From: Psychromonas sp. CNPT3
Lineage (GTDB): Bacteria > Pseudomonadota > Gammaproteobacteria > Enterobacterales > Psychromonadaceae
DNA length: 64,000 nucleotides
Reading direction: 5' to 3'
NCBI RefSeq assembly: GCF_000153405.2
Contig: NC_020802.1
Location: forward strand, 577,883-641,882
Positions 1 to 64,000 of the stretch are shown piece after piece (position 1 is the stretch's first letter; the number at the start of each line of letters is the position of its first letter). The notes under the pieces are model-generated. The model did no database searches. It saw only the letters and a program-made list of their open reading frames with translations, and was not told the DNA's origin. A program made the position numbers and the translations under genes.

Positions 1-34
1 CCTCTTCCACATTTTTGTCCGTGTTTGTAGTCAT
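1..34 (-). CDS. Possible 5' end of a gene running off the left edge
   Basis: An ATG on the minus strand at 34-32 opens a frame that stays open to the window edge and would begin MTTNTDKNVEE. A purine-rich stretch (AGGGA) lies just upstream and could act as a ribosome binding site. Only eleven codons are visible, so no family can be named. It may equally be a chance start in AT-rich DNA. Confidence 0.25.
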   Translation of the reverse strand, partial: MTTNTDKNVEE

Positions 35-966
35 ATTTTTATCCCTATTACTTTATGGTTGTCTAGCTAGATTTTTAGGTTTTTAGTTCAAAAAAACCGA
101 GGTGCTCATTTTTTAACTTTTTGTAGATATTGGGTGTAAAACTAGGGTGGCTCCATTGTGCTGCGCACTCTCACTCTAATGTTATCAATATGTTACAAAG
201 TTGCTGGAGCATTACAGTGATCATTTCAAACCTTTTTATTTACGTAGTGAAGTATAAAGACCTAAGCATTATTTAATCTTTAGGTGGATCACATTTCATC
301 ACTACAGATAAAACTGCAAGTTTTTTGTAAAAGGAAAAGGTGAATATTTTTTTGAAAAAACAGCATTAATATGCACGTATTGGCGCTTTTGTTGAAATGC
401 TAGATATATATAAATTTTAAAAGTCAAAAGATTACCAAGCTGATTTTCAGTGGTGTTGTTTGATTTTTTTTGGTTTTTTTTTCTTTTTTGTCGCTTAATT
501 ATGCTTAATTAATGAATTTTTACGCTATTAACTTAGAGGGTAAACGATTACATTATGTATGGTTTATGCATGGGAGCCTAAATTATAAAAATAGTTGAAA
601 TATGATGATATTATGATCTTCATCATGCTTTTCAGGTTGGAAAGTGCTCGTCAAAGTGAGCAAGTATTTTTTATTGGTCTACTTGTTACTTTTTATTGGT
701 TATTTTGTGTTCGTTTTGTTTTTTTTGGCCGTTTTTATTTGTACTGATTTGTTAAAAAAATACTTTTTTATATAAATATACTCATAAAGAGGTGTGTTTT
801 CCGCTGTTTTTTCCATCAAAAATTTATTGTAGACTTCTTCATTAACCTATTTGTTAATTTGAGATTTTATCTTTTAAAATCTTTTATTATGTTATTTATC
901 TGGTGACAAGATCTGTTTATTTCTTATGCTATGATGCATTTACAATCAACTGTCCACGAGAAGAAT
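35..966. other. Long AT-rich intergenic region upstream of aroF
   Basis: About 930 bases without a credible gene. The DNA is strongly T-rich, with several runs of T around 460-490 and 715-730. It must hold the aroF promoter. A weak TyrR-like match (TGCTAT, six bases, TTTACA at 927-944) keeps the G-N14-C spacing of TyrR boxes but is otherwise poor. No strong hairpin or leader-peptide attenuator was recognised. Confidence 0.5.
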
Positions 967-2058
967 ATGACAACTCTTGAAAATGAAAATATTTACATTG
1001 AATCAGAAACTGTATTAATTACACCCGCACAGCTTAAAGTACAACTTCCCGTTTCTGCTTATGTGTATCAATTCATTAATCGCGCGCGACAAACTATTGC
1101 TAATATTATTCATAAAAAAGATCCCAGACTTCTGATCATTTGTGGTCCTTGCTCGATTCATGATATAGACGCTGCTAAAGAGTATGCAACCCGCCTGAAG
1201 AAAATACATGATCAGTATAAAGATACGCTATATATAGTGATGCGCGTCTATTTTGAAAAACCGCGTACCACAGTTGGTTGGAAAGGACTGATTAATGACC
1301 CTTATATGGATGACTCTTTTGATATTGAAGCGGGTTTAAAAAAAGCAAGAGAGCTTTTGTTGTGGATATCTGAATTAGGTTTACCCATTGCAACAGAAGC
1401 GTTAGATCCGATAAGTCCACAATACATCGGTGATCTCTTTAGCTGGGCTGCGATAGGTGCGCGTACAACTGAGTCACAAACACACAGAGAAATGGCAAGT
1501 GGTTTATCCATGCCTGTCGGTTTCAAAAATGGCACTGATGGCAGTTTATCAACGGCGGTTAATGCAATGCAGTCGGCTGCATCAAGTCATCGTTTTATGG
1601 GTATTAATCAAAATGGGCAAAGTGCATTGTTACAAACAACGGGTAATAAAGATGGCCATGTGATCTTACGCGGTGGTGGTGGAAAACCCAATTATGACTC
1701 TCTAAATGTTGCATTAGCGGAACAAGCTCTCGATAAAGCAAAGATGAAAAATATTTTAATTGTTGATTGTAGCCATGAAAATTCAAATAAAAATCATGAA
1801 TTACAATCATTGGTTGCCAATGATGTTTTCCATCAGATTTTAAAAGGTAATAAATCGATTATTGGTATTATGCTTGAAAGTAACCTTAATAGTGGCAATC
1901 AAGCCGCCGTGTTGCCTGTTTCGAATCTAAGATATGGAGTGTCGGTGACCGATGCGTGCATTGATTGGAAGAGCACTGAAGCGTTATTTTCTCAAGCCCA
2001 TGATTTATTAAAAGAAACATTACACTCGAGAAGAGATAACCATCATGCCATTAAGTAA
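967..2058 (+). CDS. aroF: 3-deoxy-7-phosphoheptulonate (DAHP) synthase, AroF type
   Basis: Condenses phosphoenolpyruvate with erythrose 4-phosphate, the first step of the shikimate pathway, in the cytosol. The protein is 363 residues from the chosen start, close to the usual length of about 356. It carries the class I AroFGH signatures [12 protein letters not shown] near residue 55, [11 protein letters not shown] near residue 100, [16 protein letters not shown], and the metal-ligand region [10 protein letters not shown] near residue 265. An upstream in-frame ATG at 931 would add 12 unconserved residues; the ATG at 967 follows GAGAAG and aligns with E. coli AroF. The stop overlaps the start of tyrA by 14 bases, so the two form an operon as in enterobacteria. 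That linkage suggests the tyrosine-sensitive isozyme, which is inference. Confidence 0.96.
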
Positions 2059-3169
2059 ATTACGCGACAAAATAGACAGCGTAGATAAAAAACTCATTGA
2101 TTTATTAGCGGAGCGATTACGTTTAGTGGCCGAAGTCGGTATTGTCAAAACAAAACATGGATTACCTATTTATGTGCCAGAGCGAGAAGCGTCTATGCTT
2201 GCTTCTCGTCGTCAAGAGGCAAAACTTAAAGGTGTACCTGAAGATTTAATCGAAGATATTTTACGACGTACTATGCGAGAATCTTATGCGAATGAGCATG
2301 ATGCTGGCTTTAAAACCGTTAACCCGAAATTAAAACGTATCGTGATGATTGGTGGCAATGGTTTATTAGGTAAACGTTTTGTCGAAATGTTTACCTTATC
2401 AGGCTACCAGGTAGATATTTTAGGGCGATCTAATTGGGATCAGGCGCAACAACTCTGCAGTAAAGCGGGACTCGTGATTGTAGGCTCACCTATTGATGTG
2501 ACCGTTGAGGTGATAAATCAACTTTCATACTTACCTGATGATTGCATTTTAGCGGATATTACGAGTATTAAAAGTGCGCCTTTACAAGCGATGCTTGATG
2601 TTCATTCAGGGCCTGTCGTTGGGTTGCACCCTATGTTTGGACCTGATATATCTAGCTTTGCAAAACAAGTGATAGTGTACTGTGATGGGCGTGGTGCTGA
2701 TAAGTATGCTTGGTTGATTGAGCAAATGAAAATATGGGGAGCACAACTCTATTGCGTTAATGCTAAGACACATGATGAATCAATGACGCTTATCCAAGCA
2801 TTACGTCATTTTACGAGTTTTGTGTATGGTGTGCACTTACAAGAAATGAATGCAGATTTAGGGCAGTTACTGGATCTTAGCTCTCCCATTTATCGTTTAG
2901 AGTTGGCGATGGTTGGTCGATTATTTGCACAAGAGCCTGCGCTATATGCGGATATTATTCTTTCTCAAAAGGGAAATTTAGCGATGATAAAACGTTATCA
3001 TCAGCATTTTTCTATTGCCATTGAGTTATTAGAAACCTCTGATAGGGACGCTTTTATTAAACGTTTTCAATCTGTCACCGATTGGATGGGTGATTATTCT
3101 TCGCTGTTTATGGATGAAAGCCGGGCATTACTACAACAAGCCTATGATAAACGTGTTTATGATAAATAA
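2045..3169 (+). CDS. tyrA: Bifunctional chorismate mutase / prephenate dehydrogenase
   Basis: Converts chorismate to prephenate and then, with NAD, to 4-hydroxyphenylpyruvate, the tyrosine precursor. The 374 residues match the usual T-protein length. Residues 1-90 form the helical AroQ chorismate mutase domain ([16 protein letters not shown], then [13 protein letters not shown]). Residues from about 98 hold the dinucleotide-binding motif [13 protein letters not shown], and the dehydrogenase region includes GLHPMFGPD and the C-terminal [18 protein letters not shown]. It overlaps the end of aroF, implying translational coupling, and is followed by a strong terminator. Confidence 0.97.
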
Positions 3170-3179
3170 ATGTGTATAA

Positions 3180-3204
3180 AAAAAGGAGCGTAAAGCTCCT
3201 TTTT
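3180..3204. terminator. Bidirectional terminator between tyrA and raiA
   Basis: AAAAAGGAGC and GCTCCTTTTT arms around a GTAAA loop. The A-run and T-run make it work in both directions, for tyrA on the plus strand and raiA on the minus strand. Confidence 0.9.
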
Positions 3205-3222
3205 CTCCTTAGATTGGTTTCA

Positions 3223-3633
3223 TTATGAGCTGAATTCTTTGTTCATCTTGATTTCCACATCAGATTCAATTTCGATATCATCTTCTTCGCTCATTTCTCC
3301 GGAAATATCCCCATTTCGACAAAGATCTTTGCCATGGTTCTTAGCGCGACTTGCTTCGTCTTTATGTAGATATTTATTGAGTTGGCGTTCAACTTTCTGA
3401 AATAATTGACCAATGGCGATATAAAGATCATCATGCTCTGCATGTGCAAATACCTTGCCATTCGGTACACCTATCTTCGCTTCAATTTTCACGCCTTGCG
3501 GCTCTTTAGTGATGATACAGTGTGGATTAATTAATGGGATTTGTAACTTTTCTAGCTTTTGAAAGCGCTCTTCTATTTTGCTACGCATTGTGTCAGTAAT
3601 AGTAATTTGTCTGCTAGTAATTTCAATTCTCAT
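3223..3633 (-). CDS. raiA: Ribosome-associated inhibitor A (YfiA/HPF family)
   Basis: Binds the 30S decoding region in stationary phase or cold and stabilises inactive 70S ribosomes. The first 100 residues match the RaiA/HPF fold: MRIEITSRQITIT, LINPHCIITKEPQG, IGVPNGKVFAHAEH and VERQLNKYLHKDEASR. The start at 3633 has AAGGTG eight bases upstream; a GTG eight codons further out lacks support from the family. At 136 residues it is longer than E. coli RaiA (113), because of an acidic tail with EEDDIEIESDVEIK. The raiA-tyrA neighbourhood is the enterobacterial one. I infer RaiA rather than short HPF from both context and sequence. Confidence 0.93.
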   Translation of the reverse strand: MRIEITSRQITITDTMRSKIEERFQKLEKLQIPLINPHCIITKEPQGVKIEAKIGVPNGKVFAHAEHDDLYIAIGQLFQKVERQLNKYLHKDEASRAKNHGKDLCRNGDISGEMSEEDDIEIESDVEIKMNKEFSS

Positions 3634-3958
3634 ATAAGACACCTTTTGGTTAGACACTTATTGTGCTCATAAATAGATTAGACGTTTTCTTAAATTTTAA
3701 AAGTGATATCGGTCACGTTTGATCGGCTTTTGATAAGAAGAGGTGTGATCTATGAGCACGCGTTATTTTCTGTATAAAAAAAACAAGAATTACTTGTTGA
3801 AACACAAATTTTAGGGCATTGTTGAATGGATAAGTTACCTGCCTTTTCTCCTTTTAATCCCTAATTCTGTCCTTCCTTTTTAAGTATTCTCACTTAAGTT
3901 TAGACCTATTTATATTTTTAATCGAAATAGAAACCTTGATGCTATCAAAATGCATACA
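3634..3958. other. Intergenic region upstream of raiA
   Basis: About 325 bases between the raiA start and the pilin-like stop, both on the minus strand. It should contain the raiA promoter. A short inverted repeat (CAAGAATTACTTG) lies near 3785. No gene or convincing terminator was seen. Confidence 0.4.
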
Positions 3959-4357
3959 TTACCAACAATGGGGATTTGGCTGTTCATTTTTATCCGAATA
4001 ATTATCATCTTGATCAACACGAAGCGTTATACATGAATCGGTATCTTTTTCTTGTTGGCTGCCTTTTTGTGCTGCCGCTTCGAGTAAATAAGTTGTCTCA
4101 TCAGCGCTTAAAATTGAAAATTGATAATAGTCAGTATCCATTAACTCTAATAAAGATTTATCTGTTGTATAGCTGGGATGTAAAAGATGATGACTACTTT
4201 GTATTAATTGTGCGTTGATTAAGGTGTGTATTGCTTCTACTCTGCGCGTATGGGTGATAAAGGATACGTAATTGGGATAGCTTAGTGCGCTCAATATGGC
4301 AATGATAGCAATACAAATTAACAGTTCAATCAAAGTAAATGCGGAAAACTTAGACAT
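3959..4357 (-). CDS. Type IV pilin-like protein (PilE-type minor pilin)
   Basis: A 132-residue protein with a class III signal: a short basic leader, then the prepilin peptidase/N-methylation motif A-FTLIELLI at residues 6-15, followed by a hydrophobic helix (IAIIAILSALSYPNY). Two cysteines near the C-terminus (DSCITL and NPHCW) match the disulfide region of PilE-like minor pilins. It would sit in the inner membrane until assembled into a pilus or pseudopilus. No other pilus gene lies nearby. It follows argR by 24 bases on the same strand, so the two may share a transcript. The exact pilus system cannot be named. Confidence 0.82.
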   Translation of the reverse strand: MSKFSAFTLIELLICIAIIAILSALSYPNYVSFITHTRRVEAIHTLINAQLIQSSHHLLHPSYTTDKSLLELMDTDYYQFSILSADETTYLLEAAAQKGSQQEKDTDSCITLRVDQDDNYSDKNEQPNPHCW

Positions 4358-4381
4358 GATCCCGCCTTATATTAGTCTGTG

Positions 4382-4834
4382 TTATTCAAATAATTTTTCA
4401 ACTACTTTACAGGTTTCGTCTATTTTACTGAGATCGGTGGGAGTAATGAAAATAGTATCATCTCCTGCAAGGGTGCCTAATATACCTTCGCGTTTTCCGA
4501 TAGAGTCTAATAACCGAGCGATAAGTTGCGCAGAGCCTGGACTTGCTTGAACGACGATAAGGCTACCATTATGATCTATATCTAAGACAAGATTCTTTAA
4601 TGGGCTACCTGCACTGGGCACGCCTAATTCGGCAGGCAGGCAATATACTATTTCACGTTTAGCATTGCGTGTTCTTACTGCGCCTGATTTACTCAGCATG
4701 CGTGAGACTTTCGACTGGTTAATTTTATGAAAGCCTGCTGATTGTAATGCATCAACGATCTCACTTTGTGAGCTTAATCGTTCTTCTTTTAATAAAGACT
4801 TAAAAACATTCATTAATTCATGTGACTGTGTCAT
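4382..4834 (-). CDS. argR: Arginine repressor
   Basis: Hexameric, arginine-dependent DNA-binding regulator of arginine metabolism. The 150 residues show the N-terminal winged helix ([34 protein letters not shown]) and the C-terminal arginine-binding core ([31 protein letters not shown]). All characteristic blocks of the E. coli protein are present. Two ARG-box-like palindromes lie 77-124 bases upstream of the start, consistent with autoregulation. As in enterics and vibrios it is near and divergent from mdh, but an extra solute-binding protein gene sits between them. Confidence 0.96.
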
Positions 4835-5216
4835 ATCATTATTACTCAGGTTAGTTCAGAAAATAAGAAAGGCTATCATAAAGACTTTTAATCAATTATC
4901 AATTTATTCTGGTGCATAAGTATGCACTATATTTATTTTTTATGCAAAGTGATGCATAGCGCGGTTGTTGTTTTACATTTTTGGTCTACTCCCAAGGTAT
5001 TAGTAAAGGGCGCTGCTAGATTTCTCTCATTAGCGCTATCAATCTTACTTAGATTATTTATGCCATACTCATGTAGAATACAGGCACTCGTGTTTGATAT
5101 TTTTGGGATAATTAAGCTAGAGGTGTTTTTTCGTTAAGTTACTCTCTTTATAATAAAGCCGATAGGTGTTAAATGAGGGAGTATAAAGATCATCAATCTT
5201 AGGATGTTTACGTATT
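4835..5216. other. Divergent regulatory region, argR / solute-binding protein
   Basis: About 380 bases between divergently read genes. It holds the two ARG-box-like sites at 4911-4958 and must contain the promoters of both neighbours. No credible gene was seen. Confidence 0.5.
4911..4958. promoter_or_regulatory. Two ARG-box-like operator sites
   Basis: The first site has TGCATAAGTATGCA at 4913-4926, a full match to the TGNAT-W4-ATNCA core of ARG boxes except for a G in the centre. The second has TGCAAAGTGATGCA at 4943-4956, with one mismatch in the left core, inside a larger inverted repeat (TATGCA, six bases, TGCATA). Their centres are 30 bases apart, about three helical turns; E. coli pairs are about two turns apart. 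Their place upstream of argR supports ArgR binding, and they could also serve the divergent solute-binding protein gene. Confidence 0.65.
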
Positions 5217-5990
5217 ATGCCCAGATTTTATATTTTATTTTTTGCAGTTATATTCTCCTTTTCTGCTTTTACCCAAGCAGAGGAAGTTACTCATAAACAA
5301 GTGGTTCGTTTTGCGACGGAAGCAAATTACTATCCATTTGAATACCTTGATGCGCAAGGCAAGATGCAAGGTTTCGATATTGAAATAGCGAAGGCGATTT
5401 GTGAGCAGATGGACTTTGATTGTAGTTTTCAAAATCAACGTTTTGATAGTCTGTTATTAAGCTTAAAATTTGGGCGTTTTGATGCCGTTATTGCAGCTTT
5501 AGATATCACCTCTGAGCGTTTGCAAGATGTCGATTTTTCAAACAGTTATTATAAAGTTGATCCTGTCTTTTTAAGACTTGCCGATACAGAAGACATTTTT
5601 TCATTAAATGGTAAATTTATAGCAGTGCAAGCAGCATCATCAAATCAGGATTATTTAACGAAATTTAAACCGCATGATAGTTTTGTTATTCCTTATCCGA
5701 CATTAATAAATGCGTTTAATGCGCTTAAAGATGCGCAAATTGATGCTATCTTTGGCGATCGAGCTGTTATTTTAACTTTTTTAAACAAAGTTAAAAATAA
5801 TCAGGATTATATACTGTCTGAGATGTCGGGCCCTTTATTAGCTTCTTTTTCGAGTGGATATGGTATTGCGATAAAAAAAGGGAATAAAACATTACAACAA
5901 CAGTTAAATACAGGTCTGAGTCAAATAAAAGAAAATGGTATTTATCTTAAAATATTTAAACATTATTTTAAGGGAGAAAATCAACGCTAG
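5217..5990 (+). CDS. Periplasmic amino-acid-binding protein, ArtI/ArtJ-like
   Basis: A 257-residue extracytoplasmic solute-binding protein of family 3. It has a signal peptide (residues 1-21, hydrophobic core, cleavage expected after AFTQA). The mature part follows the ArtJ/HisJ pattern: RFATEANYYPFEYLD, GFDIEIAKAICEQM, FDSLLLSLKFGRFDAVIAALDIT, then the second-lobe motif NALKDAQIDAIFGDRAV. Similarity is strongest to arginine-binding ArtI/ArtJ. No permease or ATPase gene is adjacent, so it is an orphan in this window. Its position beside argR and the ARG-box-like sites supports arginine or a related cation as ligand, which is inference. Confidence 0.85.
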   Translation: MPRFYILFFAVIFSFSAFTQAEEVTHKQVVRFATEANYYPFEYLDAQGKMQGFDIEIAKAICEQMDFDCSFQNQRFDSLLLSLKFGRFDAVIAALDITSERLQDVDFSNSYYKVDPVFLRLADTEDIFSLNGKFIAVQAASSNQDYLTKFKPHDSFVIPYPTLINAFNALKDAQIDAIFGDRAVILTFLNKVKNNQDYILSEMSGPLLASFSSGYGIAIKKGNKTLQQQLNTGLSQIKENGIYLKIFKHYFKGENQR

Positions 5991-6113
5991 ATCGAGGAAT
6001 GTTATAACTTCCGCTGTATTTTTCATCTTAGATCACATTTGGTTAACATTTTTCACAGAATCTCAGAATATTGATTAAACTATTTTAAATTCAAAAAGTT
6101 TATGGAGATTTTT

Positions 6114-7058
6114 ATGAAAGTTACTGTTCTTGGTGCTGCTGGTGGAATTGGTCAAGCACTCTCATTATTACTAAAGTTAGATCTTCCAGAAAATTCAGAT
6201 TTGGCGCTTTATGATGTAGCGCCAATCACACCGGGTGTTGCTAAAGATCTTAGCCATATACCAACCAGCGTAAATGTAGAAGGCTATGTAGGAGATGATA
6301 TCTGTGTTGCATTAGAAGGTGCGGATGTTATTTTAATTTCTGCGGGCGTTGCTCGTAAGCCCGGTATGGATCGTAATGATCTTTTTAACATTAATGCGGG
6401 GATCATTAAAAACTTGATCACGCATGTCGCAGAAGTTGCCCCTCAAGCTTGTATCTGCATTATAACCAATCCCGTTAATACCACGGTTGCTATCGCCGCT
6501 GAAGTGTTGAAAAATGCGGGGGTTTATAATAAAAATAAACTTTTTGGAATTACCACGCTTGATGTTATTCGAGCAGAAGAATTTGTGGCTAAGAAAAAAG
6601 GTCTCCCCGCAGAGCATATTCGCGTTAATGTTATTGGTGGGCACAGTGGTAGTACTATTTTACCCCTTTTATCGCAAGTGCAAGGTGTGCAATTTTCTCA
6701 TCAAGAGGTGATTGATTTAACTGAGCGCATTCAAAATGCAGGAACTGAAGTCGTGAATGCTAAAGCTGGCGGGGGATCTGCTACTTTATCAATGGCACGA
6801 GCTGCCTCTATTTTTGGTGTTAATTTAGTACACGCTTTACTTGGTAAGCAAGGCATTATACAAAATGCTTATGTCGATGGCGGAAATAGCTGTTCACCTT
6901 TTTTCACTCAACCTTTATTGTTAGGTAAAAAAGGCATTGAACGTGTATTACCATATGGTGAATTGAGCGATTTTGAAGACAAGAAAAAAGAAGAGATGCT
7001 TGAATTGTTGCATGCTGATATTGAAAAAGGCATTGAATTTGTAAAAAATAATAGTTAA
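6114..7058 (+). CDS. mdh: Malate dehydrogenase (NAD)
   Basis: Interconverts malate and oxaloacetate in the TCA cycle. The 314 residues are nearly the E. coli length (312). Visible motifs are the N-terminal nucleotide-binding [16 protein letters not shown], the substrate loop [10 protein letters not shown], the NPVNTT segment, and the catalytic [16 protein letters not shown] with its histidine. The ATG at 6114 is preceded by GGAG at a good distance; an in-frame ATG at 6102 would add four residues and lies upstream of that ribosome binding site. A terminator follows. Confidence 0.97.
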
Positions 7059-7084
7059 TAAGTAACCTTTGCCAAAAGATTTTT

Positions 7085-7114
7085 AAAAGGCCCATATTGA
7101 TGGGTCTTTTTTTT
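7085..7114 (+). terminator. Terminator after mdh
   Basis: GGCCCAT and ATGGGTC arms around ATTG, followed by eight T residues. The next 290 bases up to cysG are AT-rich and show no gene; the cysG promoter is expected there. Confidence 0.85.
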
Positions 7115-7406
7115 ATTATCATTTAAGCTTGTCGATATTTATCTTTATTTTCATTTTATCGCATACAATGAAAAGCGTTAACCCATCCTAGTATCCTCAC
7201 TCAAACTCACTTTATCTTTTTAGGTAGAGCCTTTAAACTATTATTAATGATACGTTTTGTTACTTGGAAATAAGCTTTAAAATTCAAACTTTAAGTATAA
7301 AAAAGAAGAGATCACGAAGAAAGCATATTAATTTCATTTTTTAATGTTTTTACTCCTGAGTATATTTCTTTATAGTATGCACTTTGAAAATTAAGCTGAG
7401 TGTTAT

Positions 7407-8825
7407 ATGGATTATTTACCCATTTTTACCAAGTTAGAAAATCGTGCTTGCTTGGTCGTCGGAGGCGGTGATATCGCTCTTCGGAAAGTGCATTTATTAT
7501 TAAAAGCGGGTGCTAATGTGAGTATTTGCGCCTTGGCGTTTCATCCTCTTTTAAAGGCAAAGGCACAAGCACAAGAAGTGCGTCTTATCCCTCAAGCATT
7601 TAGCGTTGCATTATTAGATAAACAATGGCTGGTTATTGCAGCTACGAATGATCATGACATTAATGCGGAGGTTGCAAGGGCCGCTGAAGAGCGTCAATTG
7701 TTGGTGAATGTAGTCGATTCACCTCTGTTATCGAGTTTTATCATGCCTTCCATTGTTGATCGTTCACCGATCATTGTGGCTATTTCAAGTTCGGGTACCG
7801 CGCCCGTGTTAGCGCGTTTAATTCGAGAGCGTTTAGAGGCCTTATTGCCGATGCACATTGGACGTCTGGCCGCTATTTCCGGAAAATTTCGACATCGTGT
7901 AAAGGATAAAATTAAAAATGTTTCTTTACGTCGTCGGTATTGGGAGAAATTATTTGGTAATGGAAAACTAGGAACGTTACTAGAGCAAGGTAAAACAGAA
8001 AAAGCCGTGGAACTCATGGAAAACGCTCTGTGCTCGCAGCCGAGTAGTGGTGATGTTGCTTTAGTGGGAGCTGGACCTGGAGATCCCTCTTTATTGACAT
8101 TAAAAGCACTACAGTTAATGCAACAGGCTGATGTCGTTTTATATGATCGTTTAGTCTCTTCTGATATTTTAGACTTAGTACGTCGGGATGCAGATCTTAT
8201 CTCAGTTGGTAAAAAAGCAGGCGATCATTATGTTGAGCAAGCCCGTACTAATAAAATGCTTATTGAGTTCGCACAACAAGGCAAGAAAGTAGTCCGCCTT
8301 AAAGGTGGCGACCCTTTCATCTTTGGGCGCGGAGGTGAAGAATTAGAGGAGTTACTTGATGCGGGTATTTCTTTTCAAGTTGTGCCAGGGATAACGGCCG
8401 CTTCTGGTTGTAGTGCTTATGCGGGGATCCCTTTAACACATCGCGATTTTGCTCAATCGGTCACTTTTGTTACTGGGCACCAAAAATCAAAGGGTGAAAA
8501 AATAAATTGGCAGGCTTTAGCAAGCCCAATGCACACCTTAGTTGTTTATATGGGATTATTACAAACAGAGAAAATACAGACACAACTGTTGCATTTTGGC
8601 CGAGATAAGAAAACGCCGGTAGCCTTAATAAGTCATGGCACCACAACAGAGCAACATGTGATATTAGGAACATTAGAGGAGCTAACGTTGTTAGGGGGAG
8701 GCGCGCAAGGTCCCACATTGATCATCATTGGTGAAGTCGTGAGCTTAGCGAATAAATTAAGTTGGTTTAATGCTCAAAATGCCACTAAATTATCAAGAGA
8801 TCCCTTTTTAGTTAATCTATCATAA
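7407..8825 (+). CDS. cysG: Siroheme synthase CysG (trifunctional)
   Basis: Makes siroheme from uroporphyrinogen III for sulfite and nitrite reductases: two SAM-dependent methylations, NAD-dependent oxidation of precorrin-2, and iron insertion. Residues 1-210 form the dehydrogenase/ferrochelatase half with the Rossmann motif VVGGGDIALRKVHLLL and the PSIVDRSPIIVAISS block. Residues from about 215 form the uroporphyrinogen III methyltransferase with LVGAGPGDPSLLTLKAL, LKGGDPFIFGRGGEE and PGITAASGCSAYAGIPLTHRD. The full length is 472, slightly above E. coli (457). It stands alone, with no cys or nir genes adjacent. Confidence 0.97.
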   Translation: MDYLPIFTKLENRACLVVGGGDIALRKVHLLLKAGANVSICALAFHPLLKAKAQAQEVRLIPQAFSVALLDKQWLVIAATNDHDINAEVARAAEERQLLVNVVDSPLLSSFIMPSIVDRSPIIVAISSSGTAPVLARLIRERLEALLPMHIGRLAAISGKFRHRVKDKIKNVSLRRRYWEKLFGNGKLGTLLEQGKTEKAVELMENALCSQPSSGDVALVGAGPGDPSLLTLKALQLMQQADVVLYDRLVSSDILDLVRRDADLISVGKKAGDHYVEQARTNKMLIEFAQQGKKVVRLKGGDPFIFGRGGEELEELLDAGISFQVVPGITAASGCSAYAGIPLTHRDFAQSVTFVTGHQKSKGEKINWQALASPMHTLVVYMGLLQTEKIQTQLLHFGRDKKTPVALISHGTTTEQHVILGTLEELTLLGGGAQGPTLIIIGEVVSLANKLSWFNAQNATKLSRDPFLVNLS

Positions 8826-9008
8826 CAATAAGTATACTTAGGGTTATACCAAAGGAACTAAAAAGGCTACCCGTCTTGCTTGTTGAAATTATCCCACCCA
8901 GCGTTGTGATTTTTGAAGTGAGAACAACACTCTCCTGAAACTCACGCCTTGCTCGTGTTAATTTTTCCTGCGCAATACATGAAAACTTAATTAATTCCTT
9001 TGCTATTA

Positions 9009-9041
9009 GATGCTTTTTACAAAGCATCTATCCCTTTTTTT
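9009..9041 (+). terminator. Possible terminator between cysG and hmp
   Basis: GATGCTTT and AAAGCATC arms around TTAC form a perfect hairpin, followed after six bases by a run of T. It lies 180 bases after the cysG stop and abuts the hmp stop. The gap between hairpin and T-run makes it weaker than others in the window. Confidence 0.4.
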
Positions 9042-10224
9042 AGATGATTTTATTCGGTCCAAAACATTCGTAATGAATATTTTCATTTGGCACTTTTAGA
9101 TCGGTCAGTGCATGTGCGACATATTGCATAAAAGCAATGGGCCCACATATATAATAATGCATATTAGGATCAATTTTTTTATCGAACAGCGCGTCTAACT
9201 TCATGAACCCTTGGTGTTGATAATCCTCGTTAATGAGATCCGAGTCTAAAGGAGAGTTATACCAAATCGTGCTTTGCATATGTGAATGTTTGGCGATGAG
9301 TGCTTGCACATGTTTTTTAAACGCATGGGTTTGACCATTTTCAGTCGCATGTAACCACGTCACCGATGTATTATGTGCCGTTAAACTCTCTAGCATCGAT
9401 AACATGGGCGTCAGACCGACACCTGCAGATATCAGTGTAACCGGGCGACTCTCAGTAATATCTAAAAAGAAATCACCGGCAGGTGAGCTTAATGAAACCA
9501 CATCACCGACATTAAGCTCGTTATGTAAATAATTAGAAACAACACCCTCTACATCGCGTTTAACTGAAATGCGATAACTATCATCGCGAGGAGAGCAAGA
9601 GAGGCTGTATTGACGAATTTCTTGATACTTAAATTGAGAAGGGTGTAAGTAAATACCGATATATTGTCCTGGCATAAAATGAGAGACATTTTTACCATCA
9701 ACGGCTTTGAAAGTGAAACTACTAATACATTGGCTTTCTGCTTTTTTTTCGGTCAGAACAAACGCTCGTTTACCACGCCATCCACCTGATTTATTTTCAT
9801 TTTCTTTATAAATATCTTCTTCTCGCGTGATAAATATATGCGCAAGAACGCCATAAGCTTCAGCCCAAGCATCAATGACTTCTTGGCCTGGAGAAAGTAG
9901 CTCATCAATACTTGCAAGTAAGTGCTCGCCAACAATATTATATTGAGCTTCTGTTATCATAAAACTACTGTGTTTTTGCGCTATTTTTTCAACAACAGGC
10001 AATACGGCCGCTAAATTGTCAATATTATTGGCGTATGCACATATCGCATTAAAGAGTGCTTCTTGTTGCGCGCCTTTTGTTTGGTTGCTCATATTAAAGA
10101 TATCGAGTAATTCAGGATGATGCTTAAACATACGTTTATAGAAATGGGTGGTAAGTTTAGTGCCTGTTTGAGCAATGAGAGGCGCTGTCGATTTGACGAT
10201 TTTTATTGTTTTTTCTGAGATCAT
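9040..10224 (-). CDS. hmp: Flavohemoprotein, nitric oxide dioxygenase
   Basis: Oxidises NO to nitrate with O2 and NADPH, protecting against nitrosative stress. From the ATG at 10224 it has 394 residues (E. coli 396). Residues 1-140 are the globin domain with [19 protein letters not shown] and the proximal-histidine region KIAQKHSSF. The FAD domain includes RQYSLSCSP near residue 205, and the NAD domain has [15 protein letters not shown] and YICGPIAFM. The end HYECFGPN is typical. The start is supported by AAAGG seven bases upstream; a longer frame to 10296 would run through the promoter. It is divergent from nsrR, with an NsrR-type operator between them. Confidence 0.97.
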
Positions 10225-10238
10225 ATTGAAACCTTTAT

Positions 10239-10293
10239 AAGTTGCATTTAAAATACATGTTATCTTTATACCGATCCTATTTCTTTTAGTCAA
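10239..10293 (-). promoter_or_regulatory. hmp promoter with NsrR-type operator
   Basis: Read on the minus strand, a TTGACT -35 (10288-10293) and TATAAA -10 (10265-10270) are separated by 17 bases. Directly downstream, 10239-10261 holds a 23-base dyad with half-sites AACATGTATTT and AAATGCAACTT, very close to the published NsrR consensus of two AAGATGCATTT-like halves. The operator would cover the transcription start, only 14 bases before the hmp ATG, so bound NsrR should block transcription directly. Confidence 0.85.
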
Positions 10294-10325
10294 CAAGCTT
10301 ATTAAAATTTTAAAAAGGAGGCGCC

Positions 10326-10775
10326 GTGCAATTAACTACATTTACCGATTATGGATTACGTACATTGATTTATTTGGCTATATTACCCAAAGGAGAATTA
10401 GCAGACATATCAAGCGTCGCTAATATTTATAATGTATCTCGAAATCATATGGTTAAAGTGATCAGTAAATTGTCTAAATTGGGCTATATCGATGCGGTAC
10501 GTGGGAAAAATGGAGGAATTAGATTAGGTATTGATGCGCATAAAATATTTTTAGGTGATGTGATTCAAAATATGGAATCGATGAACATCGTTAATTGTAA
10601 TGCTGGTTTTTGTCATATTGTGGGGGCTTGTCAGCTTAAGGGGGTGCTTGCGAGTGCTACGAATGCATTTTTGGCAGAGCTAAATAAGCATACAATCTTA
10701 AGCTTAGTTGAAGATAATGTGCCATTGGTTAATTTATTGGGCGTACCTATTGGTGGCAATAAGGGAGAGCTCTGA
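10326..10775 (+). CDS. nsrR: Nitric-oxide-sensing transcriptional repressor NsrR
   Basis: Rrf2-family Fe-S repressor that releases its targets when NO attacks the cluster. The 149 residues start at a GTG preceded by AAGGAGG and read [18 protein letters not shown] as in E. coli. The winged helix includes [31 protein letters not shown]. The three cluster cysteines are C91, C96 and C102 ([18 protein letters not shown]). It is divergent from hmp, its expected main target, and the shared 101-base region holds the operator. Confidence 0.95.
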
Positions 10776-10848
10776 TTTTAGGTCAAAATGTTTTTAATCC
10801 GTTTTAGTGCATTAATATAAATCTTCTATTGATAGATAGTGGCTCAGA

Positions 10849-10885
10849 TAAAAATAGGGTTTGCACGTTTAACATGCAAACCCTA
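10849..10885 (-). terminator. Terminator after dcuC
   Basis: TAGGGTTTGCA and TGCAAACCCTA form a perfect 11-base stem with a nine-base loop. On the minus strand it is followed by TTTTTATC. On the plus strand there is no T-run, so it serves dcuC rather than nsrR. Confidence 0.8.
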
Positions 10886-10909
10886 TGTCGATATATTAAC
10901 TAAAGTGAG

Positions 10910-12277
10910 TTAAAGACTCATAGGTACGGTGATAATTGTTCCTATCACAACCGTAATTAGCCCAACGAGAACGGGAACGGATGTACGTTTAACAACATCA
11001 AATGGACTTAATTTAGCCATGCCACTTGTTGCGACAATAACGCCAGAAACGGGTGATATTGTACGACCAAGGTTTGAGGCTTGTAGCATTGGTATTATTA
11101 AAAATGCGGGGTGTAATCCTAATTTACCGGCTAATGCGGGTGCCAATTCGACAAATGCGAAAAAGGGCGCGTTACCGGAGCCTGTTGCGATGGCTGCTAC
11201 CATGGTGATACCTGTTAAAATTAACATCAATGCAATCCCGCCTGCACCCGCTTGCTCTGCTAAGCCAATTAAGTTATCGATAGCGCCGATAGACATTAAT
11301 CCTTGAGCAAAAACCCCTGCTCCGATCAAAAGCATAACAACACTTTTAAAAGCATCTCCCATACCGTCATAACATACACTTAAATCATCAAGCGTTTCTT
11401 TGCCATTAAAGCGTTTGCTAATGAAATCAACAACGGCAGAAATGAAGATAGACATAACGACAATGGTATAAATATCTAGTTTTACCCCTGGGATAGTAGA
11501 GCCGTTAAATAAGAATACACCAACGATAGGTAAAAATGGCAGAATGAAATAATAACTCGGTGCGGTAACGTTAATGGTGGTTATATCTGTTTTAACCATT
11601 GGCGTGTTGTTTTTCTTATCTAAATATCGATTCCAGAAAAAGATAGCGATGGCCATTGTAATGACGGCTGCAATGGAAACGGGTAATACAGTGCCCAGTG
11701 AAAATTGATCAAGTGGTATACCTGATTTTTCTGCAGCAATCACTACGTCACCTGAAGTGGGTGATAATATGACAGCTACCGGTGAGGCGCAGACAGACGC
11801 GGCGGCTGCGCGTGATATACCCATCGCTGTCATCATCGGGAACAATGTTGCCATTAATAATACGCCTAAACCCGTTGCAGAGCTGACTGCAAGTGACATT
11901 AAGCAGGCTACAAAATAGGCGACTACAAGTAATATATAGGGCGATTTTATAAACGCTAGAGGCCGTGCACATACTTTGACGACAACATTGTTGGCATCTA
12001 TTTTTGTCATATAAGCTGCGAAACCACATAAAAGCATGATTTGCATTCCTAAACCACCGCCTCGATATCGCAACATATATTTAATAAATTCAAGTGCATC
12101 GGTGAGAATGTTGCCGGTAGGCGTAATATTATCGGGTAGGATACTTTTTCCAAGTAAGCCTGTGATGATAAGTAGAATAACGCCGGCGGTGAGTAAGATC
12201 CCTGTTGCATTATATCGTTTAATAATGAAATAACCGACAGAGACGGTAATGATAAAGCCAATAAATAATTCTAGCAT
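10910..12277 (-). CDS. dcuC: Anaerobic C4-dicarboxylate transporter, DcuC type
   Basis: Inner-membrane carrier for fumarate/succinate exchange or succinate efflux in anaerobic growth. The 455-residue protein has about 12 hydrophobic segments and long blocks shared with E. coli DcuC: LCGFAAYMTKI, YFVACLMSLAVSSATG, GVLLMATLFPMM, SPTSGDVVIAAEKSG, TGSGNAPFFAFVE, and MLQASNLGRTISPVSGV near the C-terminus. Downstream on the minus strand is a strong terminator. Together with aspA 3.6 kb away, which makes fumarate from aspartate, it suggests fumarate respiration. No clear FNR site was found upstream. Confidence 0.9.
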   Translation of the reverse strand: MLELFIGFIITVSVGYFIIKRYNATGILLTAGVILLIITGLLGKSILPDNITPTGNILTDALEFIKYMLRYRGGGLGMQIMLLCGFAAYMTKIDANNVVVKVCARPLAFIKSPYILLVVAYFVACLMSLAVSSATGLGVLLMATLFPMMTAMGISRAAAASVCASPVAVILSPTSGDVVIAAEKSGIPLDQFSLGTVLPVSIAAVITMAIAIFFWNRYLDKKNNTPMVKTDITTINVTAPSYYFILPFLPIVGVFLFNGSTIPGVKLDIYTIVVMSIFISAVVDFISKRFNGKETLDDLSVCYDGMGDAFKSVVMLLIGAGVFAQGLMSIGAIDNLIGLAEQAGAGGIALMLILTGITMVAAIATGSGNAPFFAFVELAPALAGKLGLHPAFLIIPMLQASNLGRTISPVSGVIVATSGMAKLSPFDVVKRTSVPVLVGLITVVIGTIITVPMSL

Positions 12278-12770
12278 AAGGTTGCCTTGTAGAATGATAT
12301 GGTTGAGTATTAGAAGTTAAAGTAAGGTATCAATTATCTAGGGTGAATAGATATAAACGGCACATATTTGTGATGTATCTTATATTTAGGTTGTTAATTA
12401 ACTTAAATTCGGGATAACTAGCATTGTTTAGTGCGTCGCCTGCCTTTATTAAGCCATATGTCGGCAATTTGATGCATGAGTTTTGTTTTAAATTTAATAA
12501 TGCATCAATTATTTATTTTATTCTTATTTTATATTTTTATTTTTTATTGTTTATTATTTATTCATATTCTATTTTTCTTCGTTTTACTGTGCCAGTGTCC
12601 TTTTTTGAACATTTAGCGGTGCCGTGTTTGGGTCTTAATTACGCTCTGTATATAAAAGATGTTTTTTAGGCTCTATTAAATAGTCAGCTAAGCCTTTTTT
12701 GTTATGTTAAGACATCTGCTACTGCTAGAATAATGGTTCGCTTCTTTTCTTTATTAGGTCTTTTTTCTCT
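12278..12770. other. Intergenic region between dcuC and helD
   Basis: About 490 bases between divergent genes, very AT-rich. It contains a perfect inverted repeat, TTGATGCAT at 12469-12477 and ATGCATCAA at 12500-12508, with a 22-base spacer. A half CRP-like TTTGTGATG sits near 12367. An open frame at 12424-12669 encodes an unrecognisable Phe/Ile/Tyr-rich peptide and is probably chance. Confidence 0.45.
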
Positions 12771-15680
12771 GTGAAATCAATCAATTCTAGTGTTTTTGGT
12801 CGTTTTTTTGGTCATTCAACGAAACTCTGTTTCGATGAAAATAATATAACGTTAGTCGTCAATGGCGAGCATTTAGTGATCGCATGGCATTTGCTCGTTT
12901 CTCCCCCTAAATTTCGCTCCGGTTTATGGGGTAAAAATATTTCGTTTTATACTTCCCAAAAAAACTACACACTAACGAAAATGGCTTTTCGTACCTCTAT
13001 TAATCTACAAATACACTGTGAAAATTTATGGATAGAGGCCAATAAGAAGCGTCTGCAAAATATAATTATCAATATTGATAAATATATTCGTCAGAAATAT
13101 CTGCGCCAATCGACAGTGCAACATATTAAATTGGCGATACAAGAGGAGTATGTGCGCTGGTATCCCTGGGTGACGAAAGTTAATGTCGTTGATGAAATAG
13201 CGACTTTAATCGGTTTGTTATCTGATTATCAGAGCTGGTCAAAGGCGGACATAGAGATACGCCGTGAAGCGTATATTAATCAGCAACTATCACTCTTTAA
13301 AACGTTTTTTGATGACGTAGAGTCGAAACCCTTGACGCTTAAACAACGTCGCGCTTGTGTTATCGATGACGATAATAACCTGTTACTTGCGGGAGCGGGA
13401 ACCGGAAAAACCAGTGTCATGGTGGGCCGTGCTGGTTATTTATTAAATAGTCTGCAAGCGCAGCACTCAGATGTTTTACTGCTCGCTTACGGGCGAGCGG
13501 CTGCCGATGAAATGGACGCTAGAATAGTCGACAAGCTACGTACTGATAAAATCAGCGCAACCACTTTTCACAGTCTTGGGCAGAGCATTATTGCGCAGGT
13601 CGAGGGCGCTAAACCTTGCCTATCGATATTTGCAGGTGATGAAAAAGCCAAAGCAAAATGGATCCAGACATATTTTGAAGGGTTAATTTACAATAATGAA
13701 GCGTATTGTTCTTTAATTTTAGAATATTTTAGTAAATATTATTATGTAGAAAAGAACGACTTTGAGTTTGAAAGTTTGGGCGATTATTATCAATACTTAA
13801 TTGATAATGATATACGCACCTTAAAAGGGGAGAGGGTTAAAAGTTTTGGTGAGTTGTATATTGCTAATTGGTTATTTAATCATGGTATTGAATATCAGTA
13901 TGAAGCTAATTATGCGTTTGATGTAAAAAACAGAGAGCACCGTCAATATCAGCCCGATTTCTTTTTAGTAGAGTTAAATATTTATATAGAGTATTACGGC
14001 ATCGATGAAAATGGAGATACGGCGCCTTATATCAATAGAGAGGAATATCAGGCATCAATACAATGGAAGAGGCAAACGCATCAGCATCATAAAACGCAAT
14101 GTATTGAATTAACCTATGCGGATCATAAAAAAGATATTTTATTCAAAAAACTTGCTAAACATTTAAAAAACAAACACCTAGAATGTGAATTATTACCTCC
14201 TGAAGCAATGCTTGCGAGTTTAAAGAAGAGTGGGCGTATTAGCGCGCTTGCAGAAATATTTACCAAGTTAGTGAGTTTATATAAGAGTGCTTGCTTAGAT
14301 GCTGAGTTAGAAGAAAATATCATTAAGACAGCTCAAGATAAAAAGCAAATGGCGAAAGCATTTACGTTATTAAAACCCCTTTTTAAAGCTTATCAAGCAC
14401 ATTTACTAAGCCGTGATGAAATTGATTTTGAAGATATGATCTCTAAGGCGTTAATGTATATTCAAAGTGGGCAATTTAAGCCCTCTTGGCGTTATATTAT
14501 GGTCGATGAGTTCCAAGATATATCAGAGCCTCGTGCTCGTCTTGTGAAGGCGCTACGTGATAACTGTCAAGGTAGTTCAATTTTTGCTGTTGGCGATGAT
14601 TGGCAGGCTATTTATCGTTTCAATGGCGCGGATGTATCGCTGACAACCAGTTTTTCACATTATTTTGGTCATACAACTCAAACTGAATTAGATCGTACTT
14701 TTCGTTTTAATAATAAAATAGCGCAAGTCGCCACTGACTTTATCTCTAAAAATCCTTCTCAAATATATAAAACGATCATAGCAAATGATCAGGTGAGTCT
14801 GCCTGCTATATCATTGTTGTGTAAGCGAACACTTACCCTTTCAACTCCAAATAACATTGATGAAATAACGAATGGTGCCCTTGACGAGGTATTAAGTGCG
14901 ATTGCGCGTAAAGCTAATAAACCGACAAGTGTGTATTTACTTGCTCGTTTTTGGTTTTTATTACCGGACAAATTAACCCTTACACGTTTAAATCAACGAT
15001 ATCCCATATTAAAGATACAAACACAGTCATTTCATACCGCGAAAGGTAAAGAAGCGGATCAAGTGGTGATCATTGGCATGAAAACAGGTAAGCATGGTTT
15101 TCCTTCCTCTAAAGCAACGCCTGCTATTTTAGATGCCTTACTTGCTAAAGAAGAAACGTTTGAACATAGTGAAGAGCGTCGTTTGTTTTATGTTGCATTA
15201 ACGCGCGCTAAAAATCGCGTTTATATTATTGCTGATATGCAAAATTCCAGTATTTTTGTGCAAGAGTTGATTAGTGAATATGAAATTGAACTGAATGAAT
15301 TTGACGATGAGAGTTCGCCAAAACAGGCTCATCAAAGCCATTGTTTAGTCTGTAAAACTGGTGTGTTAAAAGCGGGGGTTAGCCGTTATGGCCATTTCTA
15401 TTATTGCTCTCATTTCCCTCTGTGCGCTTACAAAGAAAGAGCTTGCATTAAGTGCCATAGCCTGATGACAAAAACGGTATATGTAGGCTTTAAAGCCTGT
15501 TTAAACTCATCTTGTCACGATGTAGTGCCTTTGTGTGATAAATGTGGTGCGGAGATGCTACTAAGGAGTAGTAAAAAAGGTGAGTTTTGGGGATGTCGAA
15601 ATTATAGAGGCAATGATGCACTTAGTTGTAAAAATGCGATTGATAAATCAAAAATAAAATGGCCAGTGCTGAGCCATTGA
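12771..15680 (+). CDS. helD: HelD-type superfamily 1 DNA helicase with nuclease-like insert and zinc ribbons
   Basis: A 969-residue UvrD-like helicase, far longer than E. coli helicase IV (684). The N-terminal 190 residues resemble the HelD-specific region. Helicase motifs are Walker A LLLAGAGTGKTSVM near residue 205, VDEFQDISEPRA near 578, AVGDDWQAIYRFNGADVSLTTSF, the late motif QTQSFHTAKGKEADQVVIIG, and ERRLFYVALTRAKNRVY. An insert at about 360-450 has GELYIANWLFNHGIEY, then QPDFF (D396) and IEYYG (E407), resembling a PD-(D/E)XK nuclease core. Residues 855-960 hold repeated cysteine pairs (LVCKTG, ACIKCHS, LCDKCGAEM) like topoisomerase-type zinc ribbons. The start is GTG; the usual ATG alternatives would cut conserved sequence. 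Confidence 0.9.
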   Translation: MKSINSSVFGRFFGHSTKLCFDENNITLVVNGEHLVIAWHLLVSPPKFRSGLWGKNISFYTSQKNYTLTKMAFRTSINLQIHCENLWIEANKKRLQNIIINIDKYIRQKYLRQSTVQHIKLAIQEEYVRWYPWVTKVNVVDEIATLIGLLSDYQSWSKADIEIRREAYINQQLSLFKTFFDDVESKPLTLKQRRACVIDDDNNLLLAGAGTGKTSVMVGRAGYLLNSLQAQHSDVLLLAYGRAAADEMDARIVDKLRTDKISATTFHSLGQSIIAQVEGAKPCLSIFAGDEKAKAKWIQTYFEGLIYNNEAYCSLILEYFSKYYYVEKNDFEFESLGDYYQYLIDNDIRTLKGERVKSFGELYIANWLFNHGIEYQYEANYAFDVKNREHRQYQPDFFLVELNIYIEYYGIDENGDTAPYINREEYQASIQWKRQTHQHHKTQCIELTYADHKKDILFKKLAKHLKNKHLECELLPPEAMLASLKKSGRISALAEIFTKLVSLYKSACLDAELEENIIKTAQDKKQMAKAFTLLKPLFKAYQAHLLSRDEIDFEDMISKALMYIQSGQFKPSWRYIMVDEFQDISEPRARLVKALRDNCQGSSIFAVGDDWQAIYRFNGADVSLTTSFSHYFGHTTQTELDRTFRFNNKIAQVATDFISKNPSQIYKTIIANDQVSLPAISLLCKRTLTLSTPNNIDEITNGALDEVLSAIARKANKPTSVYLLARFWFLLPDKLTLTRLNQRYPILKIQTQSFHTAKGKEADQVVIIGMKTGKHGFPSSKATPAILDALLAKEETFEHSEERRLFYVALTRAKNRVYIIADMQNSSIFVQELISEYEIELNEFDDESSPKQAHQSHCLVCKTGVLKAGVSRYGHFYYCSHFPLCAYKERACIKCHSLMTKTVYVGFKACLNSSCHDVVPLCDKCGAEMLLRSSKKGEFWGCRNYRGNDALSCKNAIDKSKIKWPVLSH

Positions 15681-15753
15681 GGAAATTATTTTGATTGATA
15701 ACGCTATATTTTGATATTGCTGGTGGATAATAAAAAAAGTTTTACTATATTTG

Positions 15754-15799
15754 GACATAAAAAGACCCCCAGTAATTGGTTGTCCAACCATTGGGGGTC
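15754..15799 (-). terminator. Terminator for aspA
   Basis: GACCCCCA at 15764-15771 pairs with TGGGGGTC at 15792-15799, and an inner TGGTTG/CAACCA stem extends it. On the minus strand the hairpin is followed by TTTTTATG. It lies about 120 bases beyond the aspA stop; on the plus strand there is no T-run. Confidence 0.8.
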
Positions 15800-15832
15800 A
15801 CTTCAATAGGGCTACTTTTTTTATTGTTACGT

Positions 15833-15895
15833 TCGGACGCCCTCCGATATTAATATCCGTACGGATACAGCGCGGTTTTATTATTCAGGCCGCGC
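15833..15895 (-). repeat. Cluster of short palindromes in the aspA 3' region
   Basis: Three GC-rich dyads follow each other: TCGGA/TCCGA (15833-15847), the perfect palindrome TATCCGTACGGATA (15854-15867), and GCGCGG/CCGCGC (15870-15895, 14-base loop). GATATTAATATC (15846-15857) overlaps the first two, so alternative pairings are possible. They lie between the aspA stop and its terminator and are GC-rich compared with the surroundings. Function unknown; RNA stability or a repeat element are both possible. Confidence 0.55.
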
Positions 15896-15917
15896 GATGT
15901 CATTAAGGATGAATATC

Positions 15918-17378
15918 TTAGTTGTACTGTTTTGCTTTATATTGAGGATGCATTAGATTTTGTACTGAAAAAATGTCATCTAATTCTGTTTTGCTCAGCA
16001 GCGCGCGCTCTAGAACAACTTCTCGGACACTTTTACCTGTTTCGGCACAAATCTTACCGATGATATCACCTTCTTTATGACCAATTAATGGGTTTAAATA
16101 AGTAACGATGCCGATAGAATTAAATACAAATTTTTCACAAACTTCTTTATTTACAGTAATACCTGTAATGCATTTATCACGTAGGTTTATGCACGCATTA
16201 TTAAGTAGTGAAATTGATTCAAATAATGCTTGTCCAATAACAGGCTCCATCACATTAAGTTGTAATTGACCGGCTTCTGCTGCAAAGGTAATAGTAATGT
16301 CATTGCCAATTACTTTAAAGCAAACTTGGTTTACAACCTCAGGAATGACTGGATTTACTTTAGCGGGCATGATTGATGAGCCTGCTTGTAATTCTGGCAA
16401 ATTAAGTTCATTCAAACCAGTTCGAGGGCCTGATGAAAGTAAACGTAAATCATTACATATTTTAGATAGTTTAACAGCGGTACGTTTAAGCGCGCTATGC
16501 ACCATGACATATGCACCACAGTCGGAGGTTGCTTCAATAAGATCTTCAGCGGGAGTACACGCTAATCCTGTAATATCAGCAAGGTTTTTAACCGCTAAGA
16601 GTTGATAACCTTTGATGGCATTTAACTCGGTTCCAACGGCTGTTGCACCTAAATTAATTTCAAGTAATAAATTAGCCGTATATTTAATGTTTTTAATTTC
16701 TTCTTTAATCGAGATGGCAAACGCGTTAAATTCCTGACCTACCGTCATAGGGATAGCGTCTTGAAGTTGAGTTCTGCTCATTTTTAAAACCTCAGAAAAC
16801 TCACTGCCTTTTGCATCAAATGAGCCTTTAAGATACTCAAGAGATTTAATCATGTTCATTAAACTATTATAAACGGCAATACGAAAACCGGTAGGATAAG
16901 CGTCATTGGTGGACTGACTTTTATTAACATGATCGTTGGGATCGATAATGTCGTAATCACCTTTTTCTTTACCCATTAACTCAAGTGCTAGATTGGCAAT
17001 CACTTCATTTGTATTCATATTAACCGATGTACCTGCACCGCCTTGATATACGTCAGATGGGAATTGATCCATACATTTCCCTGTATCGAGGATCACGTCA
17101 CACGCTTTAATAATATATTGGCCTACATCCGATGGAATAGCGCCTAATTCTTTATTTGCCATAGCGGCTGCTTTCTTCGTGAATATCATGCCTCGTATAA
17201 ATTCAGGGACATCTGAAATGGTACTATTAGATATATTAAAATTTTCGATAGCGCGAAGAGTATGAATTCCCCAATAAGCATCTGCGGGAACTTGGCGTTT
17301 ACCAAGTAAATCTTCTTCTGTACGCGTTGCAATATTTAATGTTGTTGCATTTTTATCTAGAGAAACTGTTTGAGACAT
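15918..17378 (-). CDS. aspA: Aspartate ammonia-lyase (aspartase)
   Basis: Reversibly deaminates L-aspartate to fumarate and ammonia. The 486 residues fit the family (E. coli 478). The fumarase/aspartase signature [15 protein letters not shown] is near residue 330, with the flexible SS loop that carries the catalytic serine. Other typical blocks are [31 protein letters not shown] and [18 protein letters not shown]. Fumarate it makes could feed anaerobic respiration with DcuC exporting succinate. A terminator and several hairpins follow the gene. Confidence 0.96.
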
Positions 17379-17699
17379 AACAAAGCCTTAATGAAAATTT
17401 TTATTAAAAGAATAAAAATTAATATATTGAACCAGCTGTTGTAAGGAATCCATTCGCAAGCATGGGTGATAGATACATTCCAAATGTATCATCTTACCCA
17501 GTATAGGATCCTCTCCCTTTAGGGGATATTCTATAGCGAAGATCAACTTATGTTATTATTTAAAAAATTTCGGAGCGAAATGGGATGTAAATCATGATTA
17601 ATGATCTGGGATCATGTGTTTAGTTCGTTTGTGAGCATCAGTATTGCTTTGCCATTGCATACGACTTGTAACTAAAGGATCACAACAGGTGAAAGTGAG

Positions 17700-17800
17700 T
17701 GTCAGTTTATTTTGTCAGGAATTTGGTGGCATGTTGTGATAAATGTAATGCGAAGATGACACTCATACATCTGTCTTATCTCATACGATAAATGCTAGGA
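17700..17800 (+). pseudogene. Possible decayed fragment like the helD zinc-ribbon tail
   Basis: In one plus-strand frame the stretch around 17731-17760 reads ACCDKCNAKMTL, similar to LCDKCGAEMLL in the zinc-ribbon tail of helD, and the DNA shares TGTGATAAATGT and AGATG at matching positions (helD 15534-15556). Stops lie just upstream and downstream. It may be a relic of a duplicated helD end or of another zinc-ribbon gene; the match is short. Confidence 0.3.
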
Positions 17801-17830
17801 GACTTCGTTCACACATTTGCAACTACCTAA

Positions 17831-17895
17831 TGTTGAGTTTATCCTGATTTTTCGCTCCTTTTTAATAAGAGATAAAAATCAGATCATACTCAACA
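17831..17895. repeat. Long imperfect inverted repeat
   Basis: Left arm 17831-17852 begins TGTTGAGT and ends CTGATTTTT; right arm 17874-17895 is its near-complement (18 of 22 positions), with a 21-base spacer. It lies 70 bases beyond the stop of the minus-strand glycosyltransferase. There is no T-run after it, so it is not a standard terminator. It could be a small mobile-element remnant. Confidence 0.5.
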
Positions 17896-17964
17896 CTGCA
17901 CGTAGTCAGAATGTGGGAAAACATCCCAATACACCAAAAGATGACGAGTATCTATTATACACTA

Positions 17965-18765
17965 CTACTCAAGCGTATTGATTCCGTGTTTGCATTGTAT
18001 GTTTTTTTCCTTTGTTTTACTCATAAACATATCTAAAGCATTATCATTTTCTGCGTTAACTTTGTGCTGTAAATGATATTGGACACATCGTCCAAATTCA
18101 CCTTTAGGCGTAAGGCCCGTTAAATATAAGCGCCTTAATAAATCACTATCCTCATATCCCCATCCTTGAAAATCCTCATCGAAGCCATTTATTTGTATTA
18201 GGTTTTCCATTGGTATTGCAATATTAGATCCAAATTCCACCATACTTGATTTTATTTTATGTAAATATGGCAAACTCCAATCAGGATAACGAAGGGCCTG
18301 CTCTGGTTTAGTTAAGCGTCCTAATATTGATTGTACTACGAGCCAAACGCCTGAATCTAATTTAATAGGATCAAGTCTATTCTCTCTTAATTTTGTTGAT
18401 AGTTTTTTCTTAATATATACTCGCACGCCTATCACTACATGGGATGAAGATGCTTGATCCATGTGATCATGAATAAACATAGAAGATGCAATACAATCGG
18501 CATCGGTAAAAATAATATATTCAGCAGTACTTGTTTTGATTGCTTTATTTAATATTTTTGCTTTCCTAAAACCTTTATCTTCTTGCCATACATGCCTAAT
18601 ATTAAGCGTTGCATACGTTTTAATTAAAGCTTCTATTGTACTTTCTGAACCGTCATCTGCGATGCAGATACTAAAGTTTTTATATGTTTGCCTAACATAA
18701 GAATCGAGTGCTAATTTTAAATCTCTAGGATTATTATAAGCGCTCATAATGACTTCTACTTTCAT
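17965..18765 (-). CDS. Family 2 glycosyltransferase with galactosyltransferase-type C-terminal domain
   Basis: A 266-residue GT-A enzyme. The N-terminal half has VIMSAYNNPRDLKLALDSY, the nucleotide-binding CIADDGS, and the metal-binding FTDADC (DxD) near residue 90. Near residue 200 the block INGFDEDFQGWGYEDSDLLRRL matches the second domain of bacterial chondroitin-polymerase-like and beta-galactosyltransferases. It has no membrane segment and should act at the inner face of the inner membrane. It overlaps the upstream ligase-like gene by four bases, so the two are co-translated and probably add or ligate a surface sugar. Donor and acceptor cannot be told. Confidence 0.85.
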   Translation of the reverse strand: MKVEVIMSAYNNPRDLKLALDSYVRQTYKNFSICIADDGSESTIEALIKTYATLNIRHVWQEDKGFRKAKILNKAIKTSTAEYIIFTDADCIASSMFIHDHMDQASSSHVVIGVRVYIKKKLSTKLRENRLDPIKLDSGVWLVVQSILGRLTKPEQALRYPDWSLPYLHKIKSSMVEFGSNIAIPMENLIQINGFDEDFQGWGYEDSDLLRRLYLTGLTPKGEFGRCVQYHLQHKVNAENDNALDMFMSKTKEKNIQCKHGINTLE

Positions 18766-20003
18766 TCTTTTTCTCTTTGTATGTTATTTAAGTTACTTCC
18801 TGCTCTCTCAATATAGCCGATCATTATAAGGTAAATAATTAAGCTTTGACCAGTAGTAAAGGGGGTATCTACAAAGCTACATAGAAAATATAATAGAGAG
18901 ATATTTATTACTAAACACTTAATAACAGGAGAATGTTTTTTTGTTAGATAAATAGGATATATAAATAAAGACATTAGGAGCAAAGAGCCCAATATCCCCG
19001 AGTTCACTTGTTTTTCAATAAAGTTATTATGAAATGTCCAAGATACAACACGATGAACGCTTGGTGTTATTTGTTTTTTATCGAGTAAGTCATTTAATTT
19101 TGGTTGTAACGTTTTACCATAACCGAGAATAGGTTTTTCTTTTATTAGTGTCCATCCTAGTTGGTACATTTGCAATCTTAAGCCGATGGAGGTACTAAAG
19201 TCACCTTTTTCTAAATGTTTAACCTCATTTATTGTTTGAGTTATTCTTGCGCTCATATAAGGTTTAACTGATAAAAAACCAATGACGACAACGAGAGCAA
19301 TTGCCATTACTTTAACGATTAACTTTTTACTGCGCAGAAGGTAATAGTAACCGCTTAAACCTAGTATAATTATAAGCGCTATTATAGGGCCTCTAGACTC
19401 GGTTAGTAGGGTTGCATATGTTGATAAGATTAATGATATCCATAATATAGCCTTATGTTTATTCTTAATGTTATTAATGAGCATCGTTAAAGAACTGATA
19501 GAAAAAAATGCAGCTATTGTAGCTAAAGGGATAGCATTAACCGGCCAATCAAATCGGTTTGTAGGTTCGATTATTTGATAATAAACAATAATGGCGGTGA
19601 TATTAACGGCACCTGCAAATAATAAATATTGTAAACTTTTTAAATTAAAGGTTTTTTTTGGTGTTACTAACAGTAAGGTAAAAACAACTAAAAGAGAGCG
19701 AACTTCTATACTGCCAGTACTATTGTAACAATAATTAAAAATAGAAAATATCGAGAGTAACAATATATATTTCAGCCAAGGGTTGTTATATATATTGGTA
19801 GTGATTATTTTCTTACTCTGTACGAATAATCTAATAATTAGATATACTAGTGCAACGATCACAATGGATTTATGGCCATTACGAAACCAGAGAATAGAAG
19901 TTAATGATAATAAAAAGGGTAACACACTGTAAAGATGATACAAAAATTGTTGATTAGAATATGTCTTTTTTAATTTATAAAAAAAAATACGGCATGCTGT
20001 CAT
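18762..20003 (-). CDS. O-antigen ligase-like polytopic membrane protein (WaaL/Wzy_C family)
   Basis: A 413-residue protein with roughly 11-12 hydrophobic segments. Near residue 205 the block LTESRGPIIALIIILG and, near 280, the large periplasmic loop with WTLIKEKPILGYGKT and TFHNNFIEKQVNSGILG match the Wzy_C domain, with the conserved Arg and His regions. Members either ligate O-antigen to lipid A-core or polymerise sugar repeats. Pairing with a single glycosyltransferase, away from the core cluster at 38-45 kb, leaves the choice open; ligase is the better guess. The region upstream is decayed. Confidence 0.8.
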   Translation of the reverse strand: MTACRIFFYKLKKTYSNQQFLYHLYSVLPFLLSLTSILWFRNGHKSIVIVALVYLIIRLFVQSKKIITTNIYNNPWLKYILLLSIFSIFNYCYNSTGSIEVRSLLVVFTLLLVTPKKTFNLKSLQYLLFAGAVNITAIIVYYQIIEPTNRFDWPVNAIPLATIAAFFSISSLTMLINNIKNKHKAILWISLILSTYATLLTESRGPIIALIIILGLSGYYYLLRSKKLIVKVMAIALVVVIGFLSVKPYMSARITQTINEVKHLEKGDFSTSIGLRLQMYQLGWTLIKEKPILGYGKTLQPKLNDLLDKKQITPSVHRVVSWTFHNNFIEKQVNSGILGSLLLMSLFIYPIYLTKKHSPVIKCLVINISLLYFLCSFVDTPFTTGQSLIIYLIMIGYIERAGSNLNNIQREKE

Positions 20004-20630
20004 ACGATTGATAAACCTAAGGTGTTCATAATATATTATATATTATATAAATTGAGTGATTATGACATAACAAACTAAATATCGCAGTTTTCATGTTATA
20101 TCGAGTTTAGTTGATCTTTCTTTTTATGATTGTAGAAAAGATCCGTCACAGTACTATCAAGGAACGCGCTACATATTAGGCGATTTGTGAAGGCGAAATG
20201 ATTTACACGACAGGTTAGCTTGCTCGTTGTGCACCATTACATCAGTTTGCCGTTGATAAATACCCATAATTAAGGGGCAATGACTAATTGTATACCTCCA
20301 TGTCACCTATTTAGCTTCCCTGCAATCAAAAATAAAAGTCAATTATAAACAAGAAAGAAAGAAACGCTATAAAAATTTATATCAACGAGATAGGCCTAAT
20401 GAAAGGCTTAATGCTGAGTTGCCATTTTAGGTAAAATAAAATAAAAATACAATACGAATTCTAAGCCACTTTACTCCTTCACCAATAAAGTTTCTTAAAA
20501 TCATTGCAAAAGGCTTACAAGAACGTCTGCGCAAAGAGTGGTAGTGGTTCGAATGGTAAGCCTTGTCCATTAATGAAACTAAATTTTGGTGTACATATGC
20601 CGAAAGTGTAGATCAATAATTTAAAACGTG

Positions 20631-20679
20631 GAAATTAAGCACAACATATTATTTTTTAAAAAATGTTGCGCTTAATTTC
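20631..20679. repeat. Strong inverted repeat
   Basis: Arms of 17 bases (20631-20647, beginning GAAATTAAGC; 20663-20679, ending CTTAATTTC) differ from perfect complementarity at one position, with a 15-base AT-only loop. There is no T-run on either side. It lies inside decayed DNA and might be a remnant of a mobile element or a regulatory hairpin. Confidence 0.6.
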
Positions 20680-21351
20680 ATGAAGTTAGATTCAACATTA
20701 AAGGACATAACACCAAAGCCGTAATAGCGCGCATATGCTCCGCTACTAGTTTGGCTTAAGTTTCGTTGTTAGTCTCTTCTTCAGCTTCATTTTAAATACT
20801 CAACTGAGGCGATGTTTTTTTAAAACCAATGTAATTTCGGATAGTATTGTCTCGCCCGATCGTTGGTGATTTAATTCAAACCTCGTAGCCACGACCCCTA
20901 ATGGAATGCAAAGTAAATACTACAGTTTAAGTGTTCAGTCATTATTTCAGTTGATCTATCTTTTATTTTAACTGATAAAAATAAGTACGAGAGGGGCTGA
21001 TCAGATCGAACAGTAGATTGATGAAGCGGTATAACAGGTTTTTACGAGTTCCATCAAAATAATTATGTTTTTAATTTTGGAAGGGAGTTTATGACAAAAA
21101 TCATCGACATCATAAAATAAGCTTTGCTTTGTAGTGTTAGCTTTTATCCTAAGTATTTAGCCCATCACCATGAAAGGTTGAATTGTTTATCTTTGATTTT
21201 GCTCGTTTGTTTTTGTATCGTTTGATGGCGTGGTGTTTTTAACCATAGTAACACTGCATCGATAACATTTTGTTGGTGTTATCTCTGATGTTATTAAATA
21301 TTTGGGATATTACAAATTGTACTTGTGCATTAAATCTGTGGATTATAAAAC

Positions 21352-21376
21352 AAAAAAGACGCTAAAAAGCGTCTTT
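21352..21376 (-). terminator. Terminator after tRNA-Ile
   Basis: AAAGACGC and GCGTCTTT around a six-base loop, followed on the minus strand by a T-rich stretch (TTTTTTG counting from the stem). It ends the tRNA transcript 12 bases beyond its CCA end. Confidence 0.85.
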
Positions 21377-21387
21377 GATGTTGAATG

Positions 21388-21464
21388 TGGTGGCCCCTCC
21401 CAGACTTGAACTGGGGACCTAACGATTATGAGTCGTGTGCTCTAACCAACTGAGCTAAGGGGCC
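21388..21464 (-). tRNA. ileX: tRNA-Ile (CAU anticodon, Ile2)
   Basis: A 77-base cloverleaf read on the minus strand. It begins GGCCCCTTAGCTCAG and ends GGGGCC-A-CCA with the CCA encoded. The anticodon loop is CTCATAA with CAT at 21430-21428. The acceptor sequence and the CGACTCATAATCG arm match E. coli Ile2 tRNA, whose C34 is changed to lysidine by TilS to read AUA; they do not match initiator or elongator Met tRNA. In E. coli ileX also sits beside rpoD, so the context supports the assignment. Confidence 0.93.
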
Positions 21465-21615
21465 TTATTTCTACATTTAATTAAATGTAAGTAAACTTGA
21501 AGTGCGAGTATATAAGCTTCGTATTTTCATGTCTAGCATATCTGATGCGTTTGCTGAATTATTCGACAACATTTACACATTATTTTATATAAGTTGGTAA
21601 TTTGTTTCTTTCAGT

Positions 21616-21648
21616 GATAAAAAACCCCGCAAAAGCAGGGTTTTTTAT
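21616..21648 (-). terminator. Terminator after rpoD
   Basis: An AAAAAACCC arm and a GGGTTTTTT arm form a stem with GC closing pairs around AAAA. It lies eight bases beyond the rpoD stop and is T-flanked on both strands. Confidence 0.88.
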
Positions 21649-21656
21649 TATTTAGA

Positions 21657-23489
21657 TCATTCGTCTAAGAAACTACGAAGTTGCTCACTACGACTTGGAT
21701 GACGTAATTTACGTAATGCCTTCGCTTCAATTTGACGAATTCGTTCACGTGTCACATCGAATTGTTTGCCCACTTCTTCAAGAGTATGATCGGTATTCAT
21801 ATCAATACCAAAACGCATACGTAAGACTTTAGCTTCTCGAGCTGTTAGTCCTTCTAATACTTCATTGGTTGCATTTTTAAGGCTTTCACTTGTCGCACAA
21901 TCAACGGGTAAAGCAATGGTGGTATCTTCAATAAAATCGCCTAAGTGTGAATCTTCATCATCACCAATGGGTGTTTCCATTGAAATAGGCTCTTTCGCAA
22001 TTTTAAGTACCTTACGAATTTTATCTTCAGGCATCATCATGCGCTCAGCCAGTTCATCTGGATGTGGGTCGCGTCCCATTTCTTGGAGCATTTGACGTGA
22101 AATACGATTTAATTTATTTATCGTTTCGATCATATGCACGGGAATACGGATAGTGCGAGCTTGATCCGCAATAGAGCGTGTGATCGCTTGACGTATCCAC
22201 CAAGTTGCATAAGTCGAGAATTTGTAGCCACGACGATATTCAAACTTATCAACCGCTTTCATTAAACCGATATTACCTTCTTGGATAAGATCTAAGAACT
22301 GTAAACCTCGGTTAGTGTATTTTTTCGCAATAGAGATAACTAAACGTAAATTCGCTTCAACCATTTCTTTTTTAGCTCTGCGTGCTTTTGCTTCGCCAAT
22401 ACTCATCTTACGTGAGATTTCTTTTAAATTGATAATGGTTAATGCTGTTTGTGTTTCAACTAAAGCCATTTTACGAATGCAACGAACTAAATCTTCATCG
22501 AATTCTTTTATGCGTTTAGCATATTCTTTTTCGGTTGCATAAATTGCATCTAACCAAGCTTTGTTGGTTTCATTACCTTTAAATAAGCTAATAAAAGCTT
22601 TTTTAGGCATTTTGTTTTGTTCAACACAGATTTTTAAAACAAGACGTTCTTGCGTACGTACCATATTCATAGACGCACGAATCGTTTTTACCATCCGATC
22701 AAATTGTTTAGGGATCAATTTAAACTGTTGGAAAAATTCAGCTTGTGCATTGATCGCCGTACGCGTTTTTGCGTGTGCACGTCCGTGCTTTGCAATCATA
22801 TCTTCAACAATGGTATTTAAGCGTCGAAGTTCTGTAAATTTTTCAGCCGATTCTTCAGGACAAGGGCCTTTAGGTCCTTCCTCTTCTTCGTCTTCTTCTT
22901 CGTTATCTTTTTTTTGTGCGTCAGTTAATTCTGAGCCAACATTAGTTGCGGTAGGCGCTTGGGTCATATCATCATTTGGATCTATAAAGCCACTGATCAT
23001 ATCCGTCAGTTTCATTTCTTCGGCTTCGTAGCTATCCCAATTATCAAGTAAACCTGTGATCGTGCCAGGATATTCAGATACAGAAGTTTGTACCTCTTTT
23101 ATCCCTTCTTCGATACGCTTAGCGATAACAATTTCGCCTTCACGCGTCAAAAGCTCAACCGTTCCCATTTCGCGCATATACATACGCACAGGATCTGTCG
23201 TTCTACCGATTTCAGATTCTACGGTTGCAAGTACTTGAGCTGCCGCTTCTACAGCATCTTCATCGGCTGTATCATTACTTTCTTCACCTAAGCTGATCTC
23301 ATCAGCGTCAGGTGCGGTCTCATAAACTTTTATACCCATATCACCAATCATTTGGATGATATCTTCGATCTGTTCTGCTTCAAAAATGTCTTGCGGTAAA
23401 TGATCGTTAACTTCAGCGTAAGTTAGAAATCCTTTTTCTTTACCTTTAATAATAAGCTCTTTGAGCTGTGATTGAGGTGTTTGAGCCAT
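21657..23489 (-). CDS. rpoD: RNA polymerase primary sigma factor (sigma 70)
   Basis: Directs RNA polymerase to housekeeping promoters. The 610 residues match the E. coli length (613). Region 1.1 occupies the N-terminus ([25 protein letters not shown]), followed by [21 protein letters not shown] (region 1.2) and a large acidic non-conserved segment. Region 2 shows [29 protein letters not shown] and [15 protein letters not shown] (the -10 helix), and region 4.2 near the end has [20 protein letters not shown] (the -35 helix-turn-helix). It follows dnaG by 95 bases in the conserved rpsU-dnaG-rpoD order. Confidence 0.98.
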
Positions 23490-23584
23490 AGATCCCGTCC
23501 AAAATAAAAAGAGGTGATTTTAAAAAATTCAAGCGCTGTATTATACGCTTATTATCTAATTTTTTCTAGTTTGATTTTTAAATG

Positions 23585-25330
23585 CTAGCGAGCCAGCAAA
23601 GTAGCGAGTTGTAATATTTCTGTACTTGTTAATGTTTCGCCTTTACGTGACTTCATTTTTAACTGTTCAATTTTTTGGTCAATATGAAGGGTTAAGAAAT
23701 TTTCTAAGATATCTAAAAAAACATCTTCATATTTTCCCTCGTCAACTTGGTTATTCCATACTGCGAGTTGTTTTAATTGACGGCTTTCTGGTTTGTCTCG
23801 CCAATATTCAAGTAACTGTCCCGTGTTAATATGGGGGGCTGTTCTACAAATATCAAGGAGTTGATCTAATAAAGATAAACCCGGAAGTTTTATTTCTTTA
23901 AATTCAGGAAATAATGGCAAGTCATAAGCAATGTTGGGATGCTGTAGCACTAAAGAAATGGCCAAGCGCATCGGCGTTACTTTTTTGCTTTGTTTGGGGG
24001 CTGATAACGTTGAGGCTTTAGGCATTAATTTTATTAATGCGCTTTTTTCTATCCCTAATAACGTGATCAAACGTTCTTCCATCATCTCTTTAAAGACACT
24101 TTCTGACATTTGAGAAATGAGAGGAATAGCCAGTTGTGCTAACTTAGCTTTACTGTCTCTATTGCTCATGTCCACTTGCGTTAATAGGTGTTGAAAGAGA
24201 AAATCAGAAAAAGGCAATGCTTCTTTTACGAGTGTTTCAAAGTGTTGTTTACCCTTTTTTTGAATAAAACTATCGGGATCTTCGCCTTCCTCTAAAAACA
24301 TAAAACGCAGCGTACGCCCATCTTGTAAGTAGGGAAGTGCATTTTCAAGTGCTCGCCAAGCGGCGGTTCGGCCGGCTTTATCACCATCAAAACAACAAAT
24401 TATTTCACTGCTATGACGAAAAAGAGTATGTATATGATCAGCGGTTGTAGCAGTGCCTAATGATGCGACTGCATAGTCTACGCCAAATTGAGCTAAGGCA
24501 ACGACATCCATATAGCCTTCGACGACTAAAATGCGTGGAATGTCTTTGTAGGCTTGTTTTACATGGTATAAACCATATAACTCTTTACCTTTGTGAAACA
24601 GGGGCGTTTCTGGTGAGTTGAGATATTTGGGTTCACTATTATCAAATACGCGTCCGCCAAAGCCTACAACACGGCCCCGACGATCATAAATAGGAAACAT
24701 AAGGCGATCTCGGAAACGATCATAACTCCCCGCACCTTCTGTTGACTTACTGATCAGCATGCCGATATCAATGAGTTTTTTTTCTTGTTCAGGTGAGGTT
24801 GCAAAACGTTTTCGCACTTCATCCCAACCATCTGGCGCGTAGCCGATTTTAAAGTGTTGAGCTGTTTTCCCGGATAAGCCCCGCCCTTTTAAGTAATTAA
24901 TTACTTTTTCACTATTGATATGCTGACGAAGTTGTTGCTGATAAAAATGCGTAATATCAGCCATTATCTGATAAAGATCTTTCCTATCGATAGTTTGTGT
25001 TGGGCTTGATGTTGCATTGTTATTTTCTTCGCGAGGCACTTCAATGGACAATTGTTCGGCTAAAATATCGATGGCATCGACGAACTCTACACCGTCATAT
25101 TCCATAATAAAAGTGAGAACATTACCGCTCGCACCACAGTTAAAACAATGATAGAACTGCTTTTCGGTGCTCACAGAAAAGGATGATTTATTATTTCCAT
25201 TATGAAAGGGGCAACTCGCGCGATGATCCTTGCCTTGTTTTTTCAGTTTTACACGGCTATCGATCACATCAACAATATCAGTCTGAGCGATAAGATCATC
25301 GATGAAATTTTGTGGAATACGTCCTGCCAT
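23585..25330 (-). CDS. dnaG: DNA primase
   Basis: Makes RNA primers at the replication fork. The 581 residues equal the E. coli length. The N-terminal zinc-binding domain has ligands C40, H43, C62 and C65 (SCPFHNG ... YHCFNCGASG). The core holds RFRDRLMFPIYDRRGRVVGFGGR, the TOPRIM acidic motif LVVEGYMDVVALAQFG near residue 265 and CFDGDKAGRTAAWRA near 310. The C-terminal 140 residues are the DnaB-binding helical domain. It lies between yqeY and rpoD; a strong terminator separates it from yqeY, so it should have its own promoter or depend on readthrough. Confidence 0.97.
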   Translation of the reverse strand: MAGRIPQNFIDDLIAQTDIVDVIDSRVKLKKQGKDHRASCPFHNGNNKSSFSVSTEKQFYHCFNCGASGNVLTFIMEYDGVEFVDAIDILAEQLSIEVPREENNNATSSPTQTIDRKDLYQIMADITHFYQQQLRQHINSEKVINYLKGRGLSGKTAQHFKIGYAPDGWDEVRKRFATSPEQEKKLIDIGMLISKSTEGAGSYDRFRDRLMFPIYDRRGRVVGFGGRVFDNSEPKYLNSPETPLFHKGKELYGLYHVKQAYKDIPRILVVEGYMDVVALAQFGVDYAVASLGTATTADHIHTLFRHSSEIICCFDGDKAGRTAAWRALENALPYLQDGRTLRFMFLEEGEDPDSFIQKKGKQHFETLVKEALPFSDFLFQHLLTQVDMSNRDSKAKLAQLAIPLISQMSESVFKEMMEERLITLLGIEKSALIKLMPKASTLSAPKQSKKVTPMRLAISLVLQHPNIAYDLPLFPEFKEIKLPGLSLLDQLLDICRTAPHINTGQLLEYWRDKPESRQLKQLAVWNNQVDEGKYEDVFLDILENFLTLHIDQKIEQLKMKSRKGETLTSTEILQLATLLAR

Positions 25331-25347
25331 TGTAAAACCTTTTTAAA

Positions 25348-25387
25348 TAAAAAAGCCTCAGACTTAATAAATAAGTATGAGGCTTTT
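25348..25387 (-). terminator. Terminator between yqeY and dnaG
   Basis: AAAAGCCTCA and TGAGGCTTTT form the base of a long stem, extended by ACTTA/TAAGT with one mismatch. On the minus strand it ends in TTTTTTATTT. It lies 23 bases beyond the yqeY stop. In E. coli an attenuating terminator also precedes dnaG. Confidence 0.85.
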
Positions 25388-25409
25388 AATACGTTACAAG
25401 AAGATATAT

Positions 25410-25853
25410 TTAAATTAAGCTGGCTCTTACAAGTTTGCTTACTTCACCCATATCCGCTCGTCCTTGAATATCTTTTGTAAGTATGCCCATCACCTTGCCC
25501 ATATCTTGCATGCCACCTGCTTCTGTTGAAGCAATAGCTTGCTCGATTAAAGCATTCACTTCAGCAGAGCTGAGCGGTTGAGGCAGAAACTCTTGTAAGA
25601 TCACAAGCTCTGTCTTTTCAATATCAACAAGATCAGTGCGGTTTGCTTTTTCAAATTGGTTAATAGAATCTTTACGTTGTTTTACTGATTTAACAATAAC
25701 AGCCGTCACTGCATCATCATCTAGCTCAATACGTTCATCTATTTCAATTTGGTTTACAGCAGCAAGCAACATACGGATAGTACGCAAGCGCACTTTATCC
25801 TTCGCTCGCATAGCGAGTATTTGTTGCTCTTTTAACTTCACTTTCAAAGACAT
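25410..25853 (-). CDS. yqeY: YqeY family protein (GatB/YqeY domain)
   Basis: A 147-residue cytosolic protein wholly made of the YqeY domain, which is related to the tRNA-binding tail of the GatB amidotransferase subunit. Typical blocks are MRAKDKVRLRTIRMLLAAV near residue 14, KSVKQRKDSINQFEKANR near residue 55, and GGMQDMGKVMGIL with the end GRADMGEVSKLVRASL. Its biochemical role is not established. It sits between rpsU and dnaG, as in many gammaproteobacteria, 19 bases after rpsU. Confidence 0.93.
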   Translation of the reverse strand: MSLKVKLKEQQILAMRAKDKVRLRTIRMLLAAVNQIEIDERIELDDDAVTAVIVKSVKQRKDSINQFEKANRTDLVDIEKTELVILQEFLPQPLSSAEVNALIEQAIASTEAGGMQDMGKVMGILTKDIQGRADMGEVSKLVRASLI

Positions 25854-25872
25854 ATAAAACCTTAAGTTTTAT

Positions 25873-26088
25873 TTAGTAAAGGCGAACGCGACGAGCATTT
25901 TCACGAGAAAGTTTTTTCAAGTGACGTTTAACTGCTGCAGCTTTTGCACGTTTACGAACTGTTGTTGGTTTTTCAAAGTATTCACGTTTACGTGTTTCAG
26001 CTAAAATACCTGCTTTTTCACAAGAACGTTTGAAACGACGTAGTGCTACGTCAAAGGGTTCGTTTTCACGAAGTTTAATTACTGGCAT
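25873..26088 (-). CDS. rpsU: 30S ribosomal protein S21
   Basis: Small basic protein of the 30S platform that aids translation initiation. From the ATG at 26088 it has 71 residues, the usual length, and reads [21 protein letters not shown], then [19 protein letters not shown] and a basic tail ending RVRLY. A longer frame adds 15 unconserved residues and should not be used; TAGGCAC just before 26088 can act as ribosome binding site. It heads the macromolecular synthesis operon, divergent from tsaD. Confidence 0.97.
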
Positions 26089-26339
26089 GTGCCTATTACC
26101 TTTATGGTTACGGTCGTAAAGCGACCAATGCATTTAAAATGGTGCGAGATTTTAATCCTATTTAGGTGCAAAAGTAAAGGATTACTGAACTTATATTTGA
26201 TAAAAAATCAAATCTGTAACATTGATCTTAGTTTAACTGCATCTAGTTAGCTACATATTTTATTTTAAGTAGAAAAAAAGGTGCGCAAAAGGTAAACTAT
26301 TTACTCTTTTATGAACGTTCAATTAGGACTTTTTCTTTT

Positions 26340-27356
26340 ATGCGTATTTTGGGAATTGAAACATCTTGTGATGAAACAGGGATCGCCATCTATGATGACG
26401 ATTTAGGCCTTTTGTCACATCAATTATATAGTCAAGTGGCTTTACATGCGGACTATGGTGGTGTGGTGCCTGAATTGGCGTCAAGAGATCACGTGCGTAA
26501 AACAATTCCCTTAATAAAACAGGCCCTACTCGACGCTAAGAGCACTAAAGACGATATTGATGCCATTGCCTTTACTGCAGGGCCTGGACTTGTTGGAGCC
26601 CTTCTAGTGGGCGCCTGTATAGGCCGAAGCTTAGCCTTCGCTTGGGGAAAACCTGCTATTGCGGTGCATCATATGGAAGGGCATTTGTTGGCGCCCATGT
26701 TAGAAGAAAATAAACCTGAATTTCCCTTTCTAGCGTTGCTTGTTTCAGGTGGGCATACCTTAATGGTGAAGGTTGATAATATTGGTGAATATCATGTTTT
26801 AGGTGAAAGCATTGATGATGCTGCAGGCGAAGCTTTTGATAAAACGGCAAAATTATTAGGGTTAGATTATCCAGGGGGGCCTCGTCTCGCTAAAATGGCA
26901 GAGAAAGGCGTACCAAAGCGTTTTATCTTCCCTAGACCTATGACCAATAAGCCTGGGCTTGATTTTAGCTTTAGTGGGCTGAAAACAGCCGCCTCGATAA
27001 CCATTGCTCGAGAAGGAAAAGATGCGCAAACACAAGCGGATATAGCACTGGCTTTTCAAGATGCAGTCATTGATACAATTTCAATAAAGTGTAAGCGTGC
27101 ATTGAAACAAACGGGTCTAAAACGATTGGTTGTAGCCGGTGGCGTGAGTGCAAACATTGCTTTGCGTGAGCAACTGGCTACGTTGATGAAAAATATGGGA
27201 GGAGAAGTTTTTTATCCTCGTAATGAATTTTGCACTGATAATGGCGCAATGATAGCGTATGCGGGAATGCAACGCTTAAAAGCGGGGCAATTTGTTGATT
27301 TAGCGATTCAAGCAAGACCGCGCTGGCCGTTAGAAGATTTACCAAGCGTACGTTGA
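26340..27356 (+). CDS. tsaD: tRNA N6-adenosine threonylcarbamoyltransferase TsaD
   Basis: Transfers threonylcarbamoyl to A37 of ANN-decoding tRNAs, with TsaB and TsaE. The 338 residues match the family. The N-terminus [19 protein letters not shown] is the ASKHA nucleotide-binding start, the metal-binding HMEGH motif is at 111-115, and [28 protein letters not shown] and [14 protein letters not shown] follow. [12 protein letters not shown] near the end carries a further conserved Asp. Divergent from rpsU, as is common. It was formerly annotated as gcp, an O-sialoglycoprotease. Confidence 0.97.
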
Positions 27357-27714
27357 ATGCAAATTTCATCTTTAATTATCAAAGGGATAAAATAGATAAT
27401 TTTTTTTCACTATTTCTTTTTGAATAAATATATTTTGGATATAGAAAAAGGGAGTGATCTCGATACAATTAGTTTATTTTTTATTAAAGTGAGACTCTTA
27501 AATCTTAGTCCTTTTGTTTGTCATAATTTCTTGCATTTAAAATGTTTAGTTAAAGTTTATAGGACGCTGTAACTCTTTATATATAAAGCGTATTTATGTT
27601 TTTATCTTGTAATTTAAAATAATATATAAAAAAAATATAAAGGCTCGTGTATTTTATGTGTTATGTTATAGCTTATACTTTTTGTTGACACTAAACATAA
27701 GCACTGAAAATTTT
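27357..27714. other. Intergenic region between tsaD and the Wzz-like gene
   Basis: About 360 very AT-rich bases. No terminator hairpin for tsaD and no recognisable JUMPstart/ops element were found. A TTGACA hexamer at 27684-27689 is too close to the downstream ATG to be its -35. Confidence 0.4.
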
Positions 27715-28869
27715 ATGACTAAAACACCTGAATATAATGTAGATAAAAAAAATGATAATATCAATCAAATTGATGAAATTGATTTAATAGAAATTTTTCA
27801 TGTTATCTGGGAAGGGAAATGGTTAATAGGTATTCTTTGTGCAGTTTCTGTCATCGGATCTGTTTATTATGCGTTAAATGCGCAACAATGGTGGATCGCA
27901 AAAGGTCAGGTAATTGAACCTCAACTAACGGATGTTGCTACGTTATATCAACAAAGCAAAGCTGTGAGTGTGATATTAAACAACCCTTTACATGAGTCTA
28001 AATATAAAAATAAGGCTCATGAATTTGATGCGCTTTTTGAACCTAAGATCCTTTTTTCTCTTTTTGTGCGCTCTTTTAATTCGGCCTCTAGTAAAAAAAT
28101 GTTTTTGCAACAAGATGCAACATTTTTAGCTTACTTAGACGATCATGACATTAAAGTATCAATAGATAATTACGAAGACGCAGTTGTCAGTTTAGCCACA
28201 AAAAGTTATCGACAAGAACTACAAAGGTGGATGGGAAGGATACACGCTTCTGTTGATAAAAAGGCTTCAGTTGTAGAACTGTCTTTTCGTGCTACATCGT
28301 CGAAGAATTCAGCGTTATTGCTAAATAAATATATTAAGTTTGTCAGTGAGCAGGTAAAAACAACGCAGGTTAATAAGTTTTCTCTTTTTATAAAAGCAGC
28401 TAAGCAAGCGTTATTAACATCTCAGCGGATAGTAGAAGAAAAAGCAAAAAATGAATTAGCATCGTTATTGAAAAAGGCTGAATATGCATATCAAATCGCA
28501 ACCGAAGCGAATATTGTTAACTATCAATCAGATTTCGGTCAAAGTGATCTCTTATTTCCTATTAATCTGGGTACTAAAGCATTAAAAGCAAAAATAGTGG
28601 TATTAAAGTCGATAACTGACGTAGGTTTTTTTAAGCCGTTACTGGTAGAAAAACAGATAACGTTAAATGCCTTGAATACATTAACGCTTACTGACGATGC
28701 CTCTTTTGTTCCCTTTCGTTATTTAAACCGAGTTGAGCCTCCATTAAATAGAGCAGCCCCTAAACGTGCGCGGATTGTTGTATTATCAACATTATTAGCG
28801 GGGCTATTATCCATTTCCATTCTTTTAGTTCGACATTTTTGGATCACGAAAAAAGAAGAGCAAGAGTAG
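27715..28869 (+). CDS. Chain-length determinant (Wzz/FepE-like polysaccharide co-polymerase)
   Basis: A 384-residue inner-membrane protein. The N-terminal cytosolic part (IDEIDLIEIFHVIWEGKWLIG) leads into a first membrane segment near residues 37-53. A large periplasmic domain with coiled-coil tendency (residues 55-345) follows. A proline-rich stretch (NRVEPPLNRAAPKRARIV) precedes the second membrane segment near 350-370. This is the Wzz architecture. It would set O-antigen or other polysaccharide chain length. A GTG at 27658 would add 19 unconserved residues, so the ATG at 27715 is preferred, though its ribosome binding site is weak. It stands alone between tsaD and hemB rather than in a polysaccharide cluster. 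Confidence 0.83.
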   Translation: MTKTPEYNVDKKNDNINQIDEIDLIEIFHVIWEGKWLIGILCAVSVIGSVYYALNAQQWWIAKGQVIEPQLTDVATLYQQSKAVSVILNNPLHESKYKNKAHEFDALFEPKILFSLFVRSFNSASSKKMFLQQDATFLAYLDDHDIKVSIDNYEDAVVSLATKSYRQELQRWMGRIHASVDKKASVVELSFRATSSKNSALLLNKYIKFVSEQVKTTQVNKFSLFIKAAKQALLTSQRIVEEKAKNELASLLKKAEYAYQIATEANIVNYQSDFGQSDLLFPINLGTKALKAKIVVLKSITDVGFFKPLLVEKQITLNALNTLTLTDDASFVPFRYLNRVEPPLNRAAPKRARIVVLSTLLAGLLSISILLVRHFWITKKEEQE

Positions 28870-28901
28870 AGATAAAAAACATTATTTTTAATCTCTACAA
28901 T

Positions 28902-28932
28902 AAAAAAGGCTTCTCATTAGGAAGCCTTTTTT
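28902..28932. terminator. Bidirectional terminator between wzz-like gene and hemB
   Basis: AAAAAAGGCTTC and GAAGCCTTTTTT around a seven-base loop. It serves both converging genes. Confidence 0.92.
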
Positions 28933-28961
28933 ATTAAGATAAAATCGTTATAGAGCGAGAA

Positions 28962-30772
<1,811 letters not shown>

Positions 30773-30790
30773 GCTAAGCTTCCTACCTCG

Positions 30791-31555
30791 TTATGAGTCT
30801 TGTGCTAATGTTTCTTTTGGGACATAAAAACGTGTAAATAACAGGCCTAATTCAAACAAAATAAGCATGGGGATCGCGAGTAGTGTTTGTGAAATAATAT
30901 CGGGCGGGGTTAAAAGCATGCCGAAAATAAAGGCTGCTACCACGATGTAAGGGCGTTTTTCTTTAAGTTGCTTCGGTGTTGTCGCTCCCGTCCAACACAA
31001 CACGAGTGTTGCAATTGGGATCTCAAATGCCAAGCCAAAGGCAAAAAACAATTTTAAAACAAAATCTAAATAGCTACTAATGTCCGTGGCGATAATGACG
31101 CCTTCTGGTGCGGTACTGGTGAAAAAGGAAAACGCGATAGGAAATACCACAAAATAAGCAAAGGCCATACCCAGATAAAAAAGAAAAGCACTGCTTATCA
31201 CTAAGGGAGCTACCAGTTTACGCTCATGTTTATAAAGTCCGGGCGCAATAAATGCCCATACTTGGTATAAAATGGCCGGGATAGCAATAAAAATAGATAA
31301 GACGATGGTTAATTTTATGGGAGTGAAAAAAGGGGTTGCAACGTCCGTTGCGATCATGGTTGAGCCTTCGGGAAGTTGACTGGTTAGAGGGATTGCTAAG
31401 TAATGGTAAATGTCATTGGCAAAAAAGACTAAACTAAAGAAAAGCGCAATAACAATCGCGATAACTCGTAATAAGCGATCGCGAAGTTCAAGTAAATGAG
31501 AGATCAACGGTAAGCTATGCTCTGTTTTTTTAGTGCCAGATTTTTCAGCGCTCAT
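30791..31555 (-). CDS. tatC: Sec-independent protein translocase subunit TatC
   Basis: Six-span inner-membrane receptor that binds twin-arginine signal peptides together with TatB. The 254 residues include the N-terminal [17 protein letters not shown], the conserved periplasmic [22 protein letters not shown] and the [17 protein letters not shown] block with the signal-peptide-binding glutamate region. It overlaps tatB by four bases, implying coupling. Confidence 0.96.
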
Positions 31556-31941
31556 CGTATTACGTCCTTTTCAGCGGTATCTTTGGTTTGTGTTGTGTGC
31601 GCTGTTGTTTCTTGTTGTGTCTCTTCGTTATTAGAGGTCTGCACTGTATCTTTATAAGGTTTTGTGACCTCTTTTGCGATAGATCGCATCTCTTCAATCG
31701 ATTTTTTAAGATCAGGATCGAGTTCATCAAATCCTTGTTTAGTTGCTTTGATCATATTTTCATTCATCTCATGTAACTTTAATTCTTGAGATATGTCATT
31801 TTTGACCGAATTAACTAATTTTTTGGCGCTATTTATCCAACGCATTACGCTACGTATCGCGGTAGGTAATCGTTCAGGGCCTAATACGATAAGGCCGATC
31901 ACCCCGACCAGCATCATTTCCCAAAAACCAATATCAAACAT
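31552..31941 (-). CDS. tatB: Sec-independent protein translocase subunit TatB
   Basis: A 129-residue protein that forms the signal-peptide receptor with TatC. It has a short membrane helix at the N-terminus ([26 protein letters not shown]), the conserved glutamate in the helix, a hinge at GPERLP and an amphipathic helix. The C-terminal 50 residues are a low-complexity Thr/Glu/Gln-rich tail. Its start overlaps the tatA stop by one base. Confidence 0.95.
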
Positions 31942-32159
31942 TATTCGCCATCTTTTTCAGTGTTTGTTTTTTTATTTGTAACATTCTCGTCTTTTTTTTC
32001 TTCTAGAGAACTGGCAGGCTCTTCTTCTTTTAATGCTTTTTTAAAGCCTTTTATAGCGCCACCTAAATCATCACCCATACCTCGTAATTTTTTAGTGCCA
32101 AATAATAAAACTACAATAACTGCAATGATTGCTAATTGCCAAATACCGATCCCACCCAT
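31941..32159 (-). CDS. tatA: Sec-independent protein translocase subunit TatA
   Basis: A 72-residue pore-forming subunit. It reads [21 protein letters not shown] (membrane helix with the polar Gln) then the hinge [23 protein letters not shown] (amphipathic helix) and a charged tail. The family's hallmark FGTKKLR is intact. The gene follows ubiB by 56 bases, first in the tatABC-tatD set. Confidence 0.95.
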
Positions 32160-32215
32160 AAATATTTCCTATTTTAAATAAAGTTAATAATTTGTAACAT
32201 AGTCTGAAAAGTATA

Positions 32216-33853
32216 TTAGCGATTAATCTGACGCCAAGCAAGTAACCATGCAAAAATGGCGGGAATACTCGCCAGCATTGCAAATTGACTATCGCCTTGT
32301 AAATAAGCAAAGGTGGCAACAAGTGTGCTTGTTGCCCCAATTGCAGAATAAAAATAACCTTTGCTATTTTGTTTCTGTTGTTTGTTAAGCGTGCTAATTA
32401 ATAACATCTGTTGACGCTGAATTGATTTTCCATTGGCTAAGTTATGGTAAATTAGCTCCGGGATCTCGGGTAATTTTTCTAATAAAAAAGGTAGTTTTTT
32501 CTTAAAAGTTTTAAGTAATTGCTGAGGGCTTATCTGCTCTTTGGCCCAATTCTCTAAAAAGGGTTTTGCGGTATCCCACAAGTCGAGTTGAGGATATAAC
32601 TGTCTGCCTAATCCTTCGACATAAAGAAGTGTTTTTTGTAATAAAACCAATTGCGGTTGCACTTTCATATTGTAGCGGCGCGCTGTCGTAAATAAATTGA
32701 CTAATACGGCTGCAAAAGAGATCTCTGCCAATGGCTTTTCAAAGATAGGCTCACACACTGTACGGATAGCAAATTCAAATTCTTCGACGGGGGTATCTTC
32801 CGGTACCCATCCAGAATCAACATGTAATTGTGCAACGCGTCGATAATCGCGATGGAAAAAGGCGAGAAAGTTTTCAGCTAAATAGCGTTTATCTTCATTA
32901 TTTAGGGTGCCAACGATACCACAATCAATACCTATCCAAAGAGGATCTTCAGGGTGCTCATAGGAGACAAACACATTACCAGGATGCATGTCTGCATGGA
33001 AAAAACTATCCCTGAAAACTTGACTGAAAAAGGCTTCAACACCACGCTCTGCAAGTAATTTCAGGTTAGTTCCTTGTGCTTTTAATGCCTCAATATCAGA
33101 GACTGGAATACCGTAGATACGCTCCATTACTAATACATTTTTGGTGCAAAGATCAGAGTAGATCTCGGGGATGTAAAGTACTTTTGAATTTAAAAAATTA
33201 CGGCGAAGTTGAATGGCATTAGCACCTTCTCGCATTAAATCTAGCTCATCAATAATTGTTTTTTCATATTCACCGAGCACTTCAACAGGGCGCAACCTGT
33301 CAGCTTCTTTTAAAAAACGTTGCATTAATTGTGCTATCCATTTCATTAATTGTAGATCTGCTTGGATAGTCTTTTTAATATTTGGGCGGATAACCTTTAT
33401 GACGATTTCTCGGTTATCTGCAATTAATGTTGCAGTGTGTACTTGGGCGATAGAAGCGGAAGCCAATGCTTTTTTATCAAAATTTAAAAAAAGTGCTTCA
33501 ATGGGTTTCCCTAAAGAGCGTTCTATTTCCTGTTTTGCTAGCTCACCACAAAAAGGGGGAACATTGTCTTGTAAATGCGCCAGTTGATCCGCATACAAAG
33601 GGGGCAATAAATCCCTACGCGTTGATAACATTTGACCTAGTTTTATATAAATGGGACCAAGAGATTGCAGGCTATAACGTAAGCGCTCAGCTAAACTTAA
33701 ATTTTTATATTTACGGCGAACCCAAAAAAGGCAGATGCGTATAATTGAATAGATAAGAGGGCGGTTGCCGACGGGGACAAACTCAATTAAACCATATTCA
33801 ATAAATGTTTTATTTAGGGTATATAAGCGAGAAATTTCTGTAAATTTTATCAT
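32216..33853 (-). CDS. ubiB: Ubiquinone biosynthesis accessory kinase-like protein UbiB
   Basis: An atypical ABC1/ADCK-family ATPase needed for ubiquinone synthesis. The 545 residues match E. coli (546). The family KxGQ motif is in [21 protein letters not shown] near residue 80. Kinase-like motifs follow: [13 protein letters not shown] (A-rich loop), EIVIKVIRP with the conserved lysine, [10 protein letters not shown] and [10 protein letters not shown]. Two C-terminal hydrophobic segments ([20 protein letters not shown] and [17 protein letters not shown]) anchor it in the inner membrane. It is 26 bases downstream of ubiJ. Confidence 0.96.
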
Positions 33854-33879
33854 GCAATATCCAGTGTTGATACTTTATG

Positions 33880-34506
33880 CTATCTATTGATAGCAAGTGT
33901 TAGCTGCGTGTAAAGGTTATTAAAACGCGCGTCTAAAGCGGATAGTTGTTGATCTACCTCACTGACTTCATCACAAAAGAATGCGACCTCTAACGCTATT
34001 GGCGCAATGTTTTTTTCGGCAAGGATCAGGGCGACTCGTTGCGTTGTTTTTTGCTGTAATTGTCTATTAATTTGTTGATGCCCTTTACTGACGAGATAGC
34101 ACAACTTATGTGCCAGTACATCCCCTATTTTATTGGCTAATAAAGCTTCCCAATCGATGTCCATGGTAGTGATTAATTGGGCAAATTGTTGAGCGAGTTG
34201 TATGTCACCAATAACATCCAATTGGCCTTCACGAATAAGCATGGTTAGTTTCTGATTGTTTTTTAAATCATTCAGTGCAAATACACTTAACTGAATAGTG
34301 CAGTCTGTTGATCCATCAAAAGAACTGAGTATATCGATTTGTTGCTCGCTGATCACAAAATAAAGGGATTTATTAAATTCTTTAAATGTAATAGCAATAA
34401 CGCGTTCAGCAAGTTTTTTTCGTTGTTTTTTGCTACTGCCGTCTAGTTCTTGTAACTTATTTAGGCCTGTTTCTAGGGCTGCACAAAACAAATCATTTAG
34501 GGACAT
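33880..34506 (-). CDS. ubiJ: Ubiquinone biosynthesis accessory factor UbiJ (SCP2 domain)
   Basis: A 208-residue protein with an N-terminal SCP2-like lipid-binding domain (residues 30-110, with FNKSLYFVISEQQIDILSSF) and a helical C-terminal coiled-coil region (EVDQQLSALDARFNNLYTQ). It scaffolds the soluble complex for the later ubiquinone steps with UbiK and binds the prenyl tail. Position between ubiE and ubiB, 11 bases from ubiE, confirms the identity; sequence conservation in this family is low. Confidence 0.9.
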   Translation of the reverse strand: MSLNDLFCAALETGLNKLQELDGSSKKQRKKLAERVIAITFKEFNKSLYFVISEQQIDILSSFDGSTDCTIQLSVFALNDLKNNQKLTMLIREGQLDVIGDIQLAQQFAQLITTMDIDWEALLANKIGDVLAHKLCYLVSKGHQQINRQLQQKTTQRVALILAEKNIAPIALEVAFFCDEVSEVDQQLSALDARFNNLYTQLTLAINR

Positions 34507-34517
34507 AAGTGCCTCGT

Positions 34518-35273
34518 TTAATATTTATAACCGCGGTGTAACGCTACAATACCCGCACTTAAATTAAAGAACTCTGTACCTTCAAAGCCTACTTTGTTCA
34601 TCATTTCTTTTAAGGTTTCTTGATTTGGGTGCATGCGAATACTTTCAGCAAGATATTGGTAACTTTCACTGTCGTTGGCAATTAACTTTCCGAGTTTAGG
34701 CAAAATATTAAAAGAATAAAAATCATAGAATTTACTTAAAGGTTTGTATATGGGCTTTGAAAACTCCAAGACGAGTAATCGTCCACCTGGTTTTAATACA
34801 CGGTAAATAGAGGCAAGCGCTTTATCTTTATCGGTGACGTTACGTAACCCAAATGCAATACTGACCACATCAAAATAGTTGTCAGGAAAAGGCAATTCTT
34901 CCGCATTTGCTTGTACGTATTCCACATTTCCTTCGATGCCTAAGTCGCGTAGCTTAGCGCGTCCCACTTTTAGCATGGAGTCGTTAATGTCTGCTAATAC
35001 GACTTGCCCTGTTGGGCCTACGATACGTGAGAATTTGGCGGTTAAATCGCCAGTCCCACCGGCTAAATCAAGTGCTTTTTGACCTTTTCTAATACCAGAA
35101 CAATTAATTGTAAAACGTTTCCAAAGGCGATGGATCCCCAGAGACAAAACATCATTCATCACATCATATTTTGCTGCGACAGAATGGAACACTTCTGCAA
35201 CGAGTTCTACTTTTTTATCTTCATCAACGGTTTTAAAACCAAAATGTGTGGTATTTTCTGGTGCCTTATTCAT
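34518..35273 (-). CDS. ubiE: Ubiquinone/menaquinone C-methyltransferase UbiE
   Basis: SAM-dependent methyltransferase that C-methylates demethylmenaquinone and 2-polyprenyl-6-methoxy-1,4-benzoquinol. The 251 residues equal E. coli UbiE. Motif I is [19 protein letters not shown] near residue 70, followed by [27 protein letters not shown] and [16 protein letters not shown]; the family signature FGLRNV is intact. It is the first gene of the ubiE-ubiJ-ubiB-tatABC-tatD-hemB run. Confidence 0.97.
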
Positions 35274-35496
35274 TGTCTACTCTGCCCGTGTTCAATTTAC
35301 TAATAAGAGTATCAGATAATACCTGATTGGCACTTATTTGTCATACTGCAAAAGAGTGTTACTTTTTGTTACTATGTTTGCATTTTTTTTGATTTAAAAT
35401 ATAAAAAGAGGCTCTTTATAGTAGAGCATCTTTGCGCTTGGTTAAAGATCTGTTAATTTAAAAATGCCATTAGGGCCACATCTCAGGAATCTATCT

Positions 35497-37149
35497 ATGT
35501 TAAAAAATATTAACCCAACTCAAACTGCCGCTTGGTCTAAATTACAATTGTTATTTGATAGTCATACCGATATGCAACTTAAAGATCTTTTTTCTCAAGA
35601 CAAAGATCGTTTTACACGTTTTTCAAGTTCATTAAATGACGAGCTACTCGTAGATTTTTCGAAAAACTTAATTACTCAAGAAATATTTGATACGTTAATA
35701 CAATTGGCGGATGAAGTGGATTTGAAAAGTGCGATTAAAGCGCAATTTTCGGGTGAAATTATTAACGAAACAGAAAATCGAGCGGTGTTACACACTGCAT
35801 TACGTAATCGCAGTAATACGCCTGTTTTAGTTGACGGTAGTGATGTCATGCCTCAGGTCAATAAAGTTTTAAAACAGATGCAAGTTTTCTGTGACAAAGT
35901 GCATTCAGGTGAGTGGAAAGGTTATACCGGAAAAGCTATCACAGATATTGTTAATATTGGTATTGGTGGATCTGATCTTGGTCCATATATGGTGACAGAG
36001 GCGCTTGCAAGTTATCAAGTTGAAGGTATAAAAACGCATTTTGTATCGAATGTAGATGCAACGCACATAGTCGAGACATTAGCGAAGTTAGATGCACAAA
36101 CAACACTTTTTTTAATCGCATCTAAAACATTTACAACGCAAGAAACAATGACCAATGCCCATAGTGCACGAGACTGGTTCCTTAACTTTGCAGACGATAA
36201 AAAACATATAGCTAAGCATTTTGTGGCGTTATCTACCAATGCAAGCTCGGTTGAAGAGTTTGGTATTGATGTTGAAAATATGTTTGAATTTTGGGACTGG
36301 GTCGGAGGTCGTTATTCAATTTGGTCTGCGATCGGTCTATCTATCGCATTAAGTATTGGTTTTAAAAACTTTGAAGGTTTACTCGATGGCGCACATGAAA
36401 TGGATCAACATTTCGCGCAAACTGAATTTAAAGACAATATCCCCGTGATCTTAGCGTTAATTGGTATTTGGTATAATAATTTCTACGGCGCCGCATCAGA
36501 AGCGATATTACCTTATGATCAATATATGCACCGTTTCCCTGCGTACTTTCAGCAAGGTAATATGGAATCAAATGGTAAAAATGTAGATCGTAATGGCAAG
36601 GCAGTTGATTATCAAACGGGTCCTATTATATGGGGAGAGCCGGGTACTAATGGTCAACATGCTTTTTATCAATTGATCCATCAAGGTACAAAACTTATCC
36701 CTTGTGATTTTATCGCGCCAGCGCAAAGCCATAACCCAGTGGGCGATCATCATCAAAAATTATTATCTAATTTCTTTGCACAAACACAAGCGCTTGCTTT
36801 TGGTAAAACGGCTGAAGAAGTGCAGGCTGAATTAATGGCCGCAGGGAAAAGTGAAGATGAAATAAAGCGTTTGTTACCGTTTAAAGTGTTTACAGGTAAT
36901 AAGCCAACTAACTCTATTCTGGTGAATAAAATAACACCCAAAACATTAGGTCAGTTAGTGGCGATGTATGAGCAAAAAATATTCACACAAGGTATTATTT
37001 GGAACATCTTTAGCTTTGATCAATGGGGCGTTGAGTTAGGAAAACAGCTTGCGGGACAAATATTACCGGCTTTAGGTAATGAAGAAAGCGTGACTGCACA
37101 TGATAGTTCGACGAATGGACTCATCAATGCTTGGAAAGCTTGGAAATAA
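35497..37149 (+). CDS. pgi: Glucose-6-phosphate isomerase
   Basis: Interconverts glucose 6-phosphate and fructose 6-phosphate in glycolysis. From the ATG at 35497 (AGGA nine bases upstream) it has 550 residues, one more than E. coli, and starts [13 protein letters not shown]. An ATG at 35464 would add 11 unconserved residues. Signatures are [27 protein letters not shown], the [15 protein letters not shown] block and the catalytic QGNMESNGK and [16 protein letters not shown] strong terminator follows. Confidence 0.97.
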
Positions 37150-37180
37150 ACGCAAAGAAACTTAGTTTTTAATTAAGATT

Positions 37181-37210
37181 AAAAAAGCCACTCTTGATAG
37201 TGGCTTTTTT
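37181..37210 (+). terminator. Terminator after pgi
   Basis: AAAAAAGCCACT and AGTGGCTTTTTT around a six-base loop, directly after the pgi stop. It would also work on the opposite strand. Confidence 0.93.
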
Positions 37211-37634
37211 ATGTCTAAAAACCAAAGTAAGCATAAATTCAACTACACTTTTGGATAATGTTAAAAAATGGTGAGTTAATAGAGTAAATGCCATTATCAA
37301 TTTATACGCTTTAATATTGAGCATTCAGGTACTTACTCTCTCTGAAAATGGCTTAAGGCTTAGTATTGTGACATTTATTCTTTTTCATTGGTTGTCACGC
37401 TAAGGTAGTCTTGGATGAGCCTTAAAGGGAAAACTTACATCAGTTCATCTTCGTTTTTATAAAATACGAATGTAGAGTGACTCTATTAATATTTTATACC
37501 AAGTCAAATTTGACGTTCTCTCTTTGCATATTTAAGTAACACTGGTATAACATACTAGGTGAATAAAATGAGTTATCATTTAGTATCGTGATCTTATTTT
37601 TTAGCGAAAAACATTTTAATATTAGAGTGTGAAC
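37211..37634. other. Intergenic region upstream of the ugd remnant
   Basis: About 420 bases. It holds a short element bounded by TTATACCA (37494-37501) and TGGTATAA (37543-37550), inside which lies the perfect palindrome GTCAAATTTGAC (37503-37514). This may be a small repeat element or an operator. No gene was seen. Confidence 0.45.
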
Positions 37635-37823
37635 ATGCAAATAACGATCGAGGGTACAGGCTCTGTTGGTTTATCAAAGACCGTATTATTAGCGCAACAT
37701 AATGACGATATTTTACTTGATATTGATAAAGTCGCTTTAATTAATCAGAAAAAATCAACGGTGGTTGAGCTTTTAGATGTTAAGCATAAGATATACACTC
37801 GCGATCTGTTTTCTTGTGATTAA
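37635..37823 (+). pseudogene. ugd remnant: UDP-glucose 6-dehydrogenase lacking its middle
   Basis: A 62-residue open frame whose first 43 residues (MQITIEGTGSVGLSKTVLLA, then LLDIDKVALINQKKS) match the Rossmann start of E. coli-type UDP-glucose dehydrogenase, and whose last 12 (HKIYTRDLFSCD) match the very C-terminus of the same enzyme, which ends VYTRDLFGSD. About 325 residues are missing between them and the frame is kept. The catalytic cysteine and sugar-binding parts are gone, so it cannot make UDP-glucuronate. It directly precedes UDP-glucuronate 4-epimerase by 15 bases, the usual partner. It reads as an old deletion, unless the small frame is kept for another reason. Confidence 0.85.
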
Positions 37824-37838
37824 AAAGGAGAGTTAGCA

Positions 37839-38855
37839 ATGAAATATTTAGTCACAGGGGCAGCTGGGTTTATTGCTAGCGCCGTGGTCGAGCGCTTAAC
37901 TGCATTAGGGCATGAAGTTATCGGCATTGATAACTTAAATGACTATTATGATGTACGTTTAAAATATGCGCGTTTAGAGCGTATAAAAAACCCTCTTTTT
38001 ACATTTATTAAGATGGACTTAGCGGATAGGATCGCGCTTCCCGAGTTGTTTAAAACACAAAAATTTGAGCGCGTGATCCATTTAGGCGCACAAGCCGGAG
38101 TGCGTTACTCTATTGAAAACCCTTTTGCTTATGCTGACAGCAATTTAATTGGTCATCTTAATATACTCGAAGGGTGTCGCCATTATAAGATAAAACATCT
38201 CATTTATGCTTCATCTAGCTCTGTTTATGGCTTAAATAATGAAATTCCTTTTTCTACGGAAAAAGGAGCTGATCATCCCGTTTCATTTTATGCGGCGACC
38301 AAAAAAGCGAATGAATTGATGGCACATTCTTACTCGCATTTATATCAACTCCCTACAACAGGACTACGTTTCTTTACGGTGTATGGTCCTTGGGGACGCC
38401 CCGATATGGCGCTTTTTAAATTTACCGAGAAGATCATTAATGGGGATGAAATTGAAGTCTATAACCACGGTGATATGTGGCGAGATTTCACTTATATTGA
38501 TGATATTGTTGAAGGTATTATACGTATTCAAGATAAAGCCCCTACACAACAAGCGGATTGGACACCTGAAAATGGCTCACCAGCAAGTAGCTCTGCACCT
38601 TATGCAATATATAATATTGGTAATGGAGAGCCTGTGCGTTTATTGGAATTTATCGAGGCGTTAGAGCGCGCGTTAAAAATGAAAGCGCACAAGAAATTTA
38701 TGCCGATGCAAGCCGGTGATGTTTATCAAACTTTTTCTGATAGCCAAGCTTTATTTGATGTACTGGGTTATAAACCCAATACGAGTGTAGAGAAAGGGAT
38801 CGCTGAATTTGTTCGCTGGTATCAAAGTTTTTATGTGGCAGATGCGACTAAATAA
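37839..38855 (+). CDS. UDP-glucuronate 4-epimerase-like NAD-dependent epimerase
   Basis: A 338-residue extended short-chain dehydrogenase. It starts MKYLVTGAAGFIASAVVERL, with Ala in place of the usual Gly in the last position of GxxGxxG. DNLNDYYDVRLKYARLERI is the hallmark of the UDP-GlcA 4-epimerase group. The catalytic region has ASSSSVYG and YAATKKANELM (YxxxK), and RFFTVYGPWGRPDMAL follows. It would make UDP-galacturonate for surface polysaccharide. An AAAGGAG ribosome binding site precedes the start. Its usual UDP-GlcA source, ugd, is deleted just upstream. Its last 25 bases overlap the converging kdkA. Confidence 0.9.
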   Translation: MKYLVTGAAGFIASAVVERLTALGHEVIGIDNLNDYYDVRLKYARLERIKNPLFTFIKMDLADRIALPELFKTQKFERVIHLGAQAGVRYSIENPFAYADSNLIGHLNILEGCRHYKIKHLIYASSSSVYGLNNEIPFSTEKGADHPVSFYAATKKANELMAHSYSHLYQLPTTGLRFFTVYGPWGRPDMALFKFTEKIINGDEIEVYNHGDMWRDFTYIDDIVEGIIRIQDKAPTQQADWTPENGSPASSSAPYAIYNIGNGEPVRLLEFIEALERALKMKAHKKFMPMQAGDVYQTFSDSQALFDVLGYKPNTSVEKGIAEFVRWYQSFYVADATK

Positions 38856-39544
38856 GCCTCTTTTAATATTTCCCAATCATTATTAGACCATAAAATATTG
38901 CGTTTTTTCTGCTCTTTTAAGAATGAGCGCTTAAGGCGCTGTAAATTTCCAGACTTCCAAGCATTACCGTGCTGCTTTGCGCATTTATCAAAGTCAATTA
39001 TCCACACTTTTTTATTAGCATCGATTAAAATGTTATGGATATTAAGATCGCTATGGTTAACTTGTGCCTGATGCATTTTAGCGATTTCTTGGCCTATTTT
39101 TTTATAAATATCCGCATCTAAAGTAGTCTCTTGTAAAATAGACACAAGATCTTGTGCTTCATTTATTTTTTCAGTGATGAGATCTGCTTGATAGGTAAAT
39201 CGTTTTTTTATAGCAAGCGCTGCGATTGGCCTGGGTACATGGACACCTTGTTGAATAAGAAAATTCAATAATGAAAACTCTTGTAGGCTACGCGTTTTAG
39301 ACCATCCTAAAAAAAGGTAATGATCTTTAATTATACGGCCAAACAATCCTCCTCGTTGATAATGACGTAAGGCACCTTGTAGTTTTTCTAATTGAATAAA
39401 CCACGTGGTACCACGTCCTTTAGCAGATCCTATGATAGCGTTGTTTTTTTGCCAATATAGGGCGCTAAAATGCACTGGAGAAGCTTCTTTTATTAAGGCT
39501 GGATCATAGGTAATGTGACTATCTGCTGAATTAGATTGTTTCAT
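38831..39544 (-). CDS. kdkA: 3-deoxy-D-manno-octulosonic acid (Kdo) kinase
   Basis: Phosphorylates the single Kdo of the LPS inner core at O-4, as in Haemophilus, Vibrio and Shewanella. The 237 residues form a small protein-kinase-like fold. Visible motifs are GRGTTWFIQ, the family block HYQRGGLFGRIIKDHYLFLGW, the catalytic loop NHSDLNIHNILID and the metal motif WIIDFDKC. Its presence implies a one-Kdo inner core. It overlaps the epimerase 3' end by 25 bases, tail to tail. Confidence 0.92.
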   Translation of the reverse strand: MKQSNSADSHITYDPALIKEASPVHFSALYWQKNNAIIGSAKGRGTTWFIQLEKLQGALRHYQRGGLFGRIIKDHYLFLGWSKTRSLQEFSLLNFLIQQGVHVPRPIAALAIKKRFTYQADLITEKINEAQDLVSILQETTLDADIYKKIGQEIAKMHQAQVNHSDLNIHNILIDANKKVWIIDFDKCAKQHGNAWKSGNLQRLKRSFLKEQKKRNILWSNNDWEILKEAYLVASAT

Positions 39545-39904
39545 TTTGTCTCTTTACGTCATGCTTATTTTAGATAGATGGAATTATCCATAACTTTTAC
39601 TATTTTGAAGTACTTAGATAAAATAAGCACAAAAAATCCAATATTTATAAATGAGCTGAATCACATTCAGTATATAGTTTTATATCTCTTTATCGCTAAC
39701 TTAGTTAATACCTATGTTACATCAAAACATTTGGCCTTTCACTCGCTAACGAAGATGTATGATAGGTGGCCTTTGTCCTGCGACGCAAGAAAACTCAAAA
39801 ACATGGTAGATTAGTGGCATTCTGCTGGGATGCATAAAAATGCCATTTCTTAGTTTTATAACAAAAAAATAACGCCCTAAAGTGTTATTTTTTTCAGTTA
39901 TATT
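39545..39904. other. Intergenic region between waaE-like gene and kdkA
   Basis: About 360 bases. The waaE-like terminator lies at 39863-39894. A 78-codon frame on the plus strand (39578-39814) has no recognisable features and is probably chance. The kdkA promoter is expected near 39560-39640. Confidence 0.4.
39863..39894 (-). terminator. Terminator after the waaE-like gene
   Basis: AAAAAATAAC and GTTATTTTTT arms with an inner loop of about ten bases. It lies ten bases beyond the stop of the minus-strand glycosyltransferase and is T-flanked in both directions. Confidence 0.8.
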
Positions 39905-40672
39905 TTATTTTTGTCTCGGATCATTCTCTCTGATCCAAAGATCGGTGTATTTAGCAAAAACATAGTGTGTGCATAAGATCGCAATAATGAATCCTTGTTT
40001 ACCATCTAAAAAACCTCTTCTTAGTAAATACATTTTAAAGAAACAGCTTAAAGCATGAGATATGGCTTGGCAAAGACTGCCTTTTTTACCTTCTTGTTGT
40101 TTTGAATCGGCCCAAGCTTTACTGTAACTTGCAGACTTCACTAAATAATCAGTTATATTCCCATAAGAATAATGCAGTAAATCACCATCGAGAATTTTCA
40201 CATCGACATTTTTATTGGACACTACTTTTTCATGTACGAGCGCATCGTTATAGTTGGCGATATTTTTAGGGTAGACGCGGACTATTTTATTAACCCAACC
40301 TGAATGCTCTAAAAATCGTCCAAAAACCCAAGTTTTACGTATTATTTTGAATATAGTGTTATGGGGAGCGTCGGTTATTGCGTGCTGTATAGAAGCCTGT
40401 AGTTCGCTTGATACTACTTCATCGGCATCGATTGCGATGATCCATTTATTCGAAGCATAATGCTGGGCAAGTTGCTTTTGTTTACCAAAACCTTGCCAGT
40501 CAGGGTGTGAATAAAATTTTGCGTTATAGCTAAGCGCTATTTCTTGGGTCTTATCCTGGCTACCCGAATCGACAATAATAATTTCATCAACCCAGTGTAA
40601 TGAATCTAAGCAACTCGGTAAATTATCCTGCTCATTTTTAGTGATAATAATGGCACTGATTTTATTTGGCAT
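39905..40672 (-). CDS. waaE: LPS core family 2 glycosyltransferase (WaaE/KdtX type)
   Basis: Adds a beta-1,4-glucose to heptose I in the inner core of several genera. The 255 residues begin ISAIIITKNEQDNLPSCLDSL, then HWVDEIIIVDSGSQDKTQEIA (nucleotide-binding), WIIAIDADEVV (DxD) near residue 80, and the family blocks KTWVFGRFLEHSGW, NDALVHEKV and LLRRGFLDGKQGFIIA. The last block marks the WaaE/KdtX group. It should act at the cytoplasmic face. It lies between kdkA and the opsX-like heptosyltransferase, consistent with inner-core assembly. Confidence 0.9.
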   Translation of the reverse strand: MPNKISAIIITKNEQDNLPSCLDSLHWVDEIIIVDSGSQDKTQEIALSYNAKFYSHPDWQGFGKQKQLAQHYASNKWIIAIDADEVVSSELQASIQHAITDAPHNTIFKIIRKTWVFGRFLEHSGWVNKIVRVYPKNIANYNDALVHEKVVSNKNVDVKILDGDLLHYSYGNITDYLVKSASYSKAWADSKQQEGKKGSLCQAISHALSCFFKMYLLRRGFLDGKQGFIIAILCTHYVFAKYTDLWIRENDPRQK

Positions 40673-41268
40673 ATACTTGTTCCTGCTTGATTTATGACTG
40701 TGTGTTCTTTAGCGCTAGCGCCTGTTTTATATGTATATATTCATTGAATATGCGTATTATCCCTAGGCTATTAAAATGATTATTGCCATACAAAAGAGGG
40801 ATATTATTAATACTACTTTTAGAATGCCTATTTTACAGAAAAATTTCGAGAAATAAATGACAATGACGTCTGAAATAGGTTTGTTAATGACAGTGATCCG
40901 TTATTAGAACCGCATTCGTGGGATCATAATTTTTCCTACAAATCATTGAAATCGATTTTTGGTGCTTTTGGTTTCATATTTTTAAACGTGAGAGGATTGC
41001 GTTAGTCTCGATGAAAACAAATATAATATTTCGTTTTTTGTGTTTTAGGTAAGCTTAGCTTTATATCATTATGAGTTGGCGGGTAATTAATACTGCCATT
41101 AATAGCACGTGGCTAACGGTTAAAAAACAAAATATGTGACGTTGTATCGTGTAATAAGCTTAGATTATATTTTTATGCTGATATTTTTAGCATAAAAAAT
41201 AATAGCATATGTTTGATGGCGCATAGGCCATCTATATGGGGTTCTCGTCTATGATTTTCAGTGAGAAA
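40673..41268. other. Intergenic region between opsX-like and waaE-like genes
   Basis: About 600 AT-rich bases. Two hairpins stand near the opsX-like stop: TTTTATGCT/AGCATAAAA (41171-41197) and GATGGC/GCCATC (41215-41232). Neither has a following T-run on the minus strand. No gene was seen. Confidence 0.4.
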
Positions 41269-42312
41269 TTATTTTTTCTGTATTATTTTATTAAAAAGAT
41301 CAATAACATCAGATGTTGATATTTGCTGCATTGCGTTTTCATCTTTAACGCGGGCGCGCCATGGTAATGTGTCTGGTTTTTCACCTGTTTCGTGGTAAAT
41401 GCATTGTTCATAAACACTGATCACGTTTTTAAGACCACCGTAAGGACCGGTACGTTTAGGGTTGTGGTGTGCATATAGGCCAATGACTGGCGTTGCAACC
41501 ATTGTTGCCATGTGTGTCGGGCCAGTATCGGGAGCAAGGATAAGATCACTTTGTTGAATGGTGGCCAAGAGTTCAATTAAGCTAGTCTTCCCTATTAAGC
41601 TAATACATTTTGGCGACGTATTATCTATAATATAACGCGCAAAATCATGCTCTGTTTGAGTATTTGCGCCACAAATAAGCACTTGATAATCAAGATTTAA
41701 AGCATGTTTTGCAAGTGCGAGGTAGCCTTCTTTTGTCCAGTTTTTATAAGCTTTGCTGGTGGCTGGGCAAATGATAAACGTCTTTTGACCATTGATGATA
41801 TTTTTTGCTTTTTGTGTAGCTGCCAGTGGAATATTAATATTCCACTGCACATCAGTATCATTAATTCCTAATTTTTTCACAAACCCCATAAAGCCGTCTA
41901 ATACGTGTGGGTTATTACTTTTGTCTATTTTTTGGTTGCTAAAGAGCCATTGCGCATCTTTTGCTCGCTCTTTATCAAAGCCTATTTTAATGGGGGACTT
42001 TATTAATAAACTAACCATGCTGGAACGTAATGCTGATTGCATATGCAGTAAAGCATCAAATCGTTGGTTTTTAAGTGTTTTATATAAAGATGTATAGGCT
42101 TTTAAACCTTGTTTTTTGTCAAAAACAATAACCTGTACATTACTAATATGAGCAAGTAATTGCGCTTCTAATTTACCGGTTATCCAGGTTATTTTCGTTT
42201 GTGGCCAAGCGCGTTGTATCGCTTGCACGGCTGCAATGGCATGACAAACATCACCGATAGCGCTTAAGCGTAAAATGCATAAAGAATTAGGTGCTGATGT
42301 AAATAAGGGCAT
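41269..42312 (-). CDS. Family 9 heptosyltransferase (OpsX/WaaC-like)
   Basis: A 347-residue GT-B enzyme that adds heptose to the Kdo of the LPS inner core. It begins SLCILRLSAIGDVCHAIAAV, the typical donor-side start of the OpsX group of heptosyltransferase I, and carries the C-terminal nucleotide-sugar motif LAPDTGPTHMATMVATPVIGLY near residue 255. OpsX-type enzymes accompany phosphorylated single-Kdo cores, so it fits with KdkA here. It follows waaA by 33 bases and is probably co-transcribed. WaaC versus OpsX naming is a matter of family; the acceptor is inferred. Confidence 0.9.
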   Translation of the reverse strand: MPLFTSAPNSLCILRLSAIGDVCHAIAAVQAIQRAWPQTKITWITGKLEAQLLAHISNVQVIVFDKKQGLKAYTSLYKTLKNQRFDALLHMQSALRSSMVSLLIKSPIKIGFDKERAKDAQWLFSNQKIDKSNNPHVLDGFMGFVKKLGINDTDVQWNINIPLAATQKAKNIINGQKTFIICPATSKAYKNWTKEGYLALAKHALNLDYQVLICGANTQTEHDFARYIIDNTSPKCISLIGKTSLIELLATIQQSDLILAPDTGPTHMATMVATPVIGLYAHHNPKRTGPYGGLKNVISVYEQCIYHETGEKPDTLPWRARVKDENAMQQISTSDVIDLFNKIIQKK

Positions 42313-42345
42313 AAATAACCTATGATGAAGCGCAAATATAAAACA

Positions 42346-43617
42346 TTATAACGAAATAAATCTTTCTAAGTAATGAATTGATTTACTTATTGCGCCTTTA
42401 TTTTTTTCTACCATTTGTTGTGCTGCGCTCCCCTGTTTTTTTTGTAATGTCTCACTACGTAATAATGTGTTTAAATTTTGGAAAATATCGTTTTGATTGT
42501 GACAAATAGTACAGGCTTTTATATTTATTAATTGTGTAGCAATCTCTTTAAAATTATAAAAACTAGGGCCATTTAAGATAGGTTTTCCTAAATAGGCAGG
42601 TTCAAGTAAGTTATGTCCTCCGACTTTATCTCCAAGTAGACTACCCCCCATAAAGCAGACATTTGCGACAGATATCAAAGCCATCATCTCTCCCATCGTA
42701 TCAGCCAAATAAACTTCAACATCTTTAGTAAGAGGGCTTTGACTACTGCGCGCTAGGCTTTTTAGTTTAAGGCTTTGGATCAGAGATAAAACATTACTAA
42801 AACGCTCTGGATGCCTAGGCACTAAGATCAGTAATGCATTTGGGATCTTATTTAATAAGTTTTTATGGGCGTTTAATAATATTTCGTCTTCTCCACTATG
42901 GGTGCTGCAAGCAATCCAAACAGGGCGATCTTCTATTTGTTTTTTTAAGTTTTTGGCCTTTATGATGTCAACATTTTCAATGTTAATATCATATTTTATA
43001 GAGCCTGTGATTTGTATGTTTTTCTCTTTTATTCCTAAACTAATAAAGCGAGTCGCATCTTCATTAGTTTGGCATAAAATAAGATCAATATTTTTAGCGA
43101 GTAGATCAAAGATCCCTTTTATTTTTTGGTAACGTAAAAAAGAACGTTCAGATAAGCGGGCATTTAAGATAGTGATCGGGATATTGTGCTTTGCTGTTAT
43201 AGCAAGCGTATTGGGCCAGAGTTCTGTTTCCATAATAATTAATTGTTGAGGTGAAATTATTTTAATAAAGCGTTTTATGGCAAAGCTAAAATCCAGAGGC
43301 ATATAGCGATGTTCTATTAGCGGCCCTAGTTTTTCGGCTTGTGCTGCGCCTGTGCTAGTCGTTGTGGTGAGAACAATACTCTGTGTTGGATATTTTTGTT
43401 TAAATTGTTTAATAAAAGGGCTGACAGCGATCACTTCCCCCACAGAAACTGCGTGGATCCAAATGGGATTTTGTGTGCTTTTAAGCTTCGGTGGGTAACC
43501 AAAATGCTCTTTCCAGCGTCTACCAATAGTCGGTTTTCCCTTTTTTTTCTTATATAAGGCGTAGATAAAAAAGGGAGAAACAAGGTAAAATAATAAAGAA
43601 TACAAAATGTTTAACAT
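42346..43617 (-). CDS. waaA: Kdo transferase (3-deoxy-D-manno-octulosonic acid transferase)
   Basis: Transfers Kdo from CMP-Kdo to lipid IVA. The 423 residues match the family. An N-terminal membrane anchor (ILYSLLFYLVSPFFIYALY) is followed by GRRWKEHFGYPP, WIHAVSVGEVIAVSPFI (with the catalytic Glu region), ETELWPNTLAI near residue 130, ILNARLSERSFLRYQKIKG, and the donor-side GGSLLGDKVGGHNLLEPAYLGKP. With KdkA present, it is predicted to be monofunctional, adding one Kdo. It is first of the waaA-opsX pair. Confidence 0.95.
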   Translation of the reverse strand: MLNILYSLLFYLVSPFFIYALYKKKKGKPTIGRRWKEHFGYPPKLKSTQNPIWIHAVSVGEVIAVSPFIKQFKQKYPTQSIVLTTTTSTGAAQAEKLGPLIEHRYMPLDFSFAIKRFIKIISPQQLIIMETELWPNTLAITAKHNIPITILNARLSERSFLRYQKIKGIFDLLAKNIDLILCQTNEDATRFISLGIKEKNIQITGSIKYDINIENVDIIKAKNLKKQIEDRPVWIACSTHSGEDEILLNAHKNLLNKIPNALLILVPRHPERFSNVLSLIQSLKLKSLARSSQSPLTKDVEVYLADTMGEMMALISVANVCFMGGSLLGDKVGGHNLLEPAYLGKPILNGPSFYNFKEIATQLINIKACTICHNQNDIFQNLNTLLRSETLQKKQGSAAQQMVEKNKGAISKSIHYLERFISL

Positions 43618-44183
43618 TGCTACCTACATTTTTAAAGTTGAGATAAAGAGTACCAAAGCACCGATTTTATTGTTTTATTTTAACTGTGCAGTTCTTTTTG
43701 CACGGTCTTGTTTAAATCTGATATAAGTAAAAAATCACCCCCAATTCCTATTATTAATATCTAATTTTCTCACGTTTTTTTTAATTCCAACAATCTACAT
43801 AGTTGGAATTTCGCCATTAGAAGTGCAAGTAATAAAGTCAGCTTTACTTAAGCCAGTGCATAAATTTAGAGTTTAACTGTTAGACGTCATGAACGAGAAA
43901 CATCATAAATAGAGACAAAAAAGTGTTTGTTCGTTTGCTTGCTGTAAATCGGTATTTGTATGATTTTTATATCTTGCATATTATATAATAGATAGAAAAA
44001 CAGATTCAATATGTTTTTCTACAAAGCAATGAGGAGAGAATAGAAGACCGCTCAATTTTAAATAGGCTACCAACGTGATAACCCGATTTAAAAGAGAATT
44101 GCAGGGCAAAGAAGAGGAAAAATCTGACGTTAACTTACATATCAATATAAACGTTAAGTTTCCCTCTAAAGCTCAGGTGAAAA
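43618..44183. other. Intergenic region between hldD and waaA
   Basis: About 565 AT-rich bases. A perfect inverted repeat AATTCCAAC / GTTGGAATT (43783-43810, ten-base loop) lies mid-region; it has no T-run on the required side. The waaA promoter is expected near 43640-43740. No gene was seen. Confidence 0.4.
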
Positions 44184-45134
44184 TTATTGGTTTAATATCG
44201 CCATGTATTCTGCTGTGCCTTGAGCGACAGACTTAAACTCTGCATCATAGCCTGCGGCACGAAGGCGTGTTAAATCTGCTTCAGTAAAGCTTTGGTAACA
44301 GCCTTTTAAATGGTCAGGGAACGTAATGCGCTCGATTTCTGCTGTGCTGTTTACATTTTCTTGGTGGTATTTTACAACCGCATTACCGACCTCTAAAAAG
44401 GATTCGGCTTGGCCGGTACCTAAATTAAAAATACCGGATACTTGGTTGTCAAAGAACCATAAATTAACTTTACAAACATCGCTCACGTATACAAAATCGC
44501 GCTTATGATCGCCCTCAAATAATTTTGCATTTTCACCTGCATTTATTTGATTATTCAAATGGAAGGCGACGCTCGCCATGCTGCCTTTGTGCTGTTCGCC
44601 AGGGCCATAAACATTAAAGTAGCGAAATCCTACAATCTGAGGCAATGTTTCATTATGCTCTTTTGCGTCATCCCAAATTCTTCGTACATATTGATCAAAT
44701 TGGAATTTAGAGTAACCATAGACATTGAGAGGTTTCTCATATTGTAGCTCTTCTTTAAAGGTGTCATTACCACCGTAAACCGCAGCGGAGGAGGCGTAAA
44801 GGAAAGCAATATCTCTTTCAATACAGTAATGTAATAAATCTTTTGAGTATTCGTAGTTATTTTCCATCATGAATTTACCATTCCACTCAGTGGTGGCAGA
44901 GCAGGCGCCTTCATGAAAAATGGCGTCAATATGTCCAAAATCTTGGCCGGATAGAATTTGTGTAATAAATTCATCTTTGTCCATGTAGTCCATGATTTGT
45001 AAATCAACTAAGTTAACAAATTTCTTGCCATCTGTGAGGTCGTCTACAACGAGTATGTCAGTAATACCTCGTTGGTTTAACGATTTAACAATATTACTGC
45101 CAATAAAACCTGCACCACCGGTAACTATGAACAT
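44184..45134 (-). CDS. hldD: ADP-L-glycero-D-manno-heptose 6-epimerase
   Basis: Makes the L-glycero heptose donor for LPS inner core from the D-glycero form, using bound NADP. From the ATG at 45134 (GAGGTGA upstream) it has 316 residues, near E. coli (310); a longer frame would add 15 unconserved residues. It starts [19 protein letters not shown], has [12 protein letters not shown], the catalytic SSAAVYGG and [12 protein letters not shown], and [19 protein letters not shown]. Its product feeds the heptosyltransferase downstream in the core cluster. Confidence 0.97.
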
Positions 45135-45261
45135 TTGCTCACCTCTAAAATATGATTGAAAAGTAAGTATACGTGTCATTATTAGATATTTAAGCCTTTT
45201 TTTAGTATTTTCATTTTAATTATCATTTATTATGGGGGAAATGATGGGATCTGAGGGATGT

Positions 45262-45573
45262 ATGCAAACATTTAAGTTAATAGAGATAAAAGAAGTTAAA
45301 CAACGATTAAAAAAAGGCGAAGGATTATTGGTTGATATTCGCGACTCACAAACATTTTCTAAAGATCATGAGCAAGGATCATTTCATTTAAGCAATGATT
45401 CTATTAGTAAGTTTATGGATGAGGTTCAATTTTCAACGCCATTATATGTGATCTGCTATCACGGAAATTCGAGTAAAGGTGTTGCGCAATATTTATGTGC
45501 TCAGGGCTATGTAGAGGTTTACAGTGTCGAAAAAGGCTTTCAAGATTGGCGTATAGATAGTCACCAAGGATAA
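45262..45573 (+). CDS. glpE: Thiosulfate sulfurtransferase GlpE (single-domain rhodanese)
   Basis: Transfers sulfane sulfur from thiosulfate to cyanide or thioredoxin; its cellular role is uncertain. From the ATG at 45262 (GAGGG upstream) it has 103 residues. It reads LVDIRDSQTFSKDH and the active loop ICYHGNSSKGVAQYL, with the persulfide cysteine, as in E. coli GlpE. A longer frame from 45232 adds ten unlikely residues. No glycerol genes are adjacent; the next gene starts five bases after its stop. Confidence 0.92.
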   Translation: MQTFKLIEIKEVKQRLKKGEGLLVDIRDSQTFSKDHEQGSFHLSNDSISKFMDEVQFSTPLYVICYHGNSSKGVAQYLCAQGYVEVYSVEKGFQDWRIDSHQG

Positions 45574-45578
45574 AATAA

Positions 45579-45920
45579 ATGAGTGTGAGAGAGACAGATA
45601 AAATAGATGCATTTTCTGTAGATAAAGAGGCTCAGCGTGTTTTCTTATCTATTATCGATCCTTTAGCGTGGGACGCTAAAGATGTGCACCTTTTTACATT
45701 ACAAGAAAAAATAAATACGTATTTGTATTTTATCGAGTCGGGAAAGTTGGCTGAATGTTTACCGGAAAGTAAAGGGTGTGATATTGCTATTGAATTAATA
45801 TTGCGTTATTACCCGAGTGAAAATGCAATTGCCTTTTTAGATAAAACCATGCAAATTTTATTTTCAAAGAACATTGTGTTTATTTTTGGTCCCGATAAAA
45901 AAATGGGATATGAGAATTAA
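45579..45920 (+). CDS. Small conserved hypothetical protein (DUF6572-like)
   Basis: A 113-residue acidic, soluble protein. It begins MSVRETDKIDAFSVDKEAQ, with DPLAWDAKDVHLFTLQEKINTYLYFIESG next, a layout I recall from the uncharacterised DUF6572 family. No signal peptide, membrane helix or catalytic motif is evident. A ribosome binding site (AAGGAT) lies before the ATG. It follows glpE by five bases and is probably translated from the same message. Function unknown; the family assignment is from memory of the pattern. Confidence 0.7.
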   Translation: MSVRETDKIDAFSVDKEAQRVFLSIIDPLAWDAKDVHLFTLQEKINTYLYFIESGKLAECLPESKGCDIAIELILRYYPSENAIAFLDKTMQILFSKNIVFIFGPDKKMGYEN

Positions 45921-46283
45921 ATGTCTAATCGTTGAAAATGAAATGTCTCCTGCATATTTTTTAGGAAAATATGTTTTGAAATAAAGATTTATTAAAAAAC
46001 AGGGGTTAATTCATCGCGTTTTTATGTTTTATAAAAAATATAGGCTCTATTGTTTTTTTTATTATCAATAGCGCCTTTTATTTGGCATAATCGCGCGCAA
46101 TTAGAGCTTATTAACCACTAGCCTAATTTTATATTAGAGCGCATTTATGTATATAAATCATATTTTAAAATAAGTAATTAAAAGTGTGCTGTGTTTATTT
46201 TAAAAGTATATTTTTAAGTTTTAAACTAAATGTGTTACGAGTTTATTTTCAATGATCATACTAAACCAAATCAGGAGAGTTTT
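45921..46283. other. Intergenic region upstream of tkt
   Basis: About 360 very AT-rich bases. It holds the tkt promoter. I saw no terminator with a clear stem after 45920 and no gene. Confidence 0.4.
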
Positions 46284-48272
46284 ATGCCTTCTCGTCAAGA
46301 GTTAGCTAACGCCATTCGCGCCTTAAGCATGGATGCCATTCAGAAATCTAATTCAGGTCACCCCGGCGCCCCAATGGGGATGGCTGATATCGCACAAGTA
46401 TTATGGACTGACTTTTTAAAACATAACCCAACCAACCCACAATGGGTCGATAGAGATCGTTTTATTCTATCTAATGGTCACGGTTCAATGTTGCTCTACT
46501 CTCTACTACATTTAAGTGGTTATGATTTAAGTATTGAAGATATTAAATCATTCCGTCAATTACATTCAAAAACACCAGGGCATCCAGAGCTTGGTTATAC
46601 ACCGGGCGTTGAAACGACAACGGGGCCATTAGGTCAAGGGGTGACGAATGCTGTTGGTATGGCTATTGCCGAAAAATCACTGGCTGCACAATTTAACCAA
46701 GCCGGTCACAATATTGTAGATCATCACACTTATACCTTTTTAGGTGATGGTTGTTTAATGGAAGGTATCTCTCATGAGGCATGTTCTTTAGCGGGCACAT
46801 TAGGTCTGGGTAAATTAATTGCATTTTGGGATGATAATGGTATCTCAATTGATGGTAATGTAGAAGGTTGGTTTACAGATGATACTCCAGCACGCTTTAG
46901 AGCCTATGGTTGGCATGTTATTTCAGTTGACGGACATGACGCAAAAGCGCTAACAGATGCAATTATAGCGGCGAAAGCTGAAACTCAAAAGCCAACGATG
47001 ATCTGTTGTAAAACAATTATTGGTTTTGGCTCACCTGCGAAGCAAGGTACACATGATTGTCATGGTGCACCATTAGGCGCAGATGAAATCATTGCAACAC
47101 GTAAAGCATTAGGTTGGAAATACGGCGACTTTGAGATCCCAGAAGATATTTACAGTGCTTGGAATGCTCAGCAAAAAGGACAACAAGCAGAGCAAGATTG
47201 GAATACACGCTTTGCCGCTTATAGTGAAGCTTATCCTGAATTAGCAGCTGAATTTAAACGTCGTACTAATGAAGAATTACCGGCTAATTGGGAAGAAAAA
47301 TCAAGCGCATATATTAAGCAGTTACAAGATGCACCTACCCATATAGCAACACGTAAAGCGTCACAAAACTGTATTGAAGAATTTGCTAAAATATTACCAG
47401 AAATGTTAGGAGGATCAGCTGATCTAGCGCCTTCTAATCTGACCATGTGGTCAGGTACCAAAGCAATTACGGCTGAAGATGCATCGGGTAACTATTTACA
47501 TTATGGCGTACGAGAGTTTGCTATGTCAGCCATTATTAATGGTATAGCGCTACATAAGGGTTTTGTCCCTTATGGTGCTACCTTCTTAATGTTTATGGAA
47601 TATGCTCGCAATGGTTTACGTATGTCGGCGCTTATGAAAAAACGCGCGATCCAAGTGTTTACACATGACTCTATTGGCTTAGGTGAAGATGGCCCGACGC
47701 ATCAACCTGTGGAGCAAATGGCGAGTTTACGTTTAACGCCTAATATGGATTTATGGCGCCCTTGTGATCCTGTTGAATCTGCTGTTGCTTGGAAAAGTGC
47801 GATTGAGCGTCTTGATGGCCCTACATGTCTTATTTTTAGCCGTCAAAACTTACAACAACAGCCTCGTGATGCAGCGCAACTCGCTAATGTCGCGAAAGGT
47901 GGTTATGTATTACTAGACAGTGATAAACCAGCACAGATAATTTTAATTGCGACTGGCTCAGAAGTGCAATTGGCAGTTGATGCCTATGCAGAGTTAACGG
48001 CGCAAGGTAAAGCAGTGCGAGTTGTTTCTATTCCTTCAACGGATGTTTTTGAGCAACAAAGTGACGAATACAAAGAGTCTGTTTTACCATCAAATATCAG
48101 TAAACGCGTTGCAATTGAAGCGGGTATTGCTGATTACTGGTACAAATATGTGGGCTTAAACGGTAAAGTTATTGGGATGACTACTTTTGGTGAATCAGCA
48201 CCAGCGGATCAACTCTTTAAAATGTTTGGCTTCACTGTTGAAAATGTCGTCAACACGGCGAATTCACTATAA
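46284..48272 (+). CDS. tkt: Transketolase
   Basis: Thiamine-diphosphate enzyme that moves two-carbon units between sugar phosphates in the pentose phosphate pathway, and supplies erythrose 4-phosphate. From the ATG at 46284 (AGGAGA upstream) it has 662 residues (E. coli 663). The ThDP motif [32 protein letters not shown] is near residue 155-185 (GDG to N), and the transketolase signature ending [13 protein letters not shown] lies near residue 115. The pyrimidine domain has [14 protein letters not shown] longer frame from 46230 would add 18 unconserved residues. A strong terminator follows. Confidence 0.97.
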
Positions 48273-48308
48273 GTTAAAAATCGATATCATGTAGTTGATA
48301 TTGTTAAT

Positions 48309-48336
48309 TAAAAACCGCGCTTAGCGCGGTTTTTTT
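48309..48336 (+). terminator. Terminator after tkt
   Basis: AAAAACCGCGC and GCGCGGTTTTTTT around a three-base loop. Confidence 0.93.
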
Positions 48337-52225
<3,889 letters not shown>

Positions 52226-52293
52226 CACATCATAAATTAACCGATGCTGTTATGGCATTGGTTAATTATCTTTTATAAATGAGGATAATAGAC

Positions 52294-53793
52294 ATGCCAG
52301 AAGAATCTGATACTCGTTATAAAATGTCGTTAATGACATTTTTGTTTTTCTCTATTGCAGGAGGCGGCTTTGTTTTAAAAGGGGTGGTGTCCCAATATAC
52401 CGATTGGGGATATAACTCGTGGTTGTTGTATGCTTTTGCTTCTTTAATTTATGCAATTCCCTATACGTTTATGATCATCGAACTCTCTTCACTTAAGAAG
52501 GTTCAAGAATCAGAGAGTGGTTATCAAACATGGCTTAATTTAATTTTAGGGAGAAAATATGGATTTATTGCTGGATTTTTCTACTTTTATGTCAATATTT
52601 TTTATTTTGTAGATCTTTTACCAAATATTATTACTTATGCGTTGTACATGTTCTCAAGCGATATCGAATATGTTACAAATTTAACGGAGCTTAGCTGGTT
52701 TAAGCCGCTTATCAGCATTGCTTGTATTGCTTTGTTTTGGCTTGCTACTTGGGTATCAATGAAAGGCCCTAAATGGTTATCACGTTTATTATCCTTTGCG
52801 GGATATGCTGGTTTCGCATTAACTATGGTCTTTATTGTGGCTGCCGTTTATAAAATATCACAGGGCGCTATCACCTTTAATGGTGAGGTTATTGTGCCTG
52901 AATATTTAGTAGGGATAGATTTATCATGGACTAAGATAGCTTCTATGTCATGGGCGTTACAATCAATGGGGGGCCTTGAAGCTCTTGCTGCTTACAAACG
53001 AAATATTAAAGGTGGAGAGCGCTCTTTTAAAATTGGTTTACTATTAAATGTTACTATATTTTCGCTCGTCATTGTCGTTTGTTCTCTTTTATTGAATGAG
53101 ATTTTACCTGCAGATGAAGCGTCGAAACTGGGCTTAATGTCGGCAATCTATGTTGCATTCCAACAACTTGGATTTCCAGGCTGGTGGACTAATGTTATTG
53201 CGATGTTCCTGTTATTAACTACATTATGTGGATCTTTGATGTTATGGACATCTGCACCTGTAAAAATGCTATTTGTGGATGCACCAAAAGGTATATTTGG
53301 GGATCGTTTATCAGAAGTTAATAAGGAAGGAACCCCTATTAACGCATTAAAAATGCAGGGGATATTAGTATCCATTATTCTTGTTCTGTTCATGTTAGGA
53401 CAATTTAATTCAGGTATGAATGCCATATTGATAGCGGTTAAAAATCTTGATGGCGGGGCAGCGACTATTCCGGTTATGTTTATGTTAGTTGGTTATGTCA
53501 AACTACGTCTGCAACCTAATAATAAAGATTTTGATAGAGATTTCTATTTTTTAGGTAAAAGCAGAGTGTGGCCTATCCTTGCGGTTATTCCTATGTTTAT
53601 TATCTTTATCGCTGCGACCGTCGCTGCATTGATCCCGGGTCCTGAAAGTTGGGCTGATAATTTCTCAGGATCGTTGATCCAAGTGATTTTAGGTCCAGTA
53701 AGCATTATCGGCGTATTTACGTATGTTGGTCATTTATTTAATCGTTGGAAAGTTAAAAATCCAGATGATAATTCTTTATTTAATAAGATATAA
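52294..53793 (+). CDS. Amino acid-polyamine-organocation (APC) superfamily permease
   Basis: A 499-residue inner-membrane transporter with about 12 hydrophobic helices. The first helix carries FFSIAGGGFVLKGVVSQYTDWG, resembling the GS-x-G unwound region of APC carriers, and SMSWALQSMGGLEALAAYKRNIK is in the sixth-helix region. It resembles the YjeM/glutamate:GABA-type branch. No sugar-transporter motif is seen. The start at 52294 follows GAGGATAA; an ATG-less longer frame at 52279 is less likely. It follows the beta-galactosidase by 68 bases, so the two form an operon with an odd mix of sugar hydrolase and amino-acid-type carrier. The substrate cannot be read from sequence. Confidence 0.85.
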   Translation: MPEESDTRYKMSLMTFLFFSIAGGGFVLKGVVSQYTDWGYNSWLLYAFASLIYAIPYTFMIIELSSLKKVQESESGYQTWLNLILGRKYGFIAGFFYFYVNIFYFVDLLPNIITYALYMFSSDIEYVTNLTELSWFKPLISIACIALFWLATWVSMKGPKWLSRLLSFAGYAGFALTMVFIVAAVYKISQGAITFNGEVIVPEYLVGIDLSWTKIASMSWALQSMGGLEALAAYKRNIKGGERSFKIGLLLNVTIFSLVIVVCSLLLNEILPADEASKLGLMSAIYVAFQQLGFPGWWTNVIAMFLLLTTLCGSLMLWTSAPVKMLFVDAPKGIFGDRLSEVNKEGTPINALKMQGILVSIILVLFMLGQFNSGMNAILIAVKNLDGGAATIPVMFMLVGYVKLRLQPNNKDFDRDFYFLGKSRVWPILAVIPMFIIFIAATVAALIPGPESWADNFSGSLIQVILGPVSIIGVFTYVGHLFNRWKVKNPDDNSLFNKI

Positions 53794-53831
53794 AGAAATG
53801 CTCAATTAAATTTAAAATTTTACCTTTGTAT

Positions 53832-53874
53832 AAAAAAAGGGATAAGAAGTTTCATATTTCTTATTCCTTTTTTA
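53832..53874 (+). terminator. Terminator after the permease gene
   Basis: A stem of about 16 pairs, AAAAAAGG-GATAAGAA against TTTCTTAT-TCCTTTTTT with one mismatch, and a loop of about eight bases. It ends the beta-galactosidase-permease operon. Confidence 0.82.
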
Positions 53875-54058
53875 TTGTCACCTCTCCTGTGCTCTATGCC
53901 CGTTATCATTTTCATCACGTAGTGAGCTTGAAAACCAATTCAGCGTGAGTGCGTTAAAGCATTCAATAAGGGGCATAAAACGCCATTAAATTCTCTTGGT
54001 ATATACTTAGCATGTACTTTTATCTTCTTTATTATTCATGTATGAAAGCGGGAATGTA

Positions 54059-55579
54059 ATGGCGATTGCAACGTTGTATTGTAGGAGCGTTTTAGGTATT
54101 GATGCAAAACAAGTCCTTGTTGAAGTGCATTTGAGTCGTGGTTTACCGACGTTTGCCTTGGTGGGTTTACCTGAAACATCGGTGAAAGAGGCCAAAGAAC
54201 GCGTGCGCAGTGCGATCATCAATAGCCATTTTATGTGGCCACATAATAAACGTATTATTGTTAATTTAGCGCCTGCTAATTTATCTAAAGAGGGCGGACG
54301 TTTCGATCTTGCCATAGCATTAGCTATTTTAATTGCCTCTGAGCAAATTCCAGCAGCCCCCTTTGAGCATTTTGAATGTATTGCTGAGCTTGCATTGTCA
54401 GGAGAGCTTCGCCCTGTCGATGCCATTATTCCTTGCGCGCTTGCTGCCAATAAAAAAAATAGAAGTTTATTAATATGTTTAGCGAATCAAAATGACGTTG
54501 CTTTAACAGGAAATCCTGCCTTGATTGCTCGAAGTTTAACGCAAGTGTGTGCATTTATGCTGGGTAAAATCGAGTTGCCTTGTGTGTTAGAACAAACACA
54601 TGAAGACAAACCACAAAAAACAGATATTAGTGATGTGCTAGGTCAGCAACAAGCCAAGCGCGTATTAGAAATCGCCGCCACAGGTCAGCATAATTTATTA
54701 TTAATCGGTCCACCTGGCACCGGTAAAAGTATGCTAGCAGAGCGTTTTATGACGTTACTTCCCGCTTTGTCGAAAGCGCAGGCTCTCGAAACGGCAACCC
54801 TTTACTCTGTGTGCGGACAGGTACGAGAAAATGGTTATCAGCCCCCTTTTAGAGCGCCACATCATAGTGCATCGTTAGTTGCGTTAGTAGGAGGGGGCAC
54901 TCGTCCTAAACCGGGTGAAATATCTTTGGCGCATAACGGTATTTTATTTTTAGATGAACTTGCCGAGTTTCCTCGCGCCGTGCTTGATAGTTTGCGTCAA
55001 CCGCTAGAAACTAAAAACGTGAGTATTTCCCGTGTTTTACAGCAAGTGACATTTCCGGCTAATTTTCAGTTAATTGCAGCCATGAACCCGAGCCCTTGTG
55101 GGTTTATCAGTGGAGAGAAAAGGCGCAGTACACCGGATCAAATTCTACGTTATTTAGGGCGTTTATCAGGGCCATTTTTAGATCGATTTGCATTATCAAT
55201 CATGGTGCCTTTATTACCCAAAGGGATCCTGGCCAGCTCACAAATGGGTCAAACCATAAACAATGAAAGTAGTCAGCAGATCCAAACACGGGTTGCGAGT
55301 GCACGTAAAAGACAAATATCAAGACAAGGAAAATTAAATAATGCATTAAATGTAAAAGAGGTGGCTTTATTTTGTCAGCTTACGCCTGCAGATGCTCTAT
55401 TTTTGGAGGGGGCGTTAGATAAAATGGGATTATCTATTCGCGCTTGGCATAGTTTGTTGAAAGTGGCGCGTAGTATTGCTGATTTGGGGCATTGTGAGAA
55501 TATTACGCGCGATCATTTATATGAAGCGCTCAATTATCGAGCCATGGATAGATTATTAAAAAGTATTTTAGATAATTAA
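54059..55579 (+). CDS. comM: ComM/YifB-family AAA+ Mg chelatase-like ATPase
   Basis: Hexameric branch-migration helicase that aids integration of DNA during natural transformation (shown for Vibrio and Acinetobacter ComM). From the ATG at 54059 it has 506 residues, the same as E. coli YifB. An N-terminal Lon-protease-like S5 domain (GLPTFALVGLPETSVKEAKERVRSA) leads to the AAA+ core with Walker A LLIGPPGTGKSMLAERF near residue 220, Walker B ILFLDELAEF and RAPHHSASLVALVGGG, and ends in the Mg-chelatase-like C-terminal domain. It suggests competence, though comM is also found in non-competent species. Confidence 0.95.
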   Translation: MAIATLYCRSVLGIDAKQVLVEVHLSRGLPTFALVGLPETSVKEAKERVRSAIINSHFMWPHNKRIIVNLAPANLSKEGGRFDLAIALAILIASEQIPAAPFEHFECIAELALSGELRPVDAIIPCALAANKKNRSLLICLANQNDVALTGNPALIARSLTQVCAFMLGKIELPCVLEQTHEDKPQKTDISDVLGQQQAKRVLEIAATGQHNLLLIGPPGTGKSMLAERFMTLLPALSKAQALETATLYSVCGQVRENGYQPPFRAPHHSASLVALVGGGTRPKPGEISLAHNGILFLDELAEFPRAVLDSLRQPLETKNVSISRVLQQVTFPANFQLIAAMNPSPCGFISGEKRRSTPDQILRYLGRLSGPFLDRFALSIMVPLLPKGILASSQMGQTINNESSQQIQTRVASARKRQISRQGKLNNALNVKEVALFCQLTPADALFLEGALDKMGLSIRAWHSLLKVARSIADLGHCENITRDHLYEALNYRAMDRLLKSILDN

Positions 55580-55740
55580 CGTGTTGTTGAAAATGCGACT
55601 AACCAATGATGAATACAAAGGTAAAGTTGTTATTAATAAATAAGTTACGGGCTCACATTTGTCAGAGTGAAATTTATAATTGTTAAACCTCTTCTGTTAT
55701 TATTTTATTAAAGAGTAAAAACAAGGAAGAAATTTAAACG

Positions 55741-56670
55741 ATGAAATTATCACAGTTAAATGCATTTCGGGCAGTGATTGAGTGCCAAACCGTAACGAGT
55801 GCGGCGGAGCGTCTTAATCTTAGTCAGCCGAGTGTCAGTCGGAGTATCTCTGCTTTGGAGAGAAAGGTTGGTTTTAAGCTTTTTATTCGCAAAGGTAACC
55901 GTTTATTATTGAGTGACGAAGGTAAAGCTTTTTACTTTGAAGTTGCTAATGTATTTGATGCGTTGATCAGTTTAGATCGCGCAGCAGTATCAATCAGTGG
56001 TCTGCATTTTGGTAGTTTTAAAATAGGTATCATGCCGTTATTTTCAGATTGCTTTTTACCGCGTATTTTAGCGTCTATTTTAAAGCAATCAGGTAAAATG
56101 AAATTATCGGTAAAAACGGAGCGCTCAGAAAGTGTTTTGCAACGCGTACAAAGCCAAACGATTGATATTGGTTTAGCATTAATTGATGGTGATCATCCTG
56201 GGGTGATGTCGCAAAAAGTGATCACAGAATGCGTTTGTCTCATTCCTGCATCTTCACCTTTAGCAAAGTTAGACTGTATTGATATTTATGATCTGGCGGG
56301 GCTTATTTTAATTCGCCATGAAAAAGATCGTACGCAGTTGAAGGTGGATAGATTATTACGTCGTTATAATATAAGTGTTCAAGAGAGCGTTAAAGTCTCC
56401 TTCGCAAGTACAGCTGCTGCATTAGTCAAAGAGTGTGTTGGTATTGCTATCACCGACCCTTTTACAGCATATACCGCCACAGAGTCTGATAGCGTTGTTA
56501 TGCGCCCCTTAAAATTTTCATTACCCTTTGAATTTTCAATATTATACCCGTCATTAAAACCTTTACATCGCTACGCTTCATTATTTATTGAGCACTTTAA
56601 AGCCTGTGCGGATGAGGCCAATATTGCATTAAATATTGGCCCGATAATCAATCTAGATAAAAACAAATAA
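55741..56670 (+). CDS. LysR-family regulator (NocR/OccR-like)
   Basis: A 309-residue transcription regulator. Residues 1-60 are the winged helix (LSQLNAFRAVIECQTVTSAAERLNLSQPSVSRSISALERKVGFKLF); the rest is the periplasmic-binding-protein-like ligand domain. The ligand domain style is that of the NocR/OccR/CatM group seen with opine and amino-acid catabolism. It is on the same strand as, and about 200 bases upstream of, an octopine/nopaline-type dehydrogenase gene, so it likely controls that gene and the carrier. The ligand is inferred. Confidence 0.88.
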   Translation: MKLSQLNAFRAVIECQTVTSAAERLNLSQPSVSRSISALERKVGFKLFIRKGNRLLLSDEGKAFYFEVANVFDALISLDRAAVSISGLHFGSFKIGIMPLFSDCFLPRILASILKQSGKMKLSVKTERSESVLQRVQSQTIDIGLALIDGDHPGVMSQKVITECVCLIPASSPLAKLDCIDIYDLAGLILIRHEKDRTQLKVDRLLRRYNISVQESVKVSFASTAAALVKECVGIAITDPFTAYTATESDSVVMRPLKFSLPFEFSILYPSLKPLHRYASLFIEHFKACADEANIALNIGPIINLDKNK

Positions 56671-56872
56671 AATAATCGAGGTGAACATCACAGTTATTAA
56701 GCATTCAACTTTAAAATAAAAAAACAATATACACCTTTCAAATCAATTAGATAGGGGTTTGGTAGGTAGAGGTATTACTTTTTTGTATACAACCTAACTT
56801 TTTTGACATTGTTTAAAATAACGCTGTTTTTTATGCTGAGGTATCAAGTTAAATCATCATAAAGGAGTTATT

Positions 56873-57982
56873 ATGTCAACACGAGTTTCGGTTATAGGGA
56901 CAGGTAATGCGGGTTTAACCGCCGCTTATCATTTTTCATTAGAGGGTGCACAAGTTTGCTTATACGGTGCAAGTGGTTTCGATCAAGCTCTTGACGATAT
57001 AAAAAATCAAGGTGGGATCACCGCATTACCCTCATATAATGATGTGGATTTAACCTACTCCGGTTTTCAATCTATTCACAAAGTCACTCGTGATTTAGCA
57101 GAAACGATTGCCTTTTCTGAGTTATTAATTTTACCAGTCCCCTCGTTCGCACAAGAGCCTCTTTTCATTAAAATGTTACCCCATTTAAAGGATGGGCAAA
57201 TTATTATGCTTATGCCGGGTAATTATGGATCCCTAGTTTTAAACCGTTTAAAAATAGAGCAAGGTTATCAACATCTCGATATTACGTTTGTAGATGCTAT
57301 ATCAATACCTTGGGCAACACGTATTGTGGCACCAGCAACAATTGCCATTTTAGGGATGAAAGAATTCTTACCTGTTGCAGCCTTTCCTGCTCATAAAACG
57401 ACACACGCCATTGCAAAATTACAATCTATTATGCCTCTTCCATTAAAGCCTCTCAAAAATGTTATTTGTGCAGGGCTTGAAAATATTAATTTTGGCGGAC
57501 ATCCTTTATTAACGACGCTGAGCATGGGTTTATTGGAAAATTTTAATGGTGAATTTAACTACTATAAAGATTGTTGCTCTAAATCAACGGCTAAGGCTGC
57601 ATCTGTGATGGAAAAAGAGCGTATTAATATTGGCCTTGCATTAGGTTTAGAATTGGTGCCTGAACTCGATGCGATGAATGCGTTGTATGCGATGCAATGT
57701 GAAAATGTTTATGAAGTAAATAGAACCTCTGAAACACATGGAAAATTAAATAGTGCACCAAATTCTGCATCAAGCCGCTATATTACTGAAGATGCAGCTT
57801 ATTTATTGGTTCCCTGTCATGAATTTGGCCTATTAACCAATACCGCAACGCCCCTCGTGACTTCCTGCTTACATATAGATAATGCTTATAATAGTGAAAA
57901 TTATTTTATCTCGGGGCGGACGTTAAAAAAAATGGGGTTAGCTGATATGTCAGTTGCTCAAATAATGAAATTTATTGCTTAA
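56873..57982 (+). CDS. Octopine/nopaline-type NAD(P)-dependent opine dehydrogenase
   Basis: A 369-residue oxidoreductase. The N-terminal Rossmann fold reads VSVIGTGNAGLTAAYHFSLEGAQV with GxGNAG. The second half has the octopine-dehydrogenase C-terminal domain pattern, including NVICAGLENINFGGHPLLTTLS near residue 205, where the family has its catalytic histidine. Enzymes of this group make or split N-(carboxyalkyl)amino acids: octopine, nopaline and related opines. AAGGAG precedes the ATG. The gene ends 18 bases before a YfcC-type carrier and follows a NocR/OccR-like regulator, together a plausible opine-use unit. Direction (breakdown or synthesis) and substrate are inferred. Confidence 0.87.
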   Translation: MSTRVSVIGTGNAGLTAAYHFSLEGAQVCLYGASGFDQALDDIKNQGGITALPSYNDVDLTYSGFQSIHKVTRDLAETIAFSELLILPVPSFAQEPLFIKMLPHLKDGQIIMLMPGNYGSLVLNRLKIEQGYQHLDITFVDAISIPWATRIVAPATIAILGMKEFLPVAAFPAHKTTHAIAKLQSIMPLPLKPLKNVICAGLENINFGGHPLLTTLSMGLLENFNGEFNYYKDCCSKSTAKAASVMEKERINIGLALGLELVPELDAMNALYAMQCENVYEVNRTSETHGKLNSAPNSASSRYITEDAAYLLVPCHEFGLLTNTATPLVTSCLHIDNAYNSENYFISGRTLKKMGLADMSVAQIMKFIA

Positions 57983-58000
57983 TATAAGGAGATACTAACA

Positions 58001-59404
58001 ATGAAATTTAAATTCCCATCTGCTTATACCATTCTATTCGCTCTTATCGTGTTAATGGCCTGTTTAACTTGGATCATTCCTGCAGGTCAATATCAAATGA
58101 TAATGAATGATGAGTTAGGCAAAGAAGTCCCTAAAGTGGGATCATATCAGACGGTTGATGCTAATCCTCAAGGTATTGTTGAGGTGTTAATGGCGCCCGT
58201 GCAAGGGTTTTATGATCCCGCTACTTATAGTGCGCGGGCGATTGATATTGCATTATTCGTTTTAATCATAGGTGGATTTATTGGCGTAGTAACCAGGACG
58301 GGCGCAATAGATTCCGGAATCGCTGCAACGATGACTCGCCTTAAAGGCCGAGAAAAGTGGATGATCCCTATTTTAATGGGATTATTTGCAATGGGAGGCA
58401 CTGTCTATGGTATGGCAGAAGAAACATTGCCATTTTATATTTTATTAATCCCTGTGATGATTGCCGCAGGTTACGACACTATTGTTGGTGTTGCTATTAT
58501 TATGCTTGGTGCAGGTATCGGCTGTTTAGGCTCGACGATCAATCCGTTTGCAACTGTTATTGCTTCAAATGCAGCCGGTATTAATTTTATGGAAGGCTTC
58601 GGATTACGTGCCATTATATTATTAGTTGGTTGGCTACTTTGTGTTATTTATGTGATGCGTTATGCGAAAAAAATAAAAAAAGATCCTTCTAAATCATTAG
58701 TAGCATCCCAAAAAGAGGCTAATGAAAAACATTTTTTACATGATAAAAGTAACACTAAATTAAGTCTAACCAATAACCATAAAATAGTGCTTATCCTTTT
58801 TGGACTCTCTTTTTCTATTATGGTTTGGGGCGTCTCGATAGGTGGCTGGTGGATGGCGGAGCTCTCTGCGCTATTTATTGGCGCAAGTATTGTTATCGGT
58901 CTGGTTGCGCGTTTATCTGAAACACAATTAACAGATAGCTTCATTGATGGGGCAAGGGATTTATTGGGCGTGGCATTGATCATCGCCATTGCTCGTGGCT
59001 TAGTGGTGATCATGGATAATGGTAATATCACACATAGTATATTGTTTTTTGCTGAGGGTTTATTAGGCGGGCTAAATGATATCGTATTTATCAATGCAAT
59101 TTATTGGATAGAAGTCGTATTATGTTTCATTATCCCATCATCATCGGGCCTTGCTGTATTAACGATGCCTATTATGGCTCCGTTAGCTGATTTTGCAGGT
59201 GTTGGGCGAGAACTTGTGGTGACTGCATTTCAGTCTGCATCGGGTTTGCCTAATATTATTACACCGACATCGGGGGTGGTCATGGGGGCGCTTGCTATTG
59301 GTAGGGTGAGTTATGCGTCATGGCTTAAATTTACGTTGCCATTGATAGCCATGTTGTCCGTTATGATCATGGTATTACTGAGTTTTGCTGTTACTTTTAG
59401 CTAG
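58001..59404 (+). CDS. YfcC-type carrier (DcuC/ArcD-like superfamily)
   Basis: A 467-residue inner-membrane protein with about 12 hydrophobic segments. It begins FPSAYTILFALIVLMACLTWIIPAGQY, the family start, and has GGTVYGMAEETLPFYILLIPV, GAGIGCLGSTINPFATVIASNAAG near residue 170, and PTSGVVMGALAIGRVSYASWLKF near the end. Members are annotated as C4-dicarboxylate or basic amino acid antiporters. It has the AAGGAG ribosome binding site and is 18 bases after the opine dehydrogenase, so it most likely moves the opine or its amino acid product. A terminator follows. Confidence 0.87.
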   Translation: MKFKFPSAYTILFALIVLMACLTWIIPAGQYQMIMNDELGKEVPKVGSYQTVDANPQGIVEVLMAPVQGFYDPATYSARAIDIALFVLIIGGFIGVVTRTGAIDSGIAATMTRLKGREKWMIPILMGLFAMGGTVYGMAEETLPFYILLIPVMIAAGYDTIVGVAIIMLGAGIGCLGSTINPFATVIASNAAGINFMEGFGLRAIILLVGWLLCVIYVMRYAKKIKKDPSKSLVASQKEANEKHFLHDKSNTKLSLTNNHKIVLILFGLSFSIMVWGVSIGGWWMAELSALFIGASIVIGLVARLSETQLTDSFIDGARDLLGVALIIAIARGLVVIMDNGNITHSILFFAEGLLGGLNDIVFINAIYWIEVVLCFIIPSSSGLAVLTMPIMAPLADFAGVGRELVVTAFQSASGLPNIITPTSGVVMGALAIGRVSYASWLKFTLPLIAMLSVMIMVLLSFAVTFS

Positions 59405-59430
59405 TATAATTTTGGATGTAATTTAAAGAT

Positions 59431-59466
59431 AAAAAAAGTCCGCTTTAAAATTAAGCGGACTTTTTT
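59431..59466. terminator. Bidirectional terminator between yfcC-like gene and valS
   Basis: AAAAAAGTCCGCTT and AAGCGGACTTTTTT around a seven-base loop. It serves both converging units. Confidence 0.93.
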
Positions 59467-59468
59467 AT

Positions 59469-62336
59469 TTAAAGGGCTTTAATCGTTTTGATTTGCTCTT
59501 CTAATTTAGAACAAGTGGTTTGTAACTCAGCTTCTTTACCACGTTCTTTGTTAATAACCGCTTCAGGGGCATTACTGACAAAGCGCTCGTTGCTAAGTTT
59601 TCCTGATATTTTAGCAAGCTCTTTGCTGGCTTTTTCAAGTTGTTTACTCAAACGAGCGAGCTCTGCTTCAGTATCGATTAAACCTGCCATCGGGATCAAC
59701 AGCTCGAGAGCGCCGACCAATGCAGTTGCGCAAACCGGTGTACTTTCGCCACTTGCAACAATCGTCACGCTCTCAAGTTTAGCAAGCGCCGCTAAGAAGG
59801 CCGCATTTTCAGAAAAACGACGATCATCATCTTCACTTGCATTTTTAACCAGTAAATTAAGCGGGATCTTCGGACTAATATCCATCTCTCCACGAATATT
59901 ACGGATCGCAACAATAACCTTTTTAAGCCACTCAAGATCTGCAACGGCTTGTGTATCTATTAAGTCGTTATTCACTTCAGGGAAGGCTTCAAGCATGATG
60001 CTTTCACCTGTGTACCCAGTAAGCTCTTTATTAATACGTAGCCAAATTTCTTCGGTCATAAAGGGCATGATAGGGTGTGCTAAACGCAGTAAAGTTTCAA
60101 GTACAGATATTAACGTATGGCGGGTGCCGCGTTGCTCTGCAACATTGCCTTTAAATAAGACCGGTTTAGTTAACTCTAAGTACCAACCACAGAATTGATG
60201 CCAGATAAATTCATACAAAATATTAGCCGCAATATCAAAGCGATAGGTATCGAGTGCATGACGATAATCTTTAATGGTTGTTTGTAGTTGCCCTAAGATC
60301 CAACGATCTGCAATGCTAAGTTGTTGCTCATTATTAGCATCATCATTAAATCCACAAGGTTGCTCAGTACAACTCATGATCACGTAACGGCTGGCATTCC
60401 ATAGTTTATTACAGAAATTTCGGTAGCCTTCAAGGCGGGTCATATCCCAGTTAATATCACGACCGGTTGATGCCATTGCAGCTAAAGTAAAGCGCAGTGC
60501 ATCGGTGCCATGGGGCTCAATACCGTCTGCAAATGCTTTTCGTGTTTGCTTTTCTATTTTTTTAGCTAATTGCGGTTGCATCATGTTGCCACAACGTTTT
60601 TTAACCAAGCTTTCCAAATCAATGCCATCAATCATATCTAAAGGATCAAGTACATTGCCTTTTGATTTTGACATTTTATCACCATTTTCATCCCGAATAA
60701 GTCCGGTCATATAAATGGTTTTAAAGGGAACTTGCGGTTTGCCATCTTCATCTTTCATAAAGTGCATGGTCATCATGATCATGCGCGCAACCCAGAAAAA
60801 GATAATATCAAAACCGGTCACCAGAACATCCGTTGAATGGAATGTTTTAAGATCCAGCGTTTTTTCAGGCCAACCTAAGGTTGAAAATGTCCATAAACCA
60901 GAAGAGAACCAAGTGTCTAATACATCTTCATCTTGTCTTAATTTGATGGATGCATCTAAATTATGCTCTTTACGAACTTGCTCTTCATCATGGCCAACAT
61001 ACACTTTACCATTTTCATCATACCAAGCGGGAATACGATGTCCCCACCATAGTTGACGTGAAATACACCAATCTTGTACATCACTCATCCATGAGTTATA
61101 TAAGTTTTCATATTGTTGGGGTACAAATTTAATATCACCATTTGCAACCGCTTCTCTCGCTGTTTTTGCTAGCGGTTCAACACGTACATACCATTGGTCT
61201 GTAAGCATAGGTTCGATAGGTACGCCGCCACGATCACCATAAGGGATCACTAATGCGTGTGCTTTTATTTCTTCAACTAAGCCTAAAGCTTCAAGTTCAG
61301 AAACTACTTTTTTACGCGCATCTTCACGGCTTAAACCGATAAATTGAGCGGGTAATTCTGCGCTATAATTATCGCTTTTTTCACCTTGGCTGTTAAATAT
61401 TTCAGCACTTTCACGGATCTTCGCGTCGAAAGTTAAGATATTGATCATTGGAAGGTTGTTACGCTTACCGACTTCATAATCGTTAAAATCATGTGCGGGT
61501 GTTATTTTTACACAACCACTGCCTTTTTCCATATCAGCATGTTCATCGGCAATAATTGGGATCAGACGTTGCGTAAACGGTAAAATAATATTTTTACCAA
61601 TAAGGTGCTGGTAACGCGGATCTTCAGCGTTAACGGCAACGCCAGTATCACCCAGCATTGTTTCTGGGCGCGTTGTTGCTACCACAATATAGTTTTTACC
61701 GTCTAATGTGGTCGCATTATCCGCTAATGGGTAACGGAAATACCACATAGAGCCTTGTACATCTTTACTTTCTACTTCAAGATCTGAAATAGCAGTATGT
61801 AGTTTTGGATCCCAGTTAACTAAGCGTTTACCGCGATACAGAAGATCATCATTATATAAATCGACAAATACTTTTTTTACCGCTTCAGACAAGCCGTCAT
61901 CCATGGTAAAACGTTCACGATCCCAATCAACAGATGTGCCTAAACGACGCATTTGCTTACAAATAGTGCCACCAGATTCTTCTTTCCATTCCCAAATTTT
62001 ATCAATAAAGGTTTCACGTCCTAGCTCTTTGCGTGTTTGGCCCGTTTCTGCAAATAATTTACGCTCAACGACCATTTGCGTAGCAATGCCCGCATGATCT
62101 GTTCCAGGTTGCCAAAGTGTATTTTTACCTTGCATACGTTGATAACGAATAATGGTATCCATGATCGTATCTTGGAAAGCATGACCCATGTGCAAACTAC
62201 CGGTCACATTAGGGGGTGGGATCATAATACAAAAACTTTCTTTTGATGTGTCACCATGAGGTTTGAAGTAACCTTTTTCTTCCCATCGTTGGTAATTTTT
62301 TTGTTCAATGGCACTGGGGTTGTATGTTTTTTCCAT
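59469..62336 (-). CDS. valS: Valyl-tRNA synthetase
   Basis: Charges tRNA-Val. From the ATG at 62336 it has 955 residues (E. coli 951). The class I HIGH motif is in [17 protein letters not shown] near residue 45 and the KMSKS motif in [17 protein letters not shown] near residue 555. The editing CP1 insert (residues 190-360) has [21 protein letters not shown]-terminal coiled coil ([18 protein letters not shown]) follows the anticodon-binding domain. The start overlaps the holC stop as TGATG; a GTG codon one position earlier is less likely. Confidence 0.97.
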
Positions 62337-62803
62337 CACTTATCTTCTATTTTATTGATTGAATTTAGGCTTTCTACGTGTGTCGTTGAAAGAGTATGAC
62401 CTAATTTTTTATAGGCACTGTAGCGTCTGCGTGCAGTCATCTTTAATGTTTCCTCAACGGGAACAAAGTCAATGATCTGTTTGAAATTTTTAGAAAATTC
62501 TGGGACCTCAGAACTTAAATTAATTAATACTGGGCGTACCTGTGTTGTTGGCTCCCAACTAATTTCAACGGGGCTACCAAAGCGCGGTCCTTCACCCATT
62601 AAATTGTGTGCAACAAAACTGTCACCATCAAATTGCCATAAGTATTCATCAACAATAAAAGCATCTTCTTTATTTTCGGTGTAGATAAATACCTTTGTTT
62701 GTTGCTGATAATAAAACGCTGCCAAATGACACGCTTGGGCAATTTGTGCTGGGATATTATGTGTTTGATCTTCGGCTAAAATATAAAAAGTCACTTGGCT
62801 CAT
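62336..62803 (-). CDS. holC: DNA polymerase III chi subunit
   Basis: Clamp-loader accessory protein that pairs with psi and binds SSB. The 155 residues begin [13 protein letters not shown] and have [46 protein letters not shown] and GSPVEISWE, all typical of HolC. It overlaps pepA by four bases at its start and valS by one base at its stop, the conserved pepA-holC-valS operon. Confidence 0.95.
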
Positions 62804-64000
62804 TGCTGATCATCACTACGGTTAATTAAAAATTGTGTCAGTAGTGCGACAGGGCGACCTGTTGCACCTTTATTTGGGCCTGCTGGGCGCCAAGCTGTAC
62901 CTGCAATATCTAAATGTGCCCATGTATATTTTGCGGTGAAACGAGATAAGAAGCAAGCTGCAGTGATCGTGCCTGCTGCATTTCCACCTAAGTTGTTCAT
63001 ATCGGCAAAGGGGCTCTCTAATTGGCTTTGATATTCATCATCCATCGGTAATTGCCATGCTTTATCACCGGCTTGTTGTGAGGCCTTTAATAATTCATGT
63101 GCTAAACCATTATGTGGCGTTAATAAGGCGCTAATATTATGTCCTAATGCACCAATGCAGGCACCTGTGAGTGTTGCAATATCAATAACACACTCGGGAT
63201 CGAAACGCTCGACATAAGTTAACACATCACATAAAACCAAACGTCCTTCTGCATCGGTATTTAAAACTTCAACCGTTTGTCCAGACATCGTCGTTAGAAT
63301 ATCGCCTGGGCGATAAGCATTACCTGCTGGCATGTTTTCAGCGCCCGCGAGAATACCAATAACATTTAAAGGTAAGTTTAAGTCTGCAATCGCTTTTAAT
63401 GTGCCATAAACCGCAGCTGCACCTGCCATGTCGTATTTCATTTCATCCATGGCCGCACTTCCTTTTAAAGAAAGGCCTCCAGAATCAAAAGTGACGCCTT
63501 TACCAATGAGAATAATAGGTTTTTGTGCTGTTTCACCGCCCTTGTAATGTAATAAAGAAAGGTAAGCGGGATTACTAGATCCTTGTGCGACGGCCAAGTA
63601 ACTGTGCATTTTGAGATCTTTTAAGGCATGTTGATCAAGTATGCTGACGCTTATTTTTTCGTGTTGCTCAGCTAATTGTTGTGCTTGCTCGGCTAGATAA
63701 AGGGGGGTACAAATATTTGCCGGCATATTTGTTAAATCTTTACAGGCTTTAATACCTGACGATATGGCCTTTCCGTGGGTTACGGCTAATTCAGCTTTAC
63801 TAAGTTGTTTGCGACTCTGGGTGATAAAAGTCAACTTATGTAAAGCGCGCCTTTTTTTTGTTTTTTGACTTTTAAATTTATCAAAAGAATACAAAGTGTC
63901 TTTTGTGATTTCAATCCCTTGACGGATTGCCCAATAATTGTCTTTGCCATTAATATGTAATTCAGATAAAAAACAAATAGCCTCTAAAGTGCCACTTTCG
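62800..64000 (-). CDS. pepA: Leucyl aminopeptidase PepA (5' part beyond the window)
   Basis: Zinc/manganese exopeptidase that removes N-terminal residues; E. coli PepA also binds DNA in Xer recombination and carAB control. About 400 C-terminal codons are visible, and the frame stays open to the right edge. Metal and active-site blocks are present: [63 protein letters not shown] (split NTDAEGRL signature) and [12 protein letters not shown]. The true start lies outside the window. Overlaps holC by four bases. Confidence 0.96.

What the first reader, a model, noticed from the sequence alone, without database searches (positions are those of the whole stretch)
55741..59404. Compact opine-use module: LysR + octopine/nopaline-type dehydrogenase + YfcC carrier
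Sequence shows a NocR/OccR-like regulator, an opine-dehydrogenase-family enzyme and a YfcC-type carrier on one strand with tight spacing and strong ribosome binding sites. Family knowledge links such dehydrogenases and regulators to opine metabolism. Opines such as octopine, strombine and tauropine build up in the muscle of marine molluscs and worms, so a marine bacterium could gain carbon and nitrogen from them. This differs from plant-tumour opine systems (noc/occ), which use ABC transporters and membrane oxidases.
Basis: partly seen in the sequence, partly recalled or inferred. Interest (0 to 1): 0.7.

Follow-up and report, generated by a model that had tools for sequence, protein, structure and literature searches.

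The report
Marine opine-use gene trio
A three-gene set in a marine Psychromonas-like bacterium, kept together in the same order across several families of sea bacteria, most likely senses, imports and breaks down an octopine-like compound (an amino acid joined to a small acid, common in the muscle of sea invertebrates) with a soluble NAD-type enzyme instead of the flavin enzyme known from plant-tumour bacteria.

Summary
LysR regulator (55741-56670), opine-dehydrogenase-fold enzyme (56873-57982) and YfcC/DcuC carrier (58001-59404) lie on one strand; enzyme and carrier are 18 bp apart, the regulator 202 bp upstream. The trio is a real unit: in 34 other marine gammaproteobacterial loci the three genes keep order and strand while the neighbours change. 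In 197 Vibrio genomes regulator (54% identity or more) and enzyme occur in the same 10. A TAT-N11-ATA box is conserved in the spacer. The enzyme model matches only opine dehydrogenases best, and the His-Arg-Asp active site is kept. The regulator's effector domain is by far most like OccR, the octopine sensor. A sister regulator in two other Vibrio genomes sits beside an OoxB/2Fe-2S/OoxA-type flavin opine dehydrogenase with a lysine/arginine/ornithine-type binding protein. The carrier belongs to a branch otherwise linked to arginine deiminase and ornithine racemase. Best reading: a regulated uptake and oxidative-cleavage unit for an octopine-type (basic amino acid) opine. Substrate and direction are inferred, not shown; octopine dehydrogenase's arginine contacts (Glu142, Trp278) are not conserved, and strombine or tauropine have no specific support. 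A new variant of a known kind.

The parts
55741..56670 (+). LysR-type regulator; effector domain of OccR kind
   Evidence: PF00126/PF03466; effector domain alone: OccR 5vvh E 1.2e-15, next PDB hit E 1.1e-4; 54-70% identical orthologs beside the enzyme in vibrio-type loci, 42-45% in the f16/f7 loci
56773..56789 (+). Conserved LysR-type box TATTACTTTTTTGTATA (TAT-N11-ATA), 100 bp before the enzyme ATG
   Evidence: YAT-N4-TTT-N4-ATV in 34 of 35 spacers against 0.31 expected in shuffles; one exact match in the window, 0.23 expected at <=1 mismatch; lost together with lysR in Psychromonas CD1
56809..56837 (+). Promoter-like pair TTGTTT - 17 bp - TATGCT; the conserved CATTG element overlaps the first hexamer
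   Evidence: alignment of 35 spacers; retained in Psychromonas CD1 although regulator and box are gone; start site not mapped; not among the hits of the automatic scan
56873..57982 (+). NAD(P)-type opine dehydrogenase family enzyme, 369 aa; H210, R302, D307 catalytic triad
   Evidence: PF02317 E 7.8e-31; 1bg6 E 9.7e-30; profile to OcDH E 3.7e-26; AF2 pLDDT 86; top 12 structure matches all opine dehydrogenases, Z 42-27; active-site columns
58001..59404 (+). YfcC/DcuC-family carrier, 467 aa
   Evidence: PF03606 E 1.3e-125; 62% identical to the carrier of the E. coli arginine deiminase operon (locus L090); tree
59432..59466 (.). Stem-loop terminator between the carrier gene and convergent valS
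   Evidence: 14 pairs with T tail; RNA fold -19.8 kcal/mol, z -3.1

Best explanation
The trio is a self-contained unit for using an octopine-type opine, most likely one built on arginine (or ornithine/lysine). The YfcC-type carrier brings the opine across the inner membrane, perhaps in exchange for ornithine or another basic amino acid. The soluble Rossmann-fold enzyme oxidises the secondary amine with NAD(P)+ through the His210-Asp307 relay, giving the free amino acid, pyruvate (or another 2-keto acid) and NAD(P)H. The LysR protein senses the opine, binds the TAT-N11-ATA box about 100 bp before the enzyme start and controls enzyme and carrier as one transcript. Freed arginine can go to the arginine deiminase operon, which this genome has just outside the window. 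Shown: gene content, co-conservation, fold, catalytic residues, conserved box, regulator and carrier kinship. Inferred: substrate, direction, transport mode, activation.
For: 1) Co-conservation: LysR-ODH-YfcC in the same order and strand in 34 other loci with distinct spacers from Moritella, Photobacterium, Vibrio and three further unnamed families, with changing flanks. Patchy: enzyme in 2 of 24 Psychromonas, 10 of 197 Vibrio, 7 of 23 of genus g25; the regulator (>=54% identity) in the same 10 Vibrio. 2) Fold: top 12 PDB matches are all opine dehydrogenases (1bg6 Z 42, OcDH Z 34), above ketopantoate reductases at Z<=25. Nearest solved relative is the Arthrobacter 1C enzyme; that strain grows on an opine and has this NAD+-dependent enzyme (PMC4575208). 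3) Regulator: effector domain best matched by OccR by 11 orders of magnitude. 4) A sister regulator (55% identical to the f7 module regulator, same tree clade) in two enzyme-less Vibrio genomes lies beside SBP - OdhB - 2Fe-2S - OdhA, 44/45/39% identical and in the same order as annotated OoxB/2Fe-2S/OoxA of an A. vitis plasmid that also has arginase and ornithine cyclodeaminase; the SBP passes the lysine/arginine/ornithine model cut-off; a matching box lies upstream. 5) Carrier branch shared with arginine deiminase operons and ornithine-racemase loci; YfcC in ADI clusters is taken as the arginine/ornithine antiporter (PMC9636832). 6) In one Vibrio the trio stands between an arginine deiminase gene and a YfcC-ADI-CK-OTC operon. 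7) In families f16/f7 a TonB-dependent receptor follows the trio on the same strand, which suggests uptake. 8) Psychromonas CD1 (reduced amphipod-gut genome) lost regulator and box but keeps enzyme and carrier under purifying selection (ODH dN 0.06, dS 1.05).
Against: No assay. The reaction equilibrium of opine dehydrogenases favours synthesis (own knowledge), and plant-associated opine users rely on flavin enzymes. The octopine-dehydrogenase residues that hold the guanidinium group are not kept (Glu142 -> Ile143, Trp278 -> Ala267); the invariant Glu203 near the pocket is only a candidate substitute. YfcC substrates are little studied. Arginine deiminase is in 165 of 197 Vibrio, so its presence in all trio-bearing Vibrio says nothing, and it is missing from families f16, f7 and most of g25. 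The flavin cluster also has hydroxyproline and proline dehydrogenase relatives (PMC4575208).
Confidence: 0.66

Rival explanations
1. Opine fermentation: the enzyme runs in the reductive direction, as in invertebrate muscle, joining imported arginine (or ornithine/lysine) to pyruvate to re-oxidise NADH, and YfcC exchanges amino acid in for opine out.
For: Equilibrium favours synthesis (own knowledge); carrier branch includes arginine/ornithine exchangers (PMC9636832); a related YfcC-ODH pair occurs in an anaerobic gut MAG (Blautia, L018) under a two-component system, not an OccR-like regulator; hosts are facultative anaerobes (own knowledge).
Against: OccR-like effector domain, sister regulator beside a flavin opine dehydrogenase, TonB-dependent receptor in two families, patchy accessory-gene distribution.
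Confidence: 0.17
2. The unit uses an opine or N-carboxyalkyl amino acid not built on a basic amino acid (for example of a neutral or acidic one: strombine, alanopine, tauropine, aspartate type).
For: Guanidinium contacts Glu142 and Trp278 absent; the nearest characterised enzyme, CENDH, acts on neutral amino acids and hot-spring ODHs prefer aspartate (PMC10787698); such opines are common in marine invertebrates (own knowledge).
Against: Carrier branch and sister-locus binding protein point to arginine/ornithine/lysine; OccR-like effector domain; invariant acidic Asp141 and Glu203 near the pocket.
Confidence: 0.12
3. Opine-type metallophore (staphylopine/pseudopaline-like) synthesis and export.
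For: The model also resembles pseudopaline, yersinopine and staphylopine dehydrogenases (Z 31-28).
Against: No nicotianamine-synthase-like or metal-transport gene recognised beside the window copy and no conserved third neighbour elsewhere; sequence closest to CENDH, with yersinopine dehydrogenase only at E 0.004.
Confidence: 0.02

Closest known systems
CENDH, N-(1-D-carboxyethyl)-L-norvaline dehydrogenase of Arthrobacter sp. 1C (1bg6)
   Same: Same family, whole-length match (E 4e-75 by profile, Z 42), His-Arg-Asp centre; soluble NAD-linked opine dehydrogenase from a bacterium that grows on opines
   Different: About 23% identity; conserved active-site Trp replaced by Ala/Ser; no trio arrangement is known to me for it
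occ/noc opine catabolism of Ti and opine-catabolic plasmids (OccR/NocR, ABC transporter, OoxBA/NoxBA)
   Same: Regulator effector domain of OccR type; same overall task (sense, import, oxidise an opine)
   Different: Carrier is one YfcC/DcuC protein instead of an ABC system; enzyme is a Rossmann-fold NAD(P)-type dehydrogenase instead of a FAD/FMN/2Fe-2S heteromer; no arginase or ornithine cyclodeaminase beside it
Arginine deiminase operon carrier of the YfcC family (E. coli arcA-arcC-argF-yfcC)
   Same: Carrier 62-64% identical, same tree branch
   Different: Different enzyme cargo; the module carriers form their own supported clade
Octopine dehydrogenase of scallop (OcDH, 3c7a/3iqd)
   Same: Same fold (Z 34) and catalytic His/Arg/Asp
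   Different: 15% identity; arginine side-chain contacts not conserved; muscle enzyme acting in synthesis

Membership tests
Opine dehydrogenase family (PF02317) | PF02317 C-terminal domain above curated cut-off | tested here: met
   107.5 bits against 30
Opine dehydrogenase family (PF02317) | Rossmann GxGNxG motif, catalytic His and Asp, pyrophosphate-binding Arg | tested here: met
   G9-x-G11-N12-x-G14; H210, D307, R302 invariant over 20 diverse sequences and aligned to OcDH H212/D329/R324
Opine dehydrogenase family (PF02317) | Two-domain fold nearest to known opine dehydrogenases | tested here: met
Opine dehydrogenase family (PF02317) | Active-site Trp said to be conserved in all opine dehydrogenases (PMC10787698) | tested here: not met
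   column holds Ala/Ser in this clade; it is also absent from the annotated lysopine/octopine dehydrogenase and vitopine synthase, so the feature is not universal and not defining
Opine dehydrogenase family (PF02317) | Reversible NAD(P)-linked amino acid + keto acid condensation | not testable with these tools
   needs an assay
Octopine dehydrogenase (EC 1.5.1.11), OcDH type | Guanidinium-binding Glu142 and Trp278 | tested here: not met
   Ile143 and Ala267; hence not filed as an octopine dehydrogenase by sequence
OccR/NocR-type opine-responsive LysR regulator | Effector domain nearest to OccR among solved regulators | tested here: met
   1.2e-15 against 1.1e-4 for the next
OccR/NocR-type opine-responsive LysR regulator | T-N11-A box before the regulated operon | tested here: met
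OccR/NocR-type opine-responsive LysR regulator | Response to an opine | not testable with these tools
   needs a reporter or binding assay
occ/noc-type opine catabolic operon | ABC opine transporter and OoxBA/NoxBA flavin enzyme in the operon | tested here: not met
   absent from 48.9-63.9 kb of the window; no OoxB relative at E<=1e-50 in the genome
YfcC carrier (NCBIfam PRK11588 equivalog) | Score above the 500-bit cut-off | tested here: not met
   311 bits; the carriers of arginine deiminase operons also fall short, at 286-299 bits
DcuC family PF03606 | Score above curated cut-off | tested here: met
   420 bits against 23.1
Opine metallophore synthesis (cnt) | Nicotianamine-synthase-like gene beside the dehydrogenase | tested here: not met
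   none among the window ORFs; neighbours elsewhere vary and were only partly identified

The most novel reading that the evidence does not exclude
A marine opine fermentation cycle: YfcC swaps octopine in for ornithine out, the NAD-type enzyme releases pyruvate and arginine, and the nearby arginine deiminase operon turns arginine into ornithine, ammonia and ATP, so invertebrate muscle opines feed sea and gut bacteria with or without oxygen. The same OccR-like regulator lineage controls either this NAD enzyme plus carrier or an ABC plus flavin enzyme set, a case of wholesale enzyme and transporter exchange under one sensor.
Probability: 0.27. Interest if true: 0.75.

Novelty: new variant of a known kind. 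Interest (0 to 1): 0.58.

Why it matters
Opines are major anaerobic end products in the muscle of molluscs, worms and other sea invertebrates, yet no marine bacterial pathway for using them turned up in the literature searches made here. If right, this gives a gene marker for such use in Vibrio, Photobacterium, Moritella and Psychromonas, several of them from invertebrate hosts, and assigns a likely cargo to one branch of the poorly characterised YfcC carriers.

Tried and rejected
Arginine deiminase co-occurrence as evidence: dropped, since 165 of 197 Vibrio carry it. Guanidinium contacts of OcDH as proof of arginine specificity: tested and not conserved. A first motif count used a pattern that was one base off and found nothing; corrected. 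A first carrier tree lacked most of the outgroup paralogs; redone. E. coli genomes hold no trio, only a carrier relative, which led to the arginine deiminase operon. Opine synthases and dehydrogenases on plasmids are only 20-28% identical and stand with MATE, MFS or symporter genes, so they do not inform the substrate. Strict either/or distribution of the NAD enzyme and the flavin enzyme: not upheld, as two g25 genomes hold the trio and a 66-67% identical OdhB. Literature: no paper links opine dehydrogenase to YfcC; searches on marine opine use found nothing direct. Metallophore synthesis considered and set aside.
Full report
OBSERVATION. The three genes are present as described. LysR 55741-56670, opine dehydrogenase (ODH) 56873-57982 and YfcC 58001-59404 are on the + strand between a comM/yifB-like gene (54038-55579) and convergent valS. 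Pfam gives HTH_1/LysR_substrate, Octopine_DH (E 7.8e-31) and DcuC (E 1.3e-125). ODH and YfcC are 18 bp apart with strong Shine-Dalgarno sites. LysR is separated by a 202-bp spacer. A stem-loop at 59432-59466 closes the unit.

A REAL UNIT. One scan of GTDB contigs gave 16 loci with LysR-ODH-YfcC in Moritella, Photobacterium and Vibrio; the genome search added more Vibrio and three unnamed families. In all, 34 loci with distinct spacers besides the window keep the order and strand, while the genes on both sides differ from locus to locus. Distribution is patchy: ODH in 2 of 24 genomes of the window's genus, 10 of 197 Vibrio, 7 of 23 of g25, 3 of 10 of f16. The regulator at >=54% identity is in the same 10 Vibrio genomes and, in the window's genus, only in the window genome. 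This looks like an accessory unit spread by horizontal transfer (inference). More distant gut MAG relatives (Faecousia, Blautia, Brachyspira, Tissierellia, about 50-55%) carry the ODH; in Blautia a YfcC gene precedes it, and a two-component system stands where LysR would be.

REGULATORY SITE. Aligned spacers show three conserved islands: the box ATTAC-TTTTTGCATA, a CATTG element, and a TTCCTTAGTCTGA-like region. YAT-N4-TTT-N4-ATV occurs in 34 of 35 spacers, expected 0.31 in shuffles. In the window it is TATTACTTTTTTGTATA, 56773-56789, a TAT-N11-ATA box of LysR type; with the promoter-like TTGTTT-17-TATGCT (56809-56837) the box would be centred near -60 of the start, the usual place for an activator (inference; start site not mapped). 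Psychromonas CD1, from the gut of a hadal amphipod and of reduced genome size (PMC5893861), lost comM, lysR and the box but keeps the promoter part, ODH and YfcC; no regulator at E<=1e-40 is found in genome G004. ODH dN 0.06, dS 1.05: purifying selection. This co-loss fits regulator and box belonging together.

ENZYME. phmmer finds CENDH 1bg6 (E 9.7e-30) and OcDH; a family profile raises these to 4.4e-75 and 3.7e-26. The AlphaFold2 model (pLDDT 86, weak only at 218-224 and 292-303) matches CENDH (Z 42), OcDH (34), pseudopaline, yersinopine and staphylopine dehydrogenases (31-28), then ketopantoate reductases (25 and less). H210, R302 and D307 align to OcDH H212, R324, D329. OcDH Glu142 and Trp278, which hold the guanidinium group (PMC2924402), are Ile143 and Ala267 here. 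Glu203 aligns to Met206, whose backbone also touches the guanidinium group; it is invariant in the clade and absent from that column in the other sequences compared. So an acidic residue may have moved within the pocket, but this is a hypothesis. The clade is well supported (100/100); its relation to CENDH, Ti synthases and OcDH is not resolved.

REGULATOR. With the effector domain alone, OccR is the top PDB match at 1.2e-15; the next is CmpR at 1.1e-4. The whole protein is nearest the LysR model PRK11013 among NCBIfam models. Two Vibrio genomes without ODH have a related regulator (43% to the window, 55% to the f7 module regulator; the same tree clade as the f16/f7 module regulators). There it neighbours a family-3 binding protein that passes the lysine/arginine/ornithine model, and FAD subunit, 2Fe-2S subunit, FAD/BFD subunit. 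These last three are 44, 45 and 39% identical to OoxB, its 2Fe-2S partner and OoxA of A. vitis pAvF25c, in the same order; that plasmid locus also has OccM/P/T, arginase and ornithine cyclodeaminase. The Vibrio binding protein is 35% identical to OccT, and the sister regulator's effector domain is again nearest OccR. A box TATAACCTTTCGGAATA lies upstream of the cluster in both genomes, which are close relatives. PMC4575208 describes the same B-C-A order in flavin opine dehydrogenases and notes hydroxyproline and proline dehydrogenase relatives. The same regulator lineage thus seems to govern two unlike enzyme-transporter sets for one class of substrate. The window genome has no OdhB relative at E<=1e-50; two g25 genomes have both.

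CARRIER. The nearest E. coli relative (62% identity) is the fourth gene of an arginine deiminase operon. In the tree, module carriers (100/98), arginine-deiminase-operon carriers (97/92) and carriers next to an ornithine-racemase-like gene form one group apart from other YfcC paralogs (support 86/89, moderate; Orr 448-457 bits against a 480 cut-off). PMC9636832 takes YfcC in arginine deiminase clusters as the arginine/ornithine antiporter, and a lysine riboswitch precedes yfcC in C. difficile (PMC11477304). The window genome has its own YfcC-ADI-CK-OTC operon just upstream of the window, about 57 kb from the trio. In Vibrio G475 the trio lies between a lone arginine deiminase gene and a full YfcC-ADI-CK-OTC operon. 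In f16 and f7 the trio is followed on the same strand by a TonB-dependent receptor and a TPR-sulfotransferase.

HOW IT MOST LIKELY WORKS. Import by YfcC, oxidative cleavage by ODH with NAD(P)+, control by LysR at the box, arginine onward to the deiminase pathway where present. Only the anatomy is shown. Direction is argued from the OccR-like sensor, the sister locus, the TonB receptor and the catabolic precedent of the Arthrobacter enzyme (PMC4575208); equilibrium and the anaerobic gut relatives argue the other way, so an opine fermentation remains the main rival.

NOVELTY. The parts are known; the arrangement (OccR-type sensor + soluble NAD(P)-type ODH + single YfcC carrier) was not found described in the papers searched (most subscription papers are not in that library). 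Hence a new variant of a known kind.

Noticed in passing
L124:2933-7782 and L125:3001-7773 (Vibrio genomes G552, G471): OccR-like LysR beside binding protein + OoxB/2Fe-2S/OoxA-like flavin opine dehydrogenase: a probable marine opine oxidase cluster in Vibrio.
   Followed up: partly
L120:7311-18501 (Vibrio G475): A lone arginine deiminase gene stands directly before the trio, and a full YfcC-ADI-CK-OTC operon directly after it.
   Followed up: partly
L121 (G000:C1:568000-579500), just upstream of the window: Arginine deiminase operon with its own YfcC (64% to the trio carrier); five DcuC-family proteins in this genome, one in the window at 10910-12277 (-).
   Followed up: partly
L001:7840-9107: Psychromonas sp. 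CD1 has lost comM, lysR and the LysR box as one stretch but keeps ODH and YfcC.
   Followed up: yes
L070:2018-6278, L072:2374-6476, L073:10566-14680: TonB-dependent receptor and TPR-sulfotransferase follow the trio in families f16 and f7.
   Followed up: partly
L018:644-5338, L017:1-2446: Gut anaerobe MAGs carry a 54-55% identical ODH next to a two-component system (YfcC too in L018), a differently regulated version of the pair.
   Followed up: partly
L075:7713-8915 (G000:C1:1703781-1704914): Second, distant (24-25% identity) opine-dehydrogenase-family gene in the same genome, shared with several other Psychromonas; function not examined.
   Followed up: no
window:53816-53831 and 55613-55628: 16-nt inverted repeat (94%) flanking the comM/yifB-like gene.
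   Followed up: no
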